Shown one piece after another: positions 1-64,000 of a DNA stretch of 64,000 bases. The notes beneath the pieces were generated by a model. That model did no database searches. It saw nothing but the letters and a program-made list of their open reading frames with translations, and was not told the origin of the DNA. This DNA comes from Halohasta salina (lineage in GTDB: Archaea > Halobacteriota > Halobacteria > Halobacteriales > Haloferacaceae): NCBI RefSeq assembly GCF_024178165.1, contig NZ_JAMZIE010000002.1, forward strand, positions 62,001 through 126,000, read 5' to 3'. Each line of letters starts with the position of its first letter. Position 1 is the first letter of the stretch. The position numbers were made by a program, and so were the translations under genes.

Positions 1-870
1 GTCGTCCCAGCCGTGCTCGATCGCGGCCGCGAACAGCTCCTCGGCGCGGTCGAGTGCCCAGTCGGTATCGGTGTCGCGGTCCAGCACCGCCAGCAGTTTC
101 GCCCACTCGATGTGGTGGCCCGGCTGGTAGCCCCACGGCCGGAACTGGTGGCGCGGGTCGTCGCGATTGTAGGCGAAATCGTGGTCCCACTCCGTGGTGT
201 AATGCTCCCAGAGTAGGCCGTCGGTCTCGGCCGCAAGCCGGACGGTCAGCGCGTGGGCGACCTCGCGGGCCCGATCGAGATACCGGAGGTCACCGGTGGC
301 CTCGTAGGCCGCCAGCATCGCCTCGCAGGTGTGCATGTTGGCGTTCTGGCCGCGGTAGGGCTCGCTCTCGGCGAAATCCCCGCAAAACTCGCTTTTGCAG
401 AGGTCGTACTCGGGTTCCCAGAACCGGTCGACCAGCAGGTCGTAGGTGTCTTCGAGCGCCGCCTTGGCGCCGTCGACGCCGGCCTCGTGGGCGCGGGTGT
501 ACGCCAGCAGGACGAACGCGTGGCCGTAACAGACGCGTCGGTCGTCGACCGTCTCGGTCCCGTCGAGGAGCCAGTCGTAGCCGCCGGTCTCGGCATCGCG
601 GTGGTGCTCCTGGAGGAACCTGACGCCGCGTTCGGCCGCCGGGAGCGCCCATTCGGGGCCGCCGTGGCGTGCGGCCAGCGAGAAGTTGACGACGAACCGG
701 CTGGTCGCCACGAGGTGTTTCGAGCCGGCATCGTAGATCGCGCCCGTCTCATAGTCGAGTTGGGCGATGTAGCCGCCGTGGTCGTCGTCCAGACAGTCGG
801 GGTAGTAAAACGAGAGGATCTCGTGGAGACGCCCGGTGAGCCACTCGTCGTCGACATACGGAGAGTCCAT
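1..870 (-). CDS. AGE-family sugar epimerase/isomerase (C-terminus cut by window edge)
   Basis: Reading the minus strand from the ATG at 870 gives 290 uninterrupted codons that run off the window start, so the C-terminus is missing. The product resembles the N-acylglucosamine 2-epimerase (AGE) superfamily, (alpha/alpha)6-barrel enzymes that interconvert sugars such as GlcNAc/ManNAc, mannose/fructose or cellobiose. Visible family signatures are the GQNANMHTCEA block near residue 170, the PWGYQPGHHIEW block near residue 250, and scattered Trp, His and Glu residues lining the barrel. A soluble cytoplasmic enzyme is expected because no signal peptide is seen. The substrate cannot be read from the sequence. 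Isomerase members (mannose isomerase, sulfoquinovose isomerase) are as likely as a 2-epimerase. Confidence 0.8.
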   Translation of the reverse strand, partial: MDSPYVDDEWLTGRLHEILSFYYPDCLDDDHGGYIAQLDYETGAIYDAGSKHLVATSRFVVNFSLAARHGGPEWALPAAERGVRFLQEHHRDAETGGYDWLLDGTETVDDRRVCYGHAFVLLAYTRAHEAGVDGAKAALEDTYDLLVDRFWEPEYDLCKSEFCGDFAESEPYRGQNANMHTCEAMLAAYEATGDLRYLDRAREVAHALTVRLAAETDGLLWEHYTTEWDHDFAYNRDDPRHQFRPWGYQPGHHIEWAKLLAVLDRDTDTDWALDRAEELFAAAIEHGWDD

Positions 871-970
871 ACCCTCACAGTTTCGCACACAACACCCTGT
901 AGATTTCCCCCGCCGTGGTCGACTCGGAGTTCGGGGCGTTGATCGGGAGCGGTCGACGTGTAACATCGGC

Positions 971-989
971 CGGAGCGGGATTTGAACCC
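971..989. repeat. 19-bp copy of the tRNA-Asp 3' end
   Basis: Bases 971-989 repeat 1088-1106, the T-arm and acceptor 3' part of the neighbouring tRNA-Asp, exactly over 19 bp and in the same orientation. The rest of the tRNA is absent here. Such partial 3' tRNA copies are typical of integrase attachment-site scars, but no integrase is nearby and only about 117 bp separate the copies. Confidence 0.7.
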
Positions 990-1035
990 CTGTCGTTCAA
1001 ATCACTCAGTGAATCGTTTTCCGACTCACGGTGTT

Positions 1036-1063
1036 GCTGAGCACATGCTACGCAGTGCTCAGC
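1036..1063. other. Perfect 9-bp hairpin downstream of tRNA-Asp
   Basis: GCTGAGCAC (1036-1044) and GTGCTCAGC (1055-1063) form a perfect inverted repeat with a 10-base loop. It lies just past the 3' end of the minus-strand tRNA, so it could shape or end the tRNA transcript. No T-tract follows it on that strand, so a terminator call would be weak. Confidence 0.4.
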
Positions 1064-1083
1064 GTGTTGTTCGTCGGGAAAAG

Positions 1084-1156
1084 CGCCCGGAGCGGGATTT
1101 GAACCCGCGTCACGACCGTGACAGGGTCGTATGATGGGCCACTACACCATCCGGGC
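1084..1156 (-). tRNA. tRNA-Asp (anticodon GTC)
   Basis: The reverse complement folds as a complete 73-nt tRNA. The 5' acceptor GCCCGGA pairs with TCCGGGC, followed by discriminator G at 1084. The anticodon stem GACCC/GGGTC-type pairing encloses the loop CTGTCAC, giving anticodon GTC (Asp). The T-arm is GCGGGTTCAAATCCCGC. CCA is not encoded. It is divergent from the surface-protein gene at 1365. Its 3' end is duplicated at 971-989. Confidence 0.95.
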
Positions 1157-1364
1157 TTCCTGTATCGATACTGGCCGGGTGAGATAAATAAGCCTTCCTT
1201 TTCACCCGCCGTGTGGGTGGCGGTGGCGAACCGTCGACCACATCGCCGGCCGACCAGTCGAACGACAACGACAACTGGTATATCCGTCGCTGTCCTATCG
1301 CCGGCCGTCCGCTCCCACGCCGCTGCCGGACGGTCGACGCCCGGGCGTGGGGGCTCGCTCCATC

Positions 1365-2930
1365 ATGTCCCGACCCGTCGTCATCGTCGTCGCCCTGTTG
1401 CTTGTCACCGCGGGTCTCGCCCCGGCGGTCGCAAGCACACCGGCCGCCGCGTCGACCGCCGCCCACACCACGGCGGTCGATCACGGCTCGATCGCGTCGA
1501 CTGCCCCGGCCCCGCCGACACAGCTCACCGAAACCGAAGACGACCGGATCGGCTGTGTCGACGGGGTGTGTCACGACGACGATCTCGACTTCGAGACGAC
1601 GACGAACCTCTCGGCGGCGGAACTCGACGTGCTGGTCGACCGGACGATGGCCCGCGTCGAGGAACTCCGCGGCGAGGAGTTCACCGAGGACGTGTCCGTC
1701 GAGGTCCAGAGCCGCGCGGCGTTCCGCAAGGAGGGGCTGGTGGGGAACACGCCCGCAAACGAGACGTTCGATCGGTGGAACGACGTGGTCTGGAAGGCGC
1801 TATTCGTCGTCGGCGACGACCGCGAGGCCGCCGACGCGATCGATTCGACCGTCGGCGGCGCAGTCAACGGGTTTTACGACCCCAACGAGAACCGGATCGT
1901 GATTATCACGCCGAACGCCGAGGCGCCGACCGTCTCCGAACGCACCCTGCTGCACGAACTCACCCACGCGATGCAGGACCAGCGCCACGACCTCGGGGCC
2001 GCGGCGCTCGCCCGTGACACACAGGATGCCGACCTCGCGGTCGACGGCGTTGTCGAGGGCGAGGCAGTCTACCTCGAAACCCGCTACGAACAGCAGTGTG
2101 AGGACGGCAACTGGGCGTGTTTCGACGATCCCCGAACCGGCGGTACCGACGACGGGGGCGGAAGCAACTCCGGGCTGTTGTTCCTGCTGCTCCAGCCGTA
2201 CTCCGACGGCCCCGGCTACATCCACGAGACGGTCGACACCGAGGGCTGGGACGGCGTCGACGAGCGACTCCAGGCTCCCCCACGGACCACCAGCGAGATC
2301 ATCCACCGCGAGCCGGTCGAGTCGACCCGGCTCGACGTTCCCGACGAGTCGACCGCCGAGTGGGAGCGGTACCCCGCCCATGGGGTCGGCGGCGCTGAGG
2401 TCGCCGGCGAGGCGTCGATCTACGTGATGTTGTGGTATCAGGCCCGCACCTACGACGCCGAGACGATCGACCCCTCGTCGATCCGCGACACCGACAGCGA
2501 GTTCGACCGCTACAACTACGTCTCCGAGCCCTCGGATGGCTGGGTCGGCGACGAACTCGTCCCCTACCGCCGGGGCGACGACGACGGCTACGTCTGGACG
2601 ACCGAGTGGGAAACAGCCGCCGACGCCGCCGAGTTCCAGCGCGCCTACGGCGCGATCCTCGATGCCCACGACGCGACCGAAACCGAATCCGGCGCATACG
2701 AGGTCTCGAACGGCTCGTTCAGCGGGGTCTACGCCGTCGAGACCGACCGAACGCGGGTCCGGATCGTCCACGCCCCCACCGAGGCGGGGCTGTTCGAACT
2801 CGACCCGACCATCGAACCCACCGACGTCGACGACCGGGGGTCGACCGACGACATCGTCCCGGGATTCGGCGTTGCGGCCGCGGTGGCGGCGCTGCTCGCG
2901 GTTGCAGCCGCGGGTCGACGGCTGTCCTGA
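1365..2930 (+). CDS. Hvo_1808-like surface protein with HExxH motif and PGF-CTERM tail
   Basis: A 521-residue exported protein. The ATG at 1365 puts the hydrophobic signal peptide at the very N-terminus; an in-frame GTG at 1347 would add six residues. A conserved block just after the signal contains GCVDGVCHDDDLDF. A zinc-metalloprotease-like HELTHAMQ motif begins at about residue 197, inside a domain with an acidic, Tyr-rich surface. The C-terminus has PGFG near residue 498, a hydrophobic segment and a basic end, the layout of PGF-CTERM proteins. In that group archaeosortase A removes the tail and links the protein to a membrane lipid. Proteolysis is inferred only from HExxH, and a third zinc ligand was not identified. 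The protein probably resembles the Hvo_1808 family of haloarchaeal surface proteins. Confidence 0.8.
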   Translation: MSRPVVIVVALLLVTAGLAPAVASTPAAASTAAHTTAVDHGSIASTAPAPPTQLTETEDDRIGCVDGVCHDDDLDFETTTNLSAAELDVLVDRTMARVEELRGEEFTEDVSVEVQSRAAFRKEGLVGNTPANETFDRWNDVVWKALFVVGDDREAADAIDSTVGGAVNGFYDPNENRIVIITPNAEAPTVSERTLLHELTHAMQDQRHDLGAAALARDTQDADLAVDGVVEGEAVYLETRYEQQCEDGNWACFDDPRTGGTDDGGGSNSGLLFLLLQPYSDGPGYIHETVDTEGWDGVDERLQAPPRTTSEIIHREPVESTRLDVPDESTAEWERYPAHGVGGAEVAGEASIYVMLWYQARTYDAETIDPSSIRDTDSEFDRYNYVSEPSDGWVGDELVPYRRGDDDGYVWTTEWETAADAAEFQRAYGAILDAHDATETESGAYEVSNGSFSGVYAVETDRTRVRIVHAPTEAGLFELDPTIEPTDVDDRGSTDDIVPGFGVAAAVAALLAVAAAGRRLS

Positions 2931-2981
2931 TGTCGGGCCGGACAACACCCCTTTTTGAGACGCCCGACCCAATCGGCTCGT

Positions 2982-4136
2982 ATGACCGACCTCGACTTCG
3001 ATATCGTCCCGCCGTCGGCCGTCCGGTCGGGCCGGGCGACCGACGCCTACTTCGACCGCACCGAGTCGACGCTCCGGGCGGCCGACCGGAACCCACGGGT
3101 CACCGCCGAAGTGACGGCCGACCAGTTCCCCGACGGCGAGTTCGAACTCCTCGCCGGTGTCAAAGACGCCGCCGCACTGCTGGCCGACCGCGCGGTCGAC
3201 GTGGATGCGATCCCGCCGGGCCGGCTGTTCGACGGCGGCCCTGTGCTCCGGATCGAGGGGCCGTATCTCGAATTCGCTCGCCTCGAAACTTCGTTGTTAG
3301 GGCTGCTCTCGCATGCCTCGGGGATCGCTACCGCCGCCCTCGAAGCCCGACGGGCCGCCCCCGACTCCTCGGTGCTCTCGTTTGGCGCGCGCCACGTCCA
3401 CCCTTCGATCGCGGCGGTCGTCGAGCGCAGCGCGCTCCTCGGCGGCCTCGACGGCTTCTCACACGTCGCCGCCGGCGACGTCATCGGCCGGGAGGCCGGC
3501 GGCACGATGCCGCATGCGCTCATGCTCTGTTTCGGCCGAGGACATCAAGAGGACGCCTGGCGGGCTTTCGACGAGACGGTCCCGGAATCCGTCCCGCGGA
3601 TCGCGCTCTGTGACACCTTCAGCGACGAGAAGGACGAGGCGATCCGCGCGGCCGAAACTCTCGGAGATCGTCTCGACGGCATCCGGATCGATACCACCGG
3701 CTCCCGGCGTGGCGATTTCCGGCACATCATCCGTGAGGTACGGTGGGAACTCGACGCCCGCGGCTTCGAGGACGTCGACGTCTTCGTCAGCGGTGGCCTC
3801 GGCCCGGCGGACCTCCGCGAGCTTCGAGACATCGTCGACGGCTTCGGCGTCGGCGGCTACGTCTCGAACGCCGATCCGGTCGACTTCGCGCTGGATATCG
3901 TCGCCGTCGACGGCGAGCCGATCGCCAAACGCGGCAAGCTCTCGGGGGTCAAATCGGTGTACCGAACGGCCGACGGTGGCCACCACGTCGGGCTGGAGGC
4001 GGCAGCCGCCCCGACCGATGGCGAACCGTTGTTGGAGCCACTTCTCCGGGACGGGACGGTAGCCGACAGCTTCGACTACTCGCTGGAGACTGCGATCGAA
4101 CGCGCAGAACGGGACGCGTCGCTCGTCGGCTTCTAG
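2982..4136 (+). CDS. pncB: Nicotinate phosphoribosyltransferase
   Basis: This 384-residue enzyme should make nicotinate mononucleotide from nicotinate and PRPP in NAD salvage. The sequence has the quinolinate/nicotinate phosphoribosyltransferase layout: an N-terminal alpha/beta domain followed by a barrel with SFGARHVHP near residue 135, GGTMPHALML near residue 170, and the late FVSGGLGPADLREL phosphate-binding region. These features match the short archaeal NAPRTase subgroup better than NadC. The ATG at 2982 is chosen because the family begins close to it and the upstream extension from 2955 is unlike a protein N-terminus. The gene converges on the AMMECR1 gene, and the two stop codons overlap by four bases. 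Confidence 0.85.
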   Translation: MTDLDFDIVPPSAVRSGRATDAYFDRTESTLRAADRNPRVTAEVTADQFPDGEFELLAGVKDAAALLADRAVDVDAIPPGRLFDGGPVLRIEGPYLEFARLETSLLGLLSHASGIATAALEARRAAPDSSVLSFGARHVHPSIAAVVERSALLGGLDGFSHVAAGDVIGREAGGTMPHALMLCFGRGHQEDAWRAFDETVPESVPRIALCDTFSDEKDEAIRAAETLGDRLDGIRIDTTGSRRGDFRHIIREVRWELDARGFEDVDVFVSGGLGPADLRELRDIVDGFGVGGYVSNADPVDFALDIVAVDGEPIAKRGKLSGVKSVYRTADGGHHVGLEAAAAPTDGEPLLEPLLRDGTVADSFDYSLETAIERAERDASLVGF

Positions 4137-4735
4137 AGTTCTTCGACGCTACCACCGTCGGGCCGCTCGCGGTAGACCTGCCCTTCGAACAGCGTGATCA
4201 TGGTGTCGTCGTCCTGCCACGCCATCGGCGAGACATCGGCTTTTCGGCAGACGAGGGAGAGGTACTTCTCCTTGCTCCAGTTCTGTTCGACCGGCAGTGT
4301 CGGATACAGCCACGCGTGTTTGTTGCCGGTGTCGATGGCGACGCCGTGGGTGCCGAGTTCAAGGTCTTCGAGCGGGTCGTTTGTAAGTAGGGTGTTGCTA
4401 ACGACACAGACCGAAATCGAGAGGTCGTCCAGTTCCTTCGAGCCGATCTCCGAGCCCGCCGAATCGGCCGAGGCAGCCTGAATGGCGGCGTCGACGATGG
4501 CGTGGCCGAGCTGATCGGAGCCCTGATAGGCCCCGGCACAGCCGCGGAGTCGTCCCCGTCCGCGTGTCGACTGGATCCGGACGAACGCGCCCGTTCTCGC
4601 ATAGAACGCATCCCGCATACTACCGGGCTGCTCGCGCTGACCGTGGAGAACGTACGATTCTACCGCTTCCCGTGCAAGCTCGACTGCTCGTGCACCGTCA
4701 TCATAGCTCAGCTGAACGGTCTGTGCCTCGGACAT
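4133..4735 (-). CDS. AMMECR1 domain protein
   Basis: A 200-residue soluble protein of the AMMECR1 family (TIGR00296-type). The family hallmark GRLRGCAGAY appears near residue 75 (usual form LRGCIG), and the C-terminal half carries the conserved PLEDLELGTHGV and LYPTLPVEQNW stretches. AMMECR1 proteins occur in archaea and eukaryotes; their reaction is not established and a role in radical or RNA chemistry is only proposed. The ATG at 4735 is preferred over an upstream start at 4765. The stop overlaps the convergent nicotinate phosphoribosyltransferase stop. On the other side lies the promoter of the RNase P RNA. Confidence 0.85.
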   Translation of the reverse strand: MSEAQTVQLSYDDGARAVELAREAVESYVLHGQREQPGSMRDAFYARTGAFVRIQSTRGRGRLRGCAGAYQGSDQLGHAIVDAAIQAASADSAGSEIGSKELDDLSISVCVVSNTLLTNDPLEDLELGTHGVAIDTGNKHAWLYPTLPVEQNWSKEKYLSLVCRKADVSPMAWQDDDTMITLFEGQVYRERPDGGSVEEL

Positions 4736-4820
4736 AACAGTATCGATGACCGGCACCGACTTCAATTCTTCCCATTTGTTTAGAACAGAGTAACCGGCCT
4801 CGGATCGCCCGACCGAACGG

Positions 4821-4830
4821 GTTATGTAAC
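4821..4830 (+). promoter_or_regulatory. Probable TATA box for RNase P RNA
   Basis: GTTATGTAAC is centred about 24 bases before the predicted 5' end of the RNase P RNA at about 4849, the usual TATA distance in archaea. The assignment rests on spacing and A/T content only. Confidence 0.45.
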
Positions 4831-4848
4831 GCCTACTCGTAGTATCTC

Positions 4849-5297
4849 CGGGTAGAGAGAGCCCGACTCCCGTGGGGGTTCAACCCCTATGAGGAAAGTC
4901 CCCCCACCGTTCGGACAGGTGACCGGGCCCACGCCCGGAGTCGGAGACGGCTGGCACTGAAACAGAAACGAGACCACCCGTGTCGACCGATGATGTGCGT
5001 CCGGCCGCCGACGGCGGCCGACGGCGCTTGCGGCCCTGCCGCGAGCGCGCGAACCGACCCGTAAGGGAAGGGAGTTAACCCACAGAGGGCGTGGTGCCAC
5101 GCACCACGTTTGCGAGCGGGCTTTGCCCGCGAGCCGACACACGGGAACGGATGGAACGGTGAATCCTCACCGGTGCAAGTCCGCGTCAGACGACCGACCG
5201 GCCGTTTCGGTCGGTCGTCGAGGTAGTCCGAACACGACGACGGACGCTCAGCCGAATGTCGGGTCGAAACAGAAGGGGGCTTACTCCTCTCAGCCCG
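4849..5297 (+). ncRNA. rnpB: RNase P RNA (archaeal type A)
   Basis: About 449 nt matching the catalytic RNA of RNase P, which removes tRNA 5' leaders. The 5' conserved region reads GAGGAAAGTCCCCCCACC near 4890, and the distal conserved region reads CAGAAGGGGGCTTACTCC near 5270. These are the two strands that build helix P4 and its surroundings. The ends pair as helix P1: CGGGTAGAGAG from 4849 with CTCTCAGCCCG ending at 5297. Internal GC-rich hairpins, for example around 5197-5220, fit P12/P16-like arms. A short T-run follows at 5298-5301. The ends are set from P1 pairing and could be off by several bases. Confidence 0.93.
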
Positions 5298-5366
5298 TTT
5301 TACTCGCCGAGCGGCCGCACCGCCAAACGGACGTGCTTTTAGGTATGCACCAGCTACCTACGGAAT

Positions 5367-6338
5367 ATGATTTTCGAGAGCCTCCCGACGACACCCCGGT
5401 CGGAGGAACTCATCGACAAGGCCTTCTCACGGGCCGCCCGCTCGGGCAAGGCCAAAGGCGGCCTCGAAGCCCAGCAGTCGATGCTGACGATCGCGGTCAA
5501 CATCACCTCCGACAACCTCGAAAACGTCGTCACCGCGTGGCCGGATTTCGACTACGTCGACCCCTTCTACTACGAGTTGGCTGATGCCATCGTCGACGTC
5601 GACGAACTCCGGCAGTCACTGTCGGAGGTCACGTGGGCGAGTCGACAGATCGAGGAGCTCGGCCGGGAGTACCAGCCCAAACTCCGGAAGACCGATCCCG
5701 AGGTCGCGCGCAAACACCGCAAGCAGGCCTTCGCCCGGATCGCCGACATCATGGACGAGATCAAAGACGACCTCCGGGCGGTCGGTGACGCCCGCGATGC
5801 GCTCAAAGACCTCCCCGATATCCGCCCGGACGAGCCGGCCATCGTCATCGCGGGCTACCCCAACGTCGGCAAGTCCTCCTTCGTCAACCACGTCACCCGG
5901 GCCTCCAACGAGATCGCCGAATACCCCTTTACAACGCGGGGTGTCCAGATCGGCCACGTCGAGCGTGACCACATCCGATACCAGCTGATCGACACGCCGG
6001 GGCTACTCGACCGACCCGAGGAAGATCGGAACGACATCGAGCGGCAGGCTGTCGGCGCGATCGAGCATCTGGCCGATACGATCCTGTTTTTCCTCGATGC
6101 CTCCGGCGACTGCGGCTACCCCCTCGACGTCCAGTTGGAACTCCGCGACTCGGTCGAAGCCCGGTTCGCCGAGCGTGACATCCCCGTGTTGACGATCTGT
6201 AACAAGAGCGACCGGTCGACCGACGTCGCGGCCGACGCCTACATGAGCGTCACCAACGACGAGGGTGTAGAGGAGGTGCTCGATCTCGCCATCGAGGCGG
6301 TCGGCTTCGAGCCCGACCTCCCCTCACGCGAGGAGTAA
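5367..6338 (+). CDS. Nog1-family GTPase
   Basis: A 323-residue P-loop GTPase of the Obg/Nog1 group, probably acting in large ribosomal subunit assembly. An alpha-helical N-terminal domain of about 160 residues (NOG1 N-type, with a charged helical part up to LRAVGDARDALKDLP) precedes the G domain. G1 is GYPNVGKSS near residue 168, switch I/G2 is YPFTTRGVQIGH, G3 is DTPG, and G4 is NKSD near residue 280. The ATG at 5367 lies about 70 bases after the RNase P RNA. The gene may therefore share upstream transcription with that RNA, which would place two translation-apparatus functions together. Confidence 0.88.
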   Translation: MIFESLPTTPRSEELIDKAFSRAARSGKAKGGLEAQQSMLTIAVNITSDNLENVVTAWPDFDYVDPFYYELADAIVDVDELRQSLSEVTWASRQIEELGREYQPKLRKTDPEVARKHRKQAFARIADIMDEIKDDLRAVGDARDALKDLPDIRPDEPAIVIAGYPNVGKSSFVNHVTRASNEIAEYPFTTRGVQIGHVERDHIRYQLIDTPGLLDRPEEDRNDIERQAVGAIEHLADTILFFLDASGDCGYPLDVQLELRDSVEARFAERDIPVLTICNKSDRSTDVAADAYMSVTNDEGVEEVLDLAIEAVGFEPDLPSREE

Positions 6339-6632
6339 CGTTTCGACCCCTATCCGACAGCAAAGCCCTGCTTACTCCGTCCACCGGTGCGGGTGAGCAC
6401 GCGTAACGGGGGACCACTGATCGGCCGGACTCCCGATATCGCGTGGCTATGCAGGTTCTCGCTTACTCGACTGTCGCTGCGGTTGCGACGTACAGGTGGG
6501 TGTTAACAAAACCCATGGGTCGACAAGCCTCCACGGCATGTGTGACATCCACCCCGTCGAGCGACGAACGGCACGTATCGCCACCGCTGGATACCACGCT
6601 GCAGTGATCACCCCGGCTGGAGGTGAGCGCCG

Positions 6633-7385
6633 ATGACGTCCGATGTGGCGGTCTCCCAAGGGACGGTTCCGTCGTGGCTGCAGGAGGCCGTCGGGTCGAC
6701 GCTGGCGTTCGTGCCCCGACTGATCGGCGCGGTCGTCATTCTGCTGGTCGGCTGGGTCGTCGGCCGGGCGGTCGCCACAGTCGTCGGTCGGCTGGCCGAT
6801 GCGGTCGAACTCGACCGGGCCGTCCTCAGCACCCCGATCGGCGATATGTTGGGTGGGACCGAACAGTCCGTCTCGAACGCCTTCGGCACGTTATCGGCGT
6901 GGTTCGTCTACGCACTGGCGGTGTTGGCGGCCGCCAACGCGTTGGCCATCGAGACGCTGTCGACGTGGGTTGCGACCGCGGTCTCCTACCTTCCGGCCTT
7001 TATCGCCGGGCTGCTGGTTATCGTCCTCGGCTTCGTCGTCGCCGACTTCCTCGGTGACGCGATCAAGCGGACCCAAGCCGCAACCCAGAGCGCCTACGCC
7101 GGAGCGTTTGCGGCCGGAACCAAACTGTTCCTCTACTTCATGGCCATCGTCATCGGCCTCGATACGATGGGGATCAACGTCGAAATCCTCTACGTGTTCG
7201 CCCGCGCCCTCGCGTGGGGTCTCGCCGCCGCGATCGCTATCGGTGCCGGCATCGGGTTCGGATTGGGCGGTCGGGAGTACGTCGAAGAGAACATCGCCCG
7301 CTGGATGGGCTCGGCCCGCGAGGCCGCGCCGACCTACGGCACCCACCAATCCGGCGCGGAAGGCTCGACGGCGGACGACGACTGA
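6633..7385 (+). CDS. Membrane protein with conserved TM helix repeats (mechanosensitive channel-like)
   Basis: A 250-residue integral membrane protein with about five hydrophobic helices. Two of them have the conserved TM-helix pattern found at the N-terminus of some small-conductance mechanosensitive channels: LIGAVVILLVGWVVGRAVA near residue 30 and LPAFIAGLLVIVLGFVVAD near residue 125. The C-terminal GIGFGLGGREYVEENIARW is also typical of this family. The soluble MscS beta domain is absent, so channel activity is uncertain. The tail is hydrophilic and acidic. The ATG at 6633 follows a 294-bp spacer. The gene converges on the DUF389 protein, with 5 bp between the stops. Confidence 0.75.
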   Translation: MTSDVAVSQGTVPSWLQEAVGSTLAFVPRLIGAVVILLVGWVVGRAVATVVGRLADAVELDRAVLSTPIGDMLGGTEQSVSNAFGTLSAWFVYALAVLAAANALAIETLSTWVATAVSYLPAFIAGLLVIVLGFVVADFLGDAIKRTQAATQSAYAGAFAAGTKLFLYFMAIVIGLDTMGINVEILYVFARALAWGLAAAIAIGAGIGFGLGGREYVEENIARWMGSAREAAPTYGTHQSGAEGSTADDD

Positions 7386-7390
7386 CTCGC

Positions 7391-8701
7391 TTAGCCCACG
7401 GTTTCGACCTGTACGAACTGTACTTCGACGGAGACCTCGTAGCCCAGCGCTCGAACCACCGCATCGTGGACGGGATCGGCGACCGATGGCAGTGGCTGAT
7501 CGGTCGGGACCGAGATCCGGATCAGCACGTGGTCGACCTCGCTGAAGACGATTTCGTCGGTGCGGCTCACCGTGATCTCGTCGACCTCTGCGGTATCGTA
7601 AGGCGGCTCCGAAAGCACGTTTCCAACCGCGTCCTCGACGGCTCGTTCTTCGACAGCGGTCCTGTGGGAGTCGTAGGTGATCCCACCAAGAAACACCGAG
7701 AGGAGCAGAATCGAGACGACCAGCAGGACGATCCGCTTGACCACCGCACTCCGAACATCGGACACCCGGAACCACGCTTCGGGACGGTAGCCCGCGTACC
7801 ACAACACCAGCAGCGCCGCGAGGTTGATCGACAACACATTAACCAACACGAACACGCCGGCACCGAGCGTCAGCGAGGGCAGGCCGTAAGCGATGCCGAT
7901 TCCCATCGCCGCGGCGGGCGGAATCAGTGCCACCGCAATCATCACCCCAACAAGTGAGACCGAGACGCCGGTCATCAGGCTGAGGATCCCGGCTACCCCC
8001 GAACCGAGGGCGATCGCCAGCGCGAGGATGTTCGGGGCGAGCCGCTCGCGGACCTCGCCGATCGTCAGCGGATCGAGCCCGGGCGGCACGAGGTTGCCGA
8101 AGCGGAGCGCCGCCGCGAACAGCGCCGCACTACCGACCGCCACCACCATCCCGGTGATCTGGAGCCGGACCCCACGGACGAACAACGCGTGGTCGTCGAC
8201 CACGGTGCCGACGCTGGCGGCCAGCGCGGGGCCGATCAGCGGCGCGATCACCATCGAGCCGACGACGGTGGCCGCCGAGTCCAACAGCAGGCCCGCGGTG
8301 GCGACCACCGAACTGATGACCGTCATCACCAGATAGGTCCGTGGTCCCGACACCAGGTTCTTCGCGTCGGTCTGGATCTCCTCGCGGGCGACCTTGTTCT
8401 CACCCGACTCCCTTTGGATGTACTCCTCGGTGAGTTCGTCGAAATGCCGCGAAATCACCGTTTCAGCCTCGACGATGACGGTGTAGGTGTTCTCGTCGAT
8501 CCCCACCTCTCGGAGGTCTGCCAGCACGGATTCGACGGCGTTCGTCGGCAGCGGAAAGGTGACGATCGCGCTGAACTCCCGGCTGCTGATCTCGTCGGTC
8601 ACGACGTAGTCGACGTCGGCATCGTCGAGGGTCTCGGTGACCGCCTGCTGGCTCCCTGACGGGATCCGAACCTGGACGAGTCGCACAACGCAGCACTCCA
8701 T
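7391..8701 (-). CDS. TIGR00341/DUF389 family membrane protein
   Basis: A 436-residue protein. An N-terminal cytoplasmic alpha/beta domain of about 120 residues, starting near RLVQVRIPSG, is followed by six or more transmembrane helices. The segment VVGSMVIAPLIGP near residue 165 is the DUF389 core. A soluble C-terminal domain follows after about residue 350. The function of this family is unknown; a transport role is only a guess. The ATG at 8701 or an in-frame GTG five codons later (8686, giving the common RLVQ start) could be used. It is one of two minus-strand genes in a row, with the cyclo-ligase-like gene on its downstream side in genome order. Confidence 0.8.
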   Translation of the reverse strand: MECCVVRLVQVRIPSGSQQAVTETLDDADVDYVVTDEISSREFSAIVTFPLPTNAVESVLADLREVGIDENTYTVIVEAETVISRHFDELTEEYIQRESGENKVAREEIQTDAKNLVSGPRTYLVMTVISSVVATAGLLLDSAATVVGSMVIAPLIGPALAASVGTVVDDHALFVRGVRLQITGMVVAVGSAALFAAALRFGNLVPPGLDPLTIGEVRERLAPNILALAIALGSGVAGILSLMTGVSVSLVGVMIAVALIPPAAAMGIGIAYGLPSLTLGAGVFVLVNVLSINLAALLVLWYAGYRPEAWFRVSDVRSAVVKRIVLLVVSILLLSVFLGGITYDSHRTAVEERAVEDAVGNVLSEPPYDTAEVDEITVSRTDEIVFSEVDHVLIRISVPTDQPLPSVADPVHDAVVRALGYEVSVEVQFVQVETVG

Positions 8702-8760
8702 GCGGTCGACTAAAGAACTCAGTGTGCCCTCGGGTGACTGTTCGCAGATTGGACAGCAGG

Positions 8761-9462
8761 CTATGGCTGGAGCCGACCCAACACGGGGATCTCCGCGATC
8801 GTCTCCGCATCGAGATCCGCCCAGTAGAGCCCGGCCGGCCGACGCCCGGTCGACTCAGTCCGGATGGTCCGTGTCGGCGTTACGATCAGATCCAGCGGTA
8901 CGTCGTGGCGGTCGGTTTCGATGCCGCCGACGACCTGGCAGTCGTGGACAGTCGTGGCGACTGTGGTGGCCTCGTCGACGCGGTCGAACCCCCGCAGAAC
9001 AGCGAACTCGAGGTCACTGTACCCTTCGCCCTTGCCGACGCGACTTCCCGTCTCGTCTACGGCGACGCTCCCGGAGACGATGAGATCGATCCGTGGCATC
9101 TCTGCGGGGTCGACCGGCACCCCGTGTTTCGAACTGCCGGAGACGGTTGTGGCGGCGTCGATGTCGTCGACCTCGTCGGGGTCCAATCTGAGAAACGGCT
9201 GCTCGTCGCGGAGCCGCGGGACCGCCATATACACCGTCTTGCCGTCGCGGAGGGCCCGTCGACGGACCGGAAGCTGTGGCGCATCGGGATTACATTTGAG
9301 CGTCTCGGCCCGCTGCCACGCTTCGGTGTCGGCCAGTCTATCGGCAGCCTCGCGGTGGTTTTCGAAGTTCGGGATCCGGCCATGGGGCGGAAACGGAAAC
9401 CGCGCGATTCCCTCCGTTTCGAGGTGGTCCCAGATCCGCTCGCGGAGGTCGTCTTTGGTCAT
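8761..9462 (-). CDS. 5-formyltetrahydrofolate cyclo-ligase family protein
   Basis: A 233-residue protein with the 5-formyl-THF cyclo-ligase (MTHFS) fold, which in characterised members converts 5-formyl-THF to 5,10-methenyl-THF using ATP. The sequence shows an N-terminal helical part, then IDLIVSGSVAVDETGSRVGK and the ligase signature GKGEGYSDLEFAVL near residue 150. A TVHDCQVV stretch and a VPLDLIVTPTR end follow. Archaeal members are longer and more divergent than bacterial ones, so the substrate is uncertain. The start is set at the ATG at 9462; two extra residues from 9468 are possible. It may feed C1 carriers that the Mer homologue at 38.5 kb also uses, but this is inference. Confidence 0.75.
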   Translation of the reverse strand: MTKDDLRERIWDHLETEGIARFPFPPHGRIPNFENHREAADRLADTEAWQRAETLKCNPDAPQLPVRRRALRDGKTVYMAVPRLRDEQPFLRLDPDEVDDIDAATTVSGSSKHGVPVDPAEMPRIDLIVSGSVAVDETGSRVGKGEGYSDLEFAVLRGFDRVDEATTVATTVHDCQVVGGIETDRHDVPLDLIVTPTRTIRTESTGRRPAGLYWADLDAETIAEIPVLGRLQP

Positions 9463-9642
9463 ACACACGGACTGTTCGGCTCGTGGAAAACGGTGTCTCT
9501 CGAACCGGGTCGACCCCTGACTGGGTCGCCCAGTAGCGTGGTTCTCCGATTAGACAGGTAGCTGCTTGCGGACACACGGGTCGATCAAACCGCCGTTTGG
9601 GTCTCCCCTGTTTTTTAGCTCTCTGTGGTAGACGAACGGGGT

Positions 9643-9891
9643 ATGACCGGGGATTCTGAACTACTGCTCTACCTGCTGGTCGGAGGGCCAGCCCTGTTCG
9701 TCCTGTTTTTGTTGTTCCTGATGGGCCCCATCGGATGGTTCGTTGCTGCATTTCTCGGGATCGCCGCCATGGTGATCCGCTCGCTCAGCGGTACCGACAC
9801 CGACTCCCCTTCGACACGAAACTGTCCCGCCTGTGGGGCCCCGAACGAACCCGCCCGAGAGCGCTGTAACTACTGCGACGAGCCGATCTGA
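9643..9891 (+). CDS. Small membrane protein with C-terminal zinc ribbon
   Basis: An 82-residue protein. Two hydrophobic segments (about residues 8-28 and 30-47) come first. A C-terminal zinc-ribbon follows, CPACGAPNEPARERCNYCDE, with four cysteines in two CxxC pairs. The knuckle probably faces the cytoplasm. Such small double-pass zinc-ribbon proteins are common in haloarchaea and have no known role. An in-frame GTG at 9625 could extend it by six residues, but the ATG at 9643 places the membrane segment near the N-terminus. The gene stands alone between divergent and unrelated neighbours. Confidence 0.7.
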   Translation: MTGDSELLLYLLVGGPALFVLFLLFLMGPIGWFVAAFLGIAAMVIRSLSGTDTDSPSTRNCPACGAPNEPARERCNYCDEPI

Positions 9892-9970
9892 CGTCCCCTT
9901 CCCAGCCGACTCGGTGGACGGATCCCGATCTGTTGATTCGATCCGATCGAACTACGGACCCTATAGAGCA

Positions 9971-9980
9971 GTATATATTT
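9971..9980 (+). promoter_or_regulatory. TATA box for the ArsC-like gene
   Basis: GTATATATTT at 9971-9980 is a strong archaeal TATA element. It would start transcription near 10000, giving a leader of about 20 bases before the ATG at 10023. A GGAG at 10001 is too far from the ATG for a classical ribosome-binding site. Confidence 0.55.
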
Positions 9981-10022
9981 TCTGAGCGGAATAGCAAAGA
10001 GGAGCCCACACGAACCCTCGGT

Positions 10023-10445
10023 ATGTCGACTACGATCGCCTTCGTCTGTGTTCAGAACGCCGGCCGGAGCCAGATGGCAACTGCATTCGCCGAGCAGGCC
10101 CGCACGGAACTCGACGCCGAAGACGAAATCGAGATCGAAACCGGCGGCACCCAACCGGCCGACCACGTCCACCCCGAAGTCGTCGACGTGATGCAGGAGA
10201 TGGGGATCGATCTCTCGGAGCGCACGCCGAAGGAAGTCACTCCCGACGATCTGCGGGCGATGGATCTCGTGGTCACGATGGGCTGTTCGGCCGAGGGTGT
10301 CTGTCCGGCCGCGTGGAACGGCGAGAACCGCGACTGGGATCTCGACGATCCGGATGGACAGGATCTCGACTCGGTTCGGGCCATCCGTGACGACATCGAA
10401 CGACGCGTTGAGGCTTTATTTGAGGAACTCGTGGCGACACAGTAA
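10023..10445 (+). CDS. ArsC-type/low-molecular-weight phosphatase protein
   Basis: A 140-residue protein of the LMW protein-tyrosine phosphatase fold, the group that also contains thioredoxin-linked arsenate reductases. The P-loop is CVQNAGRSQMA from residue 9, where Cys is the nucleophile and Arg binds the oxyanion. The general-acid region is the acidic WDLDDPDGQD near residue 108. A second conserved Cys pair (MGCSAEGVC near residue 83) is the kind used by arsenate reductases to resolve the Cys intermediate. Arsenate reduction is therefore favoured over phosphatase activity but not proven. The start follows a strong TATA box, and a one-base gap leads into the small HTH gene, suggesting an operon. 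Confidence 0.8.
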   Translation: MSTTIAFVCVQNAGRSQMATAFAEQARTELDAEDEIEIETGGTQPADHVHPEVVDVMQEMGIDLSERTPKEVTPDDLRAMDLVVTMGCSAEGVCPAAWNGENRDWDLDDPDGQDLDSVRAIRDDIERRVEALFEELVATQ

Positions 10446-10446
10446 G

Positions 10447-10704
10447 ATGACCGCCGAACTGACCGAGACGGCGACTGGCCGGGACTGTGTTGCGGAGTCG
10501 ACCGCCAGCGCGAAGCTGTGTTACACCGTGCTCTGCCACGAGGGCTCCCACACCCAGTCGGCGCTCGCTGCGGAGACCGGGCTCGATCGCAAGACGGTCC
10601 AGCGGGCGGTCTCGCTGTTGGTCGACTGCGGGGTCGTCCGCGAGACGGTCGATCCGACCGACGCTCGCCAGAAATGCTACCGACCGATCACGGATCGCTG
10701 TTGA
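10447..10704 (+). CDS. Small winged-HTH regulator
   Basis: An 85-residue protein that is almost entirely one winged helix-turn-helix domain. Helix 2/3 correspond to TQSALAAETGLDRKTVQRAVSLL near residues 37-59 (helix-turn-helix pattern visible), followed by the wing VVRETVDPTDARQKCYRP. It fits ArsR/MarR-like regulators. Two Cys in the first helix region (near residues 14 and 25) and one in DCGVV could bind a metal or oxidant, but no clear ArsR metal site is seen. The ATG lies one base after the stop of the ArsC-like gene, so the pair is probably co-transcribed and the protein may regulate that operon. Confidence 0.75.
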   Translation: MTAELTETATGRDCVAESTASAKLCYTVLCHEGSHTQSALAAETGLDRKTVQRAVSLLVDCGVVRETVDPTDARQKCYRPITDRC

Positions 10705-10758
10705 TTACTCGGAGGGCGACACGCAAGCCGTTTAGCCGCTGGCCGCCCTACCAACCCT

Positions 10759-11385
10759 ATGTTCGAAGATCGCCCCGACCGCGACAGCGAGATCGTGCTC
10801 GTCGGCCGGTCGAACGTCGGCAAGTCGACGATTATGCGGGAACTAACGGGTCACGCCGTCCCGACGGGTAAAAAACCGGGCGTCACACGCAAACCGAACC
10901 ACTTCGATTGGACCGGCGAGAGTTTCATGTTCACCGACCTGCCGGGGTTCGGTTTCATGTCCGGCGTCGAAGGCGATCATCAGGAGGCGATTCAGACGGA
11001 CATTGTTCGTTATTTGGAGACTAATGCCGACTCGATTCTGGCTGCCGTCCTCGTCGTCGACGGCAAGAGCGTCGTCGACATCATCGACCGCCACAGCGAC
11101 CGCGGGAACATACCTCACGACGTCGAGATGTTCCACTTCCTCGAAGAGCTGGCTGTCCCGGTCGTCGTCGCGGTCAACAAGATGGACAAGGTCGACGACA
11201 AAGACGAGCGGCTTGACGAACTGTGTGATCGGCTCGGGCTCTTTCCGCCGTGGCAGCAGTGGAGCGACGACACAATCGCCCCGATCACGGCGAAGAAAGG
11301 TCGGATCAACTCGCTTCGGGAGGTGCTGTCCCACCACCTCCACGAGGCAAAGCGTGACGATCTGCTAAAATTCGTCACAAAGTAG
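10759..11385 (+). CDS. engB: EngB-type GTP-binding protein
   Basis: A 208-residue TRAFAC-class GTPase, linked in bacteria to late 50S ribosomal subunit assembly. G1 is GRSNVGKST near residue 15, G2/switch I lies in [10 protein letters not shown]3 is DLPGFGF, and G4 is NKMDKV near residue 140. The SAK-equivalent reads ITAKKG. There is no extra domain, as is normal for EngB. The start ATG at 10759 follows the HTH gene by 54 bp. With the Nog1-like GTPase at 5.4 kb this is the second ribosome-assembly-type GTPase in the window. Confidence 0.88.
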
Positions 11386-11456
11386 TCGGTGACTACTGAA
11401 GCTCAGTCGACCCGGACAGTACAGAGTCTCAAGGTCGTGGCGACACGAGGGCGGAT

Positions 11457-11597
11457 ATGGCTCGCAACACGACCGCAGGCTGGTCGCTGATCAGTTCGGG
11501 GCTCGTGACACTGCTATTGACCGCACTCCCCGGCGACTCCGTCTGGTGGGGGATCGGGCTGCTCGCTGTCGGGGTGTTCGTGCTTCTCAAGACGTGA
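11457..11597 (+). CDS. Small two-helix membrane protein (46 aa)
   Basis: A 46-residue open frame begins at the ATG at 11457 and ends with TGA at 11597. The product has a hydrophobic helix (SLISSGLVTLLLTALPG), a short loop DSVWW and a second helix (GIGLLAVGVFVLLK), as expected of a small double-pass membrane protein. Codon third positions are GC-rich like the neighbours. No function is recognised. The overlapping minus-strand frame looks like an artefact. Confidence 0.55.
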   Translation: MARNTTAGWSLISSGLVTLLLTALPGDSVWWGIGLLAVGVFVLLKT

Positions 11598-11641
11598 TCG
11601 TGAGCGATTGGTTGCACCCACCATCTCATGGCGGGTTACAG

Positions 11642-11690
11642 AAGATGGTGGCTCGGAATACGACCTCGTCACACGGGGGTTGGAGGATGG
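11642..11690. repeat. Left imperfect repeat flanking the AT-rich island
   Basis: This stretch, containing AGATGGTGGCTC and ACCTCGTCACA, resembles 18650-18700 in the same orientation. An 11-bp core is identical and the aligned 42-bp part matches at roughly two thirds of positions. A local inverted repeat (CACCATCT / AGATGGTG) accompanies it. It could mark an insertion boundary. Confidence 0.35.
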
Positions 11691-11780
11691 TACGAACCCA
11701 CTAACAGTTCGAGCGAAAGCATGGTTTGTTGCCTACGCATAATTTATGCAAATAAACAGGCAACTTTGACATTAATTTTC

Positions 11781-12524
11781 TTGGCACTGTATAGTTAAGC
11801 CAATTTGAGAAGTGAGCAGTTCGTGGTTTGAATTGTTGATGCTGTCGCCAGAACTGCTCAGAGAGACGTTGGAAACGGCAAATCTTGAATGTCGGGAGTG
11901 AGAGCGGACGGTGACGCCCGTCAGGGCGTTGGCCGTCCGGCTCCACGGGACCGGCTGTTCGCTTAGAGACACAAGCAATTCTTCGACTATTCGGCGTACA
12001 ACACTCTCATCAGGCGATCTTTCAATGGGTGCATCGAGTAGCTGACAGCGTTCCCGACCCGTCTGAGGCGCAGCCGAAGCGGGTCGCCGTAGACGAGACT
12101 GCTGTCAAAATTAATGGCGAGTGTTGGTTGTATGCTGCAATAGACCTCGACACCAAGTTGATTCTGGGTGTCGACCTGTTCGGATCTCATGGGACCGATC
12201 CCGCTGCTGCGTTTCTGCATGGGCTCTCTGAGAAACACGACCTCTCCGAGGCCGTGTTTCTCGTCGATGGCTTCGGCTATCAGACTGACATTGTTCGATT
12301 AGGACTCAGCGGTCAGCGTGATTATACAGACCGAAACCTAATCGAAAAGTGGTTTCAGATATTTAAAATGAGGATCGACCGCTTCCATAATTCGTGGGTG
12401 GGCGGTCGGTCGAGCGTTCGTCGCTGGTGTTCACAGTTTGTACATTATTATAACCGCCAGCGACCGTATCAATCACTCGGTGATCGAACGCCAGCTGAGG
12501 AAGTCGTTAACTAGACTGTGCCGA
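11781..12524 (+). mobile_element. Decayed IS6-type insertion sequence
   Basis: About 744 bp bounded by imperfect terminal inverted repeats: TTGGCACTGTATAGTTAA at 11781-11798, and the reverse complement of 12507-12524, with 15 of 18 positions matching. It holds one transposase gene whose stop codon lies inside the right repeat. No flanking target duplication was found (8-bp flanks differ), so the copy is old or one end has been rearranged. Confidence 0.7.
11839..12514 (+). pseudogene. IS6-family-like DDE transposase, disrupted
   Basis: The N-terminal part reads from the ATG at 11839 and contains the HTH-like TVTPVRALAVRLHGTGCSLR. It is broken by a TGA at codon 21 (11899-11901) where relatives have Trp. 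Near 11966 the frame shifts; loss of two bases in a GAGA run would explain the change from LRDT to ETQAILRLFGV. The second part then runs intact to 12514. It carries the catalytic acids: D in RVAVDETAVK, D in VFLVDGFGY and E in RNLIEKWF, followed by FHNSWVGGRSS. Family placement is from recollection of haloarchaeal IS6-like transposases. Confidence 0.8.
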
Positions 12525-12827
12525 CAGTATATAATAATAAATATTACATGAATTTGTTATTATGCATCAGTAATCAGAGGCTACGATCGATCGCTGTCGG
12601 CTCTCGATAACGTCGATGAGAAGCAGCGGCGTCGTCCGATAAAAATACCTTGCCGATAGTATTCTATGCTTGTTATCAACATTATCGGAAATTGAATTGT
12701 CGACTGTATCTGGTTATGAGATGGTCTTAATATAAGATTATAGTTTGAATTCTTTAGGACTATATTATCAATATTCTTTTACAAAATTGTGAATATATCT
12801 ATAAAAGAATGAGAATCATACCTGTCC
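12525..12827. other. AT-rich intergenic region with promoter of the GH12 gene
   Basis: 303 bp, much richer in A/T than the window average, with no ORF. At its right end ATATATCTATAAAAG (12793-12807) sits about 26 bases before the ATG at 12828, a TATA position expected for a leaderless transcript. Nothing else was recognised. Confidence 0.55.
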
Positions 12828-15326
12828 ATGGCAGATAGGAATGAGACGCCTACCGCCGACGACACGGAGTACAACAATATACCAACCGATAATCCGAAGG
12901 GCTCAGGCTGGCTGCGAAACACAATCACACAACGAATAACCGAGACTGTTGAAGATATTCGAGATCTGCATGATACTCCAGTAGCTGGCAAGGATCGAGC
13001 GTCTACAATAGGGACGCTAACTAAGGGTTTTGGGGGATCTCGTCGGAACTTTCTACAGGCTTGCACACTAACAGGGCTTGGTGCCTTTGGGTTACAAATG
13101 ACTAGTACTGTTGCTGGGGCGACATGTATCAAGGAGGAATGTAATCAAGGGAGACTTGATATCAACGATTATTTTCAGCTCATCGATAACCAGTGGGGAA
13201 ATCCAGACGCCTCCCAGTGTGTCTGGATAAATGAAGACGGCACGTACGGTTGGGACTTCGACGCTTCGAACACGGAGTCGGGAATCAATTATCCGGAAGT
13301 GTTTATCGGAACGCGACCGTGGGGATCTGATACGGGCGTTTCTGAGTTTCCGATTCGGCGTCGGGATATCTCCGAGTTCGTTCTCGATGTCCAAGTTGAG
13401 TCATCGATATCTGATGGTGAATGGGATTTCGCACAGGAGTGGTGGTTGATGGAAGAGCCGCCGAGTGTGCAGACAAGAACGTACCAGTACGAGGTCATGC
13501 TGCTGCTCGACTGGGGTGGCGGCCACGACCACGGGTCACCGTTATATACTGACCTTTGGACAGATAAATACGGGAACACAATCGATCTCTGGACGATTTA
13601 TGACTCCGGCGGGACGAGTGCAAAGTTCTATATCTTCCGGGTTCAGGGCGGTCACGACGGTGGCAAAATCGATGCCAAGCGCATTACGGACTGGCTCACA
13701 CAGCATGAAGGAGTCTCTGAGGATCTCTGGCTCAGTGGCTCGGAACTCGGGAACGAATACTGGCCTCCTGCGGCTGGCCAGACGACGTTTACCGAGTTTG
13801 GTGTCACAATAAACGGGTGTACGTACACCAGCACTGGGTCAGCTGAGACGGCTGATAGGACGGCACCGCCAGCTCCGACGACCCTCTCGTCTCCGAGTCA
13901 CGGCGAAAACACGGTAGAACTTACGTGGGACTCGGTCACTGACTCCGGTGGGTCAGGGCTCGCAGAGTACGTCGTGTATACGGACGGCACTGAAAACCAT
14001 CGCGTCGACGCCGGAACGACTTCGACGACAGTGTCCGGGCTCGCAGTGGAGACCACGACGCAATTCAGTGTCACCGCGATCGACGGGGCGGGCAACGAAT
14101 CAGCCACTTCGAACACGATTGCAGTTACCACCGACAGGCCACCAGAGCCCGCTGATATCCAGTCCGGTGGCACCTACAAGCTGGAGAACAAAAACAGTGG
14201 ACTCGTTTTGGATGTCGGCGGCGATACCGACACCAACGGAGCAACGATCGTCCAGGAGCCGTGGGCAGATACGGAGACAAAGCAATGGGTCGTCCGGGAT
14301 AACGGCGACGGCAGCTATCGACTTGTAAACAAAGAGAGTGGGAAAGTAGCCGATGTCGAAGCGTGGGCGACGAGCGACGGAGCGGACATCCACCAATGGG
14401 AATGGGTAGAAGGCCGGAACCAACGTTGGACACTACTGGACAACGGCGATGGGACGGTTCGGCTACAGAACCGACACAGCGAACTGGCGTTGGAAGTAGC
14501 GGACGATTCGACCTCGGCGGGAGCAAACGTACAACAGGGTCACTGGACGGGCGATGACACACAGCGGTGGCACTTCACGCTCCTCGATACCACGGCACTA
14601 TCTGTCCCGACCGGCCTCGCCTCACCGACCAATGACGATTCGTCAGCCGAGATCGAGTGGGAGGCGTCCACCGACTCCGGCGAATCCGGACTCGCCCAGT
14701 ACATCGTGTATGTTGACGGTACTGAAGACCATCGTGTCGCCGCCGACACGACCTCGACAACGGTTACAGACATCCCCTCGGAGACCACGGTAGCGCTGAC
14801 GGTCACAGCGATCGACGCCGAGGGCAACGAATCGGCGGCGTCTGAGCCGATCACCGTCACAACTGACAGCAAGTCCGAATCGTCAGAGATCCAGTCTGGA
14901 ACAACGTACCGCATCGAAAACAAGAATAGTACCTTGGTGCTGGATGTGGCCAGCGAATCAGCGTCGAATGGGGTGACAATCGTCCAAGAGTCGTGGACGG
15001 GGGCGGACACACAACAGTGGGTCGCTCGGGATAACGGCGACGGCACCTATCGACTCGAAAACAGAGGGAGTGGGAAGGTCGTAGATGTCGAATCGTGGTC
15101 GGCCAACCAGGGAGGTGACGTTCATCAGTGGTCGTACGTCGGTGGGGCAAACCAGCGGTGGATTCCCATTCGGAACGACGACGGCACGTATCGCTTCGAA
15201 AACAAACATAGCGGACTCGTGCTCGACGTGAGGTGGGCCTCAACAGAGACTGGCGCGAACGTCCAGCAGTGGGCGTGGAACGGCGGCGATGGCCAGCGGT
15301 GGCAACTCGTCCCCGTTGAAAGCTGA
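12828..15326 (+). CDS. Secreted GH12 glucanase with FN3-RICIN-FN3-RICIN modules
   Basis: An 832-residue exported glycanase. A twin-arginine signal SRRNFLQACTLTGLGAFGLQ starts at residue 71, behind an unusually long hydrophilic N-region. A GH12-like jelly-roll domain follows at about 103-335. It has the DNQWG motif (120-124), the nucleophile candidate E222 in YEVMLLLDWG and the acid/base candidate E323 in FTEFGVTING. GH12 enzymes cut beta-1,4-glucans or xyloglucan with retention. Then come FN3 (about 345-435), a ricin-type beta-trefoil (about 444-588, repeated QxW such as TKQW and NQRW), a second FN3 (about 592-680) and a second trefoil (about 690-831). The two FN3-trefoil units are similar enough to be an internal duplication. 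The gene is convergent with the GH10 xylanase. Confidence 0.8.
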   Translation: MADRNETPTADDTEYNNIPTDNPKGSGWLRNTITQRITETVEDIRDLHDTPVAGKDRASTIGTLTKGFGGSRRNFLQACTLTGLGAFGLQMTSTVAGATCIKEECNQGRLDINDYFQLIDNQWGNPDASQCVWINEDGTYGWDFDASNTESGINYPEVFIGTRPWGSDTGVSEFPIRRRDISEFVLDVQVESSISDGEWDFAQEWWLMEEPPSVQTRTYQYEVMLLLDWGGGHDHGSPLYTDLWTDKYGNTIDLWTIYDSGGTSAKFYIFRVQGGHDGGKIDAKRITDWLTQHEGVSEDLWLSGSELGNEYWPPAAGQTTFTEFGVTINGCTYTSTGSAETADRTAPPAPTTLSSPSHGENTVELTWDSVTDSGGSGLAEYVVYTDGTENHRVDAGTTSTTVSGLAVETTTQFSVTAIDGAGNESATSNTIAVTTDRPPEPADIQSGGTYKLENKNSGLVLDVGGDTDTNGATIVQEPWADTETKQWVVRDNGDGSYRLVNKESGKVADVEAWATSDGADIHQWEWVEGRNQRWTLLDNGDGTVRLQNRHSELALEVADDSTSAGANVQQGHWTGDDTQRWHFTLLDTTALSVPTGLASPTNDDSSAEIEWEASTDSGESGLAQYIVYVDGTEDHRVAADTTSTTVTDIPSETTVALTVTAIDAEGNESAASEPITVTTDSKSESSEIQSGTTYRIENKNSTLVLDVASESASNGVTIVQESWTGADTQQWVARDNGDGTYRLENRGSGKVVDVESWSANQGGDVHQWSYVGGANQRWIPIRNDDGTYRFENKHSGLVLDVRWASTETGANVQQWAWNGGDGQRWQLVPVES

Positions 15327-15336
15327 ATATGACGGG

Positions 15337-16698
15337 TTAGTCGTCGTCTAAGCGGATCGTTATTTGCTCGGAGTCCGGGTCGACGATGGTGGATCTAACG
15401 GTCTGTGACCTGTCGTCGCTGGTGACCGTGATCTCGTGATCACCATGAAAGACCTGCGTCTCGTACTGCCCGTCTTCGTCTGTGGTGCCTGATTCGTCAG
15501 TCCACCACTCATCGAAGACGAGGTCAGTATACACCTCGTAGGCGGGTTTCTTCGACCAGTCGGTGCGGAACAGTGGTGCGTTGTCCTGCCAATGGGCCCC
15601 ATCCCAAAACCCCCACATCAGGAATCCGACTACTGCGGGGTGACTAAACGCAGTTCGCAACACGATATTGAGATGTTCGGCTTCGTTTGCCTCCGTCCAG
15701 CCGTCCCCGTACGTATCGTATTCTGTTATTTTCAGCTCTACGTCTAGTGAGCCAAAGCGGTCGCAGAGTTCACGGAGTCGCTCCGGACTGATCGCCTCCG
15801 AGCGGGTGTTGAAATGGCCTTGCATCCCGATTCCATCAACCGGCGCACCCCTGTTCTGTAGATACTGCACCAACTCTTCCATTTTCTTCCGATGGTCTTC
15901 ATACTCCCCAGTAGTGAGGTTGTACTCGTTGATATAGAACTCCGTCTCCGGAGCGGCGGCTTCGGCTGTCCAGAACCAATCAGCTATCTGTGGGGACTGT
16001 TGTGGTGGTTCCTTGGGTGTGATCGCTTCTGTAATGATATGATTGTGAACATGCTCATTGAGTATTTCCCATTCGGTGATCTCGCCCGCGTGCTCCTTGA
16101 CAATATCCCACGTATGCCCAGTTGTTCGCTCTGTAAGGTAGTCTCCCCGATCGGGATCATCCGATTCTAACTTCGCAACGACATCATCCGGTAGTGTCTT
16201 TATATCTAGCCGCTGCCAGAGCACATTATGACCTCGAACATCGATATCACTCTCTAACAGCCATTTGGTCGCACTGTTGGCGACAGCCCGCTTCGTGTCA
16301 GATTCCCAATTGTGCCACTTGTGATAGTTTTCGAGCACAGCCGTATTGAATAGATCACGCAGATGAGTCCGGTATGGATCTCCCTCCTCACTGCGATCTA
16401 TGAGGTGGACAGCGTTGACAGCGGTTCCGAAACAGAACTCGTGGCCCTGCATTGTGATATCGACGAGCGCGTCAGGCACAGGGGCCCCTGTTGGATCCTC
16501 AACCGTGACCGAAAGATCAGTTGTTCGAATGTTTTGGATAGCAGCATCAGCTCGTTTTTCCCAGTCGTCTGAACGCTGTGTTTCCTCCTCGGAGCCATGA
16601 GACGAAGCCTTCTCGGCGTTCTGGGCGTCACCCAGACAGCCGGTGAGGAGTGGTGTTGGAGTCGTTCCGACAAGCGTGAGGAGTCGACGCCTGTTCAC
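15337..16698 (-). CDS. GH10 endo-beta-1,4-xylanase, lipoprotein
   Basis: A 453-residue surface-anchored xylanase. The N-terminus has RRR, a hydrophobic stretch and a lipobox LLTGC (Cys21). A short Ig-like lead region (about 60-85) precedes a GH10 TIM barrel at about 85-400. The barrel shows CFGTAVN, GHNVLWQ, acid/base E215 in WEILNEHV, and nucleophile E326 in ELKITEYD. Late-barrel MWGFWDG and KPAYEVY are typical GH10 elements. A small beta-rich tail (about 405-453) may help binding. GH10 enzymes hydrolyse xylan backbones with retention. Its stop is 11 bp from the GH12 stop, so both genes probably arrived as a plant-polysaccharide-degrading pair. Confidence 0.88.
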   Translation of the reverse strand: MNRRRLLTLVGTTPTPLLTGCLGDAQNAEKASSHGSEEETQRSDDWEKRADAAIQNIRTTDLSVTVEDPTGAPVPDALVDITMQGHEFCFGTAVNAVHLIDRSEEGDPYRTHLRDLFNTAVLENYHKWHNWESDTKRAVANSATKWLLESDIDVRGHNVLWQRLDIKTLPDDVVAKLESDDPDRGDYLTERTTGHTWDIVKEHAGEITEWEILNEHVHNHIITEAITPKEPPQQSPQIADWFWTAEAAAPETEFYINEYNLTTGEYEDHRKKMEELVQYLQNRGAPVDGIGMQGHFNTRSEAISPERLRELCDRFGSLDVELKITEYDTYGDGWTEANEAEHLNIVLRTAFSHPAVVGFLMWGFWDGAHWQDNAPLFRTDWSKKPAYEVYTDLVFDEWWTDESGTTDEDGQYETQVFHGDHEITVTSDDRSQTVRSTIVDPDSEQITIRLDDD

Positions 16699-17116
16699 GA
16701 CAGCCCCCTGAAACGCTTGACAAGTGAAGGATCATCTGCTTTTAACCGCTGAGTTGATACTGACCCACGCTTTGTAGAGCGTATCCCGTCGAACAGTTGG
16801 ATACAATGATCCCTGATGAAATCAGTTTTGTCCGTATTGATAGGAACTACATCAATACGATCCATACACACAAGTAGTACAGGGTGTACAGTTAGTTAAT
16901 CATTGGCTATACCAAATATAGTACCAACAAATAATTCAAAATAAACTTTGGTTTATCGAGTTACGCACCTGCTCGGCTCACTCGTGCAGTCGCTAACTAA
17001 CAAACCTACACAGAGGTTGGTCTCGTCGCTAGTAAGAAGACAATATACTCGTCAGTGACCTTATACTCACAATATAATATCTGTTTCTATGAAACATAGT
17101 TACCAAGCAGCATCGG
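16699..17116. other. AT-rich intergenic region
   Basis: 418 bp between two divergent gene starts (GH10 xylanase to the left, sugar dehydrogenase pseudogene to the right). It is A/T-rich and must hold both promoters. AATATAATATC near 17070 is a possible TATA for the right gene. No ORF or clear repeat was seen. Confidence 0.4.
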
Positions 17117-18357
17117 ATGGTAGAGTCGGGGAAGACAACGCGCCGATCCGTTCTTGGGATGATAGCTCTCGGTGGGGTCAGTAAACTAGCCGGTGTAACA
17201 GCTGGTCAATCAGCAACGACGATCGAACTCACGGGAGGGGTCGGTGGGTGGGAGGGGGTGGCTCCGGACGCCATTGAAGATGAAACCAACCCAACGCTAC
17301 AGCTGGAGCCAGGAACGACATACAAGATTGTCTGGCGGAACATCGATGGGCTGCCACACAACGAGTGCATAATGGGGGCGAGCACGCCTTCGGCCCGGAC
17401 GAGTATCTCTATATCGGGTTCGGTGACGGAAGCAGTCAAAACGGTGCTGAAGAAGGGCACGTTGAAGACTGGTACGACGGAAATCCGGGCGGAAACGCCC
17501 AAAACGTGACGGAAAATCTGTTGGGGAGCATCCTCCGCATCGACGTTATCGACCAGAGCAACAGCCAACCGTATGAGATTCCGGAAGACAATCCGTTAGT
17601 CGGTAGAGATGAGCTCAACGAATACTGGGCGTGGGGGCTTCGAAACCCATGGAAACTCTCGTTTGATTCGACCGGGCGACTGTTCGTCGGAGATCCCGGT
17701 GGCCGAAAGTACGAATCTGTGCTCCGCATTGAAAAAGGGAGTAACTACGGCTGGAACGTGAAAGAAGGGACCCACTGCTACGATACGACCGGCCCGGATA
17801 GATCGTTCGAAGACTGCCCGAGTCGAACACCTGACGGTGTCCGCGGTGGGGAACCATTCCGTGATCCCATTCTGGAGTATCCACACTGGGACGAACAAGG
17901 CAACCCAATCGGTATCGCAACTGTCGGCGGACATGTATACGAAGCCGAAGATATCCCAGCAATAGAAGGAAAATATATTTTCGGTGATTTCAGCCGCTCG
18001 TACAAGTATCCTGCTGGATCATTGTTCGCAGCCTCACAGAGAGAAGATGGCAGCTGGGAGATGAGTAAACTCGTTGTCGAAAATAGGTCCAATGGTCAAC
18101 TGGGTCAGTACCTGCTGGGCTTCAGTAGCGATCAAGATGGACACATCTACGTCCTGACTAACGAAACTGGCGCACCGAACGGAGACTCTGGGTCGGTCCA
18201 TCGGATTGCTTCGCCGGAGTCTGCGTCTCCAGAGGTCGGTGCGGACACGGATTCGAATCGGCCTGTCGATCGCACTCTCGGAGTAGCAGGTATTCTTGCA
18301 GGACTCTCTGGTGTGGCTGGCTATTTCTTATCCAAAAAGGATTCTGAGAATGATTAA
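17117..18357 (+). pseudogene. Cupredoxin plus PQQ-type sugar dehydrogenase, internal deletion and frameshift
   Basis: Two overlapping frames read as two ends of one protein. Frame A (17117-17364) gives a Tat signal (TTRRSVLGM) and the first half of a blue-copper-like domain ending WRNIDGLPHN. Frame B (from 17365) begins inside a glucose/sorbosone dehydrogenase propeller with HNGGEHAFGPDEYLYIGFGD and continues through NLLGSILRIDV, RNPWKLSFD and GSNYGWNVKEG. It ends with a C-terminal membrane helix. In complete relatives the rest of the cupredoxin and the first propeller blades, well over 200 residues, lie between these parts. Here they are missing, and the junction at about 17358-17366 is out of frame. 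The dehydrogenase would have oxidised sugars with PQQ at the cell surface. Confidence 0.75.
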
Positions 18358-18754
18358 TTTGCTGAATGGCTGGTAAATAACGGATTGTTGGACATTGGAT
18401 ACTATGTTGTCTCAAGCGGAGTTCTAGAACAGGGAGATCTGCTCGATACTGAGATGAGCACCGTCGGATTCATTCGACGAGAATCGTCAATCGGGTTATG
18501 CTAGAACTCGATCAGAATGATTAAGACTGGAGTCCATGCAAGCCATCTATCTGAGTTGATCACTTCTTAATCGTATTCTCTCGATTAACAATCTATGGCT
18601 GAGGACCCAGTCAATCCTCTTGAAAACCCCGCGTACAAAGTCGATTTATAGATGGTGGTGGCTCAGTGTGTTACCTCGTCACAAGGGGCTCGGAGGGGGT
18701 AACTGTCGTCACTGCCACCACCAGTCGACAGCCGTGGCGGCGATAAAAAGTCGT
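18358..18754. other. Intergenic region with right flanking repeat
   Basis: 397 bp between two convergent genes. The first part is A/T-rich like the island. The sequence becomes GC-rich from about 18650, where the partner of the 11642 repeat lies. No ORF was supported. Confidence 0.4.
18650..18700. repeat. Right imperfect repeat flanking the AT-rich island
   Basis: Contains AGATGGTGGTGGCTCAG and ACCTCGTCACAAGGGG and aligns with 11642-11690 in direct orientation. A local inverted repeat, TGGTGGTGGC (18654-18663) with GCCACCACCA (18714-18723), surrounds it. Base composition changes here from AT-rich to the GC-rich background. Confidence 0.35.
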
Positions 18755-19768
18755 TTATCCCAAGCGGGCTGGCTCCGAACCGGTCTCGATCTCGGAAATC
18801 GCGTCGAGGTCGTCTGCGTCCGCGAAAAAGTGGCTCTCGTATCTGACGATGTAACGGTCCGGTTCGAACTCCTCGGGCGGACTGACCCGCTCGCCGAGCG
18901 CATCGCGGATCAGGAGGTCGAACTCGTCGACGCCCGCCGCGACCGTGAGACACGAGGTCGAGGAAAACCGGGGGTTGATCTCGATCACCCGCGGCACGCC
19001 ATCGTCGCCGACGATCTGCTGGACGTTCAGCGGTCCGGCCGGAGCGAGCGTCTCAAAGAGTTCCCGACAGCTCTCCGCGATCGATGGCGCCCGGCGGGTC
19101 GCTCCGAGTACCGTCGACCCCTCCTTTTCGATGGCCTCCTTCGGCACCACGCCGAGCAGCCGGTTGGTCGCGGTGCCGACGACGCTCGTCGTGTATTCGG
19201 TGCCGGTGACCCACTCCTGACAGAGGAGTGTCTCAGGGTCGTGTGGCGTCTCCGAGAGGTGTGTCGCCAGTGCGTCGGGGTCTTCGACACGTTCGACACC
19301 CCGGCTCCCACGTCCCTGACGCGGCTTGACGACGAGGGGAAACGCATCGGGGTCGATCGATTCGGCCTCCGTCGCCAGCCACGTCTCCGGCACCGGATGA
19401 CCGGCCGCCGACAGCCGTTCGGCCGTGCGATACTTGTCCATCGCGAGGTCGATCACCTCCTGTCTCGGTGCGACGATCGGAACCTCGCCGGATAGCGCCG
19501 CCGCGAGTGACGGAAGGACAGCGAGTTCCTCGTCGACCGTGGGGACGACGACGTCGGCGTCGAACCGATCGACGACGGACGCCATCGTCGCCGGCCACGC
19601 CTCGTCGGTCGCCGGCGGGACCGACGCACCGTCGTCGGCGAACCGGATCCCGGCAGCGGTCGGATTCATGTCGACGCCGATGACGCGGTGAGCAGTCTCC
19701 GTCGTAAGTGACCGGATCGCACCCAGTCCACAGGCACCGCCGGCCCCTGTCACAACGATCGTTGCCAT
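18755..19768 (-). CDS. ATP-grasp carboxylate-amine ligase-like protein
   Basis: A 337-residue ATP-grasp protein of the carbamoyl-phosphate-synthase-like group. An N-terminal Rossmann-like preATP domain begins VVTGAGGACGLGAIRSL. The ATP-grasp core shows FPLVVKPRQGRGSRGV near residue 143, the adenine-contact CQEWVTGTEY, and the metal-binding VIEINPRFSSTS near residue 268. Such enzymes join a carboxylate to an amine via an acyl phosphate, and the substrates here are unknown. The stop is near the island boundary. The divergent HAD phosphatase starts 105 bp away, and the polysaccharide cluster follows, so a role in tailoring sugars or lipids is possible but unproven. Confidence 0.75.
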   Translation of the reverse strand: MATIVVTGAGGACGLGAIRSLTTETAHRVIGVDMNPTAAGIRFADDGASVPPATDEAWPATMASVVDRFDADVVVPTVDEELAVLPSLAAALSGEVPIVAPRQEVIDLAMDKYRTAERLSAAGHPVPETWLATEAESIDPDAFPLVVKPRQGRGSRGVERVEDPDALATHLSETPHDPETLLCQEWVTGTEYTTSVVGTATNRLLGVVPKEAIEKEGSTVLGATRRAPSIAESCRELFETLAPAGPLNVQQIVGDDGVPRVIEINPRFSSTSCLTVAAGVDEFDLLIRDALGERVSPPEEFEPDRYIVRYESHFFADADDLDAISEIETGSEPARLG

Positions 19769-19873
19769 GGCCGGTCGTGGCGATCTATTTATTTATTTAT
19801 ACACTCACTACCGAGTTTCGTGGCAGTAGGGAGAGGCTACTGAAGTGTCGACCGGTCGAGTGTGGAACAGACG

Positions 19874-20521
19874 ATGGCCGAGGCAATCCTTTTCGATCTC
19901 GATGGCACCCTGTTCGACGACCGGCAGTATATCCGCGGCGGCCTGCGGAATGCTAGCAGTGTCCTCGCGGCCCGAACCGGCGTCGACCTCACCGACGAAC
20001 TGCTCGATGCCTACTTCGAGCGGGGCTGTACGGAGTCGACGTTCGATACCGTACTGAACGAACACGGGCTGTCGACAGAACTGGTGTCGGAACTCGTCGA
20101 CACATATCACGACAACCACGCCGACCTATGGCCGTTTCCCGACACAGTGCCGGTGCTTGACGCACTCACGGACTCCTGCCGGCTGGGAGTGATCACCGGT
20201 GGCACGAACGGACGGGCGAAACTCGATCGGCTCGGGCTGACCGACTACTTCGAGATCGTCTACGTAACCACCGAGCGCGACAGTTCGAAGCGGAGCCCTG
20301 CTGTCTTCGAGTCGGCCCTCGATGCGTTCGATGTCTCCCCGACGGCGGCGATCTACGTCGGCGACCGTCCGGCGCTCGATTTCCCGCAGCCGAACCGGCT
20401 CGGGATGACGACCGTCCGCATCGTAAGGGGCCGCTACGCCAACGCTGACGCCACCGGGGACGCACGACCGGACTACGCGGTCGACGGGCTTGACGAACTC
20501 CTCGCACTCGCTGACGTTTGA
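19874..20521 (+). CDS. HAD-superfamily hydrolase
   Basis: A 215-residue HAD hydrolase, most likely a small-molecule phosphatase. Motif I is FDLDGTLFDD at residues 6-15 (Asp nucleophile plus acid/base Asp). A helical cap follows at about 18-85. Motif II is VITGGTNG near 108, motif III is the Lys in SSKRSPAVFE, and motif IV is IYVGDRPALDF near 157. Sizes and cap type fit the phosphoglycolate phosphatase-like group. The ATG at 19874 is preferred; a GTG at 19862 would add four residues. It is divergent from the ATP-grasp gene and convergent with the PIG-L deacetylase, 48 bp away. Confidence 0.82.
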   Translation: MAEAILFDLDGTLFDDRQYIRGGLRNASSVLAARTGVDLTDELLDAYFERGCTESTFDTVLNEHGLSTELVSELVDTYHDNHADLWPFPDTVPVLDALTDSCRLGVITGGTNGRAKLDRLGLTDYFEIVYVTTERDSSKRSPAVFESALDAFDVSPTAAIYVGDRPALDFPQPNRLGMTTVRIVRGRYANADATGDARPDYAVDGLDELLALADV

Positions 20522-20569
20522 CTCTATACGGATCCGTCGACCAGCCGTGACCGCGGACGTTCGCCAGAA

Positions 20570-21217
20570 CTACGGCCGTTGGGTCGTTCCGTGCGCGATT
20601 GGCGCGCCGGGGTTGGCACGTTTAATCCGAATAACCTGGTAGGATTCGGCGTACCGGGTGTTCGCCTGCCGGCCGCGGAACCGTGCGAGCCCCTTCATCG
20701 CTTCGGCTTCCAAATACTTCTTTTCGCTCTGGCTTTCATGGGCCCTGATCGCTTCGATCTTCTGTTCGAGCACGTCCTCGGTCAACGAATTGTAGTACTG
20801 GGGATTGAACGACGACCGTGTCGACGGTGACTCGAACGCGAGGACCTCGTCGATGTTTCTCGAAGCGGCGATCGACGACAGCGCGGCCCGGCGGTGGTCT
20901 TGGTGGGTGTCCTCCTCAGTGTGGACATAGACTCGATCGGCATTGACCGCTGTGAGGTGGTCGTTGATCCGCTTGATGATCTCGTCGTTGTACGGGACGC
21001 GCGTATCCTCGTAGCCGAGAAAGTGGATGTCGTCGACGCCGAGGATGTCGGCGGCGGTTCTGGCCTCACGCTCGCGCTGTGATTGGTCGGAGAGCTCGCC
21101 GCCTCTCGTGAGAACGAGAAACCGCACTGCGTCCCCGTTCTGTCGGTGCAGCGCAAGCGAACCGCCAGCCCCGAGTTCGATATCGTCCGGGTGGGCACCG
21201 ATTGCTACGATATTCAT
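20570..21217 (-). CDS. PIG-L/LmbE family deacetylase
   Basis: A 215-residue zinc-dependent N-deacetylase of the LmbE/PIG-L family. These enzymes remove acetyl groups from GlcNAc-linked lipids or small glycosides. The signature AHPDDIELGAGGSL lies at about residue 7, with His and the Asp pair as zinc and base ligands. The third ligand is in HTEEDTHQDHRRA near residue 98. The family length is normal. An ATG pair at 21220/21217 gives almost equal products, and the second is used here. It sits at the left edge of the polysaccharide locus, suggesting GlcNAc-type sugar tailoring. Confidence 0.82.
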   Translation of the reverse strand: MNIVAIGAHPDDIELGAGGSLALHRQNGDAVRFLVLTRGGELSDQSQREREARTAADILGVDDIHFLGYEDTRVPYNDEIIKRINDHLTAVNADRVYVHTEEDTHQDHRRAALSSIAASRNIDEVLAFESPSTRSSFNPQYYNSLTEDVLEQKIEAIRAHESQSEKKYLEAEAMKGLARFRGRQANTRYAESYQVIRIKRANPGAPIAHGTTQRP

Positions 21218-21854
21218 CATCCCAATCGAGAGATCCTATTGTGAAAGTTAATTACCTCTTGTAAACCATGCAATCTAAAATTACTAACCATCTACAGAAG
21301 TAGCCTCGTACATACTCGGTGGGGAGCAGCTCCGACACCAATCCGAACGGGATTCAACGCGACCGGAATCCGATCGTCGACCGCCTCCGGCAGCGAGCTC
21401 CCACACTGACGTGCTACCGAGGTGGTCTCCCGACCTCGGAGGTTCTTTCCGATCGCCTCGCTCGTTCGTCGGCTGTTGTTTCGTTCTCATACCACTCCAT
21501 TTCAAAGAACGTATTTTGTTAGTTACTGTTTATTGACCATTTATGCGTGTTAGTTACTGCATACTCTGACGTCAATGCCGTTTGGTCAACTATTTGTTTC
21601 CGTCTGAACCACTCTCTCGTTCACCTGTGCGAGACGGACTATCCCCACCGGTCGGATCGGCTGTTAATCGAATCATACTATCTTTTATACAGAGTTATCA
21701 AATTCAGTGGCTTTTTAGCTGGTTTGTGGTTGGATAGTATCTACAATCTAACAATGTAGTACCGACATGTGATTTCCCGTTAGGTCATGTACACGGATAC
21801 CCGGATCGTCGACGCAACTGTAACAGCGACGGCAGTCTCACGGAGGCCGAACCG
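21218..21854. other. Long intergenic region upstream of the polysaccharide cluster
   Basis: 637 bp between divergent genes. Short frames here (for example 21319-21522) look random and are not called. A 12-bp direct repeat TGTTAGTTACTG occurs at 21517-21528 and 21548-21559 with a 31-bp period, in an A/T-rich part. It could be a regulator site for the sugar dehydrogenase operon. The right 100 bp probably hold that operon's promoter. Confidence 0.4.
21517..21559. repeat. 12-bp direct repeat, two copies
   Basis: TGTTAGTTACTG is present exactly at 21517-21528 and 21548-21559. The 31-bp period is close to three helical turns, so a protein could bind both from one face. The nearest downstream gene is the nucleotide-sugar dehydrogenase about 300 bp away. 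Confidence 0.4.
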
Positions 21855-23207
21855 ATGAGTGAAGAGGCCGCAACTGTCCGGTGTGGGATCGTCGGGCTCG
21901 GCTACGTCGGGCTCAATCTTGCGGAGCTGTTTACGGCCGCGGGGTACCCGACTGTCGGCTACGACATCGACCGGCAGAAGATCGCTGCGCTGCAGGCGGG
22001 CCGAGATCCGACCGGCGAGTTCCCCGACGGAACCTTCGCTGACCGGCCGGTCGAGTTCACGAACACGCCGGCGTCGATCGGCGACTGCGAGTTCGTGTTC
22101 GTCGCCGTTCCCTCGCCGCTCGACGAACACTCCGAGCCCGATCTCTCGACGCTCAAAGCCGCCAGCGAGACGGTCGGCGAACATCTCGGGGAGGACGCGA
22201 TCGTCGTCTACGAGTCGACGCTCTACCCCGGGACGACACGCGAGGAACTCCGCCCGGCGCTTGAACGCGGCGCGGCCCGACAGGGCAGCCCGTCGTTCAG
22301 CGTCGGCTACTCCCCCGAGCGGATCGTCCCCGGTTCCGCCGGCAAGCCAGCGGCTGAGATCACGAAGCTCGTGAGCGCCGAAGACGAGTTGACCCGCGAT
22401 CGACTGCAGGCCCTCTTCGTAGACGCGATTGCGGGAGAGGTTCATCCGACGGAGACGATCGAGGTCGCCGAAGCAGCCAAATGTCTCGAAAACACCCAGC
22501 GAGACATCAACATCGCCCTCGTCAACGAGTTCACGATGGGGGCCCACCAGCTGGATTTCGACCTCGATCCATACGCGGTCCTCGAAGCCGCGGGCACGAA
22601 GTGGAGTTTCCACGACTACCGGCCCGGGATCGTCGGCGGCCACTGTATCCCGGTCGACCCCCACTACCTCCGGCACAGCTTCGAAGAAGCCGGCTTCGAG
22701 CCGGCGGTGCTCAACAGCTCCCGGCGGGTCAACGAACGGATGCGATCCCACGTCGCCACGATCACCGTTGACGCCCTCGAATCGGCGGGCAAACACGTGC
22801 CACCGGCCGAAGAGGGGCTTGTGCGCGGCGACGGCAGCGGTCAGCTGTCGCCCCCGCGGCTCCTCCTGCTCGGGCTTGCGTACAAACCCAACGTGAGCGA
22901 CCTGCGGAACTCACCGGCACTCGGCGTCGCGGACGAACTCCAAGCCGAGGGCATCGAGGTCGTCGGCCACGATCCGCTCGCCGACCCCGAGGTCGCCGCC
23001 GACGCCTTCGACTTCGAGATCCAGCCGACCGCCGACTTCGAGGGGTGTGACGGCGTCGCCGTCCTCACACCCCACGACGAACTCCGTTCGCTCGATCTGG
23101 AGTCTACCGCCGAGTCGATGGCCGACGAGCCGGTCTTCGTCGACGTCGGCAACGCCTTCGACCGGGACGACGTGGCCGCCGCTGGCTTCAGCTACCGGAG
23201 GCCCTGA
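21855..23207 (+). CDS. Nucleotide-sugar dehydrogenase (UDP-ManNAc/UDP-Glc dehydrogenase family)
   Basis: A 450-residue NAD-dependent dehydrogenase that oxidises the C6 of a UDP-sugar to a uronic acid. The N-terminal NAD fold starts GIVGLGYVGLNLAELF at residue 11. The central helix has EAAKCLENTQRDINIALVNE. The WecC-type signature GIVGGHCIPVDPHYL lies near residue 260. The C-terminal UDP-binding domain has LLGLAYKPNVSDLRNSPA. The usual catalytic Cys is replaced by the Cys in GGHCIPVDP, which favours UDP-N-acetylmannosamine dehydrogenase over UDP-glucose dehydrogenase, although haloarchaeal AglM-type enzymes also exist. It begins a plus-strand run, with the GT2 ATG one base after its stop. Confidence 0.85.
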   Translation: MSEEAATVRCGIVGLGYVGLNLAELFTAAGYPTVGYDIDRQKIAALQAGRDPTGEFPDGTFADRPVEFTNTPASIGDCEFVFVAVPSPLDEHSEPDLSTLKAASETVGEHLGEDAIVVYESTLYPGTTREELRPALERGAARQGSPSFSVGYSPERIVPGSAGKPAAEITKLVSAEDELTRDRLQALFVDAIAGEVHPTETIEVAEAAKCLENTQRDINIALVNEFTMGAHQLDFDLDPYAVLEAAGTKWSFHDYRPGIVGGHCIPVDPHYLRHSFEEAGFEPAVLNSSRRVNERMRSHVATITVDALESAGKHVPPAEEGLVRGDGSGQLSPPRLLLLGLAYKPNVSDLRNSPALGVADELQAEGIEVVGHDPLADPEVAADAFDFEIQPTADFEGCDGVAVLTPHDELRSLDLESTAESMADEPVFVDVGNAFDRDDVAAAGFSYRRP

Positions 23208-23208
23208 G

Positions 23209-24402
23209 ATGTACGAGGGTCACTCGGTCGGCGTCGTCGTGCCGGCGTACAACGAAGCCGGGCTCGTCGAGGACGTCATCGACGAGATGCCCGACTACAC
23301 CGATCGACTCTACGTCGTCGACGACGCCTCGATCGACCGGACGTGGGCGGCGATCCGGGAGGCCGCAGCGCGCCGAGCCGGAACTGCCGGCGTCGACGAA
23401 CCCGCCGAGCCGATGACGACCGACGGCCACGGCGGGACAGTCGCGGCCGAACAGCTCCCGGAGGCGGCGGCCGAGGCCGGCGGCGGGGCAGGAGTGGTAA
23501 CCGCCCCGTCAGTGTCGGCGGACGACCCCGCCACGACTGGCCCCGTCTCGAACGGCTCCGCCTCGAAGGAAGCCGTCGACTCCGAGTCGGAGCAACTCGG
23601 CGGCCAGCACGCCGAACAGGTGGTCGGTCGGCTTTCGGCCGCTGAGACGATCGGCGAGGTGATCTGTCTCCGCCATGCCAAAAATCGCGGGGCCGGCGGC
23701 GCGATCAAGACCGGCTATCTCGCAGCGATCGACGACGGCGTCGACATCGTCGCCACCGTCGACGCAGACGGACAGATGAACTGCGAGACGCTTTCGGAGC
23801 TGCTCGATCCACTCGTCGACGACGAGGCCGACTACGCCAAGGGCAACCGGTTCCACGACACGGAGGTCCTGCGGAACATGCCGCCGTTCCGGCTGACCGG
23901 CAACCTCTTGTTGACCGGGCTGACTCGGATCGCCAGCGGCTACTGGGGGTTGCGGGATCCACAAAACGGGTTCACCGCCACGACACGGGAAACCCTCGTC
24001 GAGGCCAATATCGGGACGCTCTGGACATACTACGGCTACATGAACCAGCTGATGGGCCGGTTCAACGCCAACGGGGTTCGGATCGTCGACGTGCCGATGG
24101 AGACGATCTACGATAAAGAAGAAAGCAGCATCGAGTACGGCCCCTATATCCGGAAGGTGTCGCTGTTGCTGCTCAGAACGTTCGTCCTGCGGCTCGTTTC
24201 CAAGCGAGGGATCGCCGCCCGAACCACCGCGGCCTGTTATCTGGCTGGCACGTTCACTGTCGGTACCAGTCTTCTCGCGGCTATTCGGGGCGACGACGGC
24301 GTCGACGGCTGGGGGTCGCTGGTCGGTGTCCTCGCGTTCCTCGCCGGGATCGTAGTCGACGCCGCCACACCGCCGGGCGTTCTCAGGTGGGAAGACCGAT
24401 GA
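23209..24402 (+). CDS. GT2 glycosyltransferase with low-complexity insertion and C-terminal TM helices
   Basis: A 397-residue GT-A glycosyltransferase resembling polyprenyl-phosphate sugar synthases. It starts VGVVVPAYNEAGLVEDVIDE, then YVVDDASIDRTW. The fold is interrupted at about residues 52-145 by an Ala/Gly/Glu-rich, probably disordered stretch. It resumes at CLRHAKNRGAGGAIKTGY, with the metal-binding VDADGQM near residue 175 and a GLRDPQNGFTA acceptor loop. Two hydrophobic helices near the C-terminus would anchor it to the membrane. Family members of this type transfer a sugar to a lipid carrier. The start overlaps the dehydrogenase end closely, so the two are probably co-translated. 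Confidence 0.8.
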   Translation: MYEGHSVGVVVPAYNEAGLVEDVIDEMPDYTDRLYVVDDASIDRTWAAIREAAARRAGTAGVDEPAEPMTTDGHGGTVAAEQLPEAAAEAGGGAGVVTAPSVSADDPATTGPVSNGSASKEAVDSESEQLGGQHAEQVVGRLSAAETIGEVICLRHAKNRGAGGAIKTGYLAAIDDGVDIVATVDADGQMNCETLSELLDPLVDDEADYAKGNRFHDTEVLRNMPPFRLTGNLLLTGLTRIASGYWGLRDPQNGFTATTRETLVEANIGTLWTYYGYMNQLMGRFNANGVRIVDVPMETIYDKEESSIEYGPYIRKVSLLLLRTFVLRLVSKRGIAARTTAACYLAGTFTVGTSLLAAIRGDDGVDGWGSLVGVLAFLAGIVVDAATPPGVLRWEDR

Positions 24403-24511
24403 TCGGCCCGACCGCCGAGTTGGCAGGTCGGTCGATCCGTACTGCCGGAGCGTGGGTCGACCGTCACCGGGCCGATAGGCCGGACGCGTAACCGCTCGCA
24501 CAACCCGATCG

Positions 24512-25987
24512 ATGATTTCGCTCTCGAACCTCTCGCGGGACGTCACCTCGGAGGCCAGCGCCCGACTCGTCTACTACCTGTCGTCGGCCGCAGTGATCGT
24601 CTTTCTCTCACGGCGGCTGGAGCCGTCGGCCTACGGGACGCTGTTTCTGGCGATCTCGGTGTTGACCGTCTTTCGGCTGTTCAGTAGTCTGGGACTGGCG
24701 AAATCCGCCGCCAGATACGTCTCCAGCTACACCGGCGTCGACGACGGCCAGATCAGACACGTCGTGGTCCGATCGCTGCGGTACAACCTCGTCACGATCG
24801 CCGTCGTCACCGGCGTTGCCGTGGCGGGGGCGGGGCCCATCGCCGCGGCACTCGGGAACCCGGCGCTCGAACCCCTGTTGGTTGTCGGCGGCTGTTACAT
24901 CGTTGCCGCGACGCTGTACAACTACACCCGCGTCGTACTACAGGGGTTTCAGGCGATCGGTGCCAGCGCAACGGTGTATGCGAGCGAAGGGATCGGCCGG
25001 ATCGTCGGCGTGCTCCTGTTGGTCAGTTTGGGCTACGAGCTGTTCGGCGCACTGGTCGGGTTCATTCTGGGATTTGCGATCGCGGCGATCCTCGGGGTGT
25101 GGCTGCTGTACAGGCGGCTCCCGTCGGCGGCCGACACCGACCCGATCGAGGACGGGCTCGAACGCCGGCTCCTGCGGTACAGCCTGCCGCTGGCGGTCAC
25201 CCGCGGGGCATGGGTACTCGACCGCGAGATCGACCTGATCCTCGTCGGCTACCTCCTCGAGTCGGCGGTCGTCGGCTACTACGCCATCGGTAAGCAGGTC
25301 GTCACCTTCTGTAGCGGGATGGCCGGCTCGATCGGGTTCTCTCTCGGGCCGCAGTTCGACGAGTCGACCGTCTCGAAGAGCACGCGTCACGCCCGACGGA
25401 CCTACGAGACGGTGTTGACCTATGTCCTGTTGGTCTACGTCCCGGCCGTCGCCGGGCTGGCGATCCTCGCCGAGCCGGTCGTGACGGCGGTCTTCGGTGC
25501 GGCCTACCAGGACGCGGTCCCGATCCTTCAGGTCTTCTGTGCGGCGATCATCCTCATGTCGATCACGGAACTCACCGAGGACATCTTGGACTATCTCGGG
25601 CGTGCGAACACCCGCGCGGTGTTCAAAATCGCCACCTCGGGCGGGAACGTCGTTCTCAGCGTCCTGTTGATCCGGTCGTTCGGCGCGGTCGGTGCGGCGG
25701 TCGCGACGGTCTGCATGCAAGCGATCTACGCCGGTCTCTGTCTGTTCGTCGTCAAAAGCGAGATCGGGCTCCGGACCCGACACCTCCTGACACAGACCGC
25801 CCGCATCCTCGGGATCACGGCCGTCATGTCGGCGGTCGTCGTTTTCCTGACCCGATATGTGAGTGGTCCGCTCACCATCGGCGCGACGATCCTCTCCGGC
25901 GTCGTGGTCTGGGGGCTGCTCGCAGTGATGACGGGATTCGTCTCGCCGGCATCGCTTGGCAACATCGGCCTCTCGGAGCAGAACTGA
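24512..25987 (+). CDS. Wzx-type polysaccharide flippase (MATE/MVF superfamily)
   Basis: A 491-residue membrane protein with about 12-14 helices, of the polysaccharide-biosynthesis exporter (Wzx/RfbX) type. It starts LSNLSRDVTSEASARLVYYL, a usual amphipathic N-terminus. YGTLFLAISVLTVFRLFSSLGL and internal charged loops are typical, and RGAWVLDREIDLILVGYLLE begins the second half. Such proteins flip lipid-linked oligosaccharides across the membrane for S-layer glycosylation or capsule building. The ATG at 24512 follows the GT2 stop by 109 bp on the same strand. Confidence 0.82.
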   Translation: MISLSNLSRDVTSEASARLVYYLSSAAVIVFLSRRLEPSAYGTLFLAISVLTVFRLFSSLGLAKSAARYVSSYTGVDDGQIRHVVVRSLRYNLVTIAVVTGVAVAGAGPIAAALGNPALEPLLVVGGCYIVAATLYNYTRVVLQGFQAIGASATVYASEGIGRIVGVLLLVSLGYELFGALVGFILGFAIAAILGVWLLYRRLPSAADTDPIEDGLERRLLRYSLPLAVTRGAWVLDREIDLILVGYLLESAVVGYYAIGKQVVTFCSGMAGSIGFSLGPQFDESTVSKSTRHARRTYETVLTYVLLVYVPAVAGLAILAEPVVTAVFGAAYQDAVPILQVFCAAIILMSITELTEDILDYLGRANTRAVFKIATSGGNVVLSVLLIRSFGAVGAAVATVCMQAIYAGLCLFVVKSEIGLRTRHLLTQTARILGITAVMSAVVVFLTRYVSGPLTIGATILSGVVVWGLLAVMTGFVSPASLGNIGLSEQN

Positions 25988-26305
25988 GGCGACCGAAGCG
26001 ATTGGGGCGGTCGACGACTCCGGTAGCCGGTCACTACGACCCCCTCCGGGAGTACTGTTGGAATCGAACCTCCCGCCCCGTCTGCGGCGAAACCTCCCTG
26101 TACCGGTGCGTTTCGGACGGTAGTCACTGTTTACTGAACTTGGCGTCGACCACTCGACCTGTGTGTACTGTAGTATCCGCTTCATAACCAAGGTGATCCG
26201 TCTCCGGTGGTGACGTATGCAACCGGAACTGACCGTCCCCATCGGCCGGCTGGTTCGATCGACCGCGGCAACCGATTTAGGTGGTACGCGAGGTTTCGAT
26301 TCGCC
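25988..26305. other. Intergenic region before the large membrane protein
   Basis: 318 bp with no supported ORF. CGATTTAGG at about 26272-26280 sits roughly 30 bases before the ATG at 26306 and may be a weak promoter element. A sequence near 26059 resembles a tRNA T-arm, but no tRNA can be folded around it. Confidence 0.4.
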
Positions 26306-28261
26306 ATGACTGCGCTGTCGACAGCGCACCGACTGCTGCCGCCCTACCGGCAGCTCACGCGGCTCGTGCCCTATCTCGCCGTTACGGCCGCGCTCTGCGG
26401 GACCGCCCTCCCGTTGTTGGTCGGGCTCGACACGTTCGCGATCGTCTCGCTGTATGCGACGGTGCCGATTCTCGTCGCCTCGGCGACCTACTTCGTGACC
26501 AACGGCTCCCTCGCGATCGACCAGCCGATGGCCCACCCGCTGTCGTGGCTCGGCATGAAGTTGTTCGTCGCTATCTACTTTGTCGTGCACGCCACCGCCG
26601 TCCTTCTGGCGGCGACCGCCGAGGTTCGACCGTTTGCCTACTACGGCCTCATCGCGTTTGCGGCCGGGCTCATCCTGTTTCAGATCCTCCGCTCCAGTCT
26701 TGAACGGTCCCACGTTGCGGTGATCCTCCTGCAGACGAGTCTGCTGTTATTGGGGCTGATCTGGTCGGTGACACTGAAGTACGACTACTTCTTCGGCCGG
26801 ACGGACGTCTTCCCACACCACGCGTTTATCACCGAGCTCCTGTCGACCAACGCCATCACTGCCGCCTTCGAGGCCTACCAACCGTTTCCGCTGTGGCACC
26901 TCTTGGTCGGTTTTCAGGCGATGTTGTTCGACGTCGACCCGCTTACGCTCTCGTATCTAACCACTGGCCTGCTGTACGGGCTCGTCCCGATCGTGATCTA
27001 CGCGCTCACACGCCGGTTTCTGTTTCCCAAGCGGACCGCGCTCGTGGCGGCACTCGGGGTGTGCTTCAACCCCTTTGTGATCCTCTATGGGATGTACTCC
27101 ATCCCCCGGAGCGTCACCTCGTTTCTCACGGTGTTCTGTCTCCTCGTGCTCCTCGTCGAGGGACGCCGAGCGGCAGCCCTCTACCTCGGGCTGTTGGGTG
27201 GGATCGCCGTCTACCACACCGTCAGTCTCCCGTTCGTTTTCGTCGTCGTCGGCTGCTGGTTCGTCGCCGAACGGGTCGTTGCGGCTACCGTCGATCAGTC
27301 GGCCGCGTTCCCGACGGTCGTCGAACCGTGGCAACTCCTCGCTATCCCAGCCATACAGGCTGGCTACTGGCTGATTAGCGGCTCAGAGATCGTCAGCCGG
27401 CTCGTCGACCTCGTCAGCGGCGAGACCACGTTTTCGGCCGGCAGCGACGGCGCGACGCTGGCGAGCCAGTTCGTCGGTGCACCCTATCAGGAGTTGATTA
27501 ACTATCTCGTCTTCGGGCTGATCATCTTCTTCGTGCTCGTGGCGGTGACACAGGGCCACACGGCGCTCGACCTCTCACAGCGCGGGAAAGCGTTGCTCCT
27601 TGCGGCGCTGGCGTTGGCGACCGTCTCCGTGCCGGGACCTGCGCTGTTGGTCGGTGCCGTCTCAGATATCACGCCGGATATGATGTTCCGGTTCGGCCAG
27701 TACACCTTCCCATTTATTTCGATCGCCGTCGGCGTCGGGATCGTTTCAGTAGTCAGAACCAACTGCCCGATCGGCGGTCAACGAGCCAGAACGGCGGTCG
27801 TCCTGCTACTCGTGTTCTCGGCAGCCTTCTTGGCCGTCTCGAACGATTTCGTCGCCTCCGACAACCCGCTGGCCGAACGGGAAGACGCCTACTCGTTCCA
27901 CCTCTCGGAGGCCGAGACCACGAGCCTGACGACACTCGGTGAACGCTCCGAGGGGGCGGTCACCGGTGATTACGTCACCTGCCGGTATCTCGACTACCCC
28001 GGCAACAGCGGCTGCGGGATCATTCAGGCCGACCTCACCGACGACCGGCTCCATTTCCCCGCGGAGTCGGTGTTCGTCCTCCGGACGGGCGAACTCGAAC
28101 GGCGTCCCCTGAGCGTCTACCCAACCAGCGAGCCGGTCGACGAGCCGCCGTACTCGAACAATCGCGACTCCGTGCCGTCGACCGCCGGGCTCTGGAACGA
28201 GCTGCCGGACCGGAACAAGGTCTACGATTCGAGCGAGGTGTCGGGGTACGCCGCCCGGTAG
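26306..28261 (+). CDS. Large multi-pass membrane protein of the polysaccharide cluster
   Basis: A 651-residue protein with about 13-14 hydrophobic helices in the first 530 residues and a soluble C-terminal domain. The first outer loop contains KYDYFFGRTDVFPHHAF with acidic residues after helix 5-6, a layout seen in GT-C-fold glycosyltransferases and polymerases. No decisive family motif was recognised, so a GT-C or Wzy-like role is only inferred from topology and context. The C-terminal part has two Cys near residue 575-585. A longer start at 26207 exists, but the extra N-terminus is basic and unlike a membrane protein start, so the ATG at 26306 is preferred. Confidence 0.6.
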   Translation: MTALSTAHRLLPPYRQLTRLVPYLAVTAALCGTALPLLVGLDTFAIVSLYATVPILVASATYFVTNGSLAIDQPMAHPLSWLGMKLFVAIYFVVHATAVLLAATAEVRPFAYYGLIAFAAGLILFQILRSSLERSHVAVILLQTSLLLLGLIWSVTLKYDYFFGRTDVFPHHAFITELLSTNAITAAFEAYQPFPLWHLLVGFQAMLFDVDPLTLSYLTTGLLYGLVPIVIYALTRRFLFPKRTALVAALGVCFNPFVILYGMYSIPRSVTSFLTVFCLLVLLVEGRRAAALYLGLLGGIAVYHTVSLPFVFVVVGCWFVAERVVAATVDQSAAFPTVVEPWQLLAIPAIQAGYWLISGSEIVSRLVDLVSGETTFSAGSDGATLASQFVGAPYQELINYLVFGLIIFFVLVAVTQGHTALDLSQRGKALLLAALALATVSVPGPALLVGAVSDITPDMMFRFGQYTFPFISIAVGVGIVSVVRTNCPIGGQRARTAVVLLLVFSAAFLAVSNDFVASDNPLAEREDAYSFHLSEAETTSLTTLGERSEGAVTGDYVTCRYLDYPGNSGCGIIQADLTDDRLHFPAESVFVLRTGELERRPLSVYPTSEPVDEPPYSNNRDSVPSTAGLWNELPDRNKVYDSSEVSGYAAR

Positions 28262-28351
28262 CTAGCCGGGCCGTGGCCGCCGATGATGAACCCGGCGTTA
28301 TGCGGTCGGTATCTATGAATAATTTTGTAGTATCGGATTTGTTTTCCGCAC

Positions 28352-28364
28352 ATATATTTAAATA
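28352..28364 (+). promoter_or_regulatory. TATA box for the PL14-like gene
   Basis: ATATATTTAAATA is a strong archaeal TATA element about 34-46 bases before the GTG at 28398. The segment 28310-28395 is distinctly A/T-rich, as expected for a haloarchaeal promoter. Confidence 0.55.
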
Positions 28365-28397
28365 TGAACTTATTACAATCTGGTAAAAACGACAGTT

Positions 28398-29528
28398 GTG
28401 GCGAATAATCACGACTACAATACACCTGACGAAGGACGGACCGATTGGCATCTCCCGTTGAACGCCAACTTCGAGCAGTTGGACACCGATGTCGAGATCA
28501 GGGACCGCGAGGACGCCCGCGACTCCTACCAGCCGAAAGACGGCGCGAAGTTCTTCGCCGTCGACACGGGGGCGGTGTTCCTGGGGGACGGCGACCAGTG
28601 GTCGACAGTGCCCCAAGCGTCGCTGTCGGTCGAGGAATCGTTCCGACTGCCGGTGACGGAGTCGGATCCCGACGCGCCGACCGCCGGCGAGATGTGGTTC
28701 CGACGTGATCTCGGCGAGGTTCGGGTCGGCACCCCCGACGGTGTCCGATCGCTTCCGGGCGGGACCGACGAGTCAACCGACGAGGAGCCAGCCGACGACA
28801 CCGTGAGCTACGACGTCGTCGAGCCGTTCGACGACTCCAGTTGGATCGAGACGTTCGGCGAGGAGTGGGACTACGGCGTCGACTCGAACGCGTCGATCCG
28901 AAGCGTCAGCGGGCGGGACGGCAACCAGCTTCAGATGCGGGTTCCCAGCGGGGAGAACCGCGGCGTCTATACCGTCCACAACCACCGGAAGCGAACCGGC
29001 TCCGGGCTGAGTGAGTGTTATCACTCGTTTTATCTGCGGTTCGAGCCGGGGTTTTACGACGGTCTCAACGACGACGGGAAGCTTCCAGGCTTCGCCGGAC
29101 GGGACGGCACCAGCGAGGGCGCTGGCGGGAGTCCGGCACGCGGCACCGGCTGGTCGGCTCGCATGGGGTGGGACGACCCGTGGGACCACAGCGGCTCGGA
29201 TATTCCGCTCGACTGGTATATCTACCACATGGATGCCGGCGGTTCCTACGGCGAGCACAACTTCATCGCGCTGCTCGAAGAGGGTCGGTGGTACAAAATC
29301 GAGCAGTATCTCGACATCGGCGAGCCGAACACCAACGACGGGGTGTTGCGCTGCTGGGTCGACGGGGACCTCGAATACGACCGGCAGGACCTGCGCTGGC
29401 GGAAATCCGGCGGCAACGACATCCAGTGGACGTGGTGGGACTTCTACCACGGCGGCGGCAACAGAGCCGGCGACGACATCTACGTCCAGTTCGACGACCT
29501 CAAGATCAAACGCGGCGGGATGCCCTAA
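28398..29528 (+). CDS. PL14-like polysaccharide lyase-type protein
   Basis: A 376-residue protein starting with GTG at 28398. The N-terminal about 115 residues carry a module with DWHLPLNANFEQLDTDVEIR and GAKFFAVDTGAVFLGDGDQW, which is common on haloarchaeal exopolysaccharide proteins and resembles phage-tail baseplate or fibre modules. An acidic Ser/Thr/Glu linker follows (about 118-135). The C-terminal about 240 residues form a concanavalin-like lyase domain with YHSFYLRFEPGFYDG, KLPGFAGRDGT, WYIYHMDAGGSYGEH and GRWYKIEQYLDIG, close to PL14 alginate-lyase-like proteins. No signal peptide is visible. The expected reaction is beta-elimination of uronate-containing glycan, but catalytic residues were not confirmed. 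Confidence 0.65.
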   Translation: MANNHDYNTPDEGRTDWHLPLNANFEQLDTDVEIRDREDARDSYQPKDGAKFFAVDTGAVFLGDGDQWSTVPQASLSVEESFRLPVTESDPDAPTAGEMWFRRDLGEVRVGTPDGVRSLPGGTDESTDEEPADDTVSYDVVEPFDDSSWIETFGEEWDYGVDSNASIRSVSGRDGNQLQMRVPSGENRGVYTVHNHRKRTGSGLSECYHSFYLRFEPGFYDGLNDDGKLPGFAGRDGTSEGAGGSPARGTGWSARMGWDDPWDHSGSDIPLDWYIYHMDAGGSYGEHNFIALLEEGRWYKIEQYLDIGEPNTNDGVLRCWVDGDLEYDRQDLRWRKSGGNDIQWTWWDFYHGGGNRAGDDIYVQFDDLKIKRGGMP

Positions 29529-29632
29529 TCGGTCGGGGTAGCCGTCGACTACCCGGTTCGTCAACGGGTCGACCGCGGCAGTAGGCGGCGTACAACAATG
29601 GTCGCGTCCGGTCTCGGGGACGGTACGAAACC

Positions 29633-30751
29633 ATGGCGTCTCAGAAACGAACCGAGCCCGAACCGACCGTCCAGATGATCGGGACGCTCCCGCCGTGGAA
29701 GGGGATCCCTGCCTACTGCAAGGAGATCTTTCAGGGGATCGACCAACAGTTGGAGTCCTTCAAGTTCACGGGGTGGACCGATCTGTATCCTGCCTCGCTG
29801 TACCCCGGCGGCGAGCCGAAAACCGACGAAGAGCCGGTCGAAGCCGACAACATCGAGCGGGAACTCTCGTGGTACAACCCGCTCAGTTGGATCTCGGTCG
29901 GCCTCGACAGCGACGTCGAGCTGATCCACGCCCAGTGGTGGTCCTACCCGCTTGCCATCCCCTACGTCTCGATCTTCACGCTCGGCAAACTCCGGGGGAA
30001 GACGGTGCTCGTCACGGTTCACAACGTCGAGCCACACGAACAAAACGCCCTCACCCGGTTTCTCAACGATCTGGTGTATCGCTTCGCCGACGAGTACGTT
30101 GTCCACAGCGAGGCAAACAAATCCCAGTTCAGCCGGACGAAAGGCGTCGACCCCGACGACATCCACGTAATCGCCCATCCGACGATCGGCCCCGAACCCG
30201 AGGGGCTCACCAATGCTGATGGGCTCGAACGGCTCGGACTCGATACGTCGCTGAACACGATCCTCTTTTTCGGCAACATCAGGGAGTACAAGGGGCTCGA
30301 ATCGCTGATCCGGATGACCGACTCCCTCAACGAGGACCGAGCGGTCGACCTCATCGTCGCCGGCAAATGCTGGGACGACTGGACGGACTATCAAGAGCTG
30401 ATCGACGCTCGCGGCCTCGACGATCGGGTCCACCGGTATCAGGGATTCATTCCCGAAGATCAACTGGAGGCCTTCTTCGCCGCGGCCGACGTGGTCGCGC
30501 TCCCGTACGAGCATTTCGACGCCCAAAGCGGAGTCGCGGGGCTTGCCAACCACTTCGGGACGGTGTCGGTCGGCTACGACGTCGGGGGGTTGGCCGAACA
30601 GGTCGACCTCGTGGCGGCCGACCGCACCGAGTTCGAGCAGTTGCTCCGGACCGCCCTGTTCGCCGAGGTCGAAAAGAGGGAGGTTACCGACGACAGCGTC
30701 GCGAAACACGTCGATCTCTACGATCGGCTGCTCGACGGCGGCTCCTCCTAA
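29633..30751 (+). CDS. GT4 glycosyltransferase
   Basis: A 372-residue GT-B glycosyltransferase. The N-terminal domain starts VQMIGTLPPWKGIPAYC, an early acceptor-side loop. The second domain has ILFFGNIREYKGLESLIR near residue 205. The donor-binding part is the EDQLEAFFAAADVVALPYEHFDAQSGV stretch (E-x7-E-like site with ALPYE and SGV). GT4 enzymes retain the anomeric configuration. No membrane helix is predicted, so a cytoplasmic or peripheral location is likely. It follows the PL14-like gene by 104 bp and is convergent with the beta-helix lipoprotein gene. Confidence 0.82.
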   Translation: MASQKRTEPEPTVQMIGTLPPWKGIPAYCKEIFQGIDQQLESFKFTGWTDLYPASLYPGGEPKTDEEPVEADNIERELSWYNPLSWISVGLDSDVELIHAQWWSYPLAIPYVSIFTLGKLRGKTVLVTVHNVEPHEQNALTRFLNDLVYRFADEYVVHSEANKSQFSRTKGVDPDDIHVIAHPTIGPEPEGLTNADGLERLGLDTSLNTILFFGNIREYKGLESLIRMTDSLNEDRAVDLIVAGKCWDDWTDYQELIDARGLDDRVHRYQGFIPEDQLEAFFAAADVVALPYEHFDAQSGVAGLANHFGTVSVGYDVGGLAEQVDLVAADRTEFEQLLRTALFAEVEKREVTDDSVAKHVDLYDRLLDGGSS

Positions 30752-30771
30752 CCGCCAGTCGTCGGCACACG

Positions 30772-31965
30772 CTACAGCAGTCGGTCAACGAGCGATCCCC
30801 GCTCGCCGGTGGTCTCCGCGGTCGCGTGGCCGACTGTCTCGCTGGTCGGAATCTCGCTGGGACAGGCCGCCGGTTGGGGGCCGTCGAACCCCTCGACCTG
30901 GTTGCCACAGACGATCCCTTGGTCGTCGACGATCGGCGTATCCGATCGAATGATGACGGACTCACGCTCGATATCGCCGATCCGGCAGCCGTAGATGTCG
31001 TTGCCGGCCACCGGCTGCTCGTCGGTGGCGGGAGCGAACTCGACGCCGATCGGGCTGTCGGCGATATCGCACCACCGAGCGGTGCTATCCTGACTCTTGA
31101 AGCTGATTGCTCCCGGCGTCTCGTCGGTTCCGACGTGGCCGGCGTTGCGGTCGGTCAGGTACTCGACGGTGACGTTCCGGGTGCCCTCCTTCAGGTCGAC
31201 GGCCATGGCGTGGGGATGGCCCTCGCTGTTGTCGATATGGTGGATCCTGACGTCCCGCGTCTCGTCGAGTTCGGTCCACGGATGCCAGTCGGCACCGAGA
31301 TTGCTGTGGGAGGTCCCGATGTAGAACAGCTCGCCGTTGCGGCTCTCCTCGCCGCCGAGTTGGTAGTTGCCGCCCGCGAGACCGGATATCCGAGTCGGGC
31401 CGAGCTCGGCGCCGACGGTCCGTTCGAGTCCGACGAGGCTCCGCCGGCTGTAGCCGATGGCGTGGGGGGCGACCACGATATCCCGGAGGTAGTCGTCGGT
31501 CGACAGCGGCGGACGCGTCTGGACGAGTTGTCCCGTCACATAGGACGCGAGCCGGTCGGGGTGGTCGGGATCGAGGAGCCCTTCGATAGTGAGTCCACGC
31601 AGGTGGATGTGACTGTGATTGATGCGGACGATCCCGTAGGCACCGCGTGCGCCGCGGAGAACTGCCGACTCCGGGCCGACGATCGTGATCGGCTCGTCGG
31701 CGGTCCCGCTTCGGGCCGTCGTGATCTTCTCGCGGTAGGTGCCGGCGGGAACGGTCACGGTGTCGCCTGCGGTCGCCGCGTCGACGGCCGCCTGAATCGT
31801 CTCGAAGGTCTCATCGGGCGTGTGCTCGCCGGCCGCGGTCAGGGTGCGGCCTCTGACGACACCCACCTCTTCGGTCCGGGAACTACACCCCGCCAGTACC
31901 GCCGACAGCCCGGCTGCGACTCCGGAGGCAAGCAGCCGTCGACGCGACCGATCGATCCCGGTCAT
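30772..31965 (-). CDS. Secreted right-handed beta-helix lipoprotein
   Basis: A 397-residue exported protein. It has a twin-arginine-like RSRRRLLASGVAAGL and a lipobox VLAGC near residue 29, so a lipid-anchored surface protein is expected. The body starts TFETIQAAVDAATAGDTVTVP and GTYREKI, the classic beginning of pectate-lyase-like beta-helix proteins (DUF1565/NosD-like). Rungs such as HIHLRGLTIEGL follow. It could be a polysaccharide lyase or epimerase working on the exported glycan, but no catalytic set was recognised. The ATG at 31965 overlaps the DUF1616 stop by four bases (ATGA), so the two genes form an operon. Confidence 0.75.
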   Translation of the reverse strand: MTGIDRSRRRLLASGVAAGLSAVLAGCSSRTEEVGVVRGRTLTAAGEHTPDETFETIQAAVDAATAGDTVTVPAGTYREKITTARSGTADEPITIVGPESAVLRGARGAYGIVRINHSHIHLRGLTIEGLLDPDHPDRLASYVTGQLVQTRPPLSTDDYLRDIVVAPHAIGYSRRSLVGLERTVGAELGPTRISGLAGGNYQLGGEESRNGELFYIGTSHSNLGADWHPWTELDETRDVRIHHIDNSEGHPHAMAVDLKEGTRNVTVEYLTDRNAGHVGTDETPGAISFKSQDSTARWCDIADSPIGVEFAPATDEQPVAGNDIYGCRIGDIERESVIIRSDTPIVDDQGIVCGNQVEGFDGPQPAACPSEIPTSETVGHATAETTGERGSLVDRLL

Positions 31966-32981
31966 CGTGGCGTCGACCCGCCGGGCGGACTCGTCGTCCA
32001 CAGGTGTACGTCGTAGCTCGCGGTCTCCGGCGAGGGTTCGGCCGGCGGATCGCCGGTGTACAGGAACCAGACGATACGGTTTCGGTCATCGGCCGTCGGC
32101 GTGAACGCGTACTCTCGGACCCGCGTTTCGCCGTCGTCGACGGCCATCTCGAAACGGTCAATCTCGGTTCGTTCGTCGACGGTTCGATCACTACTGTCGC
32201 CCGACACCTCTTCGGCAACGACGACGACCGTGTAGGTTAGGTCCCGTCCCTCGTGGTTACTGACGCTGACACCGACGGTCGGACTCGTCGACGACGCGAG
32301 CCGTTCGGCGGCCCCGTCGCCGACGATTCGCTCGCCGTCGTCGACGAGCATGAGTTCGGAGTAGCCGTCGGCCGCTGACGGATCCGTCGCCGCATAGCCG
32401 ACGCTGGCGGCGAAACACACGACCGACAGCACAAGCAGGACGGTGAGAGTGAGGCTCTGATATCCGTCGTAGGCGAGCCACTTCGAGCGGAGTTCGGTCA
32501 GCCAGCCGGGTGGCTGCAGTCGGAACCGGACGTCGGCGGGGCGGCGTCGCCGGCGTATCGCGGCGAGGCCGATTAGCGCGACCGTCACGGCGCTGACCGA
32601 CAGCACGAACGGGGCCAGGCGGACGCCGACCGACGTGCGATCGAGGACGAACCCGACCAACGGTACGAGGACGATACTGGTGGCGATCGCCAAAAGGTAT
32701 CGCTCGGTCGGGGTGATCGCAGACAGCGGCGTATCGTCGTCCGTCGACACGTTCTCGGTCGGCTCGTCGGTTCGGGACCGCTCGGGATAGAGTGCCGCAA
32801 GGAGAGCGTAGCCGGGGACGACGAAGGCGACGGCGAGTCCCAATGGAATCCGAAGGGGGGTCTCGCGGAGTCCCGGCGCGAAGACGGCGAGGTTGAGCGC
32901 GATCACGATCACGACTGCGACCGCGAGGTCGGTCGACCAGTGATACCGTCCGGGTCGTCTATCGGATGGGCGGGCGTCCAT
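31962..32981 (-). CDS. DUF1616 membrane protein
   Basis: A 339-residue protein. Two helices lie near the N-terminus (about 18-36 and 45-65), two more near 90-140, and one near residue 180. A soluble extracellular C-terminal domain (about 205-339) contains GVSVSNHEGRDLTYTVVVVAEE. It matches the DUF1616 pattern (N-terminal PLRIPLGLAVAFVVPGYALLAALYP). The function is unknown; DUF1616 proteins are frequent in archaeal glycan loci. Its stop overlaps the start of the beta-helix gene, suggesting translation coupling. Confidence 0.75.
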   Translation of the reverse strand: MDARPSDRRPGRYHWSTDLAVAVVIVIALNLAVFAPGLRETPLRIPLGLAVAFVVPGYALLAALYPERSRTDEPTENVSTDDDTPLSAITPTERYLLAIATSIVLVPLVGFVLDRTSVGVRLAPFVLSVSAVTVALIGLAAIRRRRRPADVRFRLQPPGWLTELRSKWLAYDGYQSLTLTVLLVLSVVCFAASVGYAATDPSAADGYSELMLVDDGERIVGDGAAERLASSTSPTVGVSVSNHEGRDLTYTVVVVAEEVSGDSSDRTVDERTEIDRFEMAVDDGETRVREYAFTPTADDRNRIVWFLYTGDPPAEPSPETASYDVHLWTTSPPGGSTPR

Positions 32982-33057
32982 GTAGCCGCGGGTTCGGTCG
33001 ACTGGCTAAAAGTATGTCACCGACTACTGACCAGTATGGAGTGCCTTACACTCGCCG

Positions 33058-33996
33058 TCACTCCATCTCGGGGGTCGTGGGGTACTGCTCGCAGACCATC
33101 CGGAGCCCCTCTTCGAAGGAGACCTGCGGCTCCCAGCCGGTCGCCGCATGCATCTTCGCGTAATCGGCACAGGTGTCGTGGACGTACACCGATTCGGGGA
33201 TCGGGTTTGCGACGTACTCGGGGTCGACGTCGGTGCCGAGGATCTCGTTGAGCGTCGCCACGACGGTGTTGAAATCGTGGCTCTCACCCGTGCCGAGGTT
33301 GTAGATCCCCGACAGCTCGTGTTCGGCGGCCGCTTCGAGCCCACGAACGATGTCGGAGACGTGGGTGAAATCCCGCGTCTGGCTGCCGTCGCCGTAGAGA
33401 ACCGGCGACTCTCCGCCGGCGATATCGTCGGCGAACTGTGCGATCACGTTGGCGTATTCCCCTTTGTGTGCCTCCGAACCGCCGTACCCTTGATAGACCG
33501 AAAACAGGCGCATCCCCGCCATCGACATGTCGTAGTGGTTCCCGAAGTACTCCGCGTAGGCCTCTCGGGCCATCTTCGAAGCTTCGTACCCTGTGTTAAT
33601 CGAAATCTCCATATCTTCCGGCGACGGGTGTGTCTGGCTGCCGTAGATCGACGACGTCGACGCGTAGACGACCGTCTCACAGCCGTCGGCTCGGGCCTGT
33701 TCGGCGGTGTTGACGAACCCCTCGACGTTGACCCGTGCGCCCGTGGTCGGATCGTCCTCGTGCATCGCGTACGACGAGAGGGCCGCCAAGTGGAAGACGA
33801 CGTCAACGTCCGTCGGGAGTGACTCGTCGACGACGCTCCGTTCGAGGAACATCACTTCGTCGTCGAGATTCGTCGGCGTCCCGAGATAGCCGTTGTCGAC
33901 GACGGTCACATCGTTCCGTTCGGCCAACCGATTGGCGAGGTTCGAGCCGACGAACCCCGCACCGCCAGTGACTAGTATGTCTCTATCTGTAATCAT
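33058..33996 (-). CDS. NAD-dependent NDP-sugar epimerase (extended SDR)
   Basis: A 312-residue extended short-chain dehydrogenase/reductase, likely a UDP-glucose 4-epimerase or related sugar epimerase. The NAD motif is VTGGAGFVGSNLANRL at residue 8. The active-site YEASK has Tyr and Lys, and upstream Ser/Thr lie in STSSIYG. RLFSVYQGYGG and YGDGSQTRDFTHVSDIV belong to the sugar-binding part. The ATG at 33996 is chosen because the longer start at 34047 adds a poorly conserved lead. The gene fits the same surface-polysaccharide locus and would supply activated sugars. Confidence 0.85.
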   Translation of the reverse strand: MITDRDILVTGGAGFVGSNLANRLAERNDVTVVDNGYLGTPTNLDDEVMFLERSVVDESLPTDVDVVFHLAALSSYAMHEDDPTTGARVNVEGFVNTAEQARADGCETVVYASTSSIYGSQTHPSPEDMEISINTGYEASKMAREAYAEYFGNHYDMSMAGMRLFSVYQGYGGSEAHKGEYANVIAQFADDIAGGESPVLYGDGSQTRDFTHVSDIVRGLEAAAEHELSGIYNLGTGESHDFNTVVATLNEILGTDVDPEYVANPIPESVYVHDTCADYAKMHAATGWEPQVSFEEGLRMVCEQYPTTPEME

Positions 33997-34074
33997 GTGT
34001 TTCGAGATGGAACCCGGATACCGACCGGAAGACCATCCCTCTACCACCGATTTTGACAGAAACGAATTAGTTAG

Positions 34075-34093
34075 ATGTCAGCTAATTTGACAT
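34075..34093. promoter_or_regulatory. Inverted repeat upstream of the epimerase gene
   Basis: ATGTCA (34075-34080) and TGACAT (34088-34093) form a perfect dyad with a 7-base spacer. It overlaps a second, shorter dyad CTAAT/ATTAG. It lies about 80-100 bases upstream of the minus-strand epimerase start, where an operator could act. It is short and could be chance. Confidence 0.3.
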
Positions 34094-34185
34094 TAGCGAC
34101 CGGTTAGCTAGCGATCACGGTCCGGCAGACGGCCGCTCGGATGGTTTTCGGGGCTGCAGTGGCTGCCGCCGTCGGAGCCGTGGGG

Positions 34186-35058
34186 CTAATCGAGGACGGT
34201 TTCGCGGCGCACCGTCTGGTTGCCGGCGGTGTCGGTGGCGCTCACCGTCACTTCGTAGTATCGGTCGTCGCCGACGTCGACCCGGAACGGCTCGATGCCG
34301 CTCGCCGTCGCGCCGTCGGTGTAGACGAGTTCCCACTGGATCGTCTGCCGGTAGTCCGTGACGAGGATGATCACCGACTGGAGGTCACTATCGGCGTCCG
34401 AGACGCCCCAGTCGACCAGCAGGTCGGCCTGTCCGTCCGACGCCGGCACGTCCTCGACTGCGAGCCGGTCGATCTCGGGGGTCGTCTCGGCGGCCGCGGG
34501 TGTGGTGACGGTTGCGACATCCCCGGTAGCGGTCTCGTCGGCTTCGGCGACCGCCCGGTACTCGTAGGTCGTCGACGGCGAGAGCCCCGAGACCGTCCGG
34601 TCGAAGGAGCCGCCCTCCGTCAACTGCTCGGTCGCGGTCGTCGACCAGCCGTCGGCGTCGGCTTGTCGGTACTCGAAAAACACGGTCGCTGGCTCGGAGA
34701 GCTCTGCAACGGTCCCCGTGACCGTCACCGACGACGGGGAGGTCGCATCGGCCCCGTCAGTCGTGACGGCCAGCGTCGGCTCGTCGACCGTTTCGTCGCC
34801 ATCCGAATCGGAGCCAGCACCGGGGAAGCCGAAGCCGCCAGCGCCGTACTGGCCGGTTCCGTACCCCGGTTCCGTCTGTGCGGCGACCGACCCGCCGCCG
34901 ATAACCGGTGCGGCAGCCCCAGCAGCCCCGGCGGCCGCCAACGAGAGATATCCTCGGCGGCCGATCGTCGTGGCCGATCCGCTGCCGGCAGTGTCTCCAT
35001 CTGTCGTGTCCGTTTGGCTATGCGTCGACTGTTCGCTGTGGTGCCCGGTGGGATTCAC
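34186..35058 (-). CDS. Tat-exported FN3-domain protein
   Basis: A 290-residue exported protein starting with GTG at 35058. An N-terminal hydrophilic lead of about 32 residues precedes a twin-arginine signal, GRRGYLSLAAAGAAGAAAPV. A Gly/Tyr-rich stretch (EPGYGTGQYGAGGFGFPG) comes next. An FN3-type domain covers about residues 90-190 and ends SPSTTYEYRAVAEADET. A second beta-rich domain fills the rest, ending TVSATDTAGNQTVRRE. No enzymatic motif is seen. A surface-adhesion or glycan-associated role is inferred only from its place in the locus. Confidence 0.65.
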   Translation of the reverse strand: MNPTGHHSEQSTHSQTDTTDGDTAGSGSATTIGRRGYLSLAAAGAAGAAAPVIGGGSVAAQTEPGYGTGQYGAGGFGFPGAGSDSDGDETVDEPTLAVTTDGADATSPSSVTVTGTVAELSEPATVFFEYRQADADGWSTTATEQLTEGGSFDRTVSGLSPSTTYEYRAVAEADETATGDVATVTTPAAAETTPEIDRLAVEDVPASDGQADLLVDWGVSDADSDLQSVIILVTDYRQTIQWELVYTDGATASGIEPFRVDVGDDRYYEVTVSATDTAGNQTVRRETVLD

Positions 35059-35365
35059 GGGTAGTGGTTCGAAGTGGAATATATAAGGTTTCGGAACAGT
35101 GTTTTATTTATGCTACTTTAGGTTATATATGAGGTCTTTTGAGAGTATTTATACAGCACTATAATCACGAAAAATGTGTTTTTAATTCCTCTCATACCAG
35201 TTATTACGGTATAAGTAGGTACACAGTAATTACCAGTTGTATACGGATAGTATATCCCGGTAAGCTGCCGTGTTACTATTTATCTGGTATGTATAGCTAA
35301 TGATGTGTCCGTATGTATGCTGTATCCGATACGTTCGCCGTCGAACCGGCATTCTGGCGCGCGTT
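35059..35365. other. AT-rich intergenic region
   Basis: 307 bp between the divergently read FN3 gene start and the deacetylase stop. Its left end holds the TATA of the FN3 gene. The middle (about 35095-35300) is notably A/T-rich and contains no gene. Confidence 0.45.
35078..35088 (-). promoter_or_regulatory. TATA box of the FN3 protein gene
   Basis: On the minus strand CCTTATATATT is centred about 25 bases upstream of the GTG at 35058. Transcription would start at or next to the start codon, so the mRNA is probably leaderless. This spacing supports the GTG start. Confidence 0.6.
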
Positions 35366-36295
35366 CTACTCGTCGACGATCCAGCCGTCTTCGGTCGGGG
35401 CGATCGCGCCGGCATCCAACTTGTCGGCGACTTCGCCGAGTGTGAGGGCCTTGGTGTCGCCCGCCGTGGCGTACTCCACCAGTTCTTCGAGGGTCTCCCG
35501 CTGCTGCTGATCCGCATAAAAGTAGTAGTGCAGCATGATCACGTTCAGCCCCGAGGCCTCGTTGTTCCGGTCGATTCCTCGTTTCAGCGTCTCGATGTCC
35601 CGTACCGACTCGGTATCCCAGTCCTCCATCGAGAGGTTCATCGGCAGATGTGTGAGGTCGCCGTCGAGCTGGTATCCCTCCACGTCGAACTGGTCTTCGA
35701 GCGTGTACCAGTTCCCGGAGACGAGGCTGAACCCCTCGTCGGCCAGCACGTCAGCAGTCGTCTCGTCGTAGGTGTTGTACGGCGGGACGAACACGTCCGT
35801 GTCCCAGCCGTGGTCGTCGAACAGGTCGGTTGCGGCAGTGATCCGGTCCCGCTGGGCGGCCGCGTTGAGCCCGCCGAACTCGCTGCGGCCGAGGAACTCC
35901 GTCTCCTTGGTGTGGGTGTAACCGTGGACCGCGAGGTCGACCAAGTCGCCGTGGTCGGCCCGGAGGTCGTCCAGATACGCCGCAACTGCGTGGTCCGCGT
36001 CGAGCCGTTCGTCGGCGTTGTCGTCGGAAACCACGACCGAGTAGGTCACCGGGGTTTCGGTGCGCACGAAGACGTCGGTGACGGCTCGAAGCGTTTCGAG
36101 ATCCGTCCACGGGGCCGGGTCGTCGTTTCTGAACACCACGATCGAGTCGTACTCCGTCCCGTCGACGGCCAGGGACTCCGAAGACGTCGACCCCCTCACC
36201 GGTCCGTCGTCGCGACTGCCGAGACAGCCGGCTCCCGCAACCGCCGTACCGCACAGTGTCGCAAGGAGTCTCCGTCGACCGAGTGCTCGTGTCAT
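35366..36295 (-). CDS. Polysaccharide deacetylase-family lipoprotein
   Basis: A 309-residue exported protein. RRRLLATLCGTAVAGAGC gives a Tat-like start and a lipobox with lipidated Cys near residue 23. The core is a NodB/DUF2334-like deacetylase barrel: IVVFRNDDPAPW with the Asp pair near residue 53, AVHGYTHTKETEF near residue 122 (zinc His pair), FVPPYNTYD near residue 170, and LHYYFYAD late in the chain. The enzyme would remove acetyl groups from extracellular glycan. It is a minus-strand gene at the right edge of the polysaccharide locus. Confidence 0.75.
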   Translation of the reverse strand: MTRALGRRRLLATLCGTAVAGAGCLGSRDDGPVRGSTSSESLAVDGTEYDSIVVFRNDDPAPWTDLETLRAVTDVFVRTETPVTYSVVVSDDNADERLDADHAVAAYLDDLRADHGDLVDLAVHGYTHTKETEFLGRSEFGGLNAAAQRDRITAATDLFDDHGWDTDVFVPPYNTYDETTADVLADEGFSLVSGNWYTLEDQFDVEGYQLDGDLTHLPMNLSMEDWDTESVRDIETLKRGIDRNNEASGLNVIMLHYYFYADQQQRETLEELVEYATAGDTKALTLGEVADKLDAGAIAPTEDGWIVDE

Positions 36296-36390
36296 CGTCC
36301 GTCGTATCGGTCGATAACCGAAATTTAACCAGCCACTACCCGAACAGTAGCCACCTACTTACTTCGTTTCTGTGGGTCGACCGAGACGGC

Positions 36391-37629
36391 TCAGCGGTCG
36401 TCTACCCATTCGGCGTCCGACCGGTGTTGGGCGGCGACAACCGAGATCCCGCGCCCGTCGAGCAGGCCGTCTTCGGTCAGCACGCCCGTCACGAGTTCGC
36501 CGGGAGTGAGATCGAAAACGGGGTTTCGGACCGCGATGTCGGCCTCGCCGTCGTAGACCGTGACCGCCGGTCCCGACTCGCTGTGGAAGGTGTCGTCGGT
36601 AGCGACCTTGTCGCGGGCGGCAACGACATACACTGGAACGTCGGCGCGGTCGGCGGCCACCGCGAGGGCACGCGTGCCGACCTTGTTGACGATGTCGCCG
36701 TTCGGGAGGATCGTGTCGGCGCCGACCAACACGGCCCCGAACTCCCGATTCGACAGTACTGCAGGGAGCGCCGCGTCGGTCGTCAGCGTCACATCGAGGC
36801 CTTCGCTGGCCAGCGATTCGGCGAGGTCGACGCCCTCCCGGTCGGGTCGGGACTCGGCGACGGTCACCGGCGCGCTGAGGTCGACCAGCGCGTCCCGGAC
36901 CGTCCCCGACCACGACAACGTGGCGATCGGCCCTTCGAGCCGATCGGCGGCGGTCGCGGCCGCGCCAGCATCGGCGTCGACGGCGGCCTCGATCTCGTCG
37001 ATCGCTCGGTCGTGGACCGCCTCGGGTGAACGCTCGGCGGTGTTCATCACCCGGTTGATCCGGTTTTCGAGGACGGCCATGCTCGGCCGGGCGTCCTGCA
37101 GTTCGAGCGCCGGATCGATCAGCGCCGCCCAGTCGTCGGCGACCGCTGCCCGATCCCGGAGCACGCCCAGCGCCCGGATCGACAGCGCCGCCGAGCCGTG
37201 GATCGTGTCGGCGGCGATCGTCGTCGGCGAGGGGGCGACCCGCTCGTAGGCACTCCAGAGCCCCGGTACCGTCTCCCGATCCAACATCGCCGTCGGCGGT
37301 ACCCACTCGGCGGCGTCGGCACCCGCTACATCGCCGGTCTCGCGGGTCGGCGTGTCGAACAACACCGGGTAGATCGTCCGCTCGCCGCCGTCCGCCTCGA
37401 CGGTGAGCGATTCGCCCGCGTACGCCAGCGTGAGCGACGACAGCCCGGTTGTCTCACGGACCAGTCGACGGGCTTCGGCGGCGTGGCCCGCCGAACCCTC
37501 GGCGGGGGCCGAAAGGCCGTCCCAGCGCCCGCCCGACTCGGCCGGACGGGTCAACAGCACGGCACCACGGTTTCGAACGAAGGCTGTGACGACGGCAGTC
37601 GACGGCCCCCTGGTGTCGTCGGATACCAT
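36391..37629 (-). CDS. NUDIX hydrolase fused to an eIF2B alpha/beta/delta-like domain
   Basis: A 412-residue two-domain protein. The N-terminal about 130 residues have a NUDIX-type fold (VVTAFVRNRGAVLLTRPAE, RWDGLSAPAEG, AEARRLVRETTGL). This is a degenerate NUDIX box, because the usual GxxxxxExxxxxxxREUxEExGU motif lacks some Glu. The C-terminal about 280 residues match the eIF2B alpha/beta/delta or MtnA/ribose-1,5-bisphosphate isomerase superfamily, with the late VLVGADTILPNGDIVNKVGT. In archaea such domains are often sugar-phosphate isomerases. The fusion could sanitise or salvage a nucleotide or sugar phosphate, but the substrate is unknown. It is divergent from cofE. Confidence 0.75.
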   Translation of the reverse strand: MVSDDTRGPSTAVVTAFVRNRGAVLLTRPAESGGRWDGLSAPAEGSAGHAAEARRLVRETTGLSSLTLAYAGESLTVEADGGERTIYPVLFDTPTRETGDVAGADAAEWVPPTAMLDRETVPGLWSAYERVAPSPTTIAADTIHGSAALSIRALGVLRDRAAVADDWAALIDPALELQDARPSMAVLENRINRVMNTAERSPEAVHDRAIDEIEAAVDADAGAAATAADRLEGPIATLSWSGTVRDALVDLSAPVTVAESRPDREGVDLAESLASEGLDVTLTTDAALPAVLSNREFGAVLVGADTILPNGDIVNKVGTRALAVAADRADVPVYVVAARDKVATDDTFHSESGPAVTVYDGEADIAVRNPVFDLTPGELVTGVLTEDGLLDGRGISVVAAQHRSDAEWVDDR

Positions 37630-37739
37630 GAGTTGTCAGCCAACGGTTGGCGCCCCACGAGAATAAAACCAGCCGGCCGACACCGGTTCGACCGGCCCCT
37701 ACCGGCGGCCTTTTTGAGCCGACACCACCTACCCACTCT

Positions 37740-38510
37740 ATGGAGTTATTCGCCGTCGACGACGTTCCTGAGATCCAACCGGGAGACGATCTCGCCGCCC
37801 TGATCCGCGAGCGAGTCGACCTCCAACCTGACGACGTGGTCTGTGTCGCCAGCACAGTCGTCTCGAAGGCCGAAGGCCGGATCGCCGATCTCGAGGAGTT
37901 CCCGGCCGGGCCGCGGGCCCGTGAGATCGCCGCCAACCTCTCGGAACTCGACGACCGCGAGAAGGACCCCCGCTTCGCGCAGGCAGTGCTCGAAGAGAGC
38001 GTCGAACTCGTCATGGAGTCGCCCTTTTTGCTCACCGAGACGCGGTTCGGCCACGTCGGTGTCAACGCCGGCATCGACCGCTCGAACGTACCGGATGGCG
38101 ACCTCCTGCTTCTGCCGAAGCGCCCCAGCGAGAGCGCGGCTCGGATTCAGTCCGAACTCCCTGCCGAGCAGGTCATCGTCACCGATACCTGCGGTCGACC
38201 GTTCCGCTACGGCCAGCGTGGGGTCGCCATCGGCTGGGACGGGATGCCCGCCAGCCGCGACTGGCGCGGACAGGTCGACCGTGATGGACGGGAGATGGGT
38301 GTCACCGTCCAGAACGTGATCGACGAACTGGCCGCGGCGGCCAACCTCGTCGCCGGCGAGGGCGACGGCGGCACCCCCGTGGTCGTCGTCCGCGGCTTTG
38401 AGTTCGGCGACCTACCGGGGAGCCAGAACCACTTCCGCGACCTCGAAGGCGACTACGTCCGACAGGCGTTGCGTGGCTGGTCCCACAGCCCAGAAGGAGG
38501 GAAAGCCTGA
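37740..38510 (+). CDS. cofE: Coenzyme F420-0:L-glutamate ligase
   Basis: A 256-residue CofE, which adds glutamates to F420-0 to make active F420 with GTP. Seen are VVCVASTVVSKAEGRIADL near residue 32, LTETRFGHVGVNAGIDRSNV near residue 100, and TDTCGRPFRYGQRGVAIGWDG near residue 145, all typical. Length is normal for single-domain archaeal CofE (no FbiB C-terminal domain). The ATG at 37740 matches the family start; longer in-frame starts are rejected. Its TGA overlaps the Mer start ATG by one base, so the two are a coupled pair. Confidence 0.93.
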   Translation: MELFAVDDVPEIQPGDDLAALIRERVDLQPDDVVCVASTVVSKAEGRIADLEEFPAGPRAREIAANLSELDDREKDPRFAQAVLEESVELVMESPFLLTETRFGHVGVNAGIDRSNVPDGDLLLLPKRPSESAARIQSELPAEQVIVTDTCGRPFRYGQRGVAIGWDGMPASRDWRGQVDRDGREMGVTVQNVIDELAAAANLVAGEGDGGTPVVVVRGFEFGDLPGSQNHFRDLEGDYVRQALRGWSHSPEGGKA

Positions 38511-39493
38511 TGTTCGGCATCGAACTCACGCCCGAACACCCCATCGAACGACTGGTCGACCTTGGCGTCCAAGCCGAGGAAGCGGGCTACGACACGCTGT
38601 TTTCTTCGTGCCACTACAACAACCGCGACGCCTTCGCCGCACTCCACCACATCGGCGCGGCCACCGACGAGCTCCGTGTCGGACCGGGCGTCGCCAACCC
38701 CTTCGAGATCCACCCCGTGACGCTGGCCTCGAAGGTCGCCACCATCGACGAGGCCACCGGCGGCCGAGCCGTCTTCGGTATCGGCCCCGGTGACCCTTCG
38801 ACCCTTACCAACCTCGGCTACGCCGACGACCGTGGCCTCCGGCCGGTGCTTGAGGCGTTCAAAACGGCCCAGAAACTCTGGGCCGGCGAGCGCGTCGACA
38901 ACGACGGCACCTTCGAGGCGACCGACGCCGGTCTCAACTACGAGCCGCCGAGCGGCGCGGACATCCCGGTCTATGTCGGCGGCGAGGGGCCGCATATGTG
39001 CCGGATGGCCGCCAAACACGCCGGCGGGCTCCTGTTCAACGGTTCCCACGAGGCCGATCTGGCGTGGGCCCGCGATCAAGTCGAAAAAGGACTGGCCGAC
39101 CGCCCCGACTCCCGCGGCGAGTTCGACCTCGCGGCCTACGCCAGCGTGAGCGTCGATGAGGACCCCGAGGCGGCCCGCGAGGCCGCCCGGCCGCCGGTCG
39201 CCTTTATTACTGCGGGCGCGGCCCCGCCGGTGCTTGACCGCCACGGGGTCGACAAAGAACTGGCCGGAGAGATCGGCGACCACATCAGCGCAGGCGAGTT
39301 CTCCGCGGCCTTCGACCTCGTGACACCCGAAATGGTCGACGCCTTCTGTATCGCCGGCGACGTCGAGGCGGTCGCCGACCGGATGGCCGCCGTCCTCGAC
39401 CACGCCGACAGCATCGTCGTCGGCTCGCCGCTCGGACCGGATCTCGAAACCGCGGTCGACCTCGCGGCTGAGGCCTACGACCGCGTCGAGTAA
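38510..39493 (+). CDS. mer: F420-dependent methylenetetrahydromethanopterin reductase-like (Mer)
   Basis: A 327-residue luciferase-like (LLM) F420 enzyme. It starts FGIELTPEHPIERLVDLGVQ, then the non-prolyl-cis-type segment LRVGPGVANPFEIHPVTLAS, and GGRAVFGIGPGDPST (F420-binding region). These features fit Mer, which in methanogens reduces methylene-H4MPT to methyl-H4MPT with reduced F420. A haloarchaeon probably uses a folate-type C1 carrier, so the actual substrate may be methylene-tetrahydrofolate. The start overlaps cofE by one base, which suggests that F420 synthesis and its use are co-expressed. Confidence 0.82.
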   Translation: MFGIELTPEHPIERLVDLGVQAEEAGYDTLFSSCHYNNRDAFAALHHIGAATDELRVGPGVANPFEIHPVTLASKVATIDEATGGRAVFGIGPGDPSTLTNLGYADDRGLRPVLEAFKTAQKLWAGERVDNDGTFEATDAGLNYEPPSGADIPVYVGGEGPHMCRMAAKHAGGLLFNGSHEADLAWARDQVEKGLADRPDSRGEFDLAAYASVSVDEDPEAAREAARPPVAFITAGAAPPVLDRHGVDKELAGEIGDHISAGEFSAAFDLVTPEMVDAFCIAGDVEAVADRMAAVLDHADSIVVGSPLGPDLETAVDLAAEAYDRVE

Positions 39494-39624
39494 CCAAGTA
39501 GCCACCGCCTACGACCGGCGTAGTCACCGTATTCTCACATACCCCTCTCGGACCGGCGTGCGTCGCCAGCAGCGCCGCGACGGGCAACCGAGTACACATA
39601 CGGTTCCGTCGACAACCGTCGTCG

Positions 39625-40548
39625 ATGACTGATCTCGGGTGTGCGAACGCGGGGTATCGACGACTGTTCGATTCGTCGGGGCTCTCCTTCGGGCTGGGGT
39701 TTCCGCTGACCGGCGAGCGGGAGTCGACACCAGCCATCGACGAGGAGACCCGACTGGCGATCCACGCCGAAGCGGTCGGCTTCGACGGGCTGTGGGTGCG
39801 GGACGTGCCGACCTACTGGCCCAAGTTCGGCGACGCCGGCGGCGCGTTCGACACGTGGCCGCTGCTGTCGCATCTGGCGGCCCACACCGACGAGATCGCC
39901 CTCGGCACCGCAAGCGTCGTCCTCTCGCTGCGCCACCCGATCCACGTCGCCAAGTCGGCCGCGAGCGTCGACCGCCTCTCCGGTGGGCGGCTCGTCCTCG
40001 GGGTCGCCTCGGGGGACCGCGACCCCGAGTATCCGGCCTTCGGCGTCGACCCCGACAAGCGGGGGCAACTGGTCCGGGAGGGTATCGAAGCGATGCGGTC
40101 GCTCTGGAGCGAGGAGTACCCGACCCTGGACGGCTCGTGGGGGCAGTTGGACGGCGACCTCGACGTGCTGCCGAAGCCGACGACCGACACCCTCCCGTTG
40201 CTTCCGACGGGCTACGCCCGGCAGTCCATCGACTGGATCGCCGATCACGGCGACGGCTGGCTGTTTTATCACTTACCGGAGGACACACTGCAGACGTATC
40301 TCGACGACTGGCGGGCCCTCGCGGGCGACAAGCCGTTCGTGATCGCCGTGCAGGTCGAACTGGCCGACGACCCCGCCGCAGCGCCCGAGCACCTCCATCT
40401 CGGCTACCGGGCCGGCGTCGACTGGTTTCGGGACTACTTCCGGAAACTGGAGTCGCTCGGCCTCGATCACGTCATCGTCGGCCTGCGAGCCGACCGGCCG
40501 CAGCAAGCGATGTCGACGTTCGCCGACGAGATCGTCGACGAACTGTAA
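39625..40548 (+). CDS. LLM-class F420/flavin-dependent oxidoreductase
   Basis: A 307-residue luciferase-like monooxygenase/F420 reductase family member. It starts with a TIM-barrel FGLGFPLTG, then IALGTASVVLSLRHPIHVAKS near residue 92 and GGRLVLGVASGDRDPEY near residue 122. These are the cofactor-binding parts of F420- or FMN-dependent members. Substrate is unknown. It lies 131 bp after Mer on the same strand, so it may share F420. No membrane segment or signal is present. Confidence 0.8.
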   Translation: MTDLGCANAGYRRLFDSSGLSFGLGFPLTGERESTPAIDEETRLAIHAEAVGFDGLWVRDVPTYWPKFGDAGGAFDTWPLLSHLAAHTDEIALGTASVVLSLRHPIHVAKSAASVDRLSGGRLVLGVASGDRDPEYPAFGVDPDKRGQLVREGIEAMRSLWSEEYPTLDGSWGQLDGDLDVLPKPTTDTLPLLPTGYARQSIDWIADHGDGWLFYHLPEDTLQTYLDDWRALAGDKPFVIAVQVELADDPAAAPEHLHLGYRAGVDWFRDYFRKLESLGLDHVIVGLRADRPQQAMSTFADEIVDEL

Positions 40549-40616
40549 GTAGAGCGTATGCGGAGTCTGAAACTCGGTTCCGGCCTTTATTCCCGGTCGC
40601 CCGGAAGTCGTCGGTG

Positions 40617-41696
40617 ATGGTAACTCGAACCAACAGATCGGTTCTCGGTATCGGTATCACCGTCCTGCTGCTCGTGACGGCGGGGTGTATGGGGCTCGCA
40701 ACCGGCGACCCCGACCCCGAAGAGATCGCCTCGGAGATCGAAACCCGACACGAGAACATCGATTCGGTCGAAGGCGTACAGGTAACTGAGGTAGAGACGG
40801 ACGGCGAGACGGTCCGTACCACGACCGAGATGGTCGAGGTCCCCGGCGAGGTGTCGAAACGTGTTATCACCGAGTCGACCGGCGAACAGATGGGAACCGA
40901 AGGATTCGCCACGATAACCAAAGACGGCGTCACGCGGACGTACGACCCCGAAGCAAACACCGTCACCGAGTTCGAACACGACTCCGAGATGGCCGGCGGA
41001 ATCGCCGGCAACGCGATGGACGCCGACCATATCGAACGGATTCTCAACGACAGCAACGTCTCCTACGAGGGTACGGACACGGTTGCGGATCGGGACGTCC
41101 ACGTGATCCGGATCGACAGCGACGAGGGCCAACCGACCTCGGCGGTCACGGCCTACGTCGACCAGGAGTTCTGGTATCCGCTCCGCACCGAAACGACGTT
41201 CGAGTCACCTGACGGCGAGTCGACGACCACCGTCTCCTACTTCGAGCGCGTCGAGTTCAACGGCGACGTGAACGCGGCGGACGTGACTCTGGACGTCCCC
41301 GAGGATGCGACCGTCGAGGAGTTCGAGGGCCCCGACACTCGCGAGTTCGATTTGGCGGCGGCGGTCAGAGAGGCCGCCCCCTTTGCTATCGGTGATCCCG
41401 ACCTCGGCGAGGCCTACCAGTTCGAGCGCGGGAACGCGATCGCTATGGACGGCCACGTGAGCTACACGCTCACTTACGAGTCGACGGACAGCACGATCCG
41501 CTATACGGTCAGCAACCAGAGCGACTACGAACTGGACGGCGAGACGGTCGACCTCAACGGCACCGAGGGGTATCTCACCGAGTACGGCGAGTCGAGGACG
41601 GTGCTGTGGGAGCACAACGACCTCCGGCAGACGATCGGCGGCGACGCCGACCGTGATGTGATCGTCGAGGCGGCGACCGCCGTGGTCGACGAATAA
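40617..41696 (+). CDS. LolA-like (DUF2092-type) lipoprotein
   Basis: A 359-residue exported protein. After the basic start MVTRTNR a hydrophobic stretch leads to the lipobox LVTAGC with lipidated Cys near residue 23. The mature protein has the LolA/LppX-type curved beta-sheet pattern: repeated IDSVEGVQVTEVE, EVSKRVITES and VIRIDSDEGQP strands, and a WYPLRTETTFESPDGEST stretch. Haloarchaeal genomes carry many of these, and their role is unknown, possibly lipid binding or sensing. The ATG at 40617 is the only start that gives a signal peptide. CTTTATT at about 40585 may be its TATA. Confidence 0.7.
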   Translation: MVTRTNRSVLGIGITVLLLVTAGCMGLATGDPDPEEIASEIETRHENIDSVEGVQVTEVETDGETVRTTTEMVEVPGEVSKRVITESTGEQMGTEGFATITKDGVTRTYDPEANTVTEFEHDSEMAGGIAGNAMDADHIERILNDSNVSYEGTDTVADRDVHVIRIDSDEGQPTSAVTAYVDQEFWYPLRTETTFESPDGESTTTVSYFERVEFNGDVNAADVTLDVPEDATVEEFEGPDTREFDLAAAVREAAPFAIGDPDLGEAYQFERGNAIAMDGHVSYTLTYESTDSTIRYTVSNQSDYELDGETVDLNGTEGYLTEYGESRTVLWEHNDLRQTIGGDADRDVIVEAATAVVDE

Positions 41697-41757
41697 CAGA
41701 CGGTAGCAGTATCAATACCGTGTTCCGCACGGCGGAACCGCTCGATCACTCCGAGCG

Positions 41758-41982
41758 TTACTCAATCCGCTTGCCGGGGCCGCGGCCGAGGCTGGGCAAC
41801 GGGATGCCGAGGGCGCCCAGAAGACTGTAGCCGAACACGCCGACCGCGCCGAGAATGAAGAGGCTGCCGGTGGCGACGATTACCGTCGAGAGGGGGCTAC
41901 GGAGCGCGACTTCCGCGAGCATGCCCGGCATCGCGACGGCGTCGAACAGGAGGCGAACGATGAAGTCGATGAACGCGTTCAT
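41758..41982 (-). CDS. Small membrane protein (74 aa)
   Basis: A 74-residue protein starting at the ATG at 41982. It has an amphipathic N-terminal part and one or two hydrophobic segments (about residues 8-25 and 33-58), with a basic C-terminus GRGPGKRIE. Its codon use matches the neighbours, and both flanking genes face other directions, so it is probably real. No family was recognised. Confidence 0.55.
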   Translation of the reverse strand: MNAFIDFIVRLLFDAVAMPGMLAEVALRSPLSTVIVATGSLFILGAVGVFGYSLLGALGIPLPSLGRGPGKRIE

Positions 41983-42076
41983 GATCGTCGATTTGTCTCC
42001 CTGGTATTTGTGTGTTGGTGTCGCGGGTCGACCGTGACCCGAACTGCTTTCCTGTGTGGCCGACCTACACAGGGCA

Positions 42077-43858
42077 ATGAGTACGCTCCTCTGGGTTCTC
42101 GTCGGCGTGTTGGGCTACTCGCTGGCCGCCGTTGCCCTCGACCGTCGCGGGTTCATCCCCGAGTACATCAACGTCTCCGGGCCGCTGATGACGGTTCATA
42201 CCGGTCGTGGCCGGGTGTTTTTGACCCGTCTGGCACGACCGAAACGCGGCTGGCGAGCGCTGGCCAACGTCGGTGTCGGGATCGCCCTCGTCACGATGGT
42301 CGGCACGTTTCTGCTGTTGATCCTCCAAAGTGTCTCGATCCTCCAGTCGCCGCCGACCTCGACTGTCCTCCAGAACCCCCGGAACGCGCTGGTGATCCCC
42401 GGCGTCAACGAGTTCCTCCCGCTGTCGGTCGCTCCCGAGATCGTCATCGGCCTGCTGATCGGGCTGGTCGTTCACGAGGGCGGCCACGGGCTGCTGTGCC
42501 GCGTCGAGGACATCGATATCGACTCGATGGGTGTCGTCCTCTTCGCGCTGCTGCCGATCGGTGCGTTCGTCGAACCGGACGAGGAGAGCGCCAACGCGGC
42601 CTCCCGCGGGGCCCGAACCCGGATGTTCGCGGCCGGTGTCCTCAACAACCTGATCGTCACTGCGGTCGTCTTCGCGCTGCTGTTCGGCCCGGTTGGCAGC
42701 GCGATCGCGGTCGCCCCCGGTGCTGGCGTCGGCGGCGTTTTCCCCGGCAGTGCCGCCGACTTCGCCGGGATCGAGACCGGCGACCGCATCGTCGCCGTCG
42801 ACGGCGAGCCGATCGAGTCCGACAGCGATCTGTCGTCAACCCTGACAGACAGCGATGCCGAGACGCTGACCGTCACGCTGGCCAACGGCAACGAGTCGGT
42901 CGTCGAGCGGTCGGCGCTGATCACCTCGCTGGCCGCGGACTCGCCGTTCGCCGGCGACGGCGGGCTGGCGATCAACGACACCGTCACCGCCGTCGACGGG
43001 ACCACGGTCGCCAGTGAGCGGGCGATCGCCGATGCTGCGGGCAACGCCTCGGTCGTGACCCTGACCTACAGCGACGGCGAGACCGGCGAAGAGCGGACGA
43101 CGACAGGGCCGCTCGGTGTGTTGACGACGGTCGCCGAGGACGGCCCGCTCGACGACGCCGGCGCGCCGACCGACGGACGAGTCGTGATTACCAGCATCGA
43201 CGGCGAGCGGATCGTCGGCTTCGACGACGTCGAGGCGGCGCTCACCGACCGCGAGCCGGGCGAGACCGTCCCTGTAGTCATCGCCGACGGCGAGGCATCA
43301 ACCGAGTACAGCGTCGACCTCGGGACCCACCCCAACGACGACGGTGCTTACATCGGCATCATCGGGAGCGAGCCCCTCAGCGGGATGGGCGTCGACAGCT
43401 TCGGTGTCACCCCCTACCCGGCCGAGAACTTCCTCGGCATCCTCACCGGCGCGGCCAGCGACGGGCTGGCCGGCGCGCTTGCACTGCTGTTGATCCTCCC
43501 GTTTGCCGCGGTGATCGATCCCAACCTACCGTACAACTTCGCCGGCTTTGTCGGCAGCAACGCCGGCTTCTACGAAGTGGTCGGCCCGCTCGCCGCCCTC
43601 GGTGACGGCGGGGTGTTCCTGCTGGCGAACGTCCTGTTTTGGACCGGCTGGATCAACTTCAACCTCGCGCTGTTCAACTGCATTCCGGCGTTCCCCCTCG
43701 ACGGGGGGCGGATCCTCCGGGCCGCCGCGGAGTCGGTCGTCTCGCGGCTGCCCGTCGGCTCGAAGCCCGCCTTCACGCGGGCGATTACCACCAGCATCGG
43801 ACTGGTGATGCTCGTCAGCCTCGTGTTGATGATCTTCGGGCCGCAGCTGTTGAACTAA
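42077..43858 (+). CDS. Site-2 protease family (M50) intramembrane metalloprotease with PDZ-like domains
   Basis: A 593-residue membrane zinc protease. The first zinc motif is HEGGHGLL at residue 133 in helix 3, and the second metal-ligand site is FPLDGGRIL near residue 540. Four or more membrane helices are present. Between them lie two or three PDZ-like repeats, visible as [34 protein letters not shown] and [15 protein letters not shown] (each cited only in part). They probably bind substrate C-termini. Site-2 proteases cleave membrane-embedded regulators such as anti-sigma-like factors; the substrate here is unknown. The ATG at 42077 is chosen over 42056 for its immediately hydrophobic start. 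Confidence 0.82.
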
Positions 43859-43905
43859 AACGGTGACTCCACAAGCCTTAGGCGACTACTCGTCGTCGGT
43901 CTAGT

Positions 43906-44913
43906 ATGGCAACTCGTTTCGCGCAGGCGGTCGAGGGGGCACAGCTGGACCGCCCGCCGGTGTGGATGATGCGACAGGCCGGGCGCTATCTCCCCGAATA
44001 CCGCGAGATCCGCGAGGAGTACTCCTTTCTGGAGGCGATCTCGACGCCCGAGATCGCCGCTGAGATCTCCCTGCAACCCTACGAGCGATTTCAGCCCGAC
44101 GGCGTCGTGATGTATTCGGATATCCTGACCGTCCTCGAACCGTTAGGCTTCGACTACCACCTCGAATCCGGCGTCGGCCCGGTCGTCGAGAACCCCGTCG
44201 ACTCGGCGGCCGACACTGATCGTCCCCACGGTGACGTCCGCGAGGAGCTGTGGTACGTCGGCGAGCTCATCGAGCGGCTGACCGCTGCCGTCGACTCGTC
44301 GACGGCGGTACTCGGCTTCGCCGGCGGCCCCTTCACACTGTCGGCGTACGTCTGTGAGGGCCAGTCCTCCCGGACGTTCATGTCGCTCCGCCGGCTCCGC
44401 GCCGAACAGCCGGCGGCCTTCGAGCGGCTGCTGGATGCCTTTACCGACGTTCTCATCGAGTACGTCGAGTATCAAGAGGACGCGGGTGCGGACGTGATCC
44501 AACTGTTCGACACCTACGCCGGACTACTGTCGCCGGCCGACTACCGGGAGTTCGTGCTGCCGCGGCATCAGCGGATCTTCGAAGCGGTCGACGTCCCCAC
44601 CATCGTCTTCGCCCGCAATATGGGCGGCAATCTCGACCTACTGGCCGACAGCGGGGCCGACGTCGTCGGCCTCGACTGGACGGTCGACGTCGAGACGGCC
44701 CGCGCCGAACTCGGCGAGACGCCCGTTCAGGGCAACCTCGATCCGGCACTCCTGTACGGCGAGCCGAGCGAGGTCAAAGCCCGAACGAAAGACGTGATCG
44801 ACGCCGCGGGTGACCACGGACACATTCTGAATCTCGGTCACGGCGTCGACCGCAATACGCCGGTCGAAAACGTCGCGGCCTTCTTCGAGGCCGCCCACGA
44901 GTACGCCGACTAA
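43906..44913 (+). CDS. hemE: Uroporphyrinogen decarboxylase
   Basis: A 335-residue HemE that converts uroporphyrinogen III to coproporphyrinogen III by four decarboxylations. The N-terminal RPPVWMMRQAGRYLPEYRE is the family signature (two Arg bind the propionates). SFLEAISTPEIAAEISLQP and YSDILT with the catalytic Asp follow. GFAGGPFTLSAYVCEG and ELGETPVQGNLDPALLYG are further conserved parts. Length is standard. It starts 47 bp after the site-2 protease stop and faces the convergent ferrochelatase gene, 16 bp away. Confidence 0.95.
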   Translation: MATRFAQAVEGAQLDRPPVWMMRQAGRYLPEYREIREEYSFLEAISTPEIAAEISLQPYERFQPDGVVMYSDILTVLEPLGFDYHLESGVGPVVENPVDSAADTDRPHGDVREELWYVGELIERLTAAVDSSTAVLGFAGGPFTLSAYVCEGQSSRTFMSLRRLRAEQPAAFERLLDAFTDVLIEYVEYQEDAGADVIQLFDTYAGLLSPADYREFVLPRHQRIFEAVDVPTIVFARNMGGNLDLLADSGADVVGLDWTVDVETARAELGETPVQGNLDPALLYGEPSEVKARTKDVIDAAGDHGHILNLGHGVDRNTPVENVAAFFEAAHEYAD

Positions 44914-44929
44914 AAAGCAGTGCGGCCGT

Positions 44930-46000
44930 TCAGTCGCCCGCCTGCGGCGGCAGTTCGGCGTTGAAACAGAAGGTCCCTTCTTTGTTGCGACACTGGCACT
45001 GTCGAAGCTGGTAGTAGGATGGCGCGAAGCCCGAGAGGAACGGCTCGGCGACGTCAGCAAGCAGGTCGGGGAACCGTGGGTCGTCGTGGGGCACCGGCAC
45101 CCGGTAGAGATCGAGTCCGACTTCGGCGGCGTCCTCGGCGAGGTCGACGTCGAGTTCGACCAGCGTCTCCGACTGCTCGTGCATGAAGCTCATCGGCTCG
45201 ACGATGACCCGTTCGGCGGAGTCGCCGAGGCCGACGACGACGTCTTCGGTCTCGGGTTCGGTCCACTCGATGCCGCGGTTGGTGTGGTTCTGGTAGCCGA
45301 TCTCGTAGGACTCGATGCCGAGCATCCCGGCGACAGCGGCGGCGTGTTCCTCGACGTACTGGTCGTAGCGACTCCCTTCGTCGAGATACTTCCGCGGCGT
45401 GCCGTGAGCCGAGAAGACGAACGTGGTGTCGGGATCGTTGGGGTCGAGGCCCTCCTCGTCGAGGAACGACTGGATCCCTTCGGCGCGGAGTCGGTTGTAG
45501 ACGGGGGCCCGATGCCAGCCGGTGATCGCGGTGAACTCCGGATCGTAGTCCGACTCCTCGTCGATGGCCTCCTCCAGCGAGTCAATTGAGGAGACGGTCG
45601 TCGACGGCCCACACAGGGGGTAGATCGGGACGGCAATGACGCGTTCGATGCCGTCGGCCGCCAGCGTTGCCGGCAGGTTCGTGATCAGCGGCTCCATGAA
45701 CTGCATGGCGTGGTAGACCTCGACCTCGTGGCCGCGGGCTTCGAGCGTCTCGACGAGGGCATCGGCCTGCCTGCCAGCCTGTTCCTGCAGCGGCGAGCCG
45801 CCGATCTCGTTGTACTCCTCCATCAGCCCGGGGAGTCGACGCCCCGCGAGTTCGCGGGAGCGCTCCCAGGCGGCCTCCTCGCTTTCGGCGTCCTCCAGTG
45901 AGGCGTTGTCGTAAAAGATCCGAGTCAGATACTCACGAACGACCTCTTTTTCCGGGACTGCGGGTTCGCCGAAATTCAGCAGGACAATCGCTGTTTCCAT
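44930..46000 (-). CDS. hemH: Ferrochelatase (heme-locus HemH)
   Basis: A 356-residue ferrochelatase that inserts Fe2+ into a porphyrin. It begins ETAIVLLNFGEPAVPEKEV, then IYPLCGPSTTVSS near residue 120. FVFSAHGTPRKYLDEG near residue 190 has the active-site His. VEPMSFMHEQSETLVELDVD near residue 285 has the Glu-rich exit. The C-terminus holds CQCRNKEGTFCF, three Cys close together that might bind a cluster, as some ferrochelatases do. The ATG at 46000 matches the family start. In a HemQ-containing pathway HemH would act on coproporphyrin III rather than protoporphyrin IX. Confidence 0.92.
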   Translation of the reverse strand: METAIVLLNFGEPAVPEKEVVREYLTRIFYDNASLEDAESEEAAWERSRELAGRRLPGLMEEYNEIGGSPLQEQAGRQADALVETLEARGHEVEVYHAMQFMEPLITNLPATLAADGIERVIAVPIYPLCGPSTTVSSIDSLEEAIDEESDYDPEFTAITGWHRAPVYNRLRAEGIQSFLDEEGLDPNDPDTTFVFSAHGTPRKYLDEGSRYDQYVEEHAAAVAGMLGIESYEIGYQNHTNRGIEWTEPETEDVVVGLGDSAERVIVEPMSFMHEQSETLVELDVDLAEDAAEVGLDLYRVPVPHDDPRFPDLLADVAEPFLSGFAPSYYQLRQCQCRNKEGTFCFNAELPPQAGD

Positions 46001-46106
46001 GTTTTCTCGTTGGTTCTTCGCTGGTAAATGTACTTCGCATAGCGCGTCGACCGCCCGGTTTCGCCGGTCGGTTTTCCCGGCCGGTCGCCGCCGATTTCTC
46101 CCCGAT

Positions 46107-47372
46107 TCAGTCGCCGAGAATCGACCCGACGATCCCCTTCGCGCTCCGGATCCGCCCGGGGATCCCCGCCCGGCCGACGAAGTTCGTACAGAAGTGGATC
46201 CCGTCGGGGGTCGAGAGGTCGTCCATCGCGGTCCACGAGCCGTCGTAGGCCGGCATGCCGGGGTCCCAGCGGTGGACGCCGATGGGGGTCGCCGACGCAC
46301 CCGATAGCTCCTCGAAGGCCTCGGCGGCCACCTGCCCGAGTTCCTCGTCGGTGCTCTCGGGCATCGCGGGGTAGCTGTTGGGGTCGACGTAGCAGGTAAA
46401 TAGCCCCTCGCGGTGCAAGAAACTCGCGTTCCACGTGCTGCCGCTGATCGGGAGTTCGCCGCCCGAGGGGACGAGCGCGCCGATTCCTTCGCGGTCGTAG
46501 TCTGATTCGAGGAACACCATCGCGATCGGGTTGTAGTTGAACCGCCGCAGCGTCGCGGCGAGGTCCGAATCGACCGGATCCAAGAGGTCAGCGCTGGTGG
46601 CTGCTGGCGTCGTCACCACGACCTCGTCGACGTGCTCGGTGCCCGTGTCGGTCTGTAGGTCGTACCCCTCGCCAGCCGGCTCGATTGCGGTGACGGGTGT
46701 GTCGAGCGAAATCGCGTCGGCGTGGGCCTCGTAGAGCGCGGTCGTCAGCGTGCCGAGGCCCTCCTCGAACGTGCAGATCGGCGGCGTCTCCCGGCCGTCG
46801 ATCAGTCGACGGAGCACCCACACCAGCAGGCTCCGGTCCACACCAGCCGAATCGAGGGCCCGTCCAAGAGAGTACTCCATCAGCATCTCGCGGGGATCGG
46901 TGCCGTACAGCCCGCTATAGAGGGGCCCCATATACCGGCGAGCCGCCTGCTTACCGAACCGCCGGACGAGAAAGTCGTCGACTGTCTCGCCCTCGCGGGC
47001 GGGGCCGGTCAGCGGCTCGGCGAGGATCCGGAGCTTGCCGAGCGGGCTAATGAGGTCGGTCGTGATCGCCTCCCGAACCGACAGCGGGACGACCCGGAGT
47101 TGGCCGTCGTGGTAGATGTACAGCGGCTGGTCGTCGTCGCCGAACCGGAGCTCCTCGCGGAGATCGAGTTCGTCGACCAGCGACTCGATCCCCGGCGTCA
47201 GCCGGAGGCGCTGGGGGCCGAGTTCGACGAGATGGCCGTTCATCCGCCAACTGCGGACGATGCCGCCGGGTTCCTCGCGGGCCTCGAAGGCGACGACCTC
47301 GGCCTCCCGAGCGGCCAGTTCGTGGACCGTCGACAGGCCGGAGATCCCCGCGCCAACCACGCCAACCCGCAC
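46107..47372 (-). CDS. hemG: Porphyrinogen oxidase (HemG/HemY/CgoX-type)
   Basis: A 421-residue FAD-dependent oxidase of the amine-oxidase-like group that oxidises proto- or coproporphyrinogen to the porphyrin. The N-terminal dinucleotide fold VGVVGAGISGLSTVHELA and EAREEPGGIVRSW bind FAD. GPQRLRLTPGIESLVDEL is the usual third motif. The C-terminal part has FCTNFVGRAGIPGRI, where FAD contacts are expected. A membrane helix is absent, and peripheral membrane binding is common. It lies upstream of hemH on the same strand, with 106 bp between, so both are probably co-transcribed. Confidence 0.9.
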   Translation of the reverse strand: MRVGVVGAGISGLSTVHELAAREAEVVAFEAREEPGGIVRSWRMNGHLVELGPQRLRLTPGIESLVDELDLREELRFGDDDQPLYIYHDGQLRVVPLSVREAITTDLISPLGKLRILAEPLTGPAREGETVDDFLVRRFGKQAARRYMGPLYSGLYGTDPREMLMEYSLGRALDSAGVDRSLLVWVLRRLIDGRETPPICTFEEGLGTLTTALYEAHADAISLDTPVTAIEPAGEGYDLQTDTGTEHVDEVVVTTPAATSADLLDPVDSDLAATLRRFNYNPIAMVFLESDYDREGIGALVPSGGELPISGSTWNASFLHREGLFTCYVDPNSYPAMPESTDEELGQVAAEAFEELSGASATPIGVHRWDPGMPAYDGSWTAMDDLSTPDGIHFCTNFVGRAGIPGRIRSAKGIVGSILGD

Positions 47373-47503
47373 GATCAGGCCCTCCGGGGGTCGACCGCAC
47401 CGGTGGTCAGTCGGCTGTCGCGTCGGATATCCATTGTGTGGTCAGTTGCCCCGCGTAATCAATAACGGTTCCGTGTCTCGGCCGACCGGCCTCCGGTCGG
47501 CGA

Positions 47504-47818
47504 CTACCCGTCGACCGGCTCGAACTCGTGGAGCACGACCTCACTGTCGTCGTCCCACTCGGTGTCGTGGGTCCGTTCGATCCGCTCCTTGTAGGCCGCA
47601 AGGTTCGGCGACCCCTCGGCGCGTGCGTCGGCATCGGTCAGCTCGCCGAGCCGTTCGGTCTCGACGGTCGTCACCTCGAAGGTCGTGCCGTCGATCTCGA
47701 AGGTATCGCCGGCGTCGGCATACTGTTTTCCGCGGTGGAGCTGTGTTACCTCGCCGGCGAGGACGGCCTGTCTGATCCCCTCGGACGGCAGCAGGTCGGC
47801 GGCATCGATCTCGGCCAT
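47504..47818 (-). CDS. ASCH-domain protein
   Basis: A 104-residue protein of the ASCH (PUA-like) family, a beta-barrel predicted to bind RNA. It begins AEIDAADLLPSEGIRQAVLAG, a helix before the barrel. QLHRGKQYADAGDTFEIDG and FEVTTVETERLGEL form the characteristic strands. No catalytic residue is evident. The ATG at 47818 was chosen over far upstream in-frame starts that only read the antisense of the HemQ gene. It sits divergently from the heme protein gene and may use the shared 99-bp promoter region. Confidence 0.75.
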   Translation of the reverse strand: MAEIDAADLLPSEGIRQAVLAGEVTQLHRGKQYADAGDTFEIDGTTFEVTTVETERLGELTDADARAEGSPNLAAYKERIERTHDTEWDDDSEVVLHEFEPVDG

Positions 47819-47917
47819 ATCCCTGTTGTGGCGTTCGGACCCAAAGACTCCCGTCGACTGCTTCCACTGGCTGGGAAGACACGTAAACCCCAAACCACCT
47901 GAGGCCCTATACCACGC

Positions 47918-49459
47918 ATGGTCGAAGTCCCACAGACGGACGAAGGGTGGTACTCGCTGCACGATTTCCGGTCGATCGACTGGGACGCGTGGCGTGAGGC
48001 CCCCGAACACGAACGCGAGCGGGCACTCGCCGCCGGAAAGGAGTATCTCGCGGCTCACGAGTCGCTGGCCGACGTCGACGACGGTGAAGGCGCAACGGCG
48101 ATCTTCTCGATCCTCGGCGACAAGGCCGACTTCATGATCGTCCACTTCCGGTCGAGCCTCGATGCACTGTCGCGGGCCGAACGCCAGTTCGAACAGACGC
48201 CGCTGGCCGGCTTCACGACCCAGCCGACCTCTTATCTCTCGGTGACGGAGGTCTCGGGCTACGTCTCGGACGACTACTTCAAGGGCGACATCGAGGACGT
48301 CGACGCCGGGCTCAGAAACTACATCGAAGGTAAACTCAAACCCGACATTCCGGACGACGAGTACGTCTGTTTCTACCCGATGAGCAAGCGTCGTGGCCCC
48401 GAACACAACTGGTACACACTTCCCTTCGAAGAGCGCGCCGACATGATGCGCGGCCACGGGAAAACCGGGAAATCCTTCGCCGGGAAGATCAAGCAGATCA
48501 TCGCCTCCTCGGTCGGCTTCGACTCCCACGAGTGGGGCGTGACGCTGTTCGCCGAGGATCCCGTCGAGATCAAAAACGTCGTCTACGAGATGCGGTTCGA
48601 CGAGGCCACCTCGAAGTACGGCGAGTTCGACACCTTCTACGTCGGGCGACGGTTCCCCGTCGCCGACCTCGATGCCTACTTCGCCGGCGAGACGGTGCCG
48701 ACCGGCGACGAGGGCGGCCACCACGGCCACGGCAAGGGTCACGGCGAGGGCCATGGCCATGGCGACGGCCACGGTCACGGCGACGGCCACGGCGAGGGTC
48801 ACGGCCACGGAGGGGACCACAGCCACGGCGGCGAGGGCCATCACGCCGAACCGGAGACCGAGGATCCGGCCGACGAGGAGTCGATCCGCGGCGAGTTGGC
48901 CGATCTGGACATCTACGCCGGCAAACCCCACGGCGAGGACGTGTACGCGACGGTGCTGTACTCGGAAGCCGACACCGAGGAACTGTTCGAGGAAGTAGAC
49001 GGCCTCCGGGCGAACTTCGACCACTACGACACCCACGTCAAGACCGCGGTCTACGGGGCCCGCGACGGGAGTCGACGAGCGGTTGTCTCCATCTGGGAGA
49101 CTGCCAGCGCCGCCGACACCGCCGCCGGGTTCCTCTCGGAACTCCCGGAGGTCGTTGAGCGAGCAGGTGAAGAATCCGGCTTCGGGACGATGGGGATGTT
49201 CTACACGGTCAAACCCGACTCACGGGAGGAGTTCGTCGACAAGTTCGACACCGTCGGCGAGGTACTCGCCGAGACCGAGGGTCACATGGACACTGATCTG
49301 ATGGTCAACCACGAAGACGAGAACGACATGTTCATCGCCAGCCAGTGGGCCTCTCAGGAGGACGCCATGGGCTTTTTCGGCTCGGATGCGTTCCGCGACA
49401 CCGTCCAGTGGGGCCGTGACGTGTTGGCCGACCGCCCGCGGCACGTCTTTTTGGCCTGA
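47918..49459 (+). CDS. hemQ: Coproheme decarboxylase-like HemQ fused to an ABM domain (PitA type)
   Basis: A 513-residue protein. Residues about 8-262 form a chlorite-dismutase-like domain of the HemQ type: EGWYSLHDFRSIDW, the proximal region FYPMSKRRGPEHNWYTLPFE, and RADMMRGHGKTGK, whose His is the likely heme ligand. HemQ enzymes convert coproheme to protoheme by oxidative decarboxylation. A His/Gly-rich linker follows at about 268-310 (DNA 48718-48845), with many HG and GH pairs. The C-terminal about 200 residues form two ABM (dimeric alpha-beta barrel) repeats, as in haloarchaeal PitA. The linker could bind metal. Its place next to hemE, hemH and hemG strongly supports heme synthesis. Confidence 0.9.
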   Translation: MVEVPQTDEGWYSLHDFRSIDWDAWREAPEHERERALAAGKEYLAAHESLADVDDGEGATAIFSILGDKADFMIVHFRSSLDALSRAERQFEQTPLAGFTTQPTSYLSVTEVSGYVSDDYFKGDIEDVDAGLRNYIEGKLKPDIPDDEYVCFYPMSKRRGPEHNWYTLPFEERADMMRGHGKTGKSFAGKIKQIIASSVGFDSHEWGVTLFAEDPVEIKNVVYEMRFDEATSKYGEFDTFYVGRRFPVADLDAYFAGETVPTGDEGGHHGHGKGHGEGHGHGDGHGHGDGHGEGHGHGGDHSHGGEGHHAEPETEDPADEESIRGELADLDIYAGKPHGEDVYATVLYSEADTEELFEEVDGLRANFDHYDTHVKTAVYGARDGSRRAVVSIWETASAADTAAGFLSELPEVVERAGEESGFGTMGMFYTVKPDSREEFVDKFDTVGEVLAETEGHMDTDLMVNHEDENDMFIASQWASQEDAMGFFGSDAFRDTVQWGRDVLADRPRHVFLA

Positions 49460-49478
49460 CGCTCACGGTACCCCCGTT

Positions 49479-49886
49479 TTATTGCCGCCGTTCGAAGTCG
49501 ACCTCGATCCGGTCGCGCCGGTCTAACTCCCGAGTGAGTTCGTCGGTTTCGAGCAGCGTTTCGAGCCGCCGCTCGAAGGTCGACTCGTCGATTTCGCCGC
49601 GCGCATACCGGTGTTTGAGCCGGTCGACCGGATCGGTGGGCTCGTCTACTGACTCGGTGTCGGCGTCCGGAGCGTCGACCAGCCAGCGGTAGGTCCCGTA
49701 GATCACGTACAGTCCGACAATGATCGGCGGGCCGAGCGTGACTGCCAGCGCCGCCGAGACCCACAGCGGAACCCCCGGAATCACCAGCGTCGGGAGGACG
49801 AAAAACAGCGTCACCGCCACTCCGGTCCACAGCGGCGACTGCAGTACCCACCGCCCGCCCGCTTCGACGCGGGACTCGATCGACAT
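49479..49886 (-). CDS. SHOCT-domain membrane protein
   Basis: A 135-residue protein. Two hydrophobic helices lie at about 18-38 and 44-68. An acidic linker DAPDADTESVDEPTDPVD comes next, then a short SHOCT-type motif DRLKHRYARGEIDESTFERRLE near residues 97-118, a compact two-helix module of unknown role. The ATG at 49886 is chosen over an upstream start at 49910. It converges on the HemQ gene, 20 bp away. The common presence of SHOCT at the C-terminus of small membrane proteins in haloarchaea suggests assembly or regulation. Confidence 0.7.
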   Translation of the reverse strand: MSIESRVEAGGRWVLQSPLWTGVAVTLFFVLPTLVIPGVPLWVSAALAVTLGPPIIVGLYVIYGTYRWLVDAPDADTESVDEPTDPVDRLKHRYARGEIDESTFERRLETLLETDELTRELDRRDRIEVDFERRQ

Positions 49887-49976
49887 GTTTCGAGTTCGGC
49901 TGGCGTCCACTTACCCGTTTCGTCGCCCGGAACGGCCACCCACAGGCGTTTGGTAGTCGGGATGGAACAGCCGGGT

Positions 49977-51038
49977 ATGAACGGTCTCGAAGTCGGCCTT
50001 CGACTGCTCGCAGGGGTGGCTCTCATCGCCGCGAACGCGGTGTTCGTCGCCACGGAGTTCGCCCTCACCCGAGTCCGGCAGTACGACGAGTCGGCGTTCG
50101 ACGCCCCCGGCCTCCGACGAGCCTGGGAGATGACGACCGATCTAGAGATCTACCTGACGAGCTGTCAGGTCGGTATCAGCGCGACCAGCATCGCCGTCGG
50201 GATCATCGCCGAACCCGCGCTGTCGACGGTGCTGTCGCCGCTGTTCGAGAACACGGTGCTCGCGTCGATCGGGGCCGCTGGGCTGGTCGCCTTCGGCATC
50301 ATCAACCTCCTCCACCTGACCCACGGCGAGCAGACGCCGACCTACCTCGGGGTCGAGCGCACCCGATTCGTCGCCCGCTACGGGACACCGTTTCTCTACT
50401 GGTTCACCAAACTGATCTATCCGGCCATCTGGGTCGGCGATGGCGTCGCCAAATGGACCCTCCGACTGTTCGGCGTCGAGATGACCGGCGCGTGGCTCGA
50501 GACCAACACTGACCGCGTCCAGTCGCGCGCGGAGCTTCGCCACCGCCTCACCTCGCTGCTCGACAGCGGTGATCTCCCGCGGGAGCGTATGGAAGAGGTT
50601 CTCAATGCCTTCACTATCGGCGAGATCCCGATCGCAGACGTGATGACTCACGCCGAGGATGTCGCCTTCCTCTCGACGACCGAGTCGGTCGACGAGACGC
50701 TCGACCGGATCGGAGCGAGTCCGCACACCCGGTTTCCAGTGCTCGGTGCGGACGGCGAGCCTGTCGGCGTCATCTACGTTCCGACGATCGTAGACGCCAT
50801 CGACGACCTCCGGGCGGGAGAGACCACCCTCGAATCGCTCGCGGTCCCACTGCTCGAACTGCCGGCCGAGATGCACGTCAGCGACGCGGTCGACCGGTTG
50901 CAGGACGAGGGCCACGAACTCGCGGTCGTGGTCGACGACGGGGAGTTAGTGGGGCTAATCACTGCGACCGACGTCCTCGAAGCGGTCGTCGGCGATATCG
51001 AGGATCCACTGGAGATCGAACTCGGCGGGCCGAAATAG
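49977..51038 (+). CDS. CNNM/CorC-type protein (DUF21 plus CBS pair)
   Basis: A 353-residue membrane protein of the hemolysin C/CNNM family, linked to Mg2+ or Co2+ transport. The N-terminal DUF21 region (about 1-170) has about four helices with the hallmark VATEFALTRVRQYDES and LEIYLTSCQVGISATSIAVG. A pair of CBS domains follows (about 205-330: IADVMTHAEDVAF and HVSDAVDRLQDEGHELAVVV), where adenine nucleotides bind. The CorC-HlyC end domain is missing. The ATG at 49977 is used; the ATG at 49962 would add five residues. Confidence 0.8.
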   Translation: MNGLEVGLRLLAGVALIAANAVFVATEFALTRVRQYDESAFDAPGLRRAWEMTTDLEIYLTSCQVGISATSIAVGIIAEPALSTVLSPLFENTVLASIGAAGLVAFGIINLLHLTHGEQTPTYLGVERTRFVARYGTPFLYWFTKLIYPAIWVGDGVAKWTLRLFGVEMTGAWLETNTDRVQSRAELRHRLTSLLDSGDLPRERMEEVLNAFTIGEIPIADVMTHAEDVAFLSTTESVDETLDRIGASPHTRFPVLGADGEPVGVIYVPTIVDAIDDLRAGETTLESLAVPLLELPAEMHVSDAVDRLQDEGHELAVVVDDGELVGLITATDVLEAVVGDIEDPLEIELGGPK

Positions 51039-51056
51039 TGGGTCGAATCCGTCGGG

Positions 51057-51218
51057 CTACCCGTCGAGCAGGTAGCCGGCGACGCCGAACAGCCCGAATC
51101 CGAGCGTCAGCGGGATCCAGATCCCGGCCTCACGGTCGGTCAGCCGGCTGTGGGCCACCACGGCTGCGGCGAGGATCGTGTGAGTTATCGCCGTCAATTT
51201 CAGCAACGAGCGAAGCAT
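51057..51218 (-). CDS. Small membrane protein (53 aa)
   Basis: A 53-residue protein from the ATG at 51218. One helix (AITHTILAAAVVAHS) and a second (IWIPLTLGFGLFGVAGYLL) are separated by RLTDREAG, a charged turn. Its compact two-helix form is like other short haloarchaeal membrane proteins. It converges on the CNNM gene, 18 bp away. A longer reading from 51302 is possible but the added part is unlike protein. No function is known. Confidence 0.5.
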   Translation of the reverse strand: MLRSLLKLTAITHTILAAAVVAHSRLTDREAGIWIPLTLGFGLFGVAGYLLDG

Positions 51219-51286
51219 ACACTTCAGTAGTCGATGAGTACTTTTATACATGCAGTTCGGGCCGATTGCTGGCGTCGACGACGTCC

Positions 51287-51727
51287 CTAGCCGCCGCGCC
51301 ACTCGTCGGGGTCACGGGGGCCGTGGCCGGTTTCGAGGCTCCGGGCCTCGTTGAGGAGTTCGCCGTGGTTCATAATGATGTCGGTCATCGTCAGGATGCC
51401 GACGAGATCGAACCCCGAGACCACGGGCAACTTCTTGATCCCCTTTTGGCGCATCCGACCGATGGCGACCTGGACGGTTTTCCTCGGCTCGATGGTGACA
51501 AGCGGCCGACTCATTACCTTCCGGACCGGCACCTGCTCGAAGGGACGGTTGGTCGCGTAGCCGACCCGGAGGGCGTCCATCTCGGTGACGATTCCGGCCG
51601 GCGTCCCGTCGTTGATGACGATCACACAGCCGACGTCGTTGTGGAGCATCTGGCCGGCCGCGCCCTTCATCGTGGCTCCCGCCGGGACCGTCACGACATC
51701 CCGACTCATCAGCTCTTTGACGCGCAT
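51287..51727 (-). CDS. CBS-domain pair protein
   Basis: A 146-residue stand-alone CBS (Bateman) module. The first repeat is RVKELMSRDVVTVPAGATMK with GCVIVINDGTPAGIVTEMDAL. The second is PVRKVMSRPLVTIEPRKTVQ with GIKKLPVVSGFDLVGILTMTDI. CBS pairs bind AMP, ATP or SAM and regulate partner proteins. No partner is fixed. The gene lies downstream of the TrmB-family regulator gene on the minus strand, 54 bp away, which suggests co-expression. Confidence 0.88.
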   Translation of the reverse strand: MRVKELMSRDVVTVPAGATMKGAAGQMLHNDVGCVIVINDGTPAGIVTEMDALRVGYATNRPFEQVPVRKVMSRPLVTIEPRKTVQVAIGRMRQKGIKKLPVVSGFDLVGILTMTDIIMNHGELLNEARSLETGHGPRDPDEWRGG

Positions 51728-51781
51728 ACCGCCGATGTTGGAGAGCCACTGTCTTCGTTTTTTCTGCCGGTCGACCCCGCA

Positions 51782-52576
51782 TCACCGGTTGATCGGGGTC
51801 AGCAGGTGGTGGACGAACACCACGACCCCATTGGTCTCGCCGGCCGCACAGATCGCCCGCTCGTTGTCGCCGGTCGGCGTCGGGGTCGTCCGAACCAGCG
51901 CCCGTCGGCCGTCGACCAACAGGAGCGACGAGAGTACGGCTTCGGCCGACGGCAGGGCGACGGGAGGAAAGCCGAGTTCGTCGACCGGCGAGACGTCGAT
52001 GCCGAGCGAGTCGACGGCCGGAACATCGGGCGTCGAGAGCCCGTCGTCGTCGATCACGCCGGCGGCAGTGGTCACGCCGCGGTCGGCAGCGGCCGCCAAC
52101 TCGCCGGCTACCGAGTCGTCGACCCCGGTGGCGGCGAGCAACCGGACCTCGCTGTCGGCCGCCGACAGCAGCCGCTCGATTCTGGTGGTGATCGCTTCCG
52201 CGCCGGACAGACTCCACACCTCCGTCTCGACGTCGGTCGTCTCTTCGAGAGTGATGGGATCGATCGTTTCCAGCGACTCCTCGACCGACCGGAGCCGCGA
52301 TTCGTAGGTTCGACGGAGCGTGTCGACGGCCTCGGAGATTTCGACCGCGCGAAACACCTGTGGGTTGGTGTGTTGGACCGTGACGAGTCCGTTCGTTTCG
52401 AGGACTTCGACGGCGTCGTACACCCGTGTTCGCGGCACGTCGCTGATCTCGCTGATCTCCCGGGCGGTTGCCTGTGGCACCCGCGAAAGCGCCACGAAAC
52501 ACTGGGCCTCGTACGTCTTCAGTCCGAACTGCTGTAGCTGTTCGACAACGTCTGCGGAGGTACCGGTATCGTTCAT
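51782..52576 (-). CDS. TrmB-family transcriptional regulator
   Basis: A 264-residue regulator. The N-terminal winged HTH is QLQQFGLKTYEAQCFVALSR and ATAREISEISDVPRTRVYDA (helix-turn-helix, about 12-70), typical of TrmB. A coiled segment VDTLRRTYESRLRSVEESLE links to a ligand-sensing domain (about 120-264). TrmB proteins regulate sugar or central-metabolism genes. The ATG at 52576 matches the family start; the upstream start at 52651 is unlikely. Two divergent genes share 337 bp. The target could include its own operon with the CBS gene. Confidence 0.82.
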   Translation of the reverse strand: MNDTGTSADVVEQLQQFGLKTYEAQCFVALSRVPQATAREISEISDVPRTRVYDAVEVLETNGLVTVQHTNPQVFRAVEISEAVDTLRRTYESRLRSVEESLETIDPITLEETTDVETEVWSLSGAEAITTRIERLLSAADSEVRLLAATGVDDSVAGELAAAADRGVTTAAGVIDDDGLSTPDVPAVDSLGIDVSPVDELGFPPVALPSAEAVLSSLLLVDGRRALVRTTPTPTGDNERAICAAGETNGVVVFVHHLLTPINR

Positions 52577-52913
52577 GGGTCCCAACCATCGCCGGCTGAA
52601 CCGGCATGACCTGTGCGTTGTTACCGAATACAAAAATGAGTTGGCTTTCATGACAACACTGAATCAAAATCGGCGCTGGCAGTCGCCCCACACCACGCCG
52701 CGTCCGACCGCTGAGTATGTAACTCGAATAATCACATATTAGTGCCCGTTTTGCATACGTTCGCCCGTGGTACGCCGCCGGTATCCCGGTCCCAACCAGC
52801 TACCGAGCGTACCACGGGCGTGACTGCCCACCGTACAGTCACGCTTCGACCGGTGTCGACGCCGGCATGCACAACCGAATTCCTTTATATACTCGCGGTC
52901 GTTCATTTGTACA
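52577..52913. other. Intergenic region between TrmB regulator and acyltransferase
   Basis: 337 bp holding promoters for two divergent genes. TTTATATA at 52884-52891 is the TATA for the acyltransferase. No ORF is supported here. Confidence 0.5.
52884..52891 (+). promoter_or_regulatory. TATA box of the acyltransferase gene
   Basis: TTTATATA is centred about 26 bases before the ATG at 52914, the spacing of a leaderless archaeal transcript. Confidence 0.6.
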
Positions 52914-53867
52914 ATGACGAAGCGACACGTGTCTCTACCCGCGGACGCGGCCGTGGGTGTCCGAGGGTTCATCGACGAGGTCGACGAGCGGTTGTCCTCG
53001 GACGAAGAGACCTGCGCGGTCGTCGAGGACGTGCTGGTCGACCTGTTCGGCGACAGACAAGCCTACGAGGCCTGGCAGGCCGGCCAGTCGGTCTCGCCGG
53101 CGACCAGAGTTCGTCTCCAGGGGTACGACCCATGCAACGCGACCGTCGAAGCCGAGTACTACGCCGAGAAAAACGAGGAGAAGTTCCAGCGATCCAAACA
53201 CCTCCAGTGGCTCTGGCGACAGTTCGACGCGACGCCGATGGCCGACAACGTCGAGTTCGCCCTCCAGTTCCGTCGGATGCTCGCCGATCACCTCTTCGAG
53301 GAGTGCGGTGACAACTGCCGCTTTTTCAAGGGAATCACGTTCACCTACGGCCACAACATTTCCGTCGGCGACAATACCGTAATCCACGATGACGTCCACC
53401 TCGACGACCGCGGCAAACTCACTATCGGCGACCGGGCGTCGATCTCCGACGGCGTCCACATCTACAGCCACGACCACGACGTCGTCGACCAGACTGCGGT
53501 TCGGAACTACCACACCGTCGTCGAGGACGATGCCCGTCTCACCTACGACGCGATGATCCGAGCGGGCTGCCGCATCGGCGAGAACGCCATCGTCGGCGCT
53601 CGCGCCGTGGTTCAGGGCGACGTGCCCGACCACCACGTGGCCGTCGGGATGGCGGCCAAGAGCGTCAAAATCAAACCCGGCTGGGAGTCGGCAGCCGAAC
53701 CGGTCGACGACGGTCGACTCCCGAATCGGCAGGCCGACCGCGAGATCGAATACGAGATCGACAACGAGATCGAGATCTTCGACGAGTTCCAGCGGTCGCT
53801 GTCGCCGCCGGACGCCGAGCCAGCGATCCCCGACGAGCCGGACCCCAACCAACCGGACGCCGAGTAA
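52914..53867 (+). CDS. Left-handed beta-helix (hexapeptide) acyltransferase
   Basis: A 317-residue acyltransferase of the LbH family (maltose/galactoside O-acetyltransferase-like). After a helical lead of about 125 residues, hexapeptide turns appear: GHNISVGDNTVIHDDVHLDD and LTIGDRASISDGVHIYSHDHD (catalytic His region), then AGCRIGENAIVGARAVVQGDV. It should transfer an acetyl group to a sugar or small molecule. The C-terminus is an acidic Pro/Asp/Glu-rich tail, probably flexible. It is followed after 12 bp by the Nmad3-like gene, so they likely form an operon. Confidence 0.82.
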   Translation: MTKRHVSLPADAAVGVRGFIDEVDERLSSDEETCAVVEDVLVDLFGDRQAYEAWQAGQSVSPATRVRLQGYDPCNATVEAEYYAEKNEEKFQRSKHLQWLWRQFDATPMADNVEFALQFRRMLADHLFEECGDNCRFFKGITFTYGHNISVGDNTVIHDDVHLDDRGKLTIGDRASISDGVHIYSHDHDVVDQTAVRNYHTVVEDDARLTYDAMIRAGCRIGENAIVGARAVVQGDVPDHHVAVGMAAKSVKIKPGWESAAEPVDDGRLPNRQADREIEYEIDNEIEIFDEFQRSLSPPDAEPAIPDEPDPNQPDAE

Positions 53868-53879
53868 CCACCCCTGCCC

Positions 53880-54620
53880 GTGGCCAAAAGTATCGCGATC
53901 AACGTCGCTGCCAACACCAACCTCCCGGGGTTTCGTGGCCCGATCTACCCCGACGGGCAGTTCGTCTACCTCCCGATCCCCGAACGCGAACCGACCGTCG
54001 AGACGGTGCCGACGTACGGCGACCTCCTCCCGAAGCTCGATCCGCTGCCGTTCTCGGTCGACGACAACCTCCACGACCGGCGGGTTCATCTCGATCCGGA
54101 GTTCGCCGAGTATCCCGCCTGCAGCCGGTACACCTACGGCGACGAACACGGCGTCAAAGCCGGGCCGCTGGCGGCGTTGGAGCCGGGCGACTCGCTGTTC
54201 TTCTATGCCACGCTCACCCGCCACGAGCCACCCGCCGGGGTCGACACCGGTCCGCCGGTCGACTGGGTGGCTCCCGACTGGGGTGCGTATCTGATCGGCG
54301 AGTTCCGCGTCGACCGCGTGTTCGATGCCGAGGCCTGTGCCGACCTCTCGGCGTTCGATCGCCACGGCGTCGCATCCAACGCCCATTGCGAGCGCGACCC
54401 CTTCGACGCGAAGGTGCTGGTGGTCGGCACCGACGACTCGCGGCTGTTCGACCGGGCGGTCCCGCTGAGTGCTCCCGAGGCGGGTGCCACCGCCAACCGA
54501 CTCGTCACGGGCCTCTCGAACGACTCCGGGAAGGGACCGTGGTGGCGTCGACGCCTGTGGTTCGACGCCGAGGCGACCGACCGGCTCCGAGCGATCGTCG
54601 ACGGCGAGGTCCCGATTTGA
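53880..54620 (+). CDS. Nmad3-like putative nucleotide-modification-associated protein
   Basis: A 246-residue soluble protein starting with GTG at 53880, 12 bp after the acyltransferase. It begins AKSIAINVAANTNLPGFRGP. The PACSRYTYGDEHGVKAGPL part (near residue 80), ASNAHCERDPFDAKVLVVGT and SNDSGKGPWWRRR blocks look strongly conserved. The best recollected match is the Nmad3 family, predicted from gene neighbourhoods to act in nucleotide or base modification. No phage or restriction genes are near. The link to the acyltransferase suggests a modification using an acyl or acetyl group, an inference only. Confidence 0.5.
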   Translation: MAKSIAINVAANTNLPGFRGPIYPDGQFVYLPIPEREPTVETVPTYGDLLPKLDPLPFSVDDNLHDRRVHLDPEFAEYPACSRYTYGDEHGVKAGPLAALEPGDSLFFYATLTRHEPPAGVDTGPPVDWVAPDWGAYLIGEFRVDRVFDAEACADLSAFDRHGVASNAHCERDPFDAKVLVVGTDDSRLFDRAVPLSAPEAGATANRLVTGLSNDSGKGPWWRRRLWFDAEATDRLRAIVDGEVPI

Positions 54621-54713
54621 GCAGCAAAGAACTATGCCAGTCGTGGCTGAACGGCCGGTATGTACAGCAGCTACGTGTCATTGCTGTCGACCGCCCGATG
54701 GAGGCGCTGACTC

Positions 54714-55133
54714 ATGCCGAGTAGCGACGACCTACTTAAACGGCCGGTCGTCCCGATCGCCGGGGAGGACGACGCCGCGGCGACCTATCCCGCGCTGGTC
54801 GCCCACGGTGATCCCGCGGTGTGTCGACCGCTCGTGATCCACGTACTTGGCGAGGACGCACCCGAAGCCGAGACAAACCGTGCCCACGAGGCAATCGAGC
54901 GGTTCGAGTCGCTGGCGGCCGCCGACGGAATGACGGTCGATTCCGAACTGTCCCACGGCGACTCGATCGTCGACACTATCTTGGAGGCCGCCGAGGCAGC
55001 CGACGCCTCGGCGGTCGTCTTCTGTTCCCGCGGCGGTAGCGCGTGGTTCGATCTCTTGGCGGGCGGCGTGCGGACCTCGCTGCTCGCCAAAAGCGACACC
55101 CCGGTCGTGATGCTCCCCGTCGAGGGCCAGTAG
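54714..55133 (+). CDS. Universal stress protein (UspA family)
   Basis: A 139-residue protein with the UspA alpha/beta fold. VVPIAGEDDAAATYPALV is the first strand, lacking the usual VLVAVDGS start. The C-terminal nucleotide-binding-type part is VFCSRGGSAWFDLLAGGVRT and AKSDTPVVMLPVEG, which fits the G-x2-G-x9-G pattern only loosely, so ATP binding is unsure. It lies 93 bp after the Nmad3-like gene on the same strand. Confidence 0.75.
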   Translation: MPSSDDLLKRPVVPIAGEDDAAATYPALVAHGDPAVCRPLVIHVLGEDAPEAETNRAHEAIERFESLAAADGMTVDSELSHGDSIVDTILEAAEAADASAVVFCSRGGSAWFDLLAGGVRTSLLAKSDTPVVMLPVEGQ

Positions 55134-55151
55134 CCGTCGACTACCGACGCC

Positions 55152-55409
55152 TCAGTCGGGGCCGCCGACCGGCGGTTCGGTTACGGTTCCCTCGGTTTTG
55201 AGCCGGAGATACAGGTAGGCGAAATGGACGATTGCTGGGAGGACGAGCCCGCCGATAGCCCAGCCTGCGGCGACGACGACCGACTTGCCGCGGCGGAGCG
55301 CGTCACGAAACAGCCACAGCGAGACGGCGACCGTAATCAGGTAGATCACGGCCAAAATCGGGCGATCGAGGAAGACCGAAACGACGAGCGGATCGAAGGG
55401 GTAGTCCAT
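55152..55409 (-). CDS. Small membrane protein (85 aa)
   Basis: An 85-residue protein from the ATG at 55409. It has two or three hydrophobic helices (about residues 7-35 and 44-66) with a basic loop RDALRRGKS between them. The tail is hydrophilic. It is convergent with the Usp gene, with 18 bp between stops. No family was recognised; its length and good start support a real gene. Confidence 0.6.
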   Translation of the reverse strand: MDYPFDPLVVSVFLDRPILAVIYLITVAVSLWLFRDALRRGKSVVVAAGWAIGGLVLPAIVHFAYLYLRLKTEGTVTEPPVGGPD

Positions 55410-55468
55410 AGCAACTCCTGTTCGGTGAGGGGAAAGAACCCAGCGGTTCGGCGACCGTTAGTCGGTGC

Positions 55469-56752
55469 CTACCGCCACGGTTGGGACTCTTCGGTGATCT
55501 CGCCGGCCAGTGATCGTTCCATCGCCGCGGCGGGATCGTCACGGTTCGCCAGTGCCCACATGAGTTTGACTTTCGCCGTCCCGGGGAGGGTGTCACCGGC
55601 TTCGACAACACCGGCGTCGAGGAGATCGCGGCCGGTGTCGTACACCCGGTCGCAGACGCGGCCTTCGAGACACTGGCTCGTCATGGCGACAACCGTCCCG
55701 TCGTCGACCAACGCCTCGATCCGCGGGATCAGATCGGTGTGGACGTGGCCGAGGCCGGTGCCCTCGATGATCACGCCCGCCTTGTCGTCGAGGTAGTCCC
55801 ACGCAGCGGGGTCCATGCCGGGGGTGAACTTGACGAGTTCGACCTCGGGGTCGAGATCGTCTGCGAGTGCGAGGTCGACCGCGCCACGCTCGGCGTATTC
55901 GCGGTTGAAATCGAAGGCGTCGGCGGTCTCGCCGTCCGCCCCGTCGTCACGGGCGTCGGCGTAGTCGACTGTCGCCAGCGGCCGGTTGCCGACGGTCTCG
56001 AAGGCATCCCGACGCGAGGTGTGGTTCTTGCGGACGCGGGTCCCACGGTGGAGCGCACACTGCTCGTCGCTGGCCGAGGCGTGCATACAGAGTAGCACTT
56101 CCGCACAGTCGTGTTTGGCAGCCTCGACCGCACAGACCGCGTTCATCACGTTGTCGGAGGACGGCCGGTCGGCCGACCGCTGGCTGCCGGTGAAGACGAT
56201 CGGCACGGGGGTATCGAGCATAAAGGAGAGCACCGACGCGGAGTACTGCATCGTGTCGGTGCCGTGCATGACGACGACGCCGTCCGCGCCGGCCTCGATC
56301 TCCTCGTGGACCGCCCGAGCGAGTTGCTGCCAGATGGAGGGGTCCATGTTCTCGCTGAGGATGTTGGCGACGACACGCCCCCGGTAGTTGGCGCGCCCGG
56401 CGAGTTCCGGAACCGCCCGGAGGACGTCTTCGGCAGTGAACTGCGCGGTGACCGCGCCGGTTCGGTAGTCGACCGTCGAGGCGATGGTTCCGCCGGTCGA
56501 AATGAGCGACACGGTCGGCAGATCGTCGTCGAACTCGATCTCCGAGACGCCGTCGTCGTCCGGCTTGTCCTCGTCGCCGACATCGTACACGTCGGTTTCG
56601 AGCACGTCGACCGTCGCGTCGTCGCGGTCGATACCGATGTTGTAGCCGCCGTCGAGCTTCAGTACGAGGTGGTCGGCCGTCGAGGAGGGCATCAACACGC
56701 CCTCGTTTTCGACGCCCGCGTGGGTGACACGGATCCGGTCCCCTGGATTCAT
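55469..56752 (-). CDS. gatD: Glu-tRNA(Gln) amidotransferase subunit D
   Basis: A 427-residue GatD, the asparaginase-like subunit of the archaeal GatDE complex that makes Gln-tRNA(Gln) from Glu-tRNA(Gln). The N-terminal about 70 residues (GDRIRVTHAGVENEGVLMPS) form the small beta domain of GatD. The asparaginase-type core shows VSLISTGGTIASTVDYRTGA near residue 85 and VVVMHGTDTMQYSASVLSFM near residue 165, with the active-site Thr, Asp and Lys. The ATG at 56752 is the family start. The gatE partner is not in this window. It is divergent from the membrane protein at 56856. Confidence 0.93.
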   Translation of the reverse strand: MNPGDRIRVTHAGVENEGVLMPSSTADHLVLKLDGGYNIGIDRDDATVDVLETDVYDVGDEDKPDDDGVSEIEFDDDLPTVSLISTGGTIASTVDYRTGAVTAQFTAEDVLRAVPELAGRANYRGRVVANILSENMDPSIWQQLARAVHEEIEAGADGVVVMHGTDTMQYSASVLSFMLDTPVPIVFTGSQRSADRPSSDNVMNAVCAVEAAKHDCAEVLLCMHASASDEQCALHRGTRVRKNHTSRRDAFETVGNRPLATVDYADARDDGADGETADAFDFNREYAERGAVDLALADDLDPEVELVKFTPGMDPAAWDYLDDKAGVIIEGTGLGHVHTDLIPRIEALVDDGTVVAMTSQCLEGRVCDRVYDTGRDLLDAGVVEAGDTLPGTAKVKLMWALANRDDPAAAMERSLAGEITEESQPWR

Positions 56753-56855
56753 ACCGAGGGCTTGCCCAGCGGCCGACTTGAAACCACCCTTTCGAGCCGG
56801 CACTCGCCGCCGACCACGGCACAACAGCCATACATCCGGACCGCGAACGGTGGGT

Positions 56856-57359
56856 ATGGCGCGTTCCGACGAGGAGGTGCTCGACGAGATCGTCGACGAT
56901 GACATCCACAGCGGCGAGGTGGCTGGCGATCGTTCGGGGTCCGACGCCGAAGCCGTCGGCGAGAGCGACGGTTCGGCCGGTCGACTCGCGGGGCTGTTTT
57001 CGCTCAAAGCGTTTCTGCTGTCGACGGTCCTGATCGCTGTCGGCGTCGTCGGCGGCGGGGCGATCCCATTTGTCGGCACCCTCGGGTCGCTGGGTGGGCT
57101 GTTCGTCGCCGCGTTCGCCATCGGCCTCGTGGCCAGCGAGCGACGGTATCTGGAGACCGCACTCGCCGGCGGCGGGATCGTCGGGCTGAGCTTCGCGGCG
57201 AGCCTGCTGACGACCGGCGTCCTCCCGGTCGGGATGCGGTTTTTCAGGGAGTACGGTCTCGCCTTCGGCGGCCTCGGCGTCGGTCTTGGCGTGGTCGTCG
57301 CCCTTCTCGGTCACTACTTCGGCCGGGATCTCCGCGATGGGCTGACCCGAGAGATCTGA
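56856..57359 (+). CDS. Membrane protein, unknown (167 aa)
   Basis: A 167-residue protein. The first about 45 residues are acidic and soluble (EEVLDEIVDDDIHSGEVAG). Then come about four hydrophobic helices (about 50-75, 76-95, 103-120 and 128-150) with GGGAIPFVGTLGSLGGLF as a Gly-rich hairpin. The end is RDLRDGLTREI. It resembles haloarchaeal uncharacterised DUF456-like proteins, but this is a weak match. The ATG at 56856 is divergent from gatD, with 103 bp between starts. Confidence 0.6.
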   Translation: MARSDEEVLDEIVDDDIHSGEVAGDRSGSDAEAVGESDGSAGRLAGLFSLKAFLLSTVLIAVGVVGGGAIPFVGTLGSLGGLFVAAFAIGLVASERRYLETALAGGGIVGLSFAASLLTTGVLPVGMRFFREYGLAFGGLGVGLGVVVALLGHYFGRDLRDGLTREI

Positions 57360-57555
57360 TGGTCCGGGTCGACGCTGCCCGCCGCCTCGATCCAGTCGTC
57401 GGGAGCGAGCGGTGGCGGCAGCGCGGCGTCGAACGGACGATCCCGGAGATGGTCTTTGCCGGTGTTCGGATAGCACCAGCAATCGAGGCGGCACCGTGTT
57501 CGTCGCCTCCCACGGCGGTGACCTGCGAGCGATCGCGGCCGACGGGACGGCGTCG

Positions 57556-58257
57556 TCAGCCCCGGATCGTCCACTGCTCGCCGTCCCGCCGCAGGATACC
57601 GGCCTCCGCGAGCCGGCGGAGCGCCTGATCGACGGCCTCCGGCGGGGCGTTCAGCGCGGCCTCGATTGCTTCCGTCGAACTGTCGCCCTCGGCGATGGCG
57701 GCCAGGATCTTGGCATAGAACCGGCCGTCGGCGTCGATACCGGTACGTTCGGTCAGCTCGTCGAGCGTCTCGGTGAGCCGACCGTGCACCCACCGCTGGG
57801 CCAGTGATAGCTCCCGATCGAGCGACTGGAGCCGGCCGAACTCCGCGGCGAGTGACTCGATCTCGCGCCCGTCGTCCCGGTCGTCGGCGTGGTCACCCTC
57901 GGCCGGGCCACAGCCGTTTGTGACCACCTCGTCGAGCGAGAGATGAGGACACCGTCCGGACATATCCAGCGTCGAACTCGCCGGATAGGCGCTTTTCGCG
58001 CCGAAACTGTGTGGTGAGAGGTCGACCTCCAAGCGGAGGCTCCGGGTGATGTGGAAGTACTTCCGGCGCTGGTCGTCGGTCCGGCTCTCAATCAGCCCCG
58101 CCTCCTCCAGCTTGCGGAGGTGGTCGATGACCGCCTTGGGACTGACCCCGAGATAGTCGCTAATCTCGGTGACATAACAGGGTTTCTGGGAAAGCAGCCG
58201 GAGGATCCGTCGACGGTTCTCGTTGCCGAGGAGATCCAAGAGTACCGCCGAATCCAT
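57556..58257 (-). CDS. ArsR-family HTH regulator
   Basis: A 233-residue regulator. The N-terminal HTH (AVLLDLLGNENRRRILRLLS, then VTEISDYLGVSPKAVIDHLR, then RKYFHITRSLRLEV) is ArsR-type and followed by a linker. The middle has four Cys in DMSGRCPHLSLDE and TNGCGPAEG plus one in QKPCYV, so metal binding is possible. A second, C-terminal winged helix (about 178-233: EAIEAALNAPPEAVDQALRR) suggests two DNA-binding modules. It is a stand-alone gene whose start is at 58257. The neighbouring region 57360-57555 has no supported gene. Confidence 0.78.
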   Translation of the reverse strand: MDSAVLLDLLGNENRRRILRLLSQKPCYVTEISDYLGVSPKAVIDHLRKLEEAGLIESRTDDQRRKYFHITRSLRLEVDLSPHSFGAKSAYPASSTLDMSGRCPHLSLDEVVTNGCGPAEGDHADDRDDGREIESLAAEFGRLQSLDRELSLAQRWVHGRLTETLDELTERTGIDADGRFYAKILAAIAEGDSSTEAIEAALNAPPEAVDQALRRLAEAGILRRDGEQWTIRG

Positions 58258-58358
58258 ACCCGAGATTACGTGACCGCGAATAAAACGTTGTCTACCGTGT
58301 GAGTGACAGACGCCACGGGTCGACTACAACCGCCACACTGTACAGCGATTGCAGACTG

Positions 58359-59024
58359 TCACTGTCCATGATGCGTATCGAACTGCCAGGCCGCCAGCGC
58401 GACGACACCGACCGAGAGGGCGACTGTCAGGCTCGGTAACACGCCACCCGGTTCGTAGCGGAGCGGCGGATGGAGACCGAACCCGTAGTCGACCAGATCA
58501 TTGACACCAAGGAGCAAAAGCGAGAGCCCGAGGGCACCCTTCGTCGTCCGGCCGTAGTGGAGGATTGCGAACGCCAACAGGACGAACAGCAGGTGGGTGC
58601 CGATGATGAACCAGTAGTCGTAGAGTGCCGCCGGATCGAAGCCGACGTAGCGTTCGGGGCGAAGATTCAGCGCGATAGCCGTCCAGAGGCCGTACTTGAC
58701 GAGCCAGACGAACGCCAGCGTGTGGAGATACGCCAGCGGGCGGTTGATCGGAGCCTCACGGAGCCGACTGCCGAGGTTCGGCAACAGGGTCGCCAGCGAT
58801 AGCGTCACCAGCGCGATGGCGGTCGGCGAATCCGCATACAGCGGCCACAGCAGCGTCGGCACGCCGGGCATGGTGTCGACGTAGAACCGCACGCCGACCA
58901 GAAAGGCAGTCGCGGTGACCACCAGCAGGGCGACCAAACTCGGGCCGTCGGAGAGATACGCCTCGGCGTACCGGTATGGGAGGGGTCGACGGGGGGTCGG
59001 CGTCCGTGGCTCACGATCCGGCAT
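58359..59024 (-). CDS. DUF1405 membrane protein
   Basis: A 221-residue protein with about six membrane helices. The family pattern is visible in PTLLWPLYADSPTAIALV near residue 62, HTLAFVWLVKYGLWTAIAL near residue 105, and YDYWFIIGTHLLFVLLAF near residue 140. The end is GFGLHPPLRYEPGGVLPSL. The function is unknown. The ATG at 59024 is chosen, since a longer start at 59318 would read antisense to the phosphoglycerate mutase. It is divergent from gpmI, with 97 bp between starts. Confidence 0.8.
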   Translation of the reverse strand: MPDREPRTPTPRRPLPYRYAEAYLSDGPSLVALLVVTATAFLVGVRFYVDTMPGVPTLLWPLYADSPTAIALVTLSLATLLPNLGSRLREAPINRPLAYLHTLAFVWLVKYGLWTAIALNLRPERYVGFDPAALYDYWFIIGTHLLFVLLAFAILHYGRTTKGALGLSLLLLGVNDLVDYGFGLHPPLRYEPGGVLPSLTVALSVGVVALAAWQFDTHHGQ

Positions 59025-59121
59025 ACGAGTGGGTTCGTGGGTCCGCCTCAAACCCGTTTCCGTCCGAGACAGTCGACGACATGAAGCAAAGGTAATTAAT
59101 CGCGGCGGGCGAGGTCCACCC

Positions 59122-60636
59122 ATGCGAGGCGCACTTATCGTACTCGACGGCTGGGGACTCGGCGACCACGACCACCGCGACGCCGTCCGCGCCGCCGAGA
59201 CGCCGACCTTCGATCGGCTCCGCGAGGCAGGGGCGTTCGGCACCCTCCAGACACACAGCCGAGCGGTCGGCCTCCCGGAGGGACAGATGGGAAACAGCGA
59301 GGTCGGCCACCTCAACATCGGCGCGGGCCGGGTCGTAAAGCAGTCCTTTACACGGATTCAGGACTCCATCGCCGACGGCAGCTTCCGTGACAACGAGGCG
59401 CTCAACGCCGCGTTCGACTACGCCGAGGCCCACGACGGCCGGGTCCACTTCATGGGGTTGGTCAGCGACGGCGGGGTCCACTCCGATATTACCCACCTCG
59501 AAGCCCTGATCGAACTCGCCGGCGATCGGGATATCGAGGCGGTCACCCACGCCTTCACCGACGGCCGGGACACCGCCCCCCACTCCGGGGCGGGCCACCT
59601 CGAAACCGTCGCCGAGGCGGCCGCCACACACGGTACCGGCGATGTCGCCACCGTCTCGGGTCGCTATCACGCGATGGATCGGGACCAAAACTGGGAGCGA
59701 ACGAACAAGGCCTACGACGCGATCGTCAACCGCGAGGCCGAGTATACCGCCGAGACGGCCGTCGACGCCGTCGAGGCGAGCTACGAGCGCGGGGCGACCG
59801 ACGAGTTCGTCGAGCCGACACTGATAGAGGGGGGCCCCGCCCTCGCCGACGGCGATGCGGTGGTCTTCATCAACTTCCGGGCCGATCGAGCCCGCCAACT
59901 GGTACGGATGCTCGCCGACATCGACCCCGTCTGGGATATCGAGACCCATCCCCCCGACATCGAACTGGTGACGATGACCCAGTACGACAAAACGTTCGAC
60001 CTGCCGGTGGCCTACCCGCCACAGCAGCCAGAGAACACCCTCGGGGAGATCGTTTCGGATGCCGGACTCACCCAACTCCGGCTCGCCGAATCCGAGAAGT
60101 ACGCCCACGTGACCTACTTCCTCAACGGTGGCCGTGAGGTCAAGTTCGACGGCGAGCGCCGCGAGATCGTCAAGAGCCCCGACGTACCGACCTACGACCT
60201 CCAGCCGGAGATGCACGCCGAGAAGGTGACCGATACGGCGATCTCGGTGATCGAGTCCGACGACCCAGACCTGTTGGTATGCAACTACGCCAACCCCGAC
60301 ATGGTCGGCCACACCGGCGACTACGAGGCCGCCATCACCGCGGTGGAGGCCGTCGACGAACAGCTCGGGCGGCTGGTTGAGGCCATCCACGCGGCGGGCG
60401 GTCACGCGGTGATCACCGCCGATCACGGCAACGCCGACGACATGGGGACCGCCGACGACCCCCACACCGCCCACACGTTCAACCCCGCGCCGGTGATCTA
60501 TCTCACGCCCGACGGCGACGACGGCGGCCACACCGTCCGGGAGGGTGGCGCGCTCTGTGATCTCGCACCGACGCTGCTCGACGTGATGGATCTCGATCGC
60601 TCCGCGGAGATGACCGGCGAATCGCTCCTGCAGTAG
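59122..60636 (+). CDS. gpmI: 2,3-bisphosphoglycerate-independent phosphoglycerate mutase
   Basis: A 504-residue alkaline-phosphatase-fold enzyme of glycolysis and gluconeogenesis that interconverts 3- and 2-phosphoglycerate without 2,3-BPG. It starts GALIVLDGWGLGDHDHRDAV (metal-binding Asp). The catalytic Ser lies in GQMGNSEVGHLNIGAGR near residue 58. HAFTDGRDTAPHSG and VSGRYHAMDRDQNWER follow, and the second metal half ends in VITADHGNADDMG near residue 440. Length is standard for bacterial-type GpmI. The ATG at 59122 matches the family start. Confidence 0.95.
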   Translation: MRGALIVLDGWGLGDHDHRDAVRAAETPTFDRLREAGAFGTLQTHSRAVGLPEGQMGNSEVGHLNIGAGRVVKQSFTRIQDSIADGSFRDNEALNAAFDYAEAHDGRVHFMGLVSDGGVHSDITHLEALIELAGDRDIEAVTHAFTDGRDTAPHSGAGHLETVAEAAATHGTGDVATVSGRYHAMDRDQNWERTNKAYDAIVNREAEYTAETAVDAVEASYERGATDEFVEPTLIEGGPALADGDAVVFINFRADRARQLVRMLADIDPVWDIETHPPDIELVTMTQYDKTFDLPVAYPPQQPENTLGEIVSDAGLTQLRLAESEKYAHVTYFLNGGREVKFDGERREIVKSPDVPTYDLQPEMHAEKVTDTAISVIESDDPDLLVCNYANPDMVGHTGDYEAAITAVEAVDEQLGRLVEAIHAAGGHAVITADHGNADDMGTADDPHTAHTFNPAPVIYLTPDGDDGGHTVREGGALCDLAPTLLDVMDLDRSAEMTGESLLQ

Positions 60637-60752
60637 CCCGCCCGCAGGCGAGAACCGTCGGGTCGACCGAACAGGCCACTCCGGACGACTATTTTCTCAT
60701 CTGATGGGAAGCGTACTGATGTTTAACACCTGCATTCCGAACAGTCTAGCCG

Positions 60753-62771
60753 ATGAGCAACGACCGTTCGGCTCGGCACGGCCACGAGACGCGGTCGCCG
60801 CCCGCTGGGCGTTCGTCCGCGGAGCCGACCGTCCTCTACGTCGACGGCGACGAGGGGCGGCGCGAGACCGAGACCACGCGGCTCGCAGCGGCGCTCGATC
60901 CGGTCGCGGTACGGGCCGCCGAGAGTGGCGCGGCGCTGGGCGAGTCGCTTGCGGCGGCCGACTGCGTGGTGAGTCGCTACGAACTCCCCGATACCGACGG
61001 GATCGCGCTCAGCGAGCGCGTCCGCGACCGGGCTCCGGGGCTCCCGTTCGTGTTGGCGGTCGGTGATGGCTCGGAGCGACTGGCCAGCGAGGCGACGGCC
61101 GCGGGGGTCACCGACTACGTTCCGGTCGATGGGATCCCCTCGGAGCGGCTGGTCGACCGGGTGGCCGCCGCGCTGGCCGAGCGCCGGCGACTGTCGACCC
61201 GTGATGGGATCGAAAACGCCGTCGAGCACGCCGCCGACGCGATCCTGCTCACCGACATCGAGGGGACGATCGAGTACGTCAACCCGGCTTTCGAGGAGCT
61301 GACCGGCTTCTCGCGGTCCGAGGCCGTCGGCCGGACGCCGCGGATCCTCAAATCCGGCGCGCAAGACGAAGGCTACTATCAGGAACTGTGGGCGACGATC
61401 CTCGACGGCAACGTCTGGGAGGAGGAAGTCGTCAACGAAACCAAGAGCGGCGAGGAGTACGTGGCTCACCAGACCATCGCGCCGGTCACCGACGCCGACG
61501 GCGAACTCGAACAGTTCGTCGGGATCCAGCGGGACGTCACCCGACGGTGCCTCCTAGAGGAACAGATCGAACGCTCCGCCGAGACGCTCGAACGGCTCTA
61601 CGCGGAGGTCGCCGACGAAACCACGGATCTCCAGTCGAAAATCGAGTCGCTGCTCGATATCGGGGCGACCCACCTCGACTACCCGCTGGGGTACCTCACC
61701 CGGATCGACGACGACACACAGCGGATCATCGCCGCGGTCGGCGACCACGACGCGATCCAGCCCGGTGCGACCGACCCGATCGAACGGACCTACTGCCGCC
61801 GAACCGTGACGAGCGACGAGCCGACGATCGTGAGCGATGCGCCTCGGGAGGGGTGGGCCGACGACCCCGCCTTCGAGCACTTCGGGCTGCGGTGTTACGT
61901 CGGCGCGCGGATCGTCATCAACGGCGAGGTCTTCGGAACGCTCTGTTTCGGCGGCGAGGAGCCCCGCGAGGAGCTGGTGTTGGAGGCCCAGCAGTCGACG
62001 GTCAAAACCCTCGCCACGTGGCTCGGCTCCGAACTCGAACGGCATCGCTACGAGGCGCGGCTCGAACGGCAGAACACGCAGCTCGAACGGTTCGCCAGCG
62101 TCGCCAGCCACGACCTCCGGAACCCGCTCAACGTCGCCTCCGGCCACCTCGAGATGGCACGGGAGACCGGCGCGGACGAACACTTCGAGGCGGTCGCCGA
62201 GAACCACGACCGGATGGCGACGATCATCGACGACGTCCTCACGCTGGCCCGTCAGGGGACGTTCGTCGAGACGACCGAGCCGGTCTCCCTGCAGTCGATC
62301 GCCACCGAGTGCTGGGAGGGCGTCGAGACGGAGGGCGCGGAGCTGGTCGTCGACGGCGAGACGACGATCCAGGCGGACGCCGGCAAGCTCAGACACGTCT
62401 TCGAGAACCTGTTTCGGAACGCGCTCGAACACGGGACGACCGCCGACACCGACCATGCCGGCGAGGGACTGACGGTGACGGTCGGCCCCACCGATGGCGG
62501 GTTCTACGTCGCCGACGACGGTCCGGGGATCCCGCCGGCGGACCGCGAGCACGTGTTCGACCACGGCTACTCCGGTAGCGACGGCACCGGCTTCGGGCTG
62601 GCGATCGTCGACTCGATCGCCGACGCACACGGCTGGTCGGTCCACGTCACCGAGAGTCGCTCCGGCGGCGCGCGCTTCGAGTTCGTCGTCGACGGCACGG
62701 GCCACGCGGATGGGGACTCCCCGACGGCTGCCACCATCGAGTGGCTCCGCTCGTCGCTCGATGAACTGTAA
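60753..62771 (+). CDS. Hybrid-like sensor histidine kinase (degenerate receiver, PAS, GAF, HATPase)
   Basis: A 672-residue soluble kinase. A receiver-like domain (about 25-140) reads VLYVDGDEGRRE and VVSRYELPDTDG. The position of the phosphorylatable Asp is taken by Arg75, so it cannot be phosphorylated in the usual way. A PAS domain (about 150-265) has DAILLTDIEGTIEYVNPAFE. A GAF domain (about 290-430) contains RTYCRRTVTSDEPTIVSDAP. The H-box ASHDLRNPLNVASGHLEMAR has the phospho-His near residue 453. The HATPase domain has HVFENLFRNALEHG, DDGPGIPP and GTGFGLAIV. No transmembrane helix is seen. No partner regulator is adjacent. Confidence 0.88.
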   Translation: MSNDRSARHGHETRSPPAGRSSAEPTVLYVDGDEGRRETETTRLAAALDPVAVRAAESGAALGESLAAADCVVSRYELPDTDGIALSERVRDRAPGLPFVLAVGDGSERLASEATAAGVTDYVPVDGIPSERLVDRVAAALAERRRLSTRDGIENAVEHAADAILLTDIEGTIEYVNPAFEELTGFSRSEAVGRTPRILKSGAQDEGYYQELWATILDGNVWEEEVVNETKSGEEYVAHQTIAPVTDADGELEQFVGIQRDVTRRCLLEEQIERSAETLERLYAEVADETTDLQSKIESLLDIGATHLDYPLGYLTRIDDDTQRIIAAVGDHDAIQPGATDPIERTYCRRTVTSDEPTIVSDAPREGWADDPAFEHFGLRCYVGARIVINGEVFGTLCFGGEEPREELVLEAQQSTVKTLATWLGSELERHRYEARLERQNTQLERFASVASHDLRNPLNVASGHLEMARETGADEHFEAVAENHDRMATIIDDVLTLARQGTFVETTEPVSLQSIATECWEGVETEGAELVVDGETTIQADAGKLRHVFENLFRNALEHGTTADTDHAGEGLTVTVGPTDGGFYVADDGPGIPPADREHVFDHGYSGSDGTGFGLAIVDSIADAHGWSVHVTESRSGGARFEFVVDGTGHADGDSPTAATIEWLRSSLDEL

Positions 62772-62783
62772 CCGCCGACCAAG

Positions 62784-63437
62784 CTACTCGACGGCCGACG
62801 GCGTCGACTGCCGGTCGGCGACGAGCCGATAGCTCGGCCCGGCGAGCAACAGGACCGCCAGCGCCGACATCCCGGCCAGCAGCCACGGGTCGACCGCGCC
62901 GGCAAGCGACCCCGTGGTGAGGTGGTCGACCGACCGGCCGACGACGAGGCCGAGGACCGCCCACGGCAGTTCCCCGAGGGCGGTTCCGACGAGATACGGG
63001 CGGAGCCGAACCCCGATCCCCCCGGCGGCCACCGAGATCACGTCCGACGGCAGCGGCAACAGCCGGGCGGCCGCGACACCGCGAACCCCACCCGTTTCGG
63101 CGAGTAGCCGCCGACCGGCCGCCGTGAGTCGACCGCCTCCGGCCATCGAAGCCCCGAACCAGTAGGGTGGCAGGCTCGTGACCACGAGCGCGGTCAGCGC
63201 GAGCGGCAACCCCTCGAGACCGATGGCGTAGCCGACGCCGATCGACACCACGAGCGTCGGCCACGCACACGCCGGGCGGACCAGCGCCACCGCGAACACG
63301 GCCGCGGCGAACGCCAGCGGTCGGTCCGCCAGCGCCTCGAAGCCCGCAAGCGCGGCCGCCGGCGAGCCGGCCCACGCCGCCAGACCGACCGCCAGCAGCG
63401 TCCCGGCCCCGACCCCGAGACGCGTTCGTCGCTGCAT
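62784..63437 (-). CDS. VTT/DedA-like (TVP38-type) membrane protein
   Basis: A 217-residue membrane protein of the SNARE-associated/VTT family, whose members act as lipid scramblase or transport proteins. It has about five to six helices. Family features are IGVGYAIGLEGLPLALTALV near residue 60, YWFGASMAGGGRLTAAGRRL near residue 80, and AAARLLPLPSDVISVAAGGIG with the re-entrant loop motif RxxP-like near residue 120. The ATG at 63437 is chosen because the ORF beyond it overlaps the opposite gene. It converges on the histidine kinase, with 12 bp between stops. Confidence 0.75.
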   Translation of the reverse strand: MQRRTRLGVGAGTLLAVGLAAWAGSPAAALAGFEALADRPLAFAAAVFAVALVRPACAWPTLVVSIGVGYAIGLEGLPLALTALVVTSLPPYWFGASMAGGGRLTAAGRRLLAETGGVRGVAAARLLPLPSDVISVAAGGIGVRLRPYLVGTALGELPWAVLGLVVGRSVDHLTTGSLAGAVDPWLLAGMSALAVLLLAGPSYRLVADRQSTPSAVE

Positions 63438-63521
63438 ACCTCTCACCACTCGTGTACTGTGATACGCTTTGTGTTCGGCGACACACGAACGGTTATGTGA
63501 TCGGATTGCGAACGCCGGAGC

Positions 63522-63905
63522 GTGACCGAGCCGAAGCCATCCTCGCGGCAGGAAACGATCGAACTCGGCGTCGACCTGCTGGCCCATCTCGAAGCCGACG
63601 ATCTCGATTTGGCTGCGGTTATCGATCGGCTCGAAACCGTCACGACGAACCCAACGCTCACGCGAGAGATCCTCGATACCGCCGACAAACGAGGCGTTAT
63701 CGACCGCGAAAACGGTCGGATTCGGACCCGCCGCGGCGGCACCTTCGTTCGGTTCGAGAGTCAGGTGACCGTCCGCGAGGGCGACTTCGAGTGTCGACGC
63801 TGTGGGGCGGGACTTTCGACGGGCCACTTCATCGAGTTCGAGTCCGGAGAACTCGGCCCGTTCGGCTCGTCGTGTATCAAGAAAGTCGTCGGCCGCGAGG
63901 AGTAG
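63522..63905 (+). CDS. DUF5830 family protein
   Basis: A 127-residue soluble protein from the GTG at 63522. The N-terminal about 70 residues look like a winged HTH (ELGVDLLAHLEADDLDLAAV, TREILDTADKRGVI, NGRIRTRRGG). The C-terminal half has a zinc-ribbon-like part with ECRRCGAGLSTGHF and a later Cys in SSCIKKVVG, so three to four Cys/His could hold zinc. Haloarchaeal DUF5830 proteins of this layout have no known role. A GTG start was chosen because no ATG precedes the conserved part. Confidence 0.7.
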   Translation: MTEPKPSSRQETIELGVDLLAHLEADDLDLAAVIDRLETVTTNPTLTREILDTADKRGVIDRENGRIRTRRGGTFVRFESQVTVREGDFECRRCGAGLSTGHFIEFESGELGPFGSSCIKKVVGREE

Positions 63906-63912
63906 ACAGTGC

Positions 63913-64000
63913 CTACCGGCCGCGCCGGAGTTCCTCGATCAGGGTTTCGATCAGCTCTGCCTGTCGGGCGAGCTGTTGTTGTTGGGCTTCGACCGTCTCG
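63913..64000 (-). CDS. C-terminal end of an unidentified protein (window edge)
   Basis: The minus strand has an open frame ending with TAG at 63913-63915 and running off the right edge. The last about 29 residues read as a Gln/Leu/Glu-rich coiled coil (ETVEAQQQQLARQAELIETL) with an Arg-rich end. Only this tail is visible, so the family cannot be named. Confidence 0.5.
   Translation of the reverse strand, partial: ETVEAQQQQLARQAELIETLIEELRRGR

Follow-up and report, generated by a model that had tools for sequence, protein, structure and literature searches.

ACYL and NMAD3, two genes that lie one behind the other in Halohasta salina, are best explained as a single transcription unit of two haloarchaeal genes that are unrelated, have been retained by vertical descent and do not form a dedicated pair, an interpretation to which we give somewhat better than even chances. 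ACYL is an LbH O-acetyltransferase of the maltose/galactoside/WcaF type, which would move an acetyl group from acetyl-CoA onto a sugar or glycan hydroxyl. NMAD3, a putative stand-alone member of the PUA superfamily, would bind a modified base or nucleotide of RNA or DNA in its barrel pocket, so that its part would be that of a reader or adaptor and not of a modifying enzyme; its fold is predicted and its binding role deduced. The adjacency of the two genes would be an inherited gene order.

If the fold is read correctly, nearly all haloarchaea carry on the chromosome a gene of base-reader shape whose family is named for nucleotide modification, and EVE, the customary reader, is close to absent from them. 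The ACYL–NMAD3 pair in itself is of little importance.

The two genes and their surroundings

The window, i.e. the whole 64,000-nucleotide stretch of DNA that was analysed, belongs to a genome of 25 contigs, and the features discussed here are collected in Table 1. ACYL and NMAD3 are separated by 12 bases, the gap that an earlier note on this DNA had given. Homologues in relatives reach 82% identity for NMAD3 and 89% for ACYL, so we regard both as genes and not as chance open reading frames. The TATA-like TTTATATA is likely to be the promoter for both of them, as judged from the sequence. No AT-rich octamer is found within 120 bases upstream of NMAD3 or within 120 bases upstream of USP; a TATA-like box before ACYL and none before NMAD3 would fit a single transcript, and co-transcription of the two genes in this genus is probable.

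Table 1. Features of the ACYL–NMAD3 locus, with positions in the window
Feature	Position	Strand	Description
TrmB-type regulator gene	51782..52576	-	PF01978, 3e-20; divergent, upstream of ACYL; start codon possibly at 52651
TATA-like TTTATATA	52884..52891	+	AT-rich octamer, 30 bases upstream of the ACYL start codon
ACYL	52914..53867	+	Open reading frame, 317 aa, ATG start
NMAD3	53880..54620	+	Open reading frame, 246 aa, GTG start
USP	54714..55133	+	Universal stress protein (Usp) domain gene; PF00582, 3.6e-7; downstream of NMAD3, 93-base gap

A Pfam search named the genes around NMAD3 as ACYL, TrmB, CBS, Usp and GatD; among the loci read, USP adjoins NMAD3 only within the genus. PADLOC, applied to 10 of the 17 called genes of the 47–61 kb region, found no defence system and no match for ACYL or NMAD3, and its partial matches in two putative regulator genes look like common DNA-binding (HTH) parts. 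These results agree with the chromosomal setting, free of nearby phage and restriction genes, that the earlier note had described.

The families to which that note had assigned the two proteins also stand, as both ACYL (Hexapep, PF00132) and NMAD3 (Nmad3, PF18754) score above the Pfam cut-offs. For ACYL the match (4e-9, 36.2 bits against a cut-off of 27) identifies a left-handed beta-helix (LbH, hexapeptide) acyltransferase, in which an N-terminal part of ~100 residues is followed by an LbH core (residues 117–252). Its NCBIfam neighbours are WcaF, HpsU, EpsC and the maltose (MAT) and galactoside (GAT) O-acetyltransferases, all of them far under the curated cut-offs (NF007797, 72.2 bits of 192; WcaF, 51.1 of 326; MAT (NF007499), 50.4 of 314; GAT, 48.4 of 347), and by these cut-offs ACYL does not belong to the WcaF, maltose or galactoside O-acetyltransferase equivalogs. 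Among PDB chains, it matches those of MAT and GAT at 1.6e-12 to 4e-10; the top matches are 3srt, 2ic7 and 4egg (1.6e-12 to 3.9e-12), with maltose O-acetyltransferases as the closest solved structures (1.6e-12).

Across 94 sequences, in which some genomes appear twice, 100 of the 317 positions of ACYL are at least 97% identical, and H182, H186 and H188 are each at least 97% conserved. In the alignment with the maltose O-acetyltransferase 3srt, His188 falls on the IYxxxHP motif His, which we take to be the catalytic His of maltose/galactoside-type LbH acetyltransferases. GH68 (levansucrase/invertase) genes lie near ACYL in some genomes (an 11-gene cluster, of which one member was tested), a hint that sugars or glycans may be its substrate. 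By family and motif ACYL is an LbH O-acetyltransferase, and acetylation of sugars or glycans would be its most likely reaction, with the substrate our own deduction.

Conservation of the gene order and other placements of Nmad3

Both genes have strong matches in 35 of 60 relatives, and 26 of these 35 carry them within 2.1 kb of each other on one strand. The remaining nine have them apart, four of the nine on different contigs of draft genomes. A strong ACYL match with no strong Nmad3 match occurs in 11 of the 60 relatives and the reverse in two. Named genomes also yielded 138 Nmad3 loci; we took the best 80, in 74 of which the gene was called. ACYL lies upstream of Nmad3 on the same strand in 53 of these 74 loci, with gaps of 5 to 2826 bases, and is the most frequent Nmad3 neighbour, followed by ZnR (31 loci), AKR (29, on the opposite strand) and NadE (29); Halobacterium salinarum DSM 3754 (locus L144) has the arrangement too. 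Between the two genes, 22 of the 53 linked loci have no called gene, 27 have DUF7577 (a small membrane/zinc-ribbon gene) and/or GSDH (a glucose/sorbosone dehydrogenase gene) and four have something else.

DUF7577 (tested in one case), a small protein that ends in a zinc ribbon, is encoded close upstream of Nmad3 in 31 of the 74 named loci (e.g. L112 and L138). It has an apparent membrane segment and is present with or without ACYL nearby.

Retention of the pair was compared with that of control pairs, which are neighbours in the same window, few in number and hand-picked, not random. ACYL and NMAD3 are linked in 24/33 genomes with both, control 1 in 25/33 (counting any copy of its first gene, which has paralogues; 22/33 with the best-scoring copy only) and control 2 in 15/30. 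Outside the genus, the figures are 20/29, 21/29 (18/29 with the best copy) and 11/26, respectively. An S2P/HemE control was set aside (linked in 2/8, with HemE found in at least 8/33 genomes). Since ACYL–NMAD3 is kept like control 1, conservation does not single it out; with so few controls, this means only that the pair, at the upper end of the range, is not clearly outstanding. The earlier note had named conservation in haloarchaeal neighbourhoods as a check on the pair. The pair does recur (26/35 relatives, 53/74 loci), but the view that this recurrence marks a functional modification pair is not supported (24/33 against controls at 25/33, or 22/33, and 15/30). Conservation as proof of pair function was dropped after this comparison.

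Nmad3 also has other companions. In putative Natrialbaceae (family f7, so named because one member is 96–97% identical to a Natronorubrum record), a divergent Nmad3 is followed within 1.51 kb by a gene that we call ACYL2 in 36 of the 54 genomes with both; in the other 18 the two are apart, many on different contigs. ACYL2 encodes a YvoF-like LbH acyltransferase of 178 aa, with heptaprenylglyceryl phosphate O-acetyltransferase as its best NCBIfam match (136 bits of 300). It is present in 56 of the 60 relatives; of 38 that were checked, only 2, members of family f7, have it within 2.1 kb of Nmad3. Nmad3 is found behind DapD in four loci, directly in L243, L245 and L250 and, in L241, after two small called genes that intervene; DapB is upstream in all four. 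The names were tested in L250 only, where models matched DapA, DapB, DapD (281.9 bits against 204) and LysA; the DapD proteins of L241, L243 and L245 are 91–96% identical to that of L250. Elsewhere Nmad3 stands behind TgtA (tested in L255), directly behind RibAB–RibH (lumazine synthase; L236, L240, L274 and L275, tested in L274) or before a ThiC-like gene (by eye), and NadE neighbourhoods also house it (29/74 loci).

Further genes were seen at individual placements. In the four riboflavin-linked loci, all of genus g61, a DtxR-type regulator gene comes next. In L087:4598-6213, a gene (4598-5488) for a 296-aa protein that matched neither Pfam (1e-3) nor NCBIfam (1e-5) runs into the start of a second, divergent Nmad3 gene, and look-alikes of this protein are encoded upstream of Nmad3 in L264–L266. 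Directly upstream of Nmad3 in L109, L116, L121 and L127, which come from three Halobaculum genomes and one MAG, is an inosine triphosphate-type pyrophosphatase look-alike (by eye).

The presence of ACYL, the YvoF-like protein and DapD beside three Nmad3 clades is more than expected by chance, according to a rough, post hoc estimate in which an LbH neighbour has a chance of ~0.6% per placement (12 matches in this genome correspond to 9 distinct hexapeptide genes, and ~3,000 genes are assumed) and three were seen in ~18 placements counted by eye. Together with the rank of ACYL as top Nmad3 neighbour, these three LbH acyltransferases weigh against our reading of two separate genes. They would suit a writer–reader pair, in which NMAD3 binds a nucleobase, tRNA or nucleotide that ACYL has acylated: ACYL is the commonest neighbour, always upstream and on the same strand (53/74), and the divergent Nmad3 sits beside a YvoF-like LbH protein (36/54 Natrialbaceae) and DapD (four loci). 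GNAT acetyltransferase–EVE fusions and the proposal of DNA-base acetylation by Iyer et al., both in an excerpt of PMC7641849, add to this side. We nevertheless hold such a pair to be improbable. Its retention is no clearer than that of the control pairs, the genes are apart in 9/35 relatives (4/9 on different draft contigs), 11/60 relatives have a strong ACYL match and no strong Nmad3 match, and ACYL2 is close to Nmad3 in just the two f7 relatives of 38. The LbH partners also differ in their likely substrate (sugar, lipid and tetrahydrodipicolinate), which implies that they have no chemistry in common. The functional modification pair proposed in the earlier note is not borne out: some of the 60 relatives have a strong match to only one of the two genes, a zinc-ribbon and/or GSDH gene stands between them in 27 of the 53 linked loci, and Nmad3 elsewhere lies beside riboflavin, lysine, TgtA and (by eye) ThiC genes.

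The variety of cofactor and amino-acid neighbourhoods, i.e. RibAB–RibH, DapA–DapB–DapD, the ThiC-like gene (by eye) and NadE (29/74), would be accounted for if NMAD3 bound a small, cofactor- or nucleotide-like metabolite and tuned biosynthetic operons. However, these neighbours have no common pathway and are housekeeping genes, next to which any gene that moves could end up, and the fold matches described below are mostly nucleic-acid binders, so we give metabolite binding a low probability.

The Nmad3 family and its predicted fold

The Nmad3 family takes its name from an association with nucleotide-modification genes, and the original Nmad description reportedly appeared in NAR in 2013. That context (nucleotide- or base-modification or phage genes nearby) is absent at the NMAD3 locus, and it is a matter of context, not of sequence. 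NMAD3 is a single-domain protein and a full-length member of PF18754 (Nucleotide modification associated domain 3; 2e-51, 175.4 bits against a cut-off of 27), its residues 3–233 covering positions 1–242 of the 247 in the profile. Pfam and NCBIfam searches matched it to no catalytic family, and the Pfam search gave no match to EVE (PF01878) at E up to 1. Among Halobacteriales, Nmad3 exceeds the cut-off in 237 of 293 genomes, which represent 69 of 81 genera, against none of 14 named control genomes; it is a near-core chromosomal gene of the order. No study of a haloarchaeal Nmad or of the ACYL–NMAD3 pair was found by title in a limited open-access literature. A phage Nmad5 as an anti-defence protein is the topic of PMC11846954.

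The name might also suggest that the pair is a remnant of phage or defence base modification. The scan of viral contigs gave one distant Nmad3 match (L171:4962-7791; 466 aa, 28% identity), next to and converging with a ParB-fused N6/N4 DNA methylase gene, and a 30%-identical protein of a C. necator plasmid is encoded not far from a gene for a restriction endonuclease. The predicted, unvalidated defence domains of DefensePredictor include one of the nucleotide modification associated domains, as an excerpt of PMC13092281 has it. On the other side, NMAD3 has no match at E 0.01 among 50,697 phage records and none in PADLOC, and Nmad3 is near-core in Halobacteriales; a remnant is therefore a very improbable origin. 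The phage search with a divergent Nmad3 also gave no match. Against PHROGs, NMAD3 matched a family without known function (1e-8) and, at 0.035, one of baseplate-hub proteins.

In a midpoint-rooted FastTree tree of 79 Nmad3 sequences, the ACYL-linked haloarchaeal clade stands apart from the divergent clade with its many placements. Fifteen columns are invariant in 43 sequences of both clades (window numbering: F28, P32, I33, P34, H70, D72, P73, T85, D104, F108, Y109, N167, H169, G183 and S197), R172 is kept in 41 of the 43, and F28, Y30, F108 and Y109 are each conserved in 42 or 43.

An AlphaFold model of NMAD3, built from 32 sequences, has a pLDDT of 93.1 and a pTM of 0.91. Its best Foldseek match is 6p0f, the N-domain of T. 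gammatolerans McrB (E 1.7e-3, probability 0.97), followed by 6p0g, the EVE protein PH1033 and THYN1. A second model, for the divergent clade (43 sequences, three of them from the first clade), has a pLDDT of 91.9 and a weaker Foldseek list, with a best E of 4e-2 and also Lon, RetS and other chains; neither model has a Foldseek match at E ≤0.001. VIA, which only re-ranks Foldseek matches, placed all 50 listed rows for the NMAD3 model (the best 50 of 152 with Z ≥2) among EVE, YTH, ASCH, VcaM4I and McrB-N chains, with 2p5d first (Z 8.1, 137 aligned residues, 4.2 Å). For the second model, 49 of 50 listed rows (the best 50 of 174) fall in the EVE/YTH/ASCH/McrB-N group, with a best Z of 6.9; one listed row, 2kku, could not be placed. 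The Z values of both models are middling, in a range where the match may be no more than a common arrangement, as the tool itself warns for Z under 8. Titles name YTH, ASCH, VcaM4I, THYN1/DUF55, Mmi1 or McrB in 43/50 and 42/50 listed rows, and we take the remaining 7/50 and 8/50, whose titles name no domain, to be EVE and similar chains, apart from 2kku. That 2eve is an EVE chain is stated in an excerpt of PMC7897488. The models suggest, with moderate confidence, that NMAD3 has a PUA-like (EVE/YTH/ASCH) fold, which is persuasive because neither listed VIA set contains a clearly unrelated fold.

Profile comparison was less telling. With hhalign, the Nmad3 profiles matched 32 archaeal EVE domains at probabilities of 2–10%, which is not significant. 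With two of the three Nmad3 profiles EVE ranked first among 20 targets, again not significantly, and for the third, from divergent Nmad3, a cupin-like control cluster ranked above it (12% vs 2%). A short Nmad3 motif, YGDxxGVKxxxLxxLxPGDxLxFY, was aligned to WGVPxRxKNxIxRVKPGDKLLIY of EVE. Sequence homology between Nmad3 and EVE was dropped on these grounds.

The invariant residues bear on a further alternative, that NMAD3 is an enzyme on nucleotides or nucleic acid (e.g. an ASCH-like RNase or a base modifier) unrelated to ACYL. H70, D72, D104, N167 and H169, with R172 in 41/43, would suit an enzyme as well and so weigh against a reader; Y109 is likewise invariant. ASCH domains of Z. mobilis, presumably nucleases, are among the VIA matches of both models. 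A plasmid-borne Nmad3 whose neighbours include QueC-like and PfkB/nucleoside deoxyribosyltransferase genes, described below, also speaks for an enzyme. Yet NMAD3 has no catalytic family match, and binding domains, chiefly YTH, make up most of the listed structural matches, so an enzyme seems unlikely to us, if less so than the other alternatives weighed here. We favour the reader for NMAD3. The earlier note had seen a modifying protein in it; the predicted fold looks more like that of a base binder or reader, and ACYL resembles sugar or glycan O-acetyltransferases.

The plasmid gene in question lies on pHOS300 of Halorientalis sp. IM1011 (L172:6998-10925) and encodes an Nmad3 with ~200 extra C-terminal residues. 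It adjoins a QueC-like PP-loop gene and a PfkB/nucleoside deoxyribosyltransferase gene, and the group is possibly a plasmid-borne nucleotide-modification cluster.

Comparison with known systems

With the maltose/galactoside/WcaF-type acetyltransferases, ACYL has in common the LbH core, the top PDB matches and the aligned, conserved His188; it differs from them in its scores below the cut-offs and in the extra N-terminal part of ~100 residues, which is conserved in haloarchaea. NMAD3 matches the Nmad3 family (PF18754) over the full length; it differs in that its gene is a near-core chromosomal one with ordinary metabolic neighbours.

The EVE/YTH/ASCH/McrB-N readers (PH1033, THYN1, the VcaM4I EVE domain and T. 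gammatolerans McrB-N) are the listed structural neighbours of Nmad3. Unlike them, NMAD3 has no Pfam EVE match, is ~100 residues longer and carries motifs of its own (PIPE, HxDP and NAHxxR). VcaM4I has an aromatic and hydrophobic pocket for a flipped modified base, formed by P24, W82 and Y130 (PMC7897488, in excerpt). EVE (PF01878) was detected in only 2 of the 60 relatives; across the phylum, 97 of 295 genomes have it, with 90 above the cut-off. The Haloferax volcanii control genome shows the reverse of the Halobacteriales pattern, in which Nmad3 is common and EVE rare. It is conceivable, at long odds, that Nmad3 is the haloarchaeal stand-in for a near-absent EVE, a core reader of a modified base that was repeatedly recruited to places next to LbH acyltransferases (ACYL, YvoF-like and DapD), whose acylation of a base, tRNA or nucleotide would make the mark that it reads.

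The genomic contexts of EVE are strikingly diverse, a diversity of the same kind as that of Nmad3, and the word Nmad is absent from the main text as excerpted (Bell et al., 2020; PMC7641849). The GNAT–EVE and PIN–GNAT–EVE proteins in the same excerpt resemble our gene pair in that an acetyltransferase is coupled to an EVE-type reader. With them in view, an acetyl link would not be absurd; in them, the acetyltransferase is a GNAT and not an LbH enzyme, the two parts are fused in one protein, and the contexts are those of defence and prophages.
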